Source: an uncultured Bacilli bacterium (GTDB lineage Bacteria > Bacillota_I > Bacilli_A > RF39 > UBA660). Taken from it: a DNA stretch of 40,021 nucleotides. Shown here one piece after another: positions 1 to 40,021 of this stretch; the stretch's first letter is position 1; the number at the start of each line of letters is the position of its first letter. Location of the stretch: NCBI GenBank assembly GCA_947632395.1, contig CANRPA010000006.1, forward strand, positions 1 through 40,021. Direction: 5' to 3'. Under the pieces are notes generated by a model that did not search any database, had not been told where the DNA came from, and was given only the letters and a program-made list of their open reading frames with translations. The position numbers and the translations under genes were made by a program.

Positions 1-155
1 GTTGTTGAATATTTATCTTTTAACATTTCTACTACAAATGAAAAATCTACCATTTCATTTAGTTGTCTCCAAAAATTATCTTTTTCAATTAAGATATCAT
101 ATAATTCAATATGATTACTAAAACTTAATTCTAATTGGTTACTTCTCTTTAACAT
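1..155 (-). CDS. N-terminal fragment of an IS1182-like transposase, truncated by window edge
   Basis: Reverse-strand reading from ATG at 155: MLKRSNQLELSFSNHIELYDILIEKDNFWRQLNEMVDFSFVVEMLKDKYSTT, open to the window edge; GGTGAT ribosome-binding site upstream; the D-x-L-I-x-K-D-x-x-x-R-x-L-x-E-x-V-D-F-S-F pattern is typical of IS1182-type transposase N-termini. Confidence 0.6.
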   Translation of the reverse strand, partial: MLKRSNQLELSFSNHIELYDILIEKDNFWRQLNEMVDFSFVVEMLKDKYST

Positions 156-252
156 ACTATCACCATTGTCCTTATATATCTATTATACCAAAATAAAAGA
201 CTACTGTCTTTCTTTACAGCAATCTTTGTCTACTTTTTCAGCAGTCTCGCTT

Positions 253-429
253 TTAAGCTGCTTTTGTTTTATTTAACGTTCTTTTTTCTCTCGCACTCAT
301 TTTAACTTTAGTTCCATCTTCTAAAGTAACTAATTGTAAATTAACTTTTTGTGTATGTTTAGTGGCTTTACAAGAGTGTGATCTTCTATTACCAGAAAGT
401 GGTTTTTTATTTGTCGCTTTAACTGCCAT
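253..429 (-). CDS. rpmB: 50S ribosomal protein L28
   Basis: MAVKATNKKPLSGNRRSHSCKATKHTQKVNLQLVTLEDGTKVKMSAREKRTLNK; start at 429 with GGAGGAATAT Shine-Dalgarno rather than the longer listed ORF. Confidence 0.85.
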   Translation of the reverse strand: MAVKATNKKPLSGNRRSHSCKATKHTQKVNLQLVTLEDGTKVKMSAREKRTLNKTKAA

Positions 430-562
430 AATATTCCTCCATTCAAAAGTTTTTTTCCTATGCCTTTTCAGTCTATCATATTTTACTTTATAAGTCAAAT
501 ATTTTAATAAAAATATTTAAAATAAATTTTATTTATAGTAAAATATATGTAGGAGGGATAGC

Positions 563-3490
563 ATGTATACACCATTTTATATAAAGACGGATAATAGTTT
601 GTTAGATTCTATTATAAGTGTAAATTCACTTATAAATTATGCACTAAAAAATAACATTAAATCACTTGCTATTACAGATAATAATATGTATGGTGTTATG
701 GATTTTTATAAACTATGTACTAAGAATAATATAAAACCTATAATAGGTCTTGAAGTAAAATATAATAATAAAAATTTAGTATTTTATGCAATTAATTATG
801 AGGGATATAAAAATTTAGTTAAATTATGCACACTTTCTAGCGAAAAAGAACTAACTTTAAATGAATTAGAAAAATATTCAGGATATTTGGTGTGCATAGT
901 TCCTTTTAATAGTTTATCTATTTATAATGATGTAAAAAGTTTTTATAAATATATATATATAGGTTATAAGACATTGGAAGAGTCAAACAATATAGATTAT
1001 GAAAATAAAATATATATGCAAGAAACCTTATATTTAGAAAAAACTGATAATCAGTATATTAAATATTTAAATGCAATAAAAATGGGGGTTACAATTGATT
1101 ATGTAGATGAATCTAAATTAGATAATTATTTATTATTAGAAGATGAATTTAACCAAAAATATAAAGAAAGTATTGAAACAAATCATTTTATAACAGATTT
1201 ATGTAATGTTAAGATAGAATTTAATAAGGATTTAATGCCTGAATTTGATAATCCTGATGGATTAGATAGTTTTTCATATTTAAAAAAGAAATGTGTAGAA
1301 GGACTAAAAAATAAATTTGGTTTGACAGTAAAAGAAGCATATAAAACAAGACTTAAATATGAACTAGATGTTATAAATAAAATGGGCTTTTGTAGATATT
1401 TTTTGATAGTTGAAGATTATGTTAGGTATGCGAAAGAAAACAATATAATAGTTGGAAGTGGTAGAGGTAGTGCGGTAGGCTCTCTTGTTGCTTATTTACT
1501 TAATATAACAGATGTAGATCCAATTAAATATAATTTACTTTTTGAAAGATTTTTAAATCCAGAAAGAGTAAGCATGCCCGATATTGATATAGATTTTGAA
1601 CATTTAAAAAGAGAAGAAGTAATAAATTATTGTATAAATAAATATGGTGAGAAAAGAGTTGTACCAATAATTACATTTAATACTTTTGGTGCAAAACAAG
1701 CAATAAGAGATTGCGCAAAAACAATAGATTTAGATTTAAAATTAATTGATATGTTATGTGGATTAATAGATTCTAAAAAAACTATAAAAGAAAACTATGA
1801 TAGCAATCCTAAAATTCAAGAATTGGTAAAAAGAAAAGATAATTTGAGTTTATTAATGAAAATAGCTAGTAAATTTGAAGGACTTAAAAAAAATACATCT
1901 ATACACGCATCGGGTATAGTTATGTCAAATATAGATTTAGATGAAATAATTCCTCTAAGTAAAAGTCACAACTTTTACATAAGTGGTTATGATATGACAT
2001 ATTTAGAAGAAATAGGATTACTTAAAATGGATTTTTTAGCAATCAAAACATTAACTACAATACATGATATTATAGATAGTATAAATCAAGAAAATAATAT
2101 TAATATAAAATTTGATGATATTCCAATGGGGGATAAAAAGGTATTAGACTTATTTAATAAGGCAGATACAATAGGTATTTTTCAATTTGAATCAGATGGT
2201 ATGATAAACTTTTTAAAAAAGTTAAAGGTAAAAAGTATGGATGATTTATTTGCAGCTATTGCACTATTTAGACCAGGCCCTATGAAAAACATTCCATCAT
2301 ATATAAATAGAAGGAACCAATTAGAAAAAATAGATTATATTCATCCAGATTTAGAAAAAATATTAAAACCTACTTATGGAATAATGATATATCAGGAACA
2401 AATAATGCAGATTGCAAATGTAATGGCGGATTATACATTAGGGGAAGCTGATATACTTAGAAAAGCAATGAGTAAAAAGAAAAAGGAAATATTACTTAAT
2501 GAAGAAAAAAGATTTAAAGACCGAGCACTTAAAAAAGGTTATGATGAAAAATTAATAGATAGAGTATACGATTTAATGCTTAAATTTGCCGAGTATGGAT
2601 TTAATAAATCTCATTCAATTGGATATTCAATAGTAGCTTATAAAATGGCATATTTGAAGGCATATTATCCTAAAAACTTTATTACTTATTTACTTTCAAT
2701 GGATATAAGTGATAGTTCTAAAACAAAACAATATATATATGAAGCAAGAAAAAATAATATAAACATTTTAAAGCCAGATATAAATTTAAGTGAAAGAAAA
2801 TATAAGATAGAAAATGGTGGTATAAGATATCCTTTATCTAATATAAGGAATATAGGTGCTGGAAGTGCAGAATTTATAATATCTGAAAGAAAAAATGGTG
2901 ATTATATAGATATATTTGATTTTGTTAGAAGATGTTATGGTAAAACAGTTACATCTAAGACATTAGAATCATTAGTTATTTCAGGAGCATTTGATTCATT
3001 TGGATATAATAAAAAAACACTTATAACTAATTTAGATTTAATAATTAATTATGGTGAATTAATAAAAGATTTAGATAGAACTTATGCTTTAGAACCGGAA
3101 ATAATAAAGGTAGAAGAATATACTAAAAAAGAATTAATGGAAAAAGAACTTGAAATATTTGGATTTTATTTAACTAATAATCCAATAACAGATTTTAAAT
3201 CTAAGTACAATAATATAATAGATGTAAAAGATATAGAATATTACTTTACTAAAAACATAGATATAATAGTAATGATAGATAAAATAAAAGAAATAACAAC
3301 ATCTAAAAACGAAAAAATGGCATTTTTAACTGGTAGTGATGAACTTAGAACATGTGATATAGTATTATTCCCTAAGACGTATAACAAATACAATAATTTA
3401 AATATAGGAGATATAATACATATAAATGGCAAAGTAGAAAGAAGATTTGATAAATACCAAATTGTAGTAAATACTATAACGAAATTATAA
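563..3490 (+). CDS. dnaE: DNA polymerase III subunit alpha (DnaE type)
   Basis: GSGRGSAVGSLVAYLLNITDVDPIKYNLLFERFLNPERVSMPDIDIDF, FRPGPMKNIPSYINRR and FNKSHSIGYS motifs; PHP-derived N-terminus. Confidence 0.95.
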   Translation: MYTPFYIKTDNSLLDSIISVNSLINYALKNNIKSLAITDNNMYGVMDFYKLCTKNNIKPIIGLEVKYNNKNLVFYAINYEGYKNLVKLCTLSSEKELTLNELEKYSGYLVCIVPFNSLSIYNDVKSFYKYIYIGYKTLEESNNIDYENKIYMQETLYLEKTDNQYIKYLNAIKMGVTIDYVDESKLDNYLLLEDEFNQKYKESIETNHFITDLCNVKIEFNKDLMPEFDNPDGLDSFSYLKKKCVEGLKNKFGLTVKEAYKTRLKYELDVINKMGFCRYFLIVEDYVRYAKENNIIVGSGRGSAVGSLVAYLLNITDVDPIKYNLLFERFLNPERVSMPDIDIDFEHLKREEVINYCINKYGEKRVVPIITFNTFGAKQAIRDCAKTIDLDLKLIDMLCGLIDSKKTIKENYDSNPKIQELVKRKDNLSLLMKIASKFEGLKKNTSIHASGIVMSNIDLDEIIPLSKSHNFYISGYDMTYLEEIGLLKMDFLAIKTLTTIHDIIDSINQENNINIKFDDIPMGDKKVLDLFNKADTIGIFQFESDGMINFLKKLKVKSMDDLFAAIALFRPGPMKNIPSYINRRNQLEKIDYIHPDLEKILKPTYGIMIYQEQIMQIANVMADYTLGEADILRKAMSKKKKEILLNEEKRFKDRALKKGYDEKLIDRVYDLMLKFAEYGFNKSHSIGYSIVAYKMAYLKAYYPKNFITYLLSMDISDSSKTKQYIYEARKNNINILKPDINLSERKYKIENGGIRYPLSNIRNIGAGSAEFIISERKNGDYIDIFDFVRRCYGKTVTSKTLESLVISGAFDSFGYNKKTLITNLDLIINYGELIKDLDRTYALEPEIIKVEEYTKKELMEKELEIFGFYLTNNPITDFKSKYNNIIDVKDIEYYFTKNIDIIVMIDKIKEITTSKNEKMAFLTGSDELRTCDIVLFPKTYNKYNNLNIGDIIHINGKVERRFDKYQIVVNTITKL

Positions 3491-3588
3491 AACTATTATT
3501 TTATAAAAAACTAAATAAAATATGTTTCATTTTTAAAATAATTATGTTAAAATGTTATTAGTAGAAGTTAGAATTGGAGGAACAAAAA

Positions 3589-3987
3589 ATGGGTTTTGCT
3601 AAAAACTGGTTTAATAAAAACGATAAAGATTCAGAATTAGAGAACGATTTTTATGATATAAAGAAAGAAGATGCTATTGAAGAAGGCGGATCTAAAATGA
3701 TTCTTTTAGAACCTCGTGCATATTCTGAAACTGATCAAATAGCTAATCATTTGAAAAAAAGGAATACAGTAGTTGTTAACCTTAAAAGAGTAACAGGTGA
3801 ACAAGCTCAAAGAATTATGGATTTTTTGAGTGGTGTTATATTTGCTATTAAAGGTGAAATACAAAAAATTGGAACAGGGATTTATTTATGTACACCAAAT
3901 AATGTAAATATACAAGGTAAAATATCAGATGAAAATGAGAAAGATAAAAAAGATAAAGATGACGATAATGCAAATTATGAGTGGTAA
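3589..3987 (+). CDS. sepF: Cell division protein SepF
   Basis: ILLEPRAYSETDQIANHLKKRNTVVVNLKRVTGEQAQRIMDFLSGVIFAIKGEIQKIGTGIYLCTPNNV; start at 3589 after TTGGAGGAAC. Confidence 0.9.
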   Translation: MGFAKNWFNKNDKDSELENDFYDIKKEDAIEEGGSKMILLEPRAYSETDQIANHLKKRNTVVVNLKRVTGEQAQRIMDFLSGVIFAIKGEIQKIGTGIYLCTPNNVNIQGKISDENEKDKKDKDDDNANYEW

Positions 3988-4051
3988 AATGCTTGAAAAA
4001 TAAAGATTAGTGTGTTATTATATATAACACTACTTTAATTGAGGGATGCTT

Positions 4052-4534
4052 ATGGAAAGTGGTAGAACATTTAAAAACTATACTCCTGAAGAAATTGATA
4101 GATTTTTAGATAAAATAATTAATCAAGTAGAGATAATGATTGAAGATAATAAGTCTAAAGTTAGAGAGATTGTTCTAAAGGATAAAAAAATTGAGGAACT
4201 TGAAAAAAGACTTAGTGATTTGAGTCGTATTCAAGAAAAATTAAATCATTATGAGCGTATGGAAGGTACATTAAATAGAGCGATTATGATGGCACAAAAA
4301 ACTTCTGATCAAATAAAAAGTACAGCACATAAAGAAAGTGAAATAATACTTGAAGACGCTAAAAGGAATGCTAATCGTATAGTAAATGAATCTCTACTTA
4401 AAGCAGAAAAAACCGAAATGGAAGCAGAAGCACTCAAAAGAAATATAGTAATATTTAAAAAAAGGCTTAGAAATATTATAGAAAATCAACTTGCTATGGT
4501 TGATGAGATAGAGGAAGTTGATTTTAAGTATTAG
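4052..4534 (+). CDS. DivIVA-family protein
   Basis: Coiled-coil protein; GRTFKNYTPEEIDRFLDKIINQVE N-terminus; downstream of sepF; GAGGGA before ATG 4052 (ORF track starts at 4046). Confidence 0.7.
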   Translation: MESGRTFKNYTPEEIDRFLDKIINQVEIMIEDNKSKVREIVLKDKKIEELEKRLSDLSRIQEKLNHYERMEGTLNRAIMMAQKTSDQIKSTAHKESEIILEDAKRNANRIVNESLLKAEKTEMEAEALKRNIVIFKKRLRNIIENQLAMVDEIEEVDFKY

Positions 4535-4559
4535 GTTAATAAAGACATTATATAAAATA

Positions 4560-4760
4560 AATGATAGAGACGATATAATATAAATTTTAAAGAGAGTCTA
4601 AGTTTGGTGGAATTAGATAAACGAATATTATATGAATCACTCTTGATATTTTTAATGAAAATTAAAACGGTTAATGAACGTTATACATTTAAGAGCATAA
4701 TACTATTATGAAATAGGGTGGTACCGCGTAAATCGTCCCTATATTTATAATAGTTTTTAT
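4560..4760 (+). promoter_or_regulatory. T-box leader of ileS
   Basis: Canonical T-box AGGGTGGTACCGCG at 4714-4727; terminator stem ACTATTATGAAATAGGG...CCCTATATTTATAATAG followed by TTTTT (about 4703-4758); directly upstream of ileS. The specifier codon was not resolved by eye. Confidence 0.92.
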
Positions 4761-4777
4761 ATATTTAGGAGGTTAAT

Positions 4778-7700
4778 ATGTGTAGATTTGAAGAATTAAG
4801 TAAAGATAAAAATAGTGAAGTAGAAGCAAAATTAAGTGAGAAGTTTATAAATGAAAATTTACTTGAAAAAACAATAGAAAATAGAAAAAATAGTAAAAAT
4901 TTTGTATTTTATGATGGTCCAGCAACTGCAAATGGTATGCCAGGTATACATCATATGCTTGCTAAACTTTTAAAAGATACAGTTTGCAAATATAAAACTA
5001 TGAAAGGATATAGAGTCCTTAGAAAAGTAGGTTGGGATACACATGGATTACCAGTTGAGGTTCAAGTAGAAAAAGAACTTGGATTTAATGGTAAGGGAGA
5101 TATTGAAAAATACGGTATAAAAGAATTTAATGAAAAATGTAGAGAAAGTGTTTGGAAAAATGAAACTGCATTTAAAGATTTTACAAATAAAATGGGACAA
5201 TTTATAGATTTAAAAAATCCTTATATTACTTACGACAATAATTATATAGAAACAGAATGGTGGATACTTAAGAAATTTTTTGATGCTGGACTTATTTATA
5301 ATGGACTTAAAATACTTCCTTATTGTCCTAGATGTGGTACAGGACTTGCAAGTCATGAAGTTGCTCAAGGATATAAAGAAATAACAGTTAATACTGTAAC
5401 AGTACCATTTAAAGTTAAAAATCAAGATAATACTTATTTACTTATTTGGACAACAACTCCATGGACACTTATGTCAAATGTTGCTGCATGTGTAAACCCA
5501 AATGAAAAGTATGTCAAGTGCTTATCAAAAGGATTAAATTTTATAGTTGCCGAAAAATTATCTCATAAAGTACTTGGAGATGAATTTGAAGTAGTAGAAG
5601 AATACATGGGAAAAGATTTAGAATATTTAGAATATGAACAATATATGGATATTCTTAAAGTAAACAAAAAGGCTTTTTATGTAACATGTGCAGATTATGT
5701 AACAATGGAAGATGGTACAGGTATAGTTCATATCGCACCAGCATTTGGTCAAGATGACTATGAAGTAGGACTTAAATATGATCTTCCAGTATTGAATCCA
5801 GTAGATGAAAATGGTTGTTATACAGATGGACCTTGGAAAGGTAGACTTGTTGTAGATAGCGAATTAGAAATAGAAATAATTAAATATTTAGCAAGCCAAG
5901 ATAAAATATTTAAAAAACAAAAAATGGTTCATAATTACCCACATTGTTGGAGATGTAAAACTCCTTTAGTTTATTATTCAAAACCAAGTTTATATATAAA
6001 GGTAACAGACTTTAAAGAAAAAATAATAGAAGCTAATAAAACAGTTAATTGGTATCCAGATTATGTAGGAGAAAAGAGATTTGGTAATTGGTTAGAAAAT
6101 TTAAATGACTGGGCAATATCTCGTAATAGATATTGGGGAACTCCAATACCTTTATGGGAGTGTGAATGTGGTCATAAAGAAATGATAGGATCAAGAGAAG
6201 AATTAGTAGAAAAATCTATAGAAAAAATTGATAAAACTATTGAACTTCATAGACCATATGTTGATGATGTACACATTAAATGTCCTAAATGTGGTAAACA
6301 AATGTCTAGAATCAAGGAAGTAATGGATTGTTGGTTTGATTCTGGTTCAATGCCATTTGCTCAATATCACTATCCATTTGAAAATAAGGAACTATTTGAA
6401 AGTCAATTTCCAGCCGATTTTATATGTGAAGGTATAGATCAAACAAGAGGATGGTTTTATTCATTACTTGTAATATCAACATTTGTAATGGGTAAAAGTC
6501 CATATAAAAATGTATTAGTTAATGATTTAATAACAGATAAAGATGGTCATAAAATGCATAAAAGTAAAGGTAATGCAGTAGAACCATTTACTAGTATTGA
6601 AAAATATGGTGCAGATCCAATTAGATGGTATATGCTTTATACATCGCCAGTTTGGACACCTCTTAGGTTTGATGAAGAAGGAATAAAGGAAGTACAATCA
6701 AAATTCTTTAATACATTAAAAAGTACATATTCATTCTTTAGTATGTATGCTAATATAGACAAAATAGATCCTAAAAGTTATGAAATAAAGTATGAAGATT
6801 TAGAGGAAATAGATAAATGGTTATTATCTAAATATAATAAATTAGTTAAGAATGTTACAAACAATATGGATAATTATGATTTAACTACAGCAGAACGTGA
6901 AATACAAAATTTTGTAGTAGAAGATTTATCAAATTGGTATATAAGACGTAACAGAAGAAGATTTTGGTCAAGTGAAAATAACATATCTAAACTTGCAGTA
7001 TATAAAGTAACATATGATATATTAGTTGGTGTATGTAAACTTATCGCACCAATGATACCATTTACAAGTGAGGAAATATATACAAAATTAACTAAAGAAG
7101 AATCAGTTCATTTAAGTGATTATCCTACATTTGATGAAAAATTTATAAACGAAAAAATAGAAAACAGAATGGATTTAGTAAGAGATTTAATTAGTCTTGG
7201 TAGAAATATAAGAGAAGAAGTAAAAATAAAAGTTAGACAACCAATTAGTGAAGCACTAATAGATGCTAAAAACGAAAAACTTATTAGTGATTTAACAAAT
7301 TTAATAAAAGAAGAATTAAATGTAAAAGAAGTTAAATTCATTAAAGATGTAGAAAATTATATGAATTTTACAATAAAACCAAACTTTAAAGAAGTAGGAA
7401 AAATATTTGGATCACTTATGAAAGAATTTGGTGATAAACTTTCTAAATTGAATACTACTGATATATTGAAATTAAAAAATGATGAAACAATTAAAATGAC
7501 TATCGGAGATACCGAATATGACATAGATTCAAATATGGTAGATATTAGAATAAGTTCAAAAGAAGGTTTTGACGTTGCAACTAGTTTTTCTAATTTCATA
7601 ATAATAAATACTGAACTTACTGAAGAACTAATTATGGAAGGAATTGCTCGTGAATTAGTATCTAAAGTACAAAATATGAGAAAAACAAAAGATTTTGATA

Positions 7701-7879
7701 TAGCAGATAGAATAACATTATACTATAGTGGTGATGAAGAAGTAATTAAAGCAATAAATAGTTTTGAAGACTTTATTAAAAATGAAACTTTATCAACTAA
7801 TATTGAAATTAAATCTAATTTAAAAGAAGAAGTAGATTTAAATGGACATATGATTTATATAGATGTAGAAAAAAATTAA
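4778..7879 (+). CDS. ileS: Isoleucyl-tRNA synthetase
   Basis: FYDGPATANGMPGIHH (HIGH-class), GWDTHGLPVE, DKDGHKMHKSKGN (KMSKS-like), WLLSKYNK; T-box upstream. Confidence 0.97.
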   Translation: MCRFEELSKDKNSEVEAKLSEKFINENLLEKTIENRKNSKNFVFYDGPATANGMPGIHHMLAKLLKDTVCKYKTMKGYRVLRKVGWDTHGLPVEVQVEKELGFNGKGDIEKYGIKEFNEKCRESVWKNETAFKDFTNKMGQFIDLKNPYITYDNNYIETEWWILKKFFDAGLIYNGLKILPYCPRCGTGLASHEVAQGYKEITVNTVTVPFKVKNQDNTYLLIWTTTPWTLMSNVAACVNPNEKYVKCLSKGLNFIVAEKLSHKVLGDEFEVVEEYMGKDLEYLEYEQYMDILKVNKKAFYVTCADYVTMEDGTGIVHIAPAFGQDDYEVGLKYDLPVLNPVDENGCYTDGPWKGRLVVDSELEIEIIKYLASQDKIFKKQKMVHNYPHCWRCKTPLVYYSKPSLYIKVTDFKEKIIEANKTVNWYPDYVGEKRFGNWLENLNDWAISRNRYWGTPIPLWECECGHKEMIGSREELVEKSIEKIDKTIELHRPYVDDVHIKCPKCGKQMSRIKEVMDCWFDSGSMPFAQYHYPFENKELFESQFPADFICEGIDQTRGWFYSLLVISTFVMGKSPYKNVLVNDLITDKDGHKMHKSKGNAVEPFTSIEKYGADPIRWYMLYTSPVWTPLRFDEEGIKEVQSKFFNTLKSTYSFFSMYANIDKIDPKSYEIKYEDLEEIDKWLLSKYNKLVKNVTNNMDNYDLTTAEREIQNFVVEDLSNWYIRRNRRRFWSSENNISKLAVYKVTYDILVGVCKLIAPMIPFTSEEIYTKLTKEESVHLSDYPTFDEKFINEKIENRMDLVRDLISLGRNIREEVKIKVRQPISEALIDAKNEKLISDLTNLIKEELNVKEVKFIKDVENYMNFTIKPNFKEVGKIFGSLMKEFGDKLSKLNTTDILKLKNDETIKMTIGDTEYDIDSNMVDIRISSKEGFDVATSFSNFIIINTELTEELIMEGIARELVSKVQNMRKTKDFDIADRITLYYSGDEEVIKAINSFEDFIKNETLSTNIEIKSNLKEEVDLNGHMIYIDVEKN

Positions 7880-7881
7880 AG

Positions 7882-7906
7882 AAAGATAGTATTATCTTCT
7901 TTTTTT
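7882..7906 (+). terminator. Rho-independent terminator after ileS
   Basis: AAGATA-GTAT-TATCTT-CTTTTTTT. Confidence 0.7.
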
Positions 7907-7945
7907 ATTTTAAATAATGTGTTAATATATACGGAGGTGATATAT

Positions 7946-9073
7946 GTGCAAGAATTTTATGAAACGATACCTCTCTCAGTAAATAAAGCAAAATTATATA
8001 TAGAAAATTCTAAAATAGAACAAGAAAAGAATGAATTAGAACAATTTATAAGTGATAATAAATATATGAATAGTAAAGAATTTTCAAAAAATGTTTTATT
8101 TACACAAGAAATAAAAGCTAATAATACTATTGAAGGTTATACTGATGATATTGGACTTATATATGATATAATAAAAAATAAACTAAATATAAATGATAAA
8201 ACAAAAATGGCAAGAATATTGAATTTATATAATGGGTATAAATTTATATTTAAAAATAAAGAAATAAATAAAGAAAGTTTAAAAACTTTATACAGCATAT
8301 TGTCTAAAGATTTGCTTGAAGAATACGATGTAAATAATATGGGAAAGTATTATAGAAATAAACCAGTATATATATATTATAGCGCTAATTTAGATGTCTT
8401 TCCTGATATGGGAATGGATAGTGAATATATAGATAAATATATGAACGAATATTTTGAATATGTAAATAGTAATAATAATTTAAATACACTTACTGATTAT
8501 TATATTAAATCTCAAGTAATGCATTTTCAATTTGTAAATATACATCCTTTTTTTGATATAAATGGTAGAACAGCTAGAACAGTTAGTATGTGGTATTTAT
8601 TAAATAATAAAGTATATCCTTATATAATATTTAATAGGGCAATAAGTCTTAGTAAAACAAAATATTATAAAGTGATAAGAAAAGCAAAACAAACATGTAA
8701 TGTAACGTATTTTTTAAAATTTATGTTAGATAACGTAAGAATAGAATTAGAAAAAGAATATATTATGGAAATGATAAAATCGTCTAGTAGTGGGTTAACA
8801 CCAATTGATTACCAAACTATATACTATATACTTTCAATGAATGGAATTTTAACAGCGAGAGATTTTTGCCACTTTTATAATTTAAATAATGATAAGAAAA
8901 AAGTAAAGGAAATATATGAAAATATGATAATACCACTACTTGATAAAAATATAATAATAATTCTTAGGGAAACTGATAAGTTTATAAATGATAAAGATAA
9001 AAATTTTATATTTAAATTAAATGAAGATAAATATGAAGTGAATCCCAATAAAATAAAAAAATTAAAGTTATAA
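7946..9073 (+). CDS. Fic/DOC (Fido) family protein
   Basis: Fic core HPFFDINGRTARTVSMWYLLNN; upstream NNTIEGY helix motif; GTG start at 7946 after GGAGGTGATAT. Confidence 0.85.
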   Translation: MQEFYETIPLSVNKAKLYIENSKIEQEKNELEQFISDNKYMNSKEFSKNVLFTQEIKANNTIEGYTDDIGLIYDIIKNKLNINDKTKMARILNLYNGYKFIFKNKEINKESLKTLYSILSKDLLEEYDVNNMGKYYRNKPVYIYYSANLDVFPDMGMDSEYIDKYMNEYFEYVNSNNNLNTLTDYYIKSQVMHFQFVNIHPFFDINGRTARTVSMWYLLNNKVYPYIIFNRAISLSKTKYYKVIRKAKQTCNVTYFLKFMLDNVRIELEKEYIMEMIKSSSSGLTPIDYQTIYYILSMNGILTARDFCHFYNLNNDKKKVKEIYENMIIPLLDKNIIIILRETDKFINDKDKNFIFKLNEDKYEVNPNKIKKLKL

Positions 9074-9217
9074 GTATAAAAATACTTTTATATAAAATTT
9101 ATCACATACTAAGAAAAAAATAACATTATTATCTTTTTGACGTAAAATACAAATATTTTATTTGTATTTCTTTTGTTTTACAATGAAAAGTGTTATAATG
9201 TAGAAGGTGATATACTT

Positions 9218-9946
9218 ATGGAGCATATAAAAGGTATTGACATAAATTACATAGATTATGGCAAAGGAGAAAATACTGTAGTACTTTTACATGGTTGGGG
9301 TCAAAATATAAGTATGATGCAACCTGTAGGAGATAAACTCCAAAAAAATAATAGAGTAATAATAGTAGATTTACCAGGATTTGGTGAAACAAAAGAACCA
9401 GAAGATATATGGACTATGTATGATTATGCAGATTGTATTAAAGAACTTTTAGACAAATTGAATGTAGATAATCCAATAATGATTGGGCATTCATTTGGTG
9501 GTAAAATAAGTTTAATATATGCGAGTAAATATAAAACACAAAAATTAATATTATTTGGAAGTCCATTTAAACGTGCAATAAAAAAACTTAGTATGAAAAC
9601 TAGGATATTAAAGAAACTAAAAACAGTACCAATAATAAATAATTTAGAAGGTTTTGCAAAAAAACATATAGGTTCTAGAGATTATAAAAATGCAAGTGAA
9701 TTTATGCGAAAAATATTAGTAGAACATGTAAATTTAGATATTACAGAGGATGTAAAAAAAATAAAATGTCCAACACTTATAATATGGGGAACTAATGATG
9801 ATGAAGTACCAATAGAAGATGCATATGAACTTGAAACTTTAATAAGTGATTCAGCAGTAATTCCATATGAGGGATGTACTCATTATGCATATTTAGAGAA
9901 CTTAGGTCAAACAGTAAATATAATAAAAAATTTTATAGGAGGATAG
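9218..9946 (+). CDS. Alpha/beta-fold hydrolase
   Basis: LLHGWGQN oxyanion region, GHSFGG nucleophile elbow, THYAYLEN catalytic His; TATAAT at 9194-9199 lies inside the longer ORF, so start is placed at 9218 (AGAAGGTGATAT). Confidence 0.85.
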   Translation: MEHIKGIDINYIDYGKGENTVVLLHGWGQNISMMQPVGDKLQKNNRVIIVDLPGFGETKEPEDIWTMYDYADCIKELLDKLNVDNPIMIGHSFGGKISLIYASKYKTQKLILFGSPFKRAIKKLSMKTRILKKLKTVPIINNLEGFAKKHIGSRDYKNASEFMRKILVEHVNLDITEDVKKIKCPTLIIWGTNDDEVPIEDAYELETLISDSAVIPYEGCTHYAYLENLGQTVNIIKNFIGG

Positions 9947-9947
9947 T

Positions 9948-11525
9948 ATGACTTTATTTTTAATATCTTTAATTCCATATTTGATATTTACAATATGTAA
10001 AACAAAAAATTCATTTCATATGTTACAGCAAAATTTTTACAATGATGATAACAGATATTTAAAATGGATACTTGCTAATATAACAAAAATATCATTTGAG
10101 TCAGATATATTATTTGTAACTTTAGTATGTACTATATTTTTTAAAACAACAATAACACTTAGTTTATTTATAATATTGTATTCAATAATATTTTTAATTT
10201 ATAGAAAGAAAAAAGTAATAGCGAAAAAACCATTAGTAATAACAGCCCGTATAAAAAGATTATCATTTACTATGTTCATTTTATATTTTATAATGATAAT
10301 TCCAATAATAGTTAATTTTGATTATGATAATCTAATTTATGAATATTTGGTATTAGGTCTTGCTACATATTTAAATGTATTTGTAGTAATGCTTGCTAAT
10401 ATAATAAACAAACCAGTTGAGAAGTGTGTATATTTATATTATAAAGTAAAAGCTATAAAAAAATTAAAACAAATGAATATACCTGTTGTTGGTATTACAG
10501 GAAGTTATGGTAAAACTAGTAGTAAAAATATAATAAATGACATATTAAATGTAAAATTTAATTCATTTGCTACACCTAAAAGTTTTAATACTCCATATGG
10601 TCTTATGAATTCAATAAATAATTATTTAGATAAATTTAACGATATATTTATAGCTGAAATGGGAGCATTTAAAATTGGAGAAATTAAACAAAATTGTAAA
10701 TTAGTAAAACCTAAATATGGAATTATTACTAATATAGGTGAAGCACATTTAGAGACATTTGGTTCAAGAGATAATATAATGAAGGGTAAATTTGAATTAG
10801 TAGAATCTTTACCATCAGATGGTTTAGCAATTTTAAATGGTGATGATGAATATCAATTAAAATATAAAATAAAAAATGATTGCAAAGTAAAATGGATTGC
10901 GATAGATAATCATGATGTTGACTTGTATGCTACAAACATAAAATTATCTAATAGTGGTACAAGTTTTGAATGTGTATTTAAAGGTGATAATACTAAATAT
11001 GAATTTCATACTAAGTTGTTAGGAAAACATAATGTATATAACATATTAAGTGGTATATTACTAGGACATGAACTTGGATTAAGTATAGATGAGTTAAAAA
11101 GAGGAGTAAATAGTGTAAAAACTATAGAACATCGTTTAGAACTTAAAAAATATGGGAATATTAATATAATAGATGATGCTTATAATTCTAATCCAGTAGG
11201 ATCTAAAATGGCAGTTGAAGTTTTAGGACTTATGAATGGGACTAAAATAATAGTAACTCCTGGTATGATTGAATTAGGCGCCAAACAATATGAATTAAAT
11301 AAAAAATTTGGAGAATATATAAGCAAATCTGTGGATTATGTTATATTAATAGGTAAAAAGCAAACTAAACCTATATATGATGGATTAATAGAAAATAAAT
11401 TTGATGATAAAAAAATATTTATATTAAATGATGTAAGGGATGCTTTTACTCTTATGAAAAAACTTGCTAAAGGTGATACATACGTGCTTTTAGAAAATGA
11501 TTTACCAGATTTATTTAATGAATAG
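9948..11525 (+). CDS. MurF-like Mur ligase with multi-pass transmembrane N-terminus
   Basis: VVGITGSYGKTSSKNII (P-loop), NIGEAHLETFGSRDNI, EHRLELKKYGNINIIDDAYNSNPVGSKMAVEVL; N-terminal ~150 aa hydrophobic. Confidence 0.8.
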   Translation: MTLFLISLIPYLIFTICKTKNSFHMLQQNFYNDDNRYLKWILANITKISFESDILFVTLVCTIFFKTTITLSLFIILYSIIFLIYRKKKVIAKKPLVITARIKRLSFTMFILYFIMIIPIIVNFDYDNLIYEYLVLGLATYLNVFVVMLANIINKPVEKCVYLYYKVKAIKKLKQMNIPVVGITGSYGKTSSKNIINDILNVKFNSFATPKSFNTPYGLMNSINNYLDKFNDIFIAEMGAFKIGEIKQNCKLVKPKYGIITNIGEAHLETFGSRDNIMKGKFELVESLPSDGLAILNGDDEYQLKYKIKNDCKVKWIAIDNHDVDLYATNIKLSNSGTSFECVFKGDNTKYEFHTKLLGKHNVYNILSGILLGHELGLSIDELKRGVNSVKTIEHRLELKKYGNINIIDDAYNSNPVGSKMAVEVLGLMNGTKIIVTPGMIELGAKQYELNKKFGEYISKSVDYVILIGKKQTKPIYDGLIENKFDDKKIFILNDVRDAFTLMKKLAKGDTYVLLENDLPDLFNE

Positions 11526-11536
11526 GAGAGATGTAT

Positions 11537-12736
11537 ATGAAGATAAAAGTTGGTGTAATATTTGGTGGAGAAACTGTAGAACATGAAGTAAGTATAATAT
11601 CTGCAGTTCAAGCAATGGAACACATTAATACTGAAAAATATGAAGTAGTTCCAATATATATAAGTAAAGATAGAATTTGGTATACTGGTAAAATGCTTAT
11701 GGATATAGATGTCTATAGAGATTTTGAAGAACTAAAAAAATACGCTAAAGAAGTAACTTTAGTAAAAACTAAAGATGGTTTCTATTTACAAAATACTAAA
11801 GGATTATTTAGAAAAAATATAACTGATATAGATATAGCATTTCCAATAGTACATGGAAATAATGCAGAAGATGGAACTATTCAAGGTTATTTAGATAGTG
11901 TTGGAATTCCATATGTTGGAAGTAAGGTACTTGGTAGTGCTTTAGGTCAAGATAAAGTAATTATGAAACAAGTTATGAAAGATATGGGACTTCCTATAGT
12001 GGATTATATTTGGTTTTATGATAATGAATATGCTGATGATACAGAAAAGATATTTGATAAAGTAAAAAAATTAGGTTATCCAGTAATAGTAAAACCAGCA
12101 ACACTTGGTAGTAGTGTAGGTATTACATATGTAAAAGAAGAAAAAAATCTTGCAAATGCTATAGAAGAAGCAATGAAATATGATATAAAAATAGTAATAG
12201 AAAAAGCAGTACAAAATTTAACAGAAGTAAATTGTAGTGTATTTGGAAACTATGCATATCAGGAAACAAGTGTTATAGAAGAAGTCACTAGTGATGAAGA
12301 ATTTTTAACATATGCAGATAAATATATTGGTGGAGGTAAAGGAAAATTAAAAGGATCTTCCAAAGGTATGGCAAGTGCTTCAAGAAAAATACCTGCTGAT
12401 ATTAGTAAGGAAATGGAAAAAAATATAAAAGAAACTTCTAAAGAAGTATTTAGATGTTTAAACTTATCAGGTGTATGTAGAATAGATTATTTAATTGATA
12501 AACAAACAAATAAATATTATGTAAACGAACCAAATACAATACCTGGTTCATTAGCATTCTATTTATGGGAACCTACAGGTAAAAAATATCAAGATTTACT
12601 TGATGATATGATAACTTTAGCTATTAAAGATTATAAAAATAAATCAAAAAAAATATATTCATTTGAAAGTAATATATTAAGTAATTATGGTGGAACTAAA
12701 GGATTAAAAGGAATGAAAGGGAAATTAAAAAATTAA
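11537..12736 (+). CDS. ddl: D-alanine--D-alanine ligase
   Basis: VGVIFGGETVEHEVSIISA, PIVHGNNAEDGTIQGYLDSVGIPYVGS, GVCRIDYLID, NEPNTIPGSLAFYLWE; start 11537 or 11531. Confidence 0.95.
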   Translation: MKIKVGVIFGGETVEHEVSIISAVQAMEHINTEKYEVVPIYISKDRIWYTGKMLMDIDVYRDFEELKKYAKEVTLVKTKDGFYLQNTKGLFRKNITDIDIAFPIVHGNNAEDGTIQGYLDSVGIPYVGSKVLGSALGQDKVIMKQVMKDMGLPIVDYIWFYDNEYADDTEKIFDKVKKLGYPVIVKPATLGSSVGITYVKEEKNLANAIEEAMKYDIKIVIEKAVQNLTEVNCSVFGNYAYQETSVIEEVTSDEEFLTYADKYIGGGKGKLKGSSKGMASASRKIPADISKEMEKNIKETSKEVFRCLNLSGVCRIDYLIDKQTNKYYVNEPNTIPGSLAFYLWEPTGKKYQDLLDDMITLAIKDYKNKSKKIYSFESNILSNYGGTKGLKGMKGKLKN

Positions 12737-12748
12737 TTTCTCTTTTTA
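12721..12748 (+). terminator. Rho-independent terminator overlapping the ddl stop
   Basis: GAAATTAA-AAAA-TTAATTTC followed by TCTTTTT. Confidence 0.65.
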
Positions 12749-12827
12749 AATATCAATGAGTTAAATATTATTTTCAAAAATAAAAAAATATGATATACTA
12801 TAGTAGTATTTGAGGTGAAATCAAAGC

Positions 12828-13340
12828 ATGGTAAAATACAAAAAAGATCAAGAATACTTATTAATTATAGATAATATAATGCAAAATAAAAAGTTTAAAG
12901 AAATGCAAAATATAAAGCATCATAACACAAATAGATTAGATCATTCACTTAAAGTTTCGTATTATTCATATAAAATAGCAAAATCATTAAAGTTAGATTA
13001 TAAAGATGTAGCTAGAGGTGGTTTATTACATGATTTTTATACTGAAAAAATAAGTGATTGTGATAAAATAAAAGATAAAATATTATTGTTTTCAACTAAG
13101 CACCCAAATGAAGCAGTAGAAAATTCGTTAGAATATTTTGATTTATCAGAAAAAGAAATAAACATTATAAAAACACATATGTTTCCTATAGATTATAAAG
13201 TTCCAAAATATGCAGAAAGTTGGATAGTAAGTATAGTTGATAAAGTACTTAGTTTAGGCGAGTTTTCTAAAAAAATTAGTCATAAACTAACTTATATGAT
13301 TAATTTATATTTATTATTTGTAGTTAATATAATAAAATAG
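12828..13340 (+). CDS. HD-domain hydrolase
   Basis: RLDHSLKVSYYSYKIAKSLKLDYKDVARGGLLHDFY, with HD (LLHD) motif. Confidence 0.75.
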   Translation: MVKYKKDQEYLLIIDNIMQNKKFKEMQNIKHHNTNRLDHSLKVSYYSYKIAKSLKLDYKDVARGGLLHDFYTEKISDCDKIKDKILLFSTKHPNEAVENSLEYFDLSEKEINIIKTHMFPIDYKVPKYAESWIVSIVDKVLSLGEFSKKISHKLTYMINLYLLFVVNIIK

Positions 13341-13363
13341 GCTTACAATGTAAGTCTAGATTT

Positions 13364-13440
13364 GTATCCGTAGCTCAGTAGGATAGAGCGATTGCCTCCT
13401 AAGCAATAGGTCGTTGGTTCGATTCCAATCGGGTACACCA
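13364..13440 (+). tRNA. tRNA-Arg (anticodon CCT)
   Basis: Acceptor GTATCCG/CGGGTAC plus ACCA; anticodon arm ATTGC-CTCCTAA-GCAAT; T arm with GGTTCGATTCC. Confidence 0.95.
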
Positions 13441-13486
13441 GATTGATACCAAACTCGGACTATTTATAATTCGAGTATATATAATA

Positions 13487-13516
13487 AAAGACAACTTGCA
13501 AAAAAGTTGTTTTTAT
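13487..13516. terminator. Bidirectional hairpin at the start of repeat unit 1
   Basis: ACAACTT-GCAAAA-AAGTTGT-TTTTA on +; reverse strand reads AACAACTTTTTTGCAAGTTGTCTTTTATT. Confidence 0.6.
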
Positions 13517-13524
13517 GTTATGAT
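13496..13524 (+). promoter_or_regulatory. Sigma-A-type promoter for antisense RNA, copy 1
   Basis: TTGCAA (13496-13501), 17-nt spacer, TATGAT (13519-13524). Confidence 0.65.
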
Positions 13525-13530
13525 GTATTT

Positions 13531-13645
13531 GTCAAGGAAACTTGCATAAAATAAAAAAAGGATACATTTGATTGCAGGAATCAGATGTTATCCCTTATGG
13601 AATGCATCTGAAATCAACTATTGTTGAAATCAGATGCTTTTGCTA
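13531..13645 (+). ncRNA. Candidate antisense antitoxin RNA, copy 1
   Basis: Runs from the promoter at 13496-13524 to terminator hairpin GCATCTGAAATCAAC-TATT-GTTGAAATCAGATGC (13604-13637) plus TTTT; overlaps the 3' end of the convergent small ORF. Confidence 0.55.
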
Positions 13646-13720
13646 TTTTAGAAGTAAAATAATTACGACTAAGAATAGGAGTAATATTGTAATAAATTGA
13701 GAAAATTCTCTTTTTGTCAT
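13643..13720 (-). CDS. Candidate type I toxin-like hydrophobic peptide (25 aa), copy 1
   Basis: MTKREFSQFITILLLFLVVIILLLK; strong GAAAGGCGGTGAT Shine-Dalgarno; promoter on - strand; not in the ORF track because of its size. Confidence 0.6.
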   Translation of the reverse strand: MTKREFSQFITILLLFLVVIILLLK

Positions 13721-13798
13721 AAATATCACCGCCTTTCTTTTATCCTTTGATAAATAGAAAGGGAAAGCATCTGATATATTTCAAATGTATCCATGAAT

Positions 13799-13827
13799 AT
13801 TATATCAAACATTCGTTCTTAATACAA
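13799..13827 (-). promoter_or_regulatory. Sigma-A-type promoter for small ORF copy 1
   Basis: On - strand: TTGTAT (13827-13822), 17-nt spacer, TATAAT (13804-13799). Confidence 0.65.
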
Positions 13828-13844
13828 TAAAAATAATATTTGAT

Positions 13845-14067
13845 ATGAAAAAAAGCATAAAAGTTGAAAAAAACTACATAGTAGATAATTTTTTATCAAA
13901 AGGTTATGCTCAATTTTATGTAGAAAATGAAATAATAAATCTAACTGAAGGAGAAATGTTAGTATACAAAGTATGCATTTAAAGGACATTTTATTTCTAT
14001 TTTGATAGATTGTCCTACCTTTGATTCAGCAGATGATATTATTTATGAGGAACAAATTAAAGAATAA
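13845..14067 (+). pseudogene. Decayed cupin-like protein fragment, copy 1
   Basis: MKKSIKVEKNYIVDNFLSKGYAQFYVENEIINLTEGEMLVYKVCI*, with further fragments FDSADDIIYEEQIKE* downstream in a shifted frame. Confidence 0.5.
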
Positions 14068-14149
14068 GTGCTTTAAAAAATTGTAGTACTTCTTAGATTG
14101 ATACCAAACTCGGACTATTTATAATTCGAGTATGTATAACAAAGACAAC

Positions 14150-14178
14150 TTGCAAAAAAGTTGTTTTTATGTTATGAT
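14150..14178 (+). promoter_or_regulatory. Promoter for antisense RNA, copy 2
   Basis: TTGCAA (14150-14155), 17 nt, TATGAT (14173-14178). Confidence 0.65.
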
Positions 14179-14184
14179 GTATTT

Positions 14185-14298
14185 GTCAAGGAAACTTGCA
14201 TAAAATAAAAAAGGATACATTTGATTGGGATAATCAAATGCAATCCCTTATGGGTTGCATCTGAAATCAACTATTGTTGAAATCAGATGCTTTTGCTA
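14185..14298 (+). ncRNA. Candidate antisense antitoxin RNA, copy 2
   Basis: Same architecture as copy 1; terminator hairpin 14257-14290 plus TTTT. Confidence 0.55.
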
Positions 14299-14373
14299 TT
14301 TTAGAAGTAAAATAATTACGACTAAGAATAGGAGTAATATTGTAATAAATTGAGAAAATTCTCTTTTTGTCAT
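14296..14373 (-). CDS. Candidate type I toxin-like hydrophobic peptide (25 aa), copy 2
   Basis: Identical peptide MTKREFSQFITILLLFLVVIILLLK with identical GGCGGTGAT RBS. Confidence 0.6.
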   Translation of the reverse strand: MTKREFSQFITILLLFLVVIILLLK

Positions 14374-14497
14374 AAATATCACCGCCTTTCTTTTATCCTT
14401 TGATAAATAGAAAGGGAAAGCATCTGATATATTTCAAATGTATCCATGAATATTATATCAAACATTCGTTCTTAATACAATAAAAATAATATTTGAT

Positions 14498-14731
14498 ATG
14501 AAAAAAAAGTATAAAAGTTGAAAAAAACTACATAGTAGATAATTTTTTATCAAAAGGTTATGCTCAATTTCATGTAGAAAATGAAATAATGAATCTAACT
14601 GAAAGAAAAATGTAAGTGATTTCTAAAAATACAAAGTATTCATTTAAAGGACATTTTGATTCCTTTGGGCAGATTGTCCTGCCTTTGATTCAGCAGATGA
14701 TATTATTTATTAGGAACAAATTAAAGACTAA
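14498..14731 (+). pseudogene. Decayed cupin-like protein fragment, copy 2
   Basis: Frameshift after MKKKYKS; downstream frames read VISKNTKYSFKGHFDSFGQIVLP, resembling the cupin C-terminal barrel strand pattern. Confidence 0.5.
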
Positions 14732-14814
14732 GTGCTTTAAAAAATTGTAGTACTTCTTAGATTGATACCAAACTCGGACTATTTATAATTCGGGTATGTA
14801 TAATAAAAGACAAC

Positions 14815-14957
14815 TTGCAAAAAAGTTGTTTTTATGTTATGACACATTTGTCAAGGAAACTTGCATAAAATAAAAAAGGATACATTTGATTGTGTGAATC
14901 AGATGTTATCCCTTATTGGTTGCATCTGAAATCAACTATTGTTGAAACCAGATGTTT
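14815..14957 (+). ncRNA. Orphan third copy of the candidate antitoxin RNA, no toxin ORF
   Basis: TTGCAA (14815-14820), 17 nt, TATGAC (14838-14843; final T changed to C), then conserved RNA body and hairpin 14922-14955; toxin ORF absent. Confidence 0.45.
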
Positions 14958-15082
14958 TTATTATCTAAATAGTAAGCATTATCATTTAATAAAATCACTA
15001 AACAAATAGTTCCTTTATCATTTTCTTGACTTTGATTTATCATCGTCAAATAATTTTTTTGTTATTTTTCTTAACTTATCAA

Positions 15083-16255
15083 CTAAAAATTCATATTCTT
15101 TTGCTTTACTCGTTGTTTAATTACACCATTGCTTAAGTCAAATAAATTGTTATCCCTTACTACCCTTAGCATATTAACAAATTCTGGAAAATCTTGACTA
15201 TCTTTATATATATCTATATCATATCCATACCATATATCAAATGCAGTTTGAGCTCCATTTTTTAACATTTGTTGAACTTTAGAACTTCCAAAGACACAAT
15301 TATTACTTTGATCATTTAAAGAATGATGTAATCCACTATCTTGATATAATTTAGATTGTAAATCAGCTTCAAATTTATCAAGGAAATGAGCAAGTATTGA
15401 CTGATTAGTAATTAAATCATCAAAATCAAACAGCATTTTTATTATTCTTTTTCTGTCACTTAAATTACCAACGGCATTAATCATTGCCTTATGTTCCATT
15501 TTTTTCTTTTCTTCAGGTGTAATTCCATCAAAAGGTGTTATATCTCCAATTAATGTTTCTCCAATTTCATGAATAGCTAAAAGTTTGTTAACTTCATCTA
15601 TTTCAATATTTCTATCAAAATTTAATTTCTCATTATAATCAAATTCTGAATCCATTGCTATTGCCAAAGCAATCGTACCTACAATATGTTCTGATATTCT
15701 TTCTATTCTTTCAGAATTGATATTCCAATGTTTACTGTCCCATCCACTTCTAATTTTATTCTTTAACCTAAAATTAAGATAATAAAACCTAAAAATTTCT
15801 TCATATTTAGAATATTCTTCAGCATTTTTAGGCATAAAAATTTTAACACCTTCTTTTAGTAAATTCGAATATTCCAATGAATTTCCTTGTTCTGAAATTA
15901 ACTTAGTTAAAGAAAAATCTAACATTTTATATTTAAAAATAAGTTTAGATTCTTTAGTTTGTAATAAACGTGTTTCATCTATTTCAGCTTTATATTGTTT
16001 TCCTTTTTTTAAAGAATCTACAAAATTATAATTTGGATTTAATCTTGAAAAATCATCTAATAACATAATTCTCAATAACTTTCCTACGTTATCAGTTTCC
16101 TTAAATTCAGAATCAATCGCTATTGCTAATATCATACTTCCAAAAATATGATCAGCAACACTATAATTATTAATTTTATCTATAATTGTAGTTTTTAATT
16201 TATTTGCTTGCGTATAAAATGTTAATGTATTTTTTATTTCTTCTAATTTTTGCAT
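15083..16255 (-). CDS. Protein with two HD-type (YfbR-like) domains
   Basis: C-terminal half ERIERISEHIVGTIALAIAMDSEFDYNEK...LLAIHEIGETLIGDITPFDG; N-terminal half NNYSVADHIFGSMILAIAIDSEFKETDNVGKLLRIMLLDDFSRL resembles the same domain. Confidence 0.65.
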   Translation of the reverse strand: MQKLEEIKNTLTFYTQANKLKTTIIDKINNYSVADHIFGSMILAIAIDSEFKETDNVGKLLRIMLLDDFSRLNPNYNFVDSLKKGKQYKAEIDETRLLQTKESKLIFKYKMLDFSLTKLISEQGNSLEYSNLLKEGVKIFMPKNAEEYSKYEEIFRFYYLNFRLKNKIRSGWDSKHWNINSERIERISEHIVGTIALAIAMDSEFDYNEKLNFDRNIEIDEVNKLLAIHEIGETLIGDITPFDGITPEEKKKMEHKAMINAVGNLSDRKRIIKMLFDFDDLITNQSILAHFLDKFEADLQSKLYQDSGLHHSLNDQSNNCVFGSSKVQQMLKNGAQTAFDIWYGYDIDIYKDSQDFPEFVNMLRVVRDNNLFDLSNGVIKQRVKQKNMNF

Positions 16256-16365
16256 GATAAATCTCCCTTGTTGATTGTATATTATACACTATATTTTTTA
16301 ATTTTTAATAATAATTTTAACTTTTTTTAATTATTTTTTGTTATTTGTGCTAAAGTACTATTAGA

Positions 16366-16436
16366 GATTGGTATCAAATTTGGAAAATTCGATTAAAAAT
16401 TTAAAACGTACTTGATAAAAGCGCGTTTTTTTACAA
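16366..16436 (+). repeat. Divergent copy of the tRNA-Arg-flanking boundary sequence
   Basis: GATTGGTATCAAATTTGGAAAATTCG... versus GATTGATACCAAACTCGGACTATTTATAATTCG; both end in a hairpin/T-tract. Confidence 0.4.
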
Positions 16437-16529
16437 TGTATATTTAATTAAAATGTAAAAGGCTATAAAAAAAAATAAATTTTAATAACTTTTTTCTTTT
16501 TATATGATAAAATATTAGTAGGTGGTAAG

Positions 16530-17372
16530 ATGAAAAATAAAAAAGTGATGGTATTTTTGTGCATAACTTTAATATTTTTGATAACATTTTGTTATAATAT
16601 AATGCCAATATTAGCTGATAGTGGTTTCGATTCAAGTTTTGATAGTGATTTTGATTCAAGTTTTGATAGCGATTCATCTAGTGATGGAGGTTCAGGTGGA
16701 CTATTTTATTTAGTATATTTATGTTTTGAGTATCCTCTTTTAGGGATAATAGTCCTAGCAATAATAATAGCTTTATTATATTTTCACAGTAAAAAGGCAA
16801 AAGAAGTAATAAGTAAGGCGTTAACTTCTAAATTAGAACTTTTGGATGTATCTAAATATCCAGAAGAAAAACAACTTGAAATAGAGGCGTTTAATATATA
16901 TAAGCAAATACAATATGCATGGATGAATTTTGATGAAGAAACAATTAGAAAATGTACAACAGATGAAATGTATAATATGTATTTGATGCAACTTGATACA
17001 TTAAAAGTTAAAAATCAAAAAAATTTAATGTATGATATTAAATATTTAGGAAGTAATATAAAGAAGAAAGAAGTAATAAATGGTCAAGAAACAATAATTA
17101 TGGAAATGAGAGTAAGCTGTCATGATTTTATATATGATACTAAAGCAAATAAAGTTGTAAGAGGAAGTTCTTCTAAAGTAAATTATTATACTTATGAACT
17201 TACATATGTTAAAACAGTTAATACTAAAGAAAATTCAGAAGATATTTGTCCTAGTTGTGGTGCTCCAGTAAAAGGAAATAATAGTGGAGTATGTGAATAT
17301 TGTAGATCAACATTAATTAGTAAAAATTATACATTAATTTTAAGTAAAAAGAAAATGATTTCACAAAGATAA
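16530..17372 (+). CDS. Tim44-like domain membrane protein with C-terminal zinc ribbon
   Basis: Signal/TM, DSSFDSD-rich linker, second TM, Tim44-like region (EAFNIYKQIQYAWMNFDEETIRKCTTDEMYNMYLMQLDTLK), CPSCGAPVKGNNSGVCEYC. Confidence 0.65.
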   Translation: MKNKKVMVFLCITLIFLITFCYNIMPILADSGFDSSFDSDFDSSFDSDSSSDGGSGGLFYLVYLCFEYPLLGIIVLAIIIALLYFHSKKAKEVISKALTSKLELLDVSKYPEEKQLEIEAFNIYKQIQYAWMNFDEETIRKCTTDEMYNMYLMQLDTLKVKNQKNLMYDIKYLGSNIKKKEVINGQETIIMEMRVSCHDFIYDTKANKVVRGSSSKVNYYTYELTYVKTVNTKENSEDICPSCGAPVKGNNSGVCEYCRSTLISKNYTLILSKKKMISQR

Positions 17373-17387
17373 TCATTTCTTTTTTTA
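17351..17387 (+). terminator. Rho-independent terminator
   Basis: GAAAATGATT...AATCATTTC followed by TTTTTTTT. Confidence 0.65.
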
Positions 17388-17456
17388 TGCAAAGTTTCTT
17401 AAAAGAACTAGTTAATTAATAAATTTTTTAGTATAATACTAATAGGTGAGGAATAC

Positions 17457-18764
17457 ATGAGTGAAAAAGGTATCAGCAAATCTAAAGTTATAGAAATATC
17501 AAAAATAAAAAAAGAACCAAAATGGATGACAGATTTTAGAATTAAATCATATGAAAAATTTATGGAATTGCCTAATCCATCGTTTGGTCCTGAATTAAAC
17601 ATTAATTTTGATGATATAACTTATTATAAAAAAGTAGGAAAAAATGAAAATAGTTGGGATAAAGTACCAAAAGAAATTAAGGATACTTTTAATAAACTTG
17701 GAATTATAGAAGCAGAACAAAAATATTTAGCAGGTATAGGTGCTCAGGTTGAAAGTGAATCAATATATCATAATATGTTGAAAGAATTAACTGATAAAAA
17801 TGTAATTTTTTGTGATACCGATACAGCACTTAGAGAATATCCAGACATATTTAAAAAATATTTTAATAAATTAGTTAAATATGATGAAAATAAGTATACA
17901 GCACTTAATGGCGCAGTGTGGAGTGGTGGAACTTTTATATATATTCCACCACATACTAAACTTGATAGACCACTTCAAAGTTATTTTAGAATAAATAGTG
18001 TTAATATGGGGCAATTTGAAAGAACAATAATAATAGTAGATGAAGATTCAGAACTACACTATATGGAAGGATGTACAGCGCCTACCTACTCAACAGATTC
18101 ACTTCATGCAGCCGTTGTTGAAATATATGTAGGAGCAGGTTCAAAATGTAGGTATACAACAATTCAAAATTGGTCTAATAATGTATATAATTTGGTAACT
18201 AAAAGGGCAATAGTAGAAGAAAATGGATTAATGGAATGGATTGATGGTAATATTGGTTCAAAAACAAATATGAAATATCCTGGTTGTATATTAAATGGGG
18301 AGTATGCTAAAGGAAGATGCATTTCTATTGCTGTTGCAACTAAAGATCAAATACAAGATGCAGGTTCTCGTATGATTCATTTAGCGCCACATACAACAAG
18401 TGAAATAATAAGTAAATCAATTGCTGCTAATGGTGGTGATGCGACATATAGAGGAAAAGTAAGAATAACTAAAAATGCTACAAATTCTAAGAGTATAGTA
18501 AAATGCGATACAATAATATTAGATGAAGAATCTAGAAGTGATACAGTACCAGATAATATAGTAGAAAATAATTCATCTAATATAAATCATGAAGCAACAG
18601 TATCTAAAATAAGTGAAGAAAAATTATTTTATTTAATGAGTAGAGGATTAACTATGGAAAAGGCAAAAGAGTTATTAATAATGGGTTTTATAGATAGATT
18701 TAGAGAAGAACTTCCTATGGAATATGCTGTAGAGTTAAATGCTTTACTCAAAAATTATTTTTAA
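17457..18764 (+). CDS. sufB: Fe-S cluster assembly protein SufB
   Basis: [65 protein letters not shown]. Confidence 0.93.
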
Positions 18765-18791
18765 TATTATTAAAGAATTAGCAGGTGAAGT

Positions 18792-19829
18792 ATGAAAAAA
18801 GTATTAGTAGGTATGAGTGGTGGTGTTGATAGTAGTGTAAGTGCTATTATACTAAAAGAACAAGGATATGATGTATATGGTGCAACTATGAAACTATGGA
18901 CTCCAGATGGCGAAAATGTCGCTAGTACAGATGCTAAAAAAGTATGTGACAAAATAGGTATACCACATTATACAATAGATTTAGAAAATCAGTTTAAAAG
19001 TTGTGTAATTAAAAAATTTATAGATGGATATAAAAATGCAAGGACTCCAAATCCTTGTATTGAATGCAATAAGTATTTAAAATTTGGTGCAATGTATGAA
19101 AAGGCTAAATCATTAGGTATCGATTATATATCAACAGGGCATTATGCTAAGATAGAATATAGCGATAAATATAAAAGATATATACTAAGAAAATCAAAAA
19201 ATTTAGAAAAAGATCAAAGTTATGTACTTTATAATATTCCTAAAAATATCCTTGAATATGTTTTATTCCCTCTTGAAAACTTTGAATCAAAAGAAGAGAT
19301 AAGAAAAATTGCATGTGATAATAATCTTTTAGTAGCAAGTAAACCAGATAGTCAAGATATATGTTTTATACCAGATGGTGACTATAAAAATTTTTTAGAA
19401 AAAAATAGTGATTTAAAGTCAAAAGAAGGTAATATTATATTTCATGGAGAAGTAATAGGTAAACATACTGGTCTTTATAAGTATACTATAGGTCAGAGGA
19501 AAGGACTTGGTATATCACATGAAACTCCACTATATGTGATAGGTTTTAATATAGAAAAAAATGAACTTATTATTGGTGAGGAAAAAGATTTATATATAAA
19601 AAGTTTTAAAGTTAAAGATTATAATTTACTTCTTATAGATTCTATAACAGAGCCTATAAAAGTAAATGTTAAAACAAGATATAAAAGTTTAGAACATCCA
19701 GCAATAATATCTATGGATGGTAATTTAATAAATGTAGAATTTGAAGAATTACAAAAGGGTGTTACGAGTGGACAATCAGCAGTATTTTACATTGATGATA
19801 TAGTACTTGGTGGAGGTATAATAGTGTAA
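18792..19829 (+). CDS. mnmA: tRNA-specific 2-thiouridylase MnmA
   Basis: VLVGMSGGVDSSVSA, TPNPCIECNKYLKFG, STGHYAKI, DSQDICFIPDG, YTIGQRKGLGI, SGQSAVFY. Confidence 0.96.
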   Translation: MKKVLVGMSGGVDSSVSAIILKEQGYDVYGATMKLWTPDGENVASTDAKKVCDKIGIPHYTIDLENQFKSCVIKKFIDGYKNARTPNPCIECNKYLKFGAMYEKAKSLGIDYISTGHYAKIEYSDKYKRYILRKSKNLEKDQSYVLYNIPKNILEYVLFPLENFESKEEIRKIACDNNLLVASKPDSQDICFIPDGDYKNFLEKNSDLKSKEGNIIFHGEVIGKHTGLYKYTIGQRKGLGISHETPLYVIGFNIEKNELIIGEEKDLYIKSFKVKDYNLLLIDSITEPIKVNVKTRYKSLEHPAIISMDGNLINVEFEELQKGVTSGQSAVFYIDDIVLGGGIIV

Positions 19830-19861
19830 ATAAAGTTTTTTTAACTTTTATAAGATTATTG

Positions 19862-19897
19862 AACAAATAGGTAAATATTTTACTTATTTGTTTTTTT
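19862..19897 (+). terminator. Terminator after mnmA; inverted partner at 21440-21476
   Basis: AACAAATAGGTAAATATTTTACTTATTTGTTTTTTT. Confidence 0.75.
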
Positions 19898-20076
19898 GAT
19901 AAAGACAATATATCTAGTATGATTAATGATAGCTTAACAACGTTTTTATATGAATAAATTAAGTATATTTGACAAATATAATGTATATAAAATAAAATAT
20001 AAATTAATAATATTGACAAAGATTTATGGTTTTGATAAATTAATATTGTAGACGATAAGTATAGGAGGATATTGAT

Positions 20077-21285
20077 ATGATTAATAGAAAAGGTTTTACA
20101 TTAATAGAATTATTAGCAGTCATTGTAATTTTAGCAATCATTGCTCTAATAGCAACCCCAGTCATTTTAAATATTATTAATAGTGCTAGAGCAAATGCTA
20201 AACAAAGATCTGCTGAGTTGGTATATACAGGAGTTCAATATGCATATGTATCTGCTATGTATGGTGGAATTGAAGGAACTTATGTACCTAATCCAAGTTT
20301 AGAAGACATAAAACAATACTTAAATGTAGATAATGTAGATAAAGAAAATAAAGTTACATTCGATAAAGAAGATGCACCAGAAATGCTTAAAATAGAAACA
20401 AATGATGGAGCATACTGTGAAGTAACTATAAACAATGGATTACAAGTTTCATGTTATTCTAGTACAGAAAAAGAAAATGCAAAACATTACTTTACAAAAT
20501 ATGTACAAACTGATTCAGAAGCTGCAGATGCTACTCCAGATGATTCAGAAGTTACAGATGCTACTCCAGTATCATTTGAAACTGATGATTGGGCTACAAT
20601 ACAAAAAGCTGTACAATCAGGAAACTATCCATATCAAGTAGGTGATACTAAAACTGTAGAATTAACTGATTTTGGAACATTTACACTTCGTATAGCAAAC
20701 ACAACTACACCAAGTGTTTGTAATGAGCCAGGTTTCTCACAAACAGCATGTGGATTTGTAATAGAATTTGCAGATATTATAATTACCTATAGGATGAATC
20801 CATCTACACCTGAAAATAAATATGGAACAAATGTGGGGGGATGGAATGGCAGTGGATTAAGAATATGTTTGAATAATACAATATATGAGGCTCTACCACA
20901 AGAACTAAAGGATGTAATAATAGATACATATGTGGTATCAGGGCATGGATCTTCTGATAGTAGTAATTTTGAAACAACAGATAAGCTATATTCACTTTCA
21001 ACTGCAGAAATATGGGCAAATGGCTCAAGTAATACAAAAATAATGTATGATACAGCACGAGACAAAACAAGACAATTAGATTATTATGCTAAAGAAGGTG
21101 TAACAACAGATAATTATTCTGCAGCCATTAAGCGTTATAATTATGGTATAGTTCCTACCTGGTGGCTCCGCTCGGCTCATTCTCTTTATACTAACTATTT
21201 CTATGGTGTGGAGTCTGATGGTGATTATACTAATATGACTGCTAGTAAAACTACTGGTGTCTCTCCAGCTTTCCGAATTGGATGA
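20077..21285 (+). CDS. Prepilin-type protein with C-terminal DUF6273-like domain
   Basis: N-terminal MINRKGFTLIELLAVIVILAIIALIATPVILNII (type IV prepilin/pseudopilin class); C-terminal VGDTKTVEL...WWLRSA...GVSPAFRIG. Confidence 0.85.
   Translation: MINRKGFTLIELLAVIVILAIIALIATPVILNIINSARANAKQRSAELVYTGVQYAYVSAMYGGIEGTYVPNPSLEDIKQYLNVDNVDKENKVTFDKEDAPEMLKIETNDGAYCEVTINNGLQVSCYSSTEKENAKHYFTKYVQTDSEAADATPDDSEVTDATPVSFETDDWATIQKAVQSGNYPYQVGDTKTVELTDFGTFTLRIANTTTPSVCNEPGFSQTACGFVIEFADIIITYRMNPSTPENKYGTNVGGWNGSGLRICLNNTIYEALPQELKDVIIDTYVVSGHGSSDSSNFETTDKLYSLSTAEIWANGSSNTKIMYDTARDKTRQLDYYAKEGVTTDNYSAAIKRYNYGIVPTWWLRSAHSLYTNYFYGVESDGDYTNMTASKTTGVSPAFRIG
20512..20571 (+). repeat. Two tandem 30-bp repeats in the linker of the prepilin-like gene
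   Basis: GATTCAGAAGCTGCAGATGCTACTCCAGAT / GATTCAGAAGTTACAGATGCTACTCCAGTA. Confidence 0.85.
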
Positions 21286-21439
21286 TGTGATAAAAGAAAT
21301 TATATTTAGCATTATATTAAATAAAAAAGTTTATATATTTCAGACTATTGACAAAGTAAAATTTTGTTAATAGTTTTTATTTTTGTAAAGATTAACAATA
21401 AATATATATAAAATGAATTTAAGGAATTTGCCTATTATT

Positions 21440-21476
21440 AAAAAAACAAATAAGTAAAAATATTTACCTATTTGTT
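21440..21476 (-). terminator. Terminator after the DUF192 gene; near-identical inverse of 19862-19897
   Basis: Reverse strand AACAAATAGGTAAATATTTTTACTTATTTGTTTTTTT. Confidence 0.75.
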
Positions 21477-21490
21477 AGTAGTCTAAAAAG

Positions 21491-21805
21491 TTATGAAACT
21501 TTTATTTTTTCATTAATACTAAATTCATATTTATTTATTGGAAATTCAAAAGTATAATAAATATTTTTTTTAAAGAAAATAACATGCCAAGGTTTAAAGT
21601 TTTTATAAATATATAGAATATTAAAATTTTTATCGGTCATAATAATATCAATAGGTTTTAACATAAAAAAAGTATGTACTGAATTACATTTAGGAAAACA
21701 TATTGGTGTATCTATATTTTTTTTTAACATAAGTCCCTTAAAGCGACTTAATAAATTATTGCAAATTTTTATATTAATGGTTGAATTATTTTTTATAATT
21801 TCCAT
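21491..21805 (-). CDS. DUF192 family protein
   Basis: NLLSRFKGLMLKKNIDTPICFPKCNSVHTFFMLKPIDIIMTDKNFNILYIYKNFKPW. Confidence 0.8.
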   Translation of the reverse strand: MEIIKNNSTINIKICNNLLSRFKGLMLKKNIDTPICFPKCNSVHTFFMLKPIDIIMTDKNFNILYIYKNFKPWHVIFFKKNIYYTFEFPINKYEFSINEKIKVS

Positions 21806-21834
21806 ATAATCACCATATTTATTATATCACGTTA

Positions 21835-21863
21835 TTGACAAAAAGATAAAAAAATTATAAAAT
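21835..21863 (+). promoter_or_regulatory. Promoter for the Flp-like pilin gene
   Basis: TTGACA (21835-21840), 17-nt spacer, TAAAAT (21858-21863). Confidence 0.55.
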
Positions 21864-21886
21864 TAATATAGTAATGGAGGTGTATC

Positions 21887-22093
21887 GTGAAGAAGTTAAA
21901 TAGCAATGGTCAAGCTTTAGTAGAATATCTACTTATAATAGCTGTTATAAGTGTAATTGTAGTAAGTTTGGTTAAATTATTAGGAGGCTATTTAAAAGAT
22001 TCTATTACTAAGTCCTCTTGCGATATTAATAATCAAACTTATGTTGAGGGTTCAAAACCTGGTGAAGGTACTTGTCAGGATCTTGAAGAATAA
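21887..22093 (+). CDS. Flp-type pilin-like small protein
   Basis: MKKLNSNGQALVEYLLIIAVISVIVVSLVKLLGGYLKDSI; GQALVEY motif of Flp/TadE-type prepilins. Confidence 0.65.
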   Translation: MKKLNSNGQALVEYLLIIAVISVIVVSLVKLLGGYLKDSITKSSCDINNQTYVEGSKPGEGTCQDLEE

Positions 22094-22094
22094 T

Positions 22095-22156
22095 ATGTAC
22101 AATATCTAGAAATTAAATATTTTCTAGAATTTTTTAAATATTGTACATTTTTTTTA
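22095..22156 (+). terminator. Terminator after the Flp-like gene
   Basis: ATGTACAATAT ... ATATTGTACAT TTTTTTT with internal TCTAGAAA/TTTCTAGA. Confidence 0.7.
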
Positions 22157-22208
22157 TTTACAATAATAGTTATGAATAGTATAATATATAAAGGTTGGAG
22201 GAAACAAA

Positions 22209-23579
22209 ATGCAAGAAATGACAATGGATAAAATGGTTAATTTATGTAAACAATATGGTTTTATATTCCAAGGTAGTGAAATATATGATGGACTAGCTAA
22301 TACATGGGATTATGGTCCATTAGGTAGTAGATTAAAAAATAACGTAAAAGATTGTTGGAGAAAAAGATTTATACAAGAAAGACCTAATGCATATGAACTA
22401 GATGCAGACATTTTAATGCATCCTAGAGTATGGGAAGCATCAGGACATGTAGATTCTTTTGCTGACCCACTTACTGATTGTAAAGAATGTAAGACACGTC
22501 ATAGAGCAGATAATTTAATTAATGATTATTCTAAAAGTTCAATTGGAGATTCAATGAGTAATCAAGAAATGATGGATTATATTAAAGAAAATAAAGTTCC
22601 ATGTCCTAAATGTGGTAAAAGTAATTTTACTGAAATAAGACAATTTAAATTAATGTTTGAAACATATAGAGGAGTTATACAGGATGCTAAAAGTATTGTA
22701 TATTTAAGACCAGAAAATGCACAGGGAGAATATGTCAATTTTTTAAATGTTCAAAGGAGTATGAGGGCTAAACTTCCATTTTCTATAGGACAAATTGGTA
22801 AAGCATTTAGAAATGAAATAACGCCAGGTAATTTTACTTTTAGAACAATAGAATTTGAACAAATGGAGTATCAAACTTTTTGTAAAGAGGGTAGTGATAC
22901 AGAACTTTATGAATATTTTAAAGAATATGGAAAAAAGTTCTATATGGATTTAGGAATTCCTAGTGATAAATTGAGATTTCATGATCACGAAAAACTTGCT
23001 CATTATGCTAAAGCAGCATGCGATATTGAATATTTATTTCCATTTGGTTGGGGTGAAATAAATGGTACACATAATAGAACAAATTTTGATCTTACTAGAC
23101 ATCAAGAGTTTAGTGGTAAAAGTCAGGAATATTTAGACCCAGAGACTAATGAAAAATATATTCCTTATATTATAGAATCAACATATGGACTTGATAGAAC
23201 TGTTCTTGCACTTTTGTTTAATGCATATCACGAGGATACACTTGAAGATGGTACTACAAGAGAAGTGTTAAGTTTACATCCATATCTTGCACCATATAAA
23301 GTAGCAGTTTTACCACTTGTTAAAAAATTCCATAGTGAAAAGGCATTTGAAATATATCAAAAACTTTGTAATAAATTTATGACAACATATGATGAAAGTG
23401 GTAATATAGGTAAAAGGTATAGAAGACAAGATATAACAGGAACACCATTTTGTATAACTATAGATGATGAAACAATAAATAATAATACAGTAACAATAAG
23501 AGATAGAGATACAATGGAACAAGTAACAATTCCTTTAGATGAAGTAGAAAAATATATAAGTGAAAGAATACAATTTTAA
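22209..23579 (+). CDS. glyS: Glycyl-tRNA synthetase (single-chain class II)
   Basis: GFIFQGSEIYDGLANTWDYGPLGSRLKNNVK, YLRPENAQGEYVNF, GQIGKAFRNEITPGNFTFRTIEFEQMEYQ, ESTYGLDRTVLALL. Confidence 0.96.
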   Translation: MQEMTMDKMVNLCKQYGFIFQGSEIYDGLANTWDYGPLGSRLKNNVKDCWRKRFIQERPNAYELDADILMHPRVWEASGHVDSFADPLTDCKECKTRHRADNLINDYSKSSIGDSMSNQEMMDYIKENKVPCPKCGKSNFTEIRQFKLMFETYRGVIQDAKSIVYLRPENAQGEYVNFLNVQRSMRAKLPFSIGQIGKAFRNEITPGNFTFRTIEFEQMEYQTFCKEGSDTELYEYFKEYGKKFYMDLGIPSDKLRFHDHEKLAHYAKAACDIEYLFPFGWGEINGTHNRTNFDLTRHQEFSGKSQEYLDPETNEKYIPYIIESTYGLDRTVLALLFNAYHEDTLEDGTTREVLSLHPYLAPYKVAVLPLVKKFHSEKAFEIYQKLCNKFMTTYDESGNIGKRYRRQDITGTPFCITIDDETINNNTVTIRDRDTMEQVTIPLDEVEKYISERIQF

Positions 23580-23583
23580 TAAT

Positions 23584-23627
23584 AAAAAAATGCAACATGT
23601 AAAATAAATATATGTTGCATTTTTTTA
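23584..23627. terminator. Bidirectional terminator between glyS and the DUF3048 gene
   Basis: AAAAAAATGCAACAT ... ATGTTGCATTTTTTT. Confidence 0.75.
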
Positions 23628-23656
23628 TTTAAAATTTATAATTTAATAAATTTTTT

Positions 23657-24673
23657 TTATTCTATTGTTAATGGTTGACTATTTAATTGAAGTTGAATGA
23701 ATGTATTACCATCGCTAAGAATAACTTCACTTCCATCTAAATATGTATATTTTGTTTTCTCAGTTCTACTAGATTTGCTCCATTTAATTGGTACAGCATA
23801 ACCATTTGTAATATAAAAACCATTTCCACTTCCTATTGTTCCTAAATCTAGATAATAGTTGCCACTAGTCATTTTTGAATCAATTTTTTGTACAATAATA
23901 TTTTTTGTAGTATATTGTTCCTTAGTTTCATGATCTATATTAGCGTTTCCATTAACAAACCTTTTATAAACTTTTTTCTCTGTATCGTATTCATAAGTAG
24001 CATCAGCACTTCCACTTGGAATATATACTTTGTTTGCAATTTGAGCATTTTCTTTATTAGATAAGTCAACATCATTTGCATCATAATTTAATACTAATCC
24101 TTTATCTGTTGTAGAAGAATAGTTATTATCATTTGAGAATGATATTAATCTTGATAAATTTGTATAAGCAGTATGTTCAGTTGCTAAATTCTCTGGATTT
24201 TCTCTCCAAAAAGGACTAGAATGTATCATACCATTAATATGATTTATACCAGTAGAATTTATATCATTTTGTGCATATGTACTCCAACCATAAGCAACAA
24301 AAATAGCATCATGTTCAAAGGCATAATCTAAAAAATTATGTCTAGCACTTCTTATAGTACCTACTTTTAAATCATCTATGTCTTTATACAATGCCATTAA
24401 TCTTGTAAGACCACCTTCTACAGGGAATTCATAAACAATATAAGCCTCTTGTAATCCCTGTTGAACTTTAACAGCAGCAGGTGAATTATTTACTACAATA
24501 GCATAAGGTCTAGAATTAGAATTTATATCAATAATATCTATTGTTCCTGATATTTCTGGTTGGTCTATTACAGGTTCATCATTTGGTTTTTCATCTACTA
24601 TTTCTTTTTCTTTCTTTCCACATCCAGTTATGAAAAGTAAAGAAACAAGAAAAACTAACAATACTTTTTTCAT
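23657..24673 (-). CDS. DUF3048 (YerB-like) lipoprotein
   Basis: Lipobox LLFITGCGK; RPYAIVVNNSPAAVKVQQGLQEAYIVYEFPVEGGLTRLMALY; VGTIRSARHNFLDYAFEHDAIFVAYGWS. Confidence 0.85.
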   Translation of the reverse strand: MKKVLLVFLVSLLFITGCGKKEKEIVDEKPNDEPVIDQPEISGTIDIIDINSNSRPYAIVVNNSPAAVKVQQGLQEAYIVYEFPVEGGLTRLMALYKDIDDLKVGTIRSARHNFLDYAFEHDAIFVAYGWSTYAQNDINSTGINHINGMIHSSPFWRENPENLATEHTAYTNLSRLISFSNDNNYSSTTDKGLVLNYDANDVDLSNKENAQIANKVYIPSGSADATYEYDTEKKVYKRFVNGNANIDHETKEQYTTKNIIVQKIDSKMTSGNYYLDLGTIGSGNGFYITNGYAVPIKWSKSSRTEKTKYTYLDGSEVILSDGNTFIQLQLNSQPLTIE

Positions 24674-24801
24674 TTAACAACACTCCTTTAACTACATTAA
24701 ACATATATCATAAAATATTGTTTACAAATTAATTATATATAAAAATAATTATAAAATCAATAGTTCATTTATTAGTATAATTTATGTAAAATAAAAAAGG
24801 A

Positions 24802-25005
24802 TTAGAGCCCTTTTTTTAATGTGTTTAATATATTTTCTTTTTCTATATCACTTGAATTATTCCATAAAATTTCAAAGAAAACTCCAAGACCTGGTAAAGT
24901 AATTTCATCATTATCTTTAATTGATGATACGATAGATTCTCTAATTTCATTAATATTGCTTTCTTTAAAATTCTTTTTAATACTTTCTCTAATATTTATA
25001 TCCAT
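24802..25005 (-). CDS. sspI: Small acid-soluble spore protein SspI
   Basis: MDINIRESIKKNFKESNINEIRESIVSSIKDNDEITLPGLGVFFEILWNNSSDIEKENILNTLKKGL; LPGLGVxFE and NTLxxGL; start at 25005 with GGGAGGAAT. Confidence 0.8.
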   Translation of the reverse strand: MDINIRESIKKNFKESNINEIRESIVSSIKDNDEITLPGLGVFFEILWNNSSDIEKENILNTLKKGL

Positions 25006-25062
25006 AAAATTCCTCCCAATATTATGATGAAAATAAAAACTAAAATTATACAAAAAAAAGAA

Positions 25063-25920
25063 TTACTTAAATAATTCTAATTTTAAATTTTCAAGATTTT
25101 GATCCATAAGTGTAATATAATCATTTCTATCAAGTAATATATCATGTAGATCAGTTAATGTATATAATTCAATAGTAGTGCATCCAGTTTTTTCTATAAT
25201 ATCATTTATTTCATCACTTACTGTTTCTCCATATTTGATAAATACATAACTATTATTTTTGCTATTTAAAAGATTTAATGCATTATTAACTTCCTTATCA
25301 GTTTTAGTATCTTTATCTAAAGATATAACATTAATTCCATATTTTTCTAAATATTTAAATGCATCATCAGTAACAATAATATTCTTATTAACGGCATTTT
25401 TAATACTACTATAATATCTACCATCTAGACTAGTTAAATTAATTTTTAGTTTTTCATAATTTTTTTCAACATCATTTATAAGATAAGTCTTTTTAATATA
25501 TTCAATAAAACCATTTTTTATATTATTTGCAATTGTCAATAATTTATTAGGATCTAACCATAACTCTTCTACAGAATAATCTATAGGTATATCACTTGTA
25601 GCATCTATTATTTTTAATTTTTTATTTTTTTCATTCATAGTTTTTAAATAGTCAGTTTCTTTAGTTAATCCATTAAATATAAATAAATCATTTTTTGAAT
25701 ATTCATCAAGTAAAACATCGGTAACTTTAAAATCTTCAATATTAGAATCTGTTGGATAAATACTATAAATTTTACTATGATTTCCATATAAATAATTAAC
25801 TACATAATTTATTGGATATACTGATGTAGTAATAGATATATTATCCATATTTTCTTCTTTAAAACAACCTGTTAAACTAAAAAGTATAATAGTTAATAAT
25901 AATAATTTTATTTTTTTCAT
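25063..25920 (-). CDS. Metal ABC transporter substrate-binding-like lipoprotein (ZnuA/PsaA class)
   Basis: Lipobox LFSLTGCFK; ITTSVYPINYVVNYLYG; LWLDPNKLLTIANNI; IVTDDAFKYLEKYGINVISL. Confidence 0.75.
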   Translation of the reverse strand: MKKIKLLLLTIILFSLTGCFKEENMDNISITTSVYPINYVVNYLYGNHSKIYSIYPTDSNIEDFKVTDVLLDEYSKNDLFIFNGLTKETDYLKTMNEKNKKLKIIDATSDIPIDYSVEELWLDPNKLLTIANNIKNGFIEYIKKTYLINDVEKNYEKLKINLTSLDGRYYSSIKNAVNKNIIVTDDAFKYLEKYGINVISLDKDTKTDKEVNNALNLLNSKNNSYVFIKYGETVSDEINDIIEKTGCTTIELYTLTDLHDILLDRNDYITLMDQNLENLKLELFK

Positions 25921-26138
25921 TTTTTTACTCCTTTTGGTACTAAATCAATTCCACCTTTAGATAATGGATTGCATTTAATTATTCTTTTTATTGTTAAAAG
26001 ACCACCTTTAATACATCCATATTCACCTATAGCCTCAATTCCATAATTAGAGCAAGTAGGTATAAATTTACAATTTTTATGGGAATTAAAAGGTATCATT
26101 TGGTATGCTTTTATCATTCCAATTAATATATATTTCAT
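25917..26138 (-). CDS. yidD: Membrane protein insertion efficiency factor YidD
   Basis: MIKAYQMIPFNSHKNCKFIPTCSNYGIEAIGEYGCIKGGLLTIKRIIKCNPLSKGGIDLVP; TGA stop overlaps the next ATG (ATGA). Confidence 0.9.
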   Translation of the reverse strand: MKYILIGMIKAYQMIPFNSHKNCKFIPTCSNYGIEAIGEYGCIKGGLLTIKRIIKCNPLSKGGIDLVPKGVKK

Positions 26139-26326
26139 GTAAACACCTAATATAATTATACTAAAAAACATACGAAAAGTAAATTCCTCAAATCACTAAA
26201 TATAATGAAATGTTTAAATATAAAATATTTAATACTTATTAACATTTTATGTTTAAAAATTACAAAAAAATTAAATACTAATTTCTATTTTGAAAAATAT
26301 TTGATATAATAATGTTGGTGGTTTAA

Positions 26327-26998
26327 ATGGAAGAATTATTAAATAAATTAAATATTCCATATAAAAATATAAAATTATATGATAGGGCTTTGACTCATAC
26401 TAGTTATGCTAATGAAAATAATGTAGAGAGTTATGAAAGATTAGAATATCTAGGTGATGCAGTATTAGAACTTATAATAAGTGAATATTTATATAAAAAT
26501 ACAGAATATGAAGAAGGAAAAATGACTAAATATAGAAGTCATTATGTATGTGAAAATGCAAATAATGAGTATTCTAATAGATTAGGATTAAATGAATACT
26601 TAAAACTTGGTCATGGAGAAGAAGAACGAGGAGGAAAATTTAGAAAAACTATTGGTGGAGATATATTTGAATCATTTATAGGTGCTATGTACTTAGATTT
26701 AGGTCTTGATGAGGTAAAAAAATTTATATATAAAAATGTAATACCTTTAATAGAAGATAAAACTGTAGATTTTTTTGATGATTATAAATCAGTATTACAG
26801 GAATTAGTCCAAACGGATAAGAAAAGTTTAGAATATATAGTAATAGATGAGCAAGGACCAGCTCATGATAAAACATTTACAGTAGAGGTAAGAATAGATA
26901 ATATAGTATATGGTATGGGGGTTGCACATAGTAAAAAAGAGGCGGAACAAATTGCCGCACATGATGCTTTATTAAAAGCACAAAATGGTTTAGAATAG
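26327..26998 (+). CDS. rnc: Ribonuclease III
   Basis: ERLEYLGDAVLELIISEYLY signature; C-terminal dsRBD with YGMGVAHSKKEAEQIAAHDALLK. Confidence 0.95.
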   Translation: MEELLNKLNIPYKNIKLYDRALTHTSYANENNVESYERLEYLGDAVLELIISEYLYKNTEYEEGKMTKYRSHYVCENANNEYSNRLGLNEYLKLGHGEEERGGKFRKTIGGDIFESFIGAMYLDLGLDEVKKFIYKNVIPLIEDKTVDFFDDYKSVLQELVQTDKKSLEYIVIDEQGPAHDKTFTVEVRIDNIVYGMGVAHSKKEAEQIAAHDALLKAQNGLE

Positions 26999-27009
26999 GA
27001 GAGAATTTT

Positions 27010-27723
27010 ATGGGAAGATTTCCAAATATAGCTGCAGCTAAAGCAAAAACAGGAGCAGCAAAAGGTAAATTATATGGTATGTATGCTAAGGAAATATATC
27101 AAGCAGCAAAAAATGGTGGAGTAACACCAGAAGGTAATCCAAGTCTTAAAAGATTAATTGAAAAGGCTAAAAAGGAACAAGTACCTAGTGATGTTATAAA
27201 AAGAGCAATAGATAAGGTAAGTAGTGGAACTGGAGAAAATTATGAAACATTGACATATGAAGTTTTTGGACCAGCAGGATCTACTCTTATGGTAGAATGT
27301 TTGACAGATAATACTAATAGAAGTGTAAGTGATGTTAGAGCAGTTGTAAATAAATGTCATGTAAAAATGGGAGGCATGGGAAGTGTTTCTTACATGTATG
27401 ATAATTTATGTATAGTAGGATTTAGTGGATTAACAGAAGATGAAGTTATGGATGCTTTAATTGAAAATGGTATAGATTTTGTCGATATAGAAAATAATAA
27501 TGGAAATATATTAATATATGGTAATCCTTCAGATTTGTTTAAAATAAAGGAAGCAATACAAAGTGTAAAAAGTGATATAGAATTTACTATAGATGAAATA
27601 AGTATGCTTCCAAAAGATAGAATAAAAATTGAAGGAGAAGATTTAGAAATATTTAATAAATTATTAGATATGTTAGATGAAGTTGATGATGTACAAAATG
27701 TATATCACAATGTAGAATTATAA
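27010..27723 (+). CDS. YebC/PmpR family transcriptional regulator
   Basis: AAAKAKTGAAKGKLYGMYAKEIYQAAKNGG; YEVFGPAGSTLMVECLTDNTNRSVSDVRAVVNK. Confidence 0.93.
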   Translation: MGRFPNIAAAKAKTGAAKGKLYGMYAKEIYQAAKNGGVTPEGNPSLKRLIEKAKKEQVPSDVIKRAIDKVSSGTGENYETLTYEVFGPAGSTLMVECLTDNTNRSVSDVRAVVNKCHVKMGGMGSVSYMYDNLCIVGFSGLTEDEVMDALIENGIDFVDIENNNGNILIYGNPSDLFKIKEAIQSVKSDIEFTIDEISMLPKDRIKIEGEDLEIFNKLLDMLDEVDDVQNVYHNVEL

Positions 27724-27744
27724 AATATTATAAAAATTAACATA

Positions 27745-27791
27745 AAAAAGTTCATGAAAATGATGTAAACATCAAAATCATGAACTTTTAA
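27745..27791. terminator. Bidirectional terminator
   Basis: AAAAAAGTTCATGA ... TCATGAACTTTT. Confidence 0.75.
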
Positions 27792-27802
27792 TTTTTAATA
27801 GA

Positions 27803-30439
27803 TTAATTATTAATATCTTTTGTATTAGTTATATAATCTTTAAATAATTTTGTATATATTGGTTTTGCCATTTCACCAATGAAAAATGTTATTAAACAAA
27901 TTCCTAATGTAATTAATATACTTACAAAACTTATTCCACTAGTAATAAAGAATCTTGATAATCCGGTAGTTAAAATAATGATTTGTATTAATATTATAAC
28001 TCCAACTCCTATTATTAATCTTTTATTATCAAAGAATGATTTATTGATTACTGAATGTTTTAAATTTTTGCATGAAAATGAATATAATAGTTCGTTAGCA
28101 ATTAAGTATATAAACATTAATGATCCAGCAACACTTACATTATAAGTTTTAACATAATATATAAACATAATTATCATAATTGTGGATTTAAATATTGCAT
28201 TTATAATTATTTTAGAAATTAAAAATGGAGTAAAGAAACTTTTTGATTCTTTATTTGATGGAGAATTATTCATAATTTCTTTGTCTGCTTTTTCGAATGC
28301 TAACATTATTGCTGGTATTGAATCTGTAACTAAATTTATCCATAGTAATTGAAGGGTTGTAAACATTTCCATATTTAGTAACATTGAAACAAATACTAAT
28401 ATTACTTCAATTATATTTCCAGCTAGTAGATATAAAATAATTTTTTTAATATTTGAAGTTATTCTTCTACCTTCTTCGATTCCATCAACTATTGTTGAAA
28501 AACTATCATCTACTAATATACAATCAGCAACTTTTTTAACAACTTCTGTTCCGGTTATTCCCATACCAATACCAATATCTGCTTTCTGAATTGCTGGTGC
28601 ATCATTAACTCCATCTCCTGTCATAGCGACAACATATCCTTGACTTTGTAATGCTTCAACAATACGAAGTTTACTATTAGGAGTTATTCTTGCATAGACT
28701 TGATAATTTCTTACTGCTTTAAGTAATTCAGAATCTGTCATTTTTTCAACAGTTTTTCCATCAATAGATTTATCATCTGTATCTATTATTCCTACTTCTT
28801 TTGCGATTGCTGTTGCAGTATTTATACTATCTCCTGTAATCATTATAGGTTTTATTCCAGCATTTTTACATATTTGAATAGCATTTGAAACATTATTTCT
28901 TGGAGGATCCATCATTCCTATTAAACCAATAAATATCATATTATGTTCTGGATCTTCGATATTTTCATATTTAAAGGAAAATGCTAGTAATCTTAATGAA
29001 TTTAAAGATTGTTTTTTTTCAATATCAAAAATTTTATTTTTATATTTAGGAGTCATATTATATAATTTACCATCAATAATGTATTTAGAACAATTATTAA
29101 TAACAGAATCTAAACTCCCTTTTGTAAATGCATATGCTTTATCATTTATTTTATTTATAGTTGTCATCATTTTTCTATCAGAATCAAATGGATATTCTTT
29201 TAGTCTTGTGTAGGGATGATTTACAGGAAAATTTATTGATTCTAAATATTTGTAAATAGCAACTTCTGTTTCATCTCCAATATATTTATCTTCGTTTTTA
29301 GTAACATTATGATTAACTCCAGCACATATTTTTAACATATCGATATTATCAATATTATCTTCATTCATATAAAGTTTATTATTTACAAATAATGATTTTA
29401 CAAGCATTTTATTTTGAGTAATTGTTCCAGTTTTATCAGAACATATTATATCAGTAGATCCAAGAGTTTCAACTGATGACATTTTTCTGATAATAACATT
29501 TCGTTTAGCCATTTCAGTCATACCAATAGATAGTATTATAGTTATAACTGAAGATAAGCCTTCTGGAATAGCAGCAACTGCAAGTGATATTGAAATCATT
29601 AAAATATCTAGTAAATTATTTTTCATAAGTAGTCCAATAATCATCATTATAACTACTATTCCAAGAATAATGTAAGTAAGGACTTTACTAACTTGATTTA
29701 TCTTTTTTTGTAATGGAGTTAAATCATTTTTTTTATTTGCTAAACTATTAGCTATTTTTCCTAATTCTGTTTTCATTGCAGTTCCAGTAACTACAACAAA
29801 TGCATGGCCATTTGTAACATTACAACCAGCAAATACCATGTTTTTTCGTTCATATAGTTCTCGTTCTTCTTTTATATCAGCACTATCTTTTTTTATCGCT
29901 TTTGATTCTCCTGTTAATGTTGATTCATTTATTTCAAGATTTTCACAACTGATAATTCTTCCATCTGCAGATACATAATCTCCAGCTTCAAGTTCTATTA
30001 TGTCACCAACAACAATGTTTCTAGCATCAATATTTTGTTTTATACCATTCCTAATTACATTATTATTTGTGACAAACATCTTGTTAAGTTCTTCAATAGC
30101 AGCGTCAGCTTTTTTTTCTTGAATAAAACTTAATATTGCATTTATTACAACTATTATAATTATTATAATTGAATCAACATAAGATTCATGTCTAATATAA
30201 GATATAATAGCTGAAAATATTGAAGCAAATATTAATAATATAATCATAAAGTCGTTGAATTGTTCTAAAAATAACATTAAATTAGATTTTTTTTTGGCTT
30301 CAACTAATTTATTTTTTCCATCACGTTCTAGTCTTTGATTTGCTTCTTCTTCAGTTAAACCTTTTTCATTAGTCTCAAGTCTATTATATATTTCTTCAAT
30401 AGTTTCATTATAAACTTCCAATCTTTTTTCTTCTTGCAT
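27803..30439 (-). CDS. P-type cation-translocating ATPase (P2A, calcium-type)
   Basis: ICSDKTGTITQNKM; GDGVNDAPAIQKADIGIGMGITGTEV; AAIPEGLSSVITIILSIG. Confidence 0.92.
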   Translation of the reverse strand: MQEEKRLEVYNETIEEIYNRLETNEKGLTEEEANQRLERDGKNKLVEAKKKSNLMLFLEQFNDFMIILLIFASIFSAIISYIRHESYVDSIIIIIIVVINAILSFIQEKKADAAIEELNKMFVTNNNVIRNGIKQNIDARNIVVGDIIELEAGDYVSADGRIISCENLEINESTLTGESKAIKKDSADIKEERELYERKNMVFAGCNVTNGHAFVVVTGTAMKTELGKIANSLANKKNDLTPLQKKINQVSKVLTYIILGIVVIMMIIGLLMKNNLLDILMISISLAVAAIPEGLSSVITIILSIGMTEMAKRNVIIRKMSSVETLGSTDIICSDKTGTITQNKMLVKSLFVNNKLYMNEDNIDNIDMLKICAGVNHNVTKNEDKYIGDETEVAIYKYLESINFPVNHPYTRLKEYPFDSDRKMMTTINKINDKAYAFTKGSLDSVINNCSKYIIDGKLYNMTPKYKNKIFDIEKKQSLNSLRLLAFSFKYENIEDPEHNMIFIGLIGMMDPPRNNVSNAIQICKNAGIKPIMITGDSINTATAIAKEVGIIDTDDKSIDGKTVEKMTDSELLKAVRNYQVYARITPNSKLRIVEALQSQGYVVAMTGDGVNDAPAIQKADIGIGMGITGTEVVKKVADCILVDDSFSTIVDGIEEGRRITSNIKKIILYLLAGNIIEVILVFVSMLLNMEMFTTLQLLWINLVTDSIPAIMLAFEKADKEIMNNSPSNKESKSFFTPFLISKIIINAIFKSTIMIIMFIYYVKTYNVSVAGSLMFIYLIANELLYSFSCKNLKHSVINKSFFDNKRLIIGVGVIILIQIIILTTGLSRFFITSGISFVSILITLGICLITFFIGEMAKPIYTKLFKDYITNTKDINN

Positions 30440-30667
30440 ATTAGTTTCACCTCTAGTTTATTTTTACAATGAATATTATTATAATATAAGTATAACATAA
30501 AAGAGCGTATTATATTATTATAATTAGTATTTTTCTTCATTTTATTTACATATATTTTATAGTCAAAAAAATAATTTTTATATTGATTCTTAATCTTAGG
30601 TATATAGTAGATTTTTTTTTAAAATTTTGATAAAATATATATATCAGGAAAAAGGAAGGTTAATTGA

Positions 30668-31807
30668 ATGGAAAAAATTATAGTTAATATTGTATCAAGT
30701 GCGGATAAAGTAGAGGGACAAGGAGTAGGAAGTGCATACGAAGAACAAGTCGCACTTGTAAAAGATAAGTTAAAAGATAGATTTGAAATAAGGGAAAATT
30801 CTAAAAAAGATGCAGATATACTTCATTATTATACTGTTGATTTAGGAAATTATATGAAAATGATTTCAACTAAGGGAGTTAATGTTGCTCATGTTCATTT
30901 TTTACCTACAACTCTTGATGGTAGTATAAAACTTCCAGATACAATATTTTCAGTATTTAAAAAATATGTTATAAGTTTTTATAATAAAGCAGATTATTTA
31001 GTAGTTGTAAATCCTACATTTATAGATGAACTTGAAAAAAATGGTATTTCAAGAGAAAAATCAATTTATATACCTAATTATGTATCTAAAGAAACATTTT
31101 ATAAAAAAAGTGAAAAAGATGTATTAAAGTTAAGAGAAAAATATAATCTAAAAAAAGATGATTTTGTAGTATTAGGAGTAGGTCAAGTTCAAACTAGAAA
31201 AGGTGTTATGGATTTTATAGACATAGCAAAAAAAATGCCTAGTGTTAAGTTTGTATGGTGTGGAGGATTTTCGTTTGGTAAAATTACTGATGGTTATGAG
31301 GAACTTAAAAAAGTTTATGATAACCCACCAGAAAATGTTCAATTCTTAGGAATAGTACCAAGAAGTAATATGAATGATATGTATAATATGGCAGATGTAC
31401 TTTTTATGCCTTCATATAATGAATTATTTCCTATGTCAATACTTGAAGCAGTAAATTCGGAAAAACCATTATTACTTAGAGATTTAGACTTATATAAAGA
31501 TATATTATTTAAAAAGTATATGAGTGCGAATGATAATGATGGATTTAAAGAAAAATTAGAAATACTTATTAACGATAAAAAAGAATATGAAAAATATAGT
31601 AAATATTCTAAAGATATAAGTGAATTTTATTCAGCAGAGCATGTAGCAGATATGTGGGATAAATTCTATACAAGAATTTATTTAGATCATCAAAAAGAGT
31701 TGGCTGATAAAAACAAACTAAAAAAAGAAAAAGTAAAATTAGGAAAAGATAAAAAAAATAAAATAGATAAAAAAATAGATAAAAAAACAAATAAAGTAAA
31801 AATGTAA
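30668..31807 (+). CDS. GT4-family glycosyltransferase
   Basis: VLGVGQVQTRKGVMDFIDIAKKMPSVKFVWCGGFSF; MADVLFMPSYNELFPMSILEAVNSEKPLLLRD; Lys-rich C-terminal tail. Confidence 0.85.
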   Translation: MEKIIVNIVSSADKVEGQGVGSAYEEQVALVKDKLKDRFEIRENSKKDADILHYYTVDLGNYMKMISTKGVNVAHVHFLPTTLDGSIKLPDTIFSVFKKYVISFYNKADYLVVVNPTFIDELEKNGISREKSIYIPNYVSKETFYKKSEKDVLKLREKYNLKKDDFVVLGVGQVQTRKGVMDFIDIAKKMPSVKFVWCGGFSFGKITDGYEELKKVYDNPPENVQFLGIVPRSNMNDMYNMADVLFMPSYNELFPMSILEAVNSEKPLLLRDLDLYKDILFKKYMSANDNDGFKEKLEILINDKKEYEKYSKYSKDISEFYSAEHVADMWDKFYTRIYLDHQKELADKNKLKKEKVKLGKDKKNKIDKKIDKKTNKVKM

Positions 31808-31829
31808 AAACCTATAATAAGGTTTTTTT
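31806..31829 (+). terminator. Rho-independent terminator
   Basis: AAAACC-TATAATAA-GGTTTTTTT. Confidence 0.65.
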
Positions 31830-31919
31830 GAATGTTAATGTCATAATTTAATAAAGAATATAAAATGTAGTATATGATTCAACTTAGGCATAAAAATAGA
31901 ATATATTAATAGAGGTGAT

Positions 31920-33686
31920 ATGATGATAAAAATGTTTAAAAATTTTACAAGAAAAGATTACTTAATGATAATAATAAGTTTTAGTTTAATAGTTTTTCAA
32001 GTTTGGTTAGATTTAAAATTACCTGATTATATGAGTAATATAACAAAACTTATTCAAACTGATGGAAGTACAATGAGTGAAATTTTAAAACAAGGTAGTT
32101 TTATGTTAGCATGTGCTTTAGGTAGTTTAATTTCTGCAATAATTGTTGGATATTTAACATCTAATTTATCGGCTAATTTCTCTTTAAATTTAAGAAATAA
32201 AATATTTAAAAAAGTTAGTAAATTTGGTATGAAAGAAGTTAAGGAATTTGAAACAAGTAGTTTAATAACTCGTACTACAAATGATGTTACTCAGCTTGAG
32301 ATGTTTATAGCCATGGGATTTCAAATGCTTATAAAAGCGCCTATTATGGCATTTTGGGCAGTAAGTAAAATACTTAATAAAAGTATTCAATGGAGTTTAT
32401 TAACTGGAGGATGTGTTGTAATATTATTACTTACAGTAGGAATTCTCCTTATGATAGTATTTCCAAGATTTGAAAAAGTTCAAAAATTAATAGATAAAAT
32501 AAATAGTGTTACAAGAGAAAATTTAACCGGTATTAGAGTAATAAGAGCATTTAATGCTGAAAATTTTGAACAAGGTAGATTTGAAGAAGTTAATGATAAT
32601 TTGACTAATATGCAACTATTTAACCAAAAATGTTTTTCTATACTAAATCCAATAATGAATTTAGTTATGCATGGTTTAACTCTTGGTATATATCTTATAG
32701 GTGCATTTTTAATAAATGCAGCTGGGATGCTTGATAAAATAACATTGTTTAGTAATATGGTAGTTTTTTCAAGTTATGGTATGCAAGTAATAGCATCTTT
32801 CTTAATGCTTGCGATGATATTCATGATATTACCAAGAGCTCAAGTTTCTGCTAAAAGAATTAATGAAGTATTAGATAGCGATATTTCAATTAAGGATGGA
32901 AATTTAGATGAAAGTGCTTCTAAAGAAGTTGGAACAGTAGAGTTTAAAAATGTATCATTTAAATATCCAGATGCAGATGAATATATACTTAAAAATATTT
33001 CATTTAAAGTAAATAGAGGAGAAACTATAGCATTCATAGGTTCAACTGGTAGTGGTAAAAGTACCTTAATTAACTTAGTACCTAGATTTTACGATGTAAC
33101 TGATGGAGAAATACTTGTTGATGGTATAAATGTTCGTGATTATAAAGAAGAAGTATTGCACAATAAAATAGGTTATGTACCACAAAAAGCAGTAATGTTT
33201 ACTGGTACTGTAAAATCTAATGTAGGTTATGGTGATAATGGAAAAGAATCTCCTAGCATGAAAAAAATTAAAGAAGCAATAGAAATTGCACAGGCAACAG
33301 ATTTTGTAACTAAAATGGATGGAGAATATGAGGCACATATTGCACGTGGTGGTACTAACGTTTCTGGTGGACAAAAACAAAGATTAGCAATTGCTCGTGC
33401 CATAGCAAGAGACCCTGAAATATATATATTCGATGACTCATTTTCAGCACTTGATTATAAGACTGATTCAACGCTTAGAAAAGAGTTAAAAAAATATACA
33501 AAAGATGCAACAAGCATGATAGTTGCTCAAAGAATTGGTACAATTATATCTGCTGATAAGATAGTTGTACTTGAAAAGGGTGAGTGTGTAGGATTTGGTA
33601 CACATAAAGAACTTTTAAAAACTTGTGATGTTTATAAAGAAATAGCCTTATCACAAGTAACAAAGGAGGAGTTGGAAAATGCCTAG
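31920..33686 (+). CDS. ABC exporter half-transporter, degenerate-site NBD
   Basis: Walker A GSTGSGKST, signature VSGGQKQR, FDDSFSALD, MIVAQRIG. Confidence 0.92.
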   Translation: MMIKMFKNFTRKDYLMIIISFSLIVFQVWLDLKLPDYMSNITKLIQTDGSTMSEILKQGSFMLACALGSLISAIIVGYLTSNLSANFSLNLRNKIFKKVSKFGMKEVKEFETSSLITRTTNDVTQLEMFIAMGFQMLIKAPIMAFWAVSKILNKSIQWSLLTGGCVVILLLTVGILLMIVFPRFEKVQKLIDKINSVTRENLTGIRVIRAFNAENFEQGRFEEVNDNLTNMQLFNQKCFSILNPIMNLVMHGLTLGIYLIGAFLINAAGMLDKITLFSNMVVFSSYGMQVIASFLMLAMIFMILPRAQVSAKRINEVLDSDISIKDGNLDESASKEVGTVEFKNVSFKYPDADEYILKNISFKVNRGETIAFIGSTGSGKSTLINLVPRFYDVTDGEILVDGINVRDYKEEVLHNKIGYVPQKAVMFTGTVKSNVGYGDNGKESPSMKKIKEAIEIAQATDFVTKMDGEYEAHIARGGTNVSGGQKQRLAIARAIARDPEIYIFDDSFSALDYKTDSTLRKELKKYTKDATSMIVAQRIGTIISADKIVVLEKGECVGFGTHKELLKTCDVYKEIALSQVTKEELENA

Positions 33687-35652
33687 ACCTATGGGAAGAG
33701 GTAGAATACCTGAAAAATCAAAGAATTTTAGGGGATCTATCAAAAGATTATTTAATAGTTTAAATAAATGGCGTTATTTACTTGTAATATCTTTAATACT
33801 AGCATTTACAAGTGCTATTATGGCATTAATTGCTCCTGATAAATTATCTGAATTGACAGACACAATAACAATTGGTCTTAATCCTAATATATCAGAAGAT
33901 ATAGTAAAAAATATTATGAATGATAGTAATATTAGTACTCAAGATAAATCACAATTTATGGAAGTTTTAAATATTGCAAATGATACTGATAATATAGATG
34001 TAAATGAAGTACTTACTAAATTAGATCAACTTCCAAAATCAATAAAAAATATAATTGAACCAAAAATAAACATGGCAAAAGTTAAGTCAATAGCATTTTT
34101 CCTTGCAATTTTATATGTAGCAAGTGCTATATTTAATTATATACAATCTATTTTAATGACTATAATTGCTAATAATTTTGCCAAAAAGCTTAGAACAAAT
34201 ATCAGTACTAAAATAAATAAGTTACCACTTAAATATTTTGATACTCATGAAACAGGAGATGTTTTATCTCGCGTAACAAATGATGTTGATACAATCGCAC
34301 AAAATATGAATCAAAGTTTAGCATCTTTGGTTACAAGTTTAACTTTATTTATAGGATCAATAATTATGATGTTTATAACTAATTGGATTATGGCAATTAC
34401 TGCAATAGTTGCTAGTCTAGTAGGATTTAGTTTAATGGGATTAATTCTTGGTAAATCACAAAAATATTTTATTCAAAGACAAATTGAATTAGGAAATTTA
34501 AATGGATATATAGAAGAAATATATTCAGGACATAATGTAGTTAAAGCATATAATGGAGAAAAACAAGCAAATATTGAATTTAATGATTTAAATAAAAAAT
34601 TATATGAGTGTAATAGGAAAAGTCAATTTTTATCTGGAATTATGCAACCAATTATGATGTTTGTTGGAAATTTTGGGTATGTTGCAGTTTGTGTAGTAGG
34701 TGCATTACTTACTTCAAATGGTATTATATCATTTGGCATTATAGTAGCATTTATGATATATGTTAGATTATTTACAAATCCACTTTCACAAATAGCTCAG
34801 TCTATGACTTCACTTCAATCAACAGCAGCTGCATCAGAAAGAGTATTTGAATTTTTAGATGAAAAAGAAATGTATGATGAAAGTAAGTTTACTAAAAAAC
34901 TTGAAAAGGATAAGGTTAAAGGTGAAATAGAATTTAAAAATGTTAAATTTGGTTATGATGATACTAGAACTATAATTAAGAATTTTAGTGTTAAAGTAAA
35001 ACCAGGAGAAAAGATTGCTATAGTAGGACCTACTGGTGCAGGAAAGACTACTATGGTTAATTTACTTATGAAATTTTATGAAATAAATTCAGGTGATATA
35101 TTAATTGATGGAGTATCAACTAAAGAATTAACTAGAGAAAATATTCATGATTTATTTGTTATGGTACTTCAAGATACATGGGTATTTGAAGGAACAGTTC
35201 GTGATAACCTAAAATTTAATAAAAAAGATGTAACAGATGAAGAAATTATGCAAGCATGTAAAACTGTTGGAGTAGATCATTTCATTAAAACTTTACCAGG
35301 TGTATTGGATGCTAAAATAGGGGATAATGATACTATTAGTGGTGGACAAAAACAATTACTCACAATCGCTCGTGGTATGGTTGAAAATGCACCATTCTTA
35401 ATATTAGATGAGGCTACATCTAATGTAGATACTAGAACTGAGGAATTAGTTCAAAAAGCTATGGATAAGTTAACTAAAGGGAGAACTTCGTTTATAATAG
35501 CTCATAGATTGTCTACTATTAAAAATGCTGATTTAATTTTAGTTATGAAAGATGGTAATATAGTTGAACAAGGCTCACATGATGACTTACTTAAAAAGAA
35601 TGGTTTTTATGCCGATTTATATAATTCACAATTTGATACAATTAATGATTAA
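33679..35652 (+). CDS. ABC exporter half-transporter, consensus NBD
   Basis: Walker A GPTGAGKTT, ISGGQKQLL, LILDEATSNVD, IIAHRLSTI; overlaps the previous CDS by 8 nt. Confidence 0.92.
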   Translation: MPRPMGRGRIPEKSKNFRGSIKRLFNSLNKWRYLLVISLILAFTSAIMALIAPDKLSELTDTITIGLNPNISEDIVKNIMNDSNISTQDKSQFMEVLNIANDTDNIDVNEVLTKLDQLPKSIKNIIEPKINMAKVKSIAFFLAILYVASAIFNYIQSILMTIIANNFAKKLRTNISTKINKLPLKYFDTHETGDVLSRVTNDVDTIAQNMNQSLASLVTSLTLFIGSIIMMFITNWIMAITAIVASLVGFSLMGLILGKSQKYFIQRQIELGNLNGYIEEIYSGHNVVKAYNGEKQANIEFNDLNKKLYECNRKSQFLSGIMQPIMMFVGNFGYVAVCVVGALLTSNGIISFGIIVAFMIYVRLFTNPLSQIAQSMTSLQSTAAASERVFEFLDEKEMYDESKFTKKLEKDKVKGEIEFKNVKFGYDDTRTIIKNFSVKVKPGEKIAIVGPTGAGKTTMVNLLMKFYEINSGDILIDGVSTKELTRENIHDLFVMVLQDTWVFEGTVRDNLKFNKKDVTDEEIMQACKTVGVDHFIKTLPGVLDAKIGDNDTISGGQKQLLTIARGMVENAPFLILDEATSNVDTRTEELVQKAMDKLTKGRTSFIIAHRLSTIKNADLILVMKDGNIVEQGSHDDLLKKNGFYADLYNSQFDTIND

Positions 35653-35705
35653 AAGGTATTTACAAAATTTAAAAAATAGTGTATATTTGATATATGCTAT
35701 TTAAT

Positions 35706-35779
35706 GCAGGTGTGGTTCAATGGTAGAATGCGGCCTTGCCAAGGCTGAGACGCGAGTCCGATTCTCGTCACTTGCTCCA
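35706..35779 (+). tRNA. tRNA-Gly (anticodon GCC)
   Basis: Acceptor GCAGGTG/CACTTGC plus TCCA; anticodon loop TTGCCAA; GAGTCCGATTCTC T arm. Confidence 0.95.
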
Positions 35780-35899
35780 ATTTGTATTTTAGTCGAACTT
35801 TTTAGTTCGCTTTTTTATTGCCGAAAAGTTGCCGAAAAGTTGCCGAATAAATTGATAATTAAAGAAAATAAGTATATAATAATACTAGAGGTGATAACA

Positions 35900-37201
35900 A
35901 TGTTTGTAGAAAATGAATATATAGAATTAAAAAGTGAATTAACAAAAGATATAAAAAAAGAGATTGTAGCTTTTGCAAACTCTAAAGGTGGTACAATTTA
36001 TATTGGTGTAAATGATGATGGAACGATTAAAGGACTAAAAAATGTTAGTAAAGATATTGAAGCTTTAAGTGGTATGATTCGCGAAGGAATAAAATCTGAT
36101 TTATCATTATATACAAATATAGAGGCTAACAAATATGAAAATAGAGATATTATAGTGTTAAAGATAATGGATGCTCCAAATAAGCCATACTATTTAGCAG
36201 ATAAAGGAATAAAATCTAGTGGTGTATTTTTTAGACATGGTAATGTTTCTGCACCTGCATCAGATGAAATGATTAAAAATTTAATAAAGGAAAATCATGA
36301 TGCATTTGAGAGCGAAATATCTCATAACCAAAATTTACATTTCACATATTTAAAAAATGTATTTCAAAATAAAGATATAGTTTTTAATGAAAATAAGTAC
36401 AAAACATTAAATTTAACAAATGAAGGTAATTATTATACTAATTTAGCACTACTTTTATCGGATGAATGTCCATTTTCCATAAAATGCGCAATTTTTGAAG
36501 GAAACAATAAAATTACGTTTAAAGATAGAAAAGAATTTAATGGTTCTCTTATAAAACAACTTGAAGATACATTAGACTACTTAAATATAGTTAATAGAAT
36601 AAGCGGAAAAATTATAAATTATAAGAGAGTTGATACTCGTGATTATCCTGAATATGCAATCAGAGAAACAATTTTAAATGCTATTATTCATAGAAATTAT
36701 AATTTTTCTGGAAGCATTCTAATATCAGTTTTTGACAATAGAATAGAAGTTGTTTCTTTGGGAGGATTAATGTCTGGAATTACTATTGATGATATACTTT
36801 CTGGTGTTTCTCAACCTAGAAATAAAAATCTTGCCAATATTTTTTATAGATTAAAATATGTAGAAAGTTATGGCACAGGAATTGGACGTATGTTAGATAT
36901 TTATAATGAATTTAATTTGAAACCAGAATTTAGTATTAGTGATAATTCATTTAAAGTAATATTACCAAATGTAAACTATAAAGAAGAAACTAAAGATATA
37001 TTGATAGATGATAAGACACAAAAAGAAAAAATTATAGACTATTTAAAAGAATATGGAAAAGTAAAAAGAGAAACTATTGATAAATTATTTAATGTATCTT
37101 CTGCTAGATCAAAAGTTATTTTATCTGAATTATTAAAAGAAAAAATTATAGAAAAAGTTGGTACTGGAAAAAATACATATTATGTGTTAAAACAAAATTA
37201 A
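35900..37201 (+). CDS. AlbA_2 (Schlafen-type) domain plus HATPase putative DNA-binding/ATPase protein
   Basis: ESxELK-type start MFVENEYIELKSELTKDIKKEIVAFANSKGGTIYIGVNDDGTIKGL; YPEYAIRETILNAIIHRNY; C-terminal winged-helix-like region; start 35900 (AGAGGTGAT). The listed start inside the tRNA is artefactual. Confidence 0.85.
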   Translation: MFVENEYIELKSELTKDIKKEIVAFANSKGGTIYIGVNDDGTIKGLKNVSKDIEALSGMIREGIKSDLSLYTNIEANKYENRDIIVLKIMDAPNKPYYLADKGIKSSGVFFRHGNVSAPASDEMIKNLIKENHDAFESEISHNQNLHFTYLKNVFQNKDIVFNENKYKTLNLTNEGNYYTNLALLLSDECPFSIKCAIFEGNNKITFKDRKEFNGSLIKQLEDTLDYLNIVNRISGKIINYKRVDTRDYPEYAIRETILNAIIHRNYNFSGSILISVFDNRIEVVSLGGLMSGITIDDILSGVSQPRNKNLANIFYRLKYVESYGTGIGRMLDIYNEFNLKPEFSISDNSFKVILPNVNYKEETKDILIDDKTQKEKIIDYLKEYGKVKRETIDKLFNVSSARSKVILSELLKEKIIEKVGTGKNTYYVLKQN

Positions 37202-37254
37202 TTGATTTACTATACATCAATTCGTCAGGAATGAAAGTTGTAGATATCTTCCAC

Positions 37255-37306
37255 AATCGCTCCAGATTGTATTTTAATCGAACTTTTTAGTTCGATTTTT
37301 TATGTA
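37255..37306 (+). repeat. Second copy of the tRNA-Gly 3'-flank/terminator sequence
   Basis: CGCTCCAGATTGTATTTTAATCGAACTTTTTAGTTCGATTTTTTATG versus tRNA-Gly flank TTGCTCCAATTTGTATTTTAGTCGAACTTTTTAGTTCGCTTTTTTATTG. Confidence 0.75.
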
Positions 37307-37431
37307 AAAATGAAATATGGTCGAATAAATTGATAAAATAATTATAATTTGAAAAAGTATAGCGAACGAAAAGTGAACGAAAGTATTGATAATATTTTTA
37401 AAATTGGATATGATAGTATTAGGTGATGACA

Positions 37432-37521
37432 ATGAAATTTATTGAAAATGAATATTGTGAACTAAAAATGGTGTTAACAAAAGACATAAAAAAGGAATTG
37501 AAAAAGCAACCAAACATTTAA
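37432..37521 (+). pseudogene. Truncated relic of an AlbA-type ATPase gene
   Basis: MKFIENEYCELKMVLTKDIKKELKKQPNI* aligned with MFVENEYIELKSELTKDIKKEIVAFANS; same AGGTGATRACA leader. Confidence 0.65.
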
Positions 37522-37787
37522 ATGTTGAAATGAATGAAGATGCTGAAGAATTTTAAAACAAAGAAAAATATAGAAAAAGACGATAGCTAATCATTATAAT
37601 ATAAAATTTATGATAAAATAATTAATTAAGAAACTTTATTTAATCGTTGAATTTGAAAGATTAAAGAAAAATGAAAATTTAATAATTTGGAATGTATTGA
37701 AAATAAAGTTAATAACAAACAAGAATTGCTTTTATAATAAATTTTGAATATAGCAAAACGATGGCTTATTACAAGTCATCGTTTTTG

Positions 37788-39104
37788 TTATAATCCATTT
37801 TGAGTAACTCCATATTCAGCTTGTTCACTAGTAAATCCTTCATATTCTAGTTGTTCAACTAATTCATCATGTGAAAAAGTAGAAAAACTTAAATATGATT
37901 TAGCTGACTTAACTGCTTGTTCATTCCAATTAGCACCACAATTATTTACGCCATAGCTTGCTTGCTCACTAGTAAATCCTCCATATTCTAATTGCTCCTT
38001 TAAACTGCTATATGAAAAAGCAGAAATATTTAAATATGATTTAGCTGACTTAACTGCTTGTTCATTCCAATTAGCACCACAATTATTTACGCCATAGCTT
38101 GCTTGCTCACTAGTAAATCCTCCATATTCTAATTGCTCCTTTAAACCGCTATATGAAAAAGCAGAAATATTTAAATATGATTTAGCTGATTTTAATGCCT
38201 GTTCATTCCAATCAGCACCACAATTGTCAACAGCATAAGTAGCATCTTCGGTAGAATATTTTTCATATTCTAATTGTTCTATTAATCCTTTTCTTGAAAA
38301 AGCAGAAAAACTTAAATATGATTTAGCCGATTTTAATGCATTTTGTTTGCTTACACTAACTGAAAGAGTATTATTTTCAGGTTGTGTTTGTTGTTGATTA
38401 TTTTGCTGAATATTAGAATTATTATTTGATTGATTATTTGATTGATTATTTGAGGTTGTATTATTATTTGATTGAGTATTTGTTTGATTATTTGGAGTTA
38501 TATTATTATTTGATTCATTTTTTGTTGTATTATTGTCTGAATTAATTTCAACTTTATTTTCAGTTTTATCATCACTATATTTTTCTTTAGATTTAATTGT
38601 AAGATTTCCATGTGATAAATTAGATATAATGTAATTTCCAATTTCGGTATTATCTGTTGATCCTGACGTTGTTAAGATTTTTCTTATATTTGCTAATTCA
38701 TCAATAGTAAAATTAAATTTAGAATATTTAATTACTTCTTTAGCTAACTCAATCGAGTCATCATCATATTTATCATATATTATATTAACAAACATAAATT
38801 CTTGTTCCTTATCAAAATAGAAAGTGAAAATTGTATCAGCTTTTTCATTTATATAAGAAAAAGTATAATATGTATCTATTTCATCAGAACTTGCCAATCT
38901 CATTTTTCCATCAAAATTTAATTCATTAAATAATGTGTTAAGATAATCGTTTATTTTTTCATATGTTGTGCTAACAATTAGATCTTTATGAGTATATGTA
39001 TCTTTATAATTTGATGTATTTGATGATTTAGTTTCTTTATTATCACAACCAGTAAAACATATTAAACATATTATAATTATTAATATTGTATATCTTCTTT
39101 TCAT
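37788..39104 (-). CDS. Ltp-family lipoprotein with four C-terminal Ltp repeats and N/Q/S/T-rich linker
   Basis: Lipobox LICFTGC; four copies of [S]AKSYLxxSAFSxxGLxEQLEYxxxTxExAxYxVxxCGAxWNEQA, as in Ltp-type host-cell-surface lipoproteins. Confidence 0.85.
   Translation of the reverse strand: MKRRYTILIIIICLICFTGCDNKETKSSNTSNYKDTYTHKDLIVSTTYEKINDYLNTLFNELNFDGKMRLASSDEIDTYYTFSYINEKADTIFTFYFDKEQEFMFVNIIYDKYDDDSIELAKEVIKYSKFNFTIDELANIRKILTTSGSTDNTEIGNYIISNLSHGNLTIKSKEKYSDDKTENKVEINSDNNTTKNESNNNITPNNQTNTQSNNNTTSNNQSNNQSNNNSNIQQNNQQQTQPENNTLSVSVSKQNALKSAKSYLSFSAFSRKGLIEQLEYEKYSTEDATYAVDNCGADWNEQALKSAKSYLNISAFSYSGLKEQLEYGGFTSEQASYGVNNCGANWNEQAVKSAKSYLNISAFSYSSLKEQLEYGGFTSEQASYGVNNCGANWNEQAVKSAKSYLSFSTFSHDELVEQLEYEGFTSEQAEYGVTQNGL
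37798..38361 (-). repeat. Four tandem ~141-bp coding repeats within the Ltp-like gene
   Basis: AGTAAATCCT boundary at 37971 and 38112 (141-bp period); the two middle units are almost identical in nucleotides. Confidence 0.8.
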
Positions 39105-39139
39105 ATATTACCATTACCTCGTTTCTATAAATAAAAAAA

Positions 39140-39460
39140 TTACTGAAATAAATATGATTTCATTTTGTTGTATCCATTTATCGCATCAGTATCTGCAGCT
39201 ATGTTTAACATTTTATAAGTTTTTGTATTGCTCACTTAATTTTTGAGTTTTCTTTTTATCATTCTTGTTCTTTATTGTTATAAATTCAAATATACCATCA
39301 ACAATTAATAAAAGCACAACAATTCCAATTATAATTTTTTCTTTGAAATACCATTTCCAATTTTGACTTTAGTTACCTCAACTTTTTGTGGCTTTTTTTC
39401 TACTGGACAACCACATTTACTACATACTCGTTACCACTTTAAACAATACTTATTACTTTC
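39140..39460 (-). pseudogene. Decayed zinc-ribbon / single-TM protein
   Basis: Shifted frames read CSKCGCPVEKKPQKVEVTKVKIGNGISKKKL* then KEKIIIGIVVLLLIVDGIFEFITIKNKNDKKKTQKLSEQYKNL*. Confidence 0.5.
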
Positions 39461-39566
39461 ATTTTAATTATATCTCAAAAAATAGAACTTGACAATGCTA
39501 TACAGGACTTTTCTGTTCCCGGACATAAAATTCCTTTTATTAGAGAATATTATTAAGGGTGATAGT

Positions 39567-39809
39567 ATGACTAATTTTAAAAGAAATTTTGAATTTGATG
39601 ATAATATTATGGCAAGGGTATCAGAGAATATTAGAAAGTATAGAAAAATTGCTGGTATTACTCAAGAACAATTGGCAGTTGATGTTGGAAAATCTTATGA
39701 TTTCATTAGAAGAATTGAATATAAAAAATGAGCTATAGGTTGTTCTATTGATACTTTATATAAAATATCAGTTGTACTAGGAATTACAATGGATAAACTT
39801 TTTGAATAA
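39567..39809 (+). pseudogene. XRE-family HTH regulator interrupted by an in-frame TGA
   Basis: ATG at 39567 (AAGGGTGAT RBS): NIRKYRKIAGITQEQLAVDVGKSYDFIRRIEYKK-TGA-AIGCSIDTLYKISVVLGITMDKLFE*; stop at 39729-39731. Confidence 0.7.
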
Positions 39810-39906
39810 TATTTAAAATTTTGCTATGACATTTAATTTATATAAATTTATACAAAGTGTATTAATTCACAATTGTGCTGGAAAAGTTGAAAATAATTTA
39901 ACCAAT

Positions 39907-39960
39907 CGCTACAGTTTGTATTTTGATCAAACCTTTTTAGTTTGATTTTTTTATATAATA
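39907..39960 (+). repeat. Third copy of the tRNA-Gly 3'-flank/terminator sequence
   Basis: ATCGCTACAGTTTGTATTTTGATCAAACCTTTTTAGTTTGATTTTTTTAT; compensating changes keep the hairpin. Confidence 0.65.
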
Positions 39961-40021
39961 GGAAATTAAAGCAAAAATATATATAAAAAAACCATGCCAA
40001 AAATCCAAGATGAAAATCTTG

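What the first reader, a model, noticed from the sequence alone, without database searches (positions are those of the whole stretch)
13441..14957. Previously unannotated tandem array of candidate type I toxin-antitoxin modules next to tRNA-Arg
Two ~655-664 bp direct repeats each carry (a) a 25-aa, highly hydrophobic - strand ORF, MTKREFSQFITILLLFLVVIILLLK, with strong SD GGCGGTGAT and promoter TTGTAT-N17-TATAAT; and (b) a convergent + strand RNA of ~110 nt with promoter TTGCAA-N17-TATGAT and a terminator hairpin overlapping the toxin ORF's 3' end. Convergent overlapping RNAs, a tiny TM peptide and tandem duplication match the architecture of known type I modules such as TxpA/RatA and BsrG/SR4. 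I do not claim sequence homology to them. The ORFs are too small for the supplied track.
Basis: partly seen in the sequence, partly recalled or inferred. Interest (0 to 1): 0.85.

Follow-up and report, generated by a model that had tools for sequence, protein, structure and literature searches.

The report
tRNA-linked antisense-controlled membrane peptide modules
Next to a tRNA gene sit two full copies and one leftover of a tiny two-gene unit, a 25-residue membrane peptide (probable toxin) and the antisense RNA that should silence it; the same kind of unit turns out to occur, in many mutually distinct versions, in about three quarters of the genomes of one uncultured family of gut bacteria and has no match in public RNA or protein family libraries.

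Summary
A search of relatives gave 214 distinct antisense-RNA elements, and 156 of 199 readable ones face a 21-49 aa hydrophobic ORF. The ORF is under purifying selection (dN/dS about 0.2 for this class, called A here). The RNA's first hairpin shows compensatory changes at 6/6 pairs. An RNA model finds the element in 291/386 genomes of the window's order, all of one family, often many copies each, and almost nowhere else. At least five classes differ in toxin and RNA sequence. In every class the toxin mRNA's 5' leader copies its own module's terminator hairpin, with G-U-compatible changes, so the mRNA should close into an inert 5'-3' panhandle (98.6% of 144; leader swapping mostly abolishes it). 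About a quarter of modules begin 55-133 nt, mostly 76-90 nt, behind a tRNA/tmRNA gene (32/136 against 0.7% by chance), with the antisense promoter inside a terminator hairpin. Orthologous tRNA-Arg sites in sister species are mostly empty. Best reading: a new, mobile, diversified type I toxin-antitoxin family. Toxicity and transcription are untested.

The parts
13364..13440 (+). tRNA-Arg(CCT); the array starts at its 3' end
   Evidence: ARAGORN; Rfam RF00005
13450..13475 (+). remnant of the tRNA's own terminator stem (ACTCGGAC...TTCGAGT), here without its T run
   Evidence: compare empty sites of sister species ending CGAGTTTT; conserved stem at other tRNA-linked modules
13488..13515 (+). terminator-like hairpin GACAACTTGCAAAAAAGTTGTTTTTATG that contains the -35 of the antisense RNA promoter
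   Evidence: sequence; conserved with stem changes in other copies
13496..13524 (+). promoter of antisense RNA copy 1 (TTGCAA-N17-TATGAT)
   Evidence: promoter score of 212 modules 9.4 of 12 against 7.3 shuffled
13531..13642 (+). antisense (antitoxin) RNA copy 1: 5' mini-hairpin, A-rich linker, hairpin 1 (13560-13591), terminator hairpin 2 (13604-13637)
   Evidence: ends are inferred
13643..13720 (-). 25-aa hydrophobic peptide (probable toxin) copy 1
   Evidence: (dN/dS 0.20 in class A)
13725..13733 (-). Shine-Dalgarno GGCGGTGAT, next to a predicted hairpin formed with the upstream CCCTTTC
13553..13792 (-). toxin mRNA copy 1: 5' leader GGATACATTTGAAATATATCAGATGC (13767-13792), ORF, 3' end at the hairpin-1 terminator; leader pairs with the 3' end
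   Evidence: ends are inferred
13799..13827 (-). toxin promoter copy 1 (TTGTAT-N17-TATAAT)
13845..14067 (+). decayed + strand ORF of unknown origin (MKKSIKVEKNYIVDNFLSKGYAQFYVENEI...), part of the repeated unit
14095..14754 (.). repeat copy 2 (94% identical to copy 1)
14185..14295 (+). antisense RNA copy 2
14296..14373 (-). 25-aa peptide copy 2, identical DNA to copy 1
14206..14445 (-). toxin mRNA copy 2
   Evidence: ends are inferred
14850..14960 (+). antisense RNA copy 3, without a toxin ORF; -10 weakened (TATGAC)

Best explanation
Each repeat is a type I toxin-antitoxin module of a new, multi-class family. A strong promoter makes a roughly 112-nt antisense RNA; a convergent promoter makes a roughly 240-nt mRNA for a one-helix membrane peptide. 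Hairpin 1 of the antisense RNA is, on the other strand, the toxin mRNA's terminator, so the two RNAs are fully complementary over about 85 nt of the mRNA's 3' end, where the antisense RNA should bind and lead to RNase III decay (as RatA and SR4 do). The mRNA's 5' leader repeats the same-sense sequence of its own hairpin 1 and therefore pairs with the mRNA's own 3' terminator, closing an inert panhandle; a local hairpin also covers the Shine-Dalgarno region. The peptide would be made only when the 3' end is trimmed and the short-lived antisense RNA is absent. Modules of different class in one genome should not silence each other; modules of the same class should. They land preferentially just behind the terminator stem of tRNA and tmRNA genes, where the antisense promoter is merged into a terminator hairpin. 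Shown by sequence: coding constraint, promoters, RNA pair covariation, class-specific leader/3'-end match, tRNA adjacency, distribution, empty sites. Inferred: transcription, RNase III decay, 3' trimming, toxicity, mobility.
For: Coding: dN/dS 0.20 (class A), 0.20 (B), 0.18 (E), 0.39 (D), 0.53 (C), with third codon positions the most variable in class A; read in shifted frames class A gives 0.52 and 1.85. Peptides: 135 distinct, median 29 aa, median peak hydropathy 3.4. RNA: hairpin 1 has both-sided changes at 6/6 pairs. Leader against own 3' terminator -30.8 kcal/mol, against other classes -13.3, n=144. In the folded mRNA a median 25 of 30 leader bases pair with the 3' end (98.6% have at least 10); with swapped leaders the median is 3 (38% have at least 10). 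Leader departures from hairpin 1 keep G-U pairs: 57 compatible against 5 incompatible transitions over 64 distinct arm pairs. Promoters. Intact toxin without antisense RNA in 1 of about 41 loci, antisense RNA without a called intact toxin in 43 of 199. tRNA link 32/136 against 0.7%, p about 2e-39. Orthologous tRNA-Arg sites mostly empty. Range.
Against: No transcript, no toxicity and no phenotype has been measured. Predicted SD accessibility is the same in full-length and 3'-trimmed mRNA (0.205 and 0.208), so the trimming step has no support from folding. The leader-antisense-RNA (trans) match is only weakly class-specific (-19.4 against -14.6). One intact toxin ORF stands without the antisense promoter (L316). 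Class C dN/dS is only 0.53. An imperfect inverted repeat of any origin would also fold as a panhandle, although the one-way C-to-U bias argues for pairing at the RNA level.
Confidence: 0.8

Rival explanations
1. A regulated small membrane protein that is not a toxin: the peptide modulates a membrane complex, and the antisense RNA only sets its level.
For: Conserved TM peptides with antisense control need not be toxic; no toxicity data exist.
Against: Many copies per genome in distinct classes, presence or absence at the same site between sister species, patchy spread, and toxin ORFs lost while the antisense RNA stays fit an addiction module better than a fixed regulator.
Confidence: 0.12
2. 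A miniature mobile element (MITE-like) whose inverted ends happen to look like RNA hairpins, with no gene function.
For: Multi-copy, dispersed, bounded by inverted repeats (I4-I7), variable sites, tRNA-linked.
Against: ORF under purifying selection; compensatory pair changes; inverted-arm differences one-directional and G-U compatible; conserved promoters and terminators outside the arms. No target-site duplication or transposase was noticed, but neither was searched for systematically.
Confidence: 0.04
3. The tandem array is an assembly artefact of a metagenome bin.
For: The genome is a 78-contig draft.
Against: Copies differ by 3-9% and the third is truncated; single modules occur in hundreds of other genomes; tandem modules also occur in other assemblies (L165, L172, L190).
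Confidence: 0.02

Closest known systems
[quoted passage not shown] PMC8464778)
   Same: Convergent genes; antisense RNA overlaps the 3' end of the toxin mRNA by about 114-123 nt; single TM peptide, BsrE only 30 aa; RNase III decay of the duplex.
   Different: No peptide family match and no Rfam match; antisense RNA shorter (about 112 nt against 163-222); leader copies the module's own terminator hairpin; linked to tRNA genes rather than known only from prophage-like elements; many classes per genome.
aapA/IsoA (Helicobacter pylori; PMC6733600) and hok/Sok
   Same: 5'-3' long-distance pairing makes the full-length mRNA inert; local hairpins hide the SD; several paralogous modules per genome in aapA.
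   Different: Here the 5' leader pairs with the intrinsic terminator itself, and that terminator doubles as hairpin 1 of the antisense RNA; no toxin family match.
Fst/par pAD1 (PMC7472228)
   Same: Convergent RNAs, SD-hiding 5' stem, second region of complementarity near the 5' end.
   Different: Fst shares one bidirectional terminator and uses direct repeats; here two separate interlocked terminators; the PXXXG motif and charged tail of Fst are absent.
Type I modules of Clostridioides difficile (PMC6563280)
   Same: Convergent overlap, multiple copies, no homology to earlier toxins, linkage to a fixed genome feature (CRISPR arrays there).
   Different: Toxins of 34-59 aa with charged C-termini; linkage here is to tRNA/tmRNA genes.

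Membership tests
Type I toxin-antitoxin (general) | Small hydrophobic peptide, usually under 60 aa, with a TM segment | tested here: met
   135 peptides, median 29 aa, peak 17-aa hydropathy median 3.44
Type I toxin-antitoxin (general) | Antisense RNA gene overlapping the toxin mRNA | tested here: met
   Conserved promoter, hairpins and terminator facing the ORF; by sequence only
Type I toxin-antitoxin (general) | Peptide is translated (coding constraint as proxy) | tested here: met
   dN/dS 0.18-0.53 in five classes
Type I toxin-antitoxin (general) | Peptide toxic on overexpression, relieved by the RNA | not testable with these tools
   needs an experiment
Type I toxin-antitoxin (general) | Antisense RNA binds the mRNA and blocks translation or triggers decay | not testable with these tools
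   complementarity shown, effect not
TxpA/BsrG family | Homology of toxin or antitoxin RNA | tested here: not met
   no Rfam hit in the module at E up to 1 other than the tRNA, a sub-threshold tRNA-overlapping HPnc0260 and a plastid model; no protein family hit
TxpA/BsrG family | Convergent, 3'-overlapping architecture | tested here: met
Fst/Ldr family | Toxin family model match | tested here: not met
   Pfam and NCBIfam scans of six class representatives
Fst/Ldr family | PXXXG motif and shared bidirectional terminator | tested here: not met
   the class A peptide has no proline or glycine and the two RNAs use separate hairpins
hok/Sok, aapA/IsoA mechanism | 5'-3' long-distance pairing of the full-length mRNA | tested here: met
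   98.6% of 144 mRNAs, mostly lost on leader swap; prediction only
hok/Sok, aapA/IsoA mechanism | 3' trimming activates translation | tested here: inconclusive
   predicted SD accessibility unchanged on trimming

The most novel reading that the evidence does not exclude
The modules are self-spreading addiction cassettes that use the terminators of tRNA and tmRNA genes as landing sites and have split into orthogonal specificity classes by compensatory change in leader, terminator and toxin. Their antitoxin promoter is merged with the tRNA terminator, so antitoxin supply depends on an intact tRNA locus and the cassette guards the tRNA gene against loss or rival integrations.
Probability: 0.2. 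Interest if true: 0.85.

Novelty: new variant of a known kind. Interest (0 to 1): 0.72.

Why it matters
It would be among the more widespread type I toxin-antitoxin families, in a group of uncultured gut bacteria for which I found no paper mentioning such systems, and invisible to current annotation because neither the peptides nor the RNAs are in any library searched. The many coexisting classes form a natural series of cognate RNA pairs, so the question of how paralogous type I modules stay insulated becomes directly testable. The leader-terminator match also offers a sequence signature for finding further type I systems without toxin homology.

Tried and rejected
Rfam at gathering and E-value thresholds: only the tRNAs, the T-box and chance hits. 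Pfam, NCBIfam, PADLOC and PHROGs with the class A peptide and with up to six class representatives: nothing above noise. Phage and plasmid DNA searches and a plasmid protein search: only short chance matches. Idea that 3' trimming frees the Shine-Dalgarno site: not supported by folding. Idea that leader-antisense-RNA pairing carries class specificity: weak compared with leader-3' end pairing. The + strand ORF in the repeat as a third module part: rejected, disrupted in copy 2 and nearly absent from relatives.

Full report
What is there. The window holds three direct repeats behind tRNA-Arg(CCT) (13364-13440). They start at 13440, 14095 and 14759. Copies 1 and 2 each carry the 25-aa ORF MTKREFSQFITILLLFLVVIILLLK on the - strand (13643-13720 and 14296-14373, identical DNA), an SD site and a promoter. 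Facing it on the + strand is a promoter followed by a roughly 112-nt RNA that ends in a terminator hairpin next to the stop codon. Copy 3 keeps only the + strand RNA, with a weakened -10.

It is a family. In the window's own genome, diverged modules lie behind tRNA-Arg(TCT), tmRNA and tRNA-Leu, and others elsewhere. In relatives, 28 of 58 genomes match the DNA. I collected 214 distinct antisense-RNA elements. Of 199 with enough sequence, 156 face a hydrophobic ORF with an SD site, and 146 of these also have a promoter and leader. An RNA model built from 34 of them matches 291 of 386 genomes of the order, all in the window's family as far as listed, in 95 of 119 genera, with counts up to the scoring limit of 14 per genome. 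Across the class only 4 genomes outside the family match. The one strong case, G564, holds a complete module with its own peptide (L258); the other three are weak and unchecked.

The peptide is real. In class A, 40 distinct DNA versions give 31 peptides with dN/dS 0.20, and third codon positions vary most. The same sequences read in shifted frames give 0.52 and 1.85. Classes B and E give 0.20 and 0.18, D 0.39, C 0.53. All are short, lysine-bearing at the N-terminus and strongly hydrophobic.

The RNA is real. It has a small 5' hairpin (CAAGGAAACTTG or GAAGGAAACTTC), an A-rich linker, hairpin 1 and terminator hairpin 2. All six consensus pairs of hairpin 1 show changes on both sides. Read on the other strand, the linker and hairpin 1 are a U-tract and terminator for the toxin mRNA. 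That would explain why the linker is nearly invariant and means the two terminators interlock.

How it probably works. The toxin mRNA should start at the GG 6-8 nt after TATAAT (102 of 146 have exactly TATAAT). From there its leader repeats the same-sense sequence of hairpin 1 of its own module. It therefore complements the mRNA's own 3' terminator: -30.8 kcal/mol for cognate against -13.3 for other-class pairs. Folding the full mRNA puts a median of 25 of the first 30 leader bases in pairs with the 3' hairpin (98.6% of 144 have at least 10). With a leader from another class the median is 3. Where leader and hairpin 1 differ, the changes keep pairing as G-U: over 64 distinct arm pairs there are 57 compatible and 5 incompatible transitions. 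A purely DNA-level inverted repeat would not be expected to show such a direction. In many classes the SD region lies in or next to a local hairpin. The antisense RNA is fully complementary to the mRNA's 3' end in its own module and nearly so in same-class modules (-107 to -137 kcal/mol among the three copies here), but much less in other classes (about -20 to -58). Copy 3 could therefore still help silence copies 1 and 2 if it is transcribed. Duplex decay by RNase III, as for RatA, SR4 and SR5 (PMC8464778), is inferred. Activation by 3' trimming, as for aapA3 (PMC6733600), is also inferred; folding does not support the part in which trimming exposes the SD.

Decay pattern. Starting from antisense RNAs, 43 of 199 have no called ORF, and many of these show frameshifted or truncated remnants; a few are only missed calls, for example L024 and L041. 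Starting from toxin sequences, only 1 of about 41 full-length loci with an intact ORF lacks an antisense RNA (L316). Fisher p is 0.002, with the caveat that the two samples were found in different ways. This is the direction expected for toxin and antitoxin.

tRNA linkage. In loci fetched without regard to tRNAs, 32 of 136 modules begin 55-133 nt (mostly 76-90) behind a tRNA or tmRNA 3' end, against 0.67% of random positions (p about 2e-39). At such sites the tRNA's own terminator stem (ACTCG...CGAGT) is kept, its T run is missing or shortened, and a second terminator-like hairpin follows that contains the -35 of the antisense promoter. At the orthologous tRNA-Arg(CCT) of sister species, 12 of 13 sites examined have no module directly behind the tRNA and several still show CGAGTTTT, while G010 has a toxin-less antisense RNA of another class. 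This indicates repeated gain or loss at the same kind of site. I noticed no transposase but did not search for one. The element pattern is absent from viral contigs, and the module DNA finds no convincing match in plasmids or phages.

Compared with what is known. It works like txpA/RatA and bsrG/SR4 in architecture and like aapA/hok in mRNA folding. It matches neither by sequence, and fails the Fst features tested. In the papers searched nothing describes it, and no paper holds both 'RF39' (my guess for the order, not established here) and 'toxin-antitoxin'. T1TAdb itself could not be read, so absence from that database is untested.

Verdict. The genetic architecture is close to certain; the function as a type I toxin-antitoxin family is likely (0.8); the tRNA-guarding or self-spreading reading is open (0.2).

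Noticed in passing
window 13845-14067 and 14502-14750: Each full repeat also carries a decayed + strand ORF (MKKSIKVEKNYIVDNFLSKGYAQFYVENEI...); the best relative is a weak match in G015, so it is probably a duplicated pseudogene.
   Followed up: partly
window 4552-4743: T-box leader directly upstream of the 1033-aa ORF at 4778-7879.
   Followed up: no
window 35780-35880: Behind tRNA-Gly a short direct repeat GCCGAAAAGTTGCCGAAAAGTTGCCGAA follows the terminator.
   Followed up: no
window 12828-13340 and 15083-16255: The array is flanked by two HD-domain proteins (HDIG type on +, HD_3 type on -); the second has close relatives (83-85% identity) in only two other species of the genus.
   Followed up: partly
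L316 (G127:C15:3400-4500): An intact class A toxin ORF whose antisense promoter and hairpin 1 have been replaced by unrelated DNA with inverted repeats; how the toxin is kept silent there is unclear.
   Followed up: no
L258 (G564, another family of the class): A complete module outside the home family, suggesting horizontal transfer.
   Followed up: partly
L156, L137, L121: Tandem clusters of modules with a more divergent toxin type (MSQNRKFILQIFDYIITILWQVIFILSIIKK), 31-33 aa.
   Followed up: no
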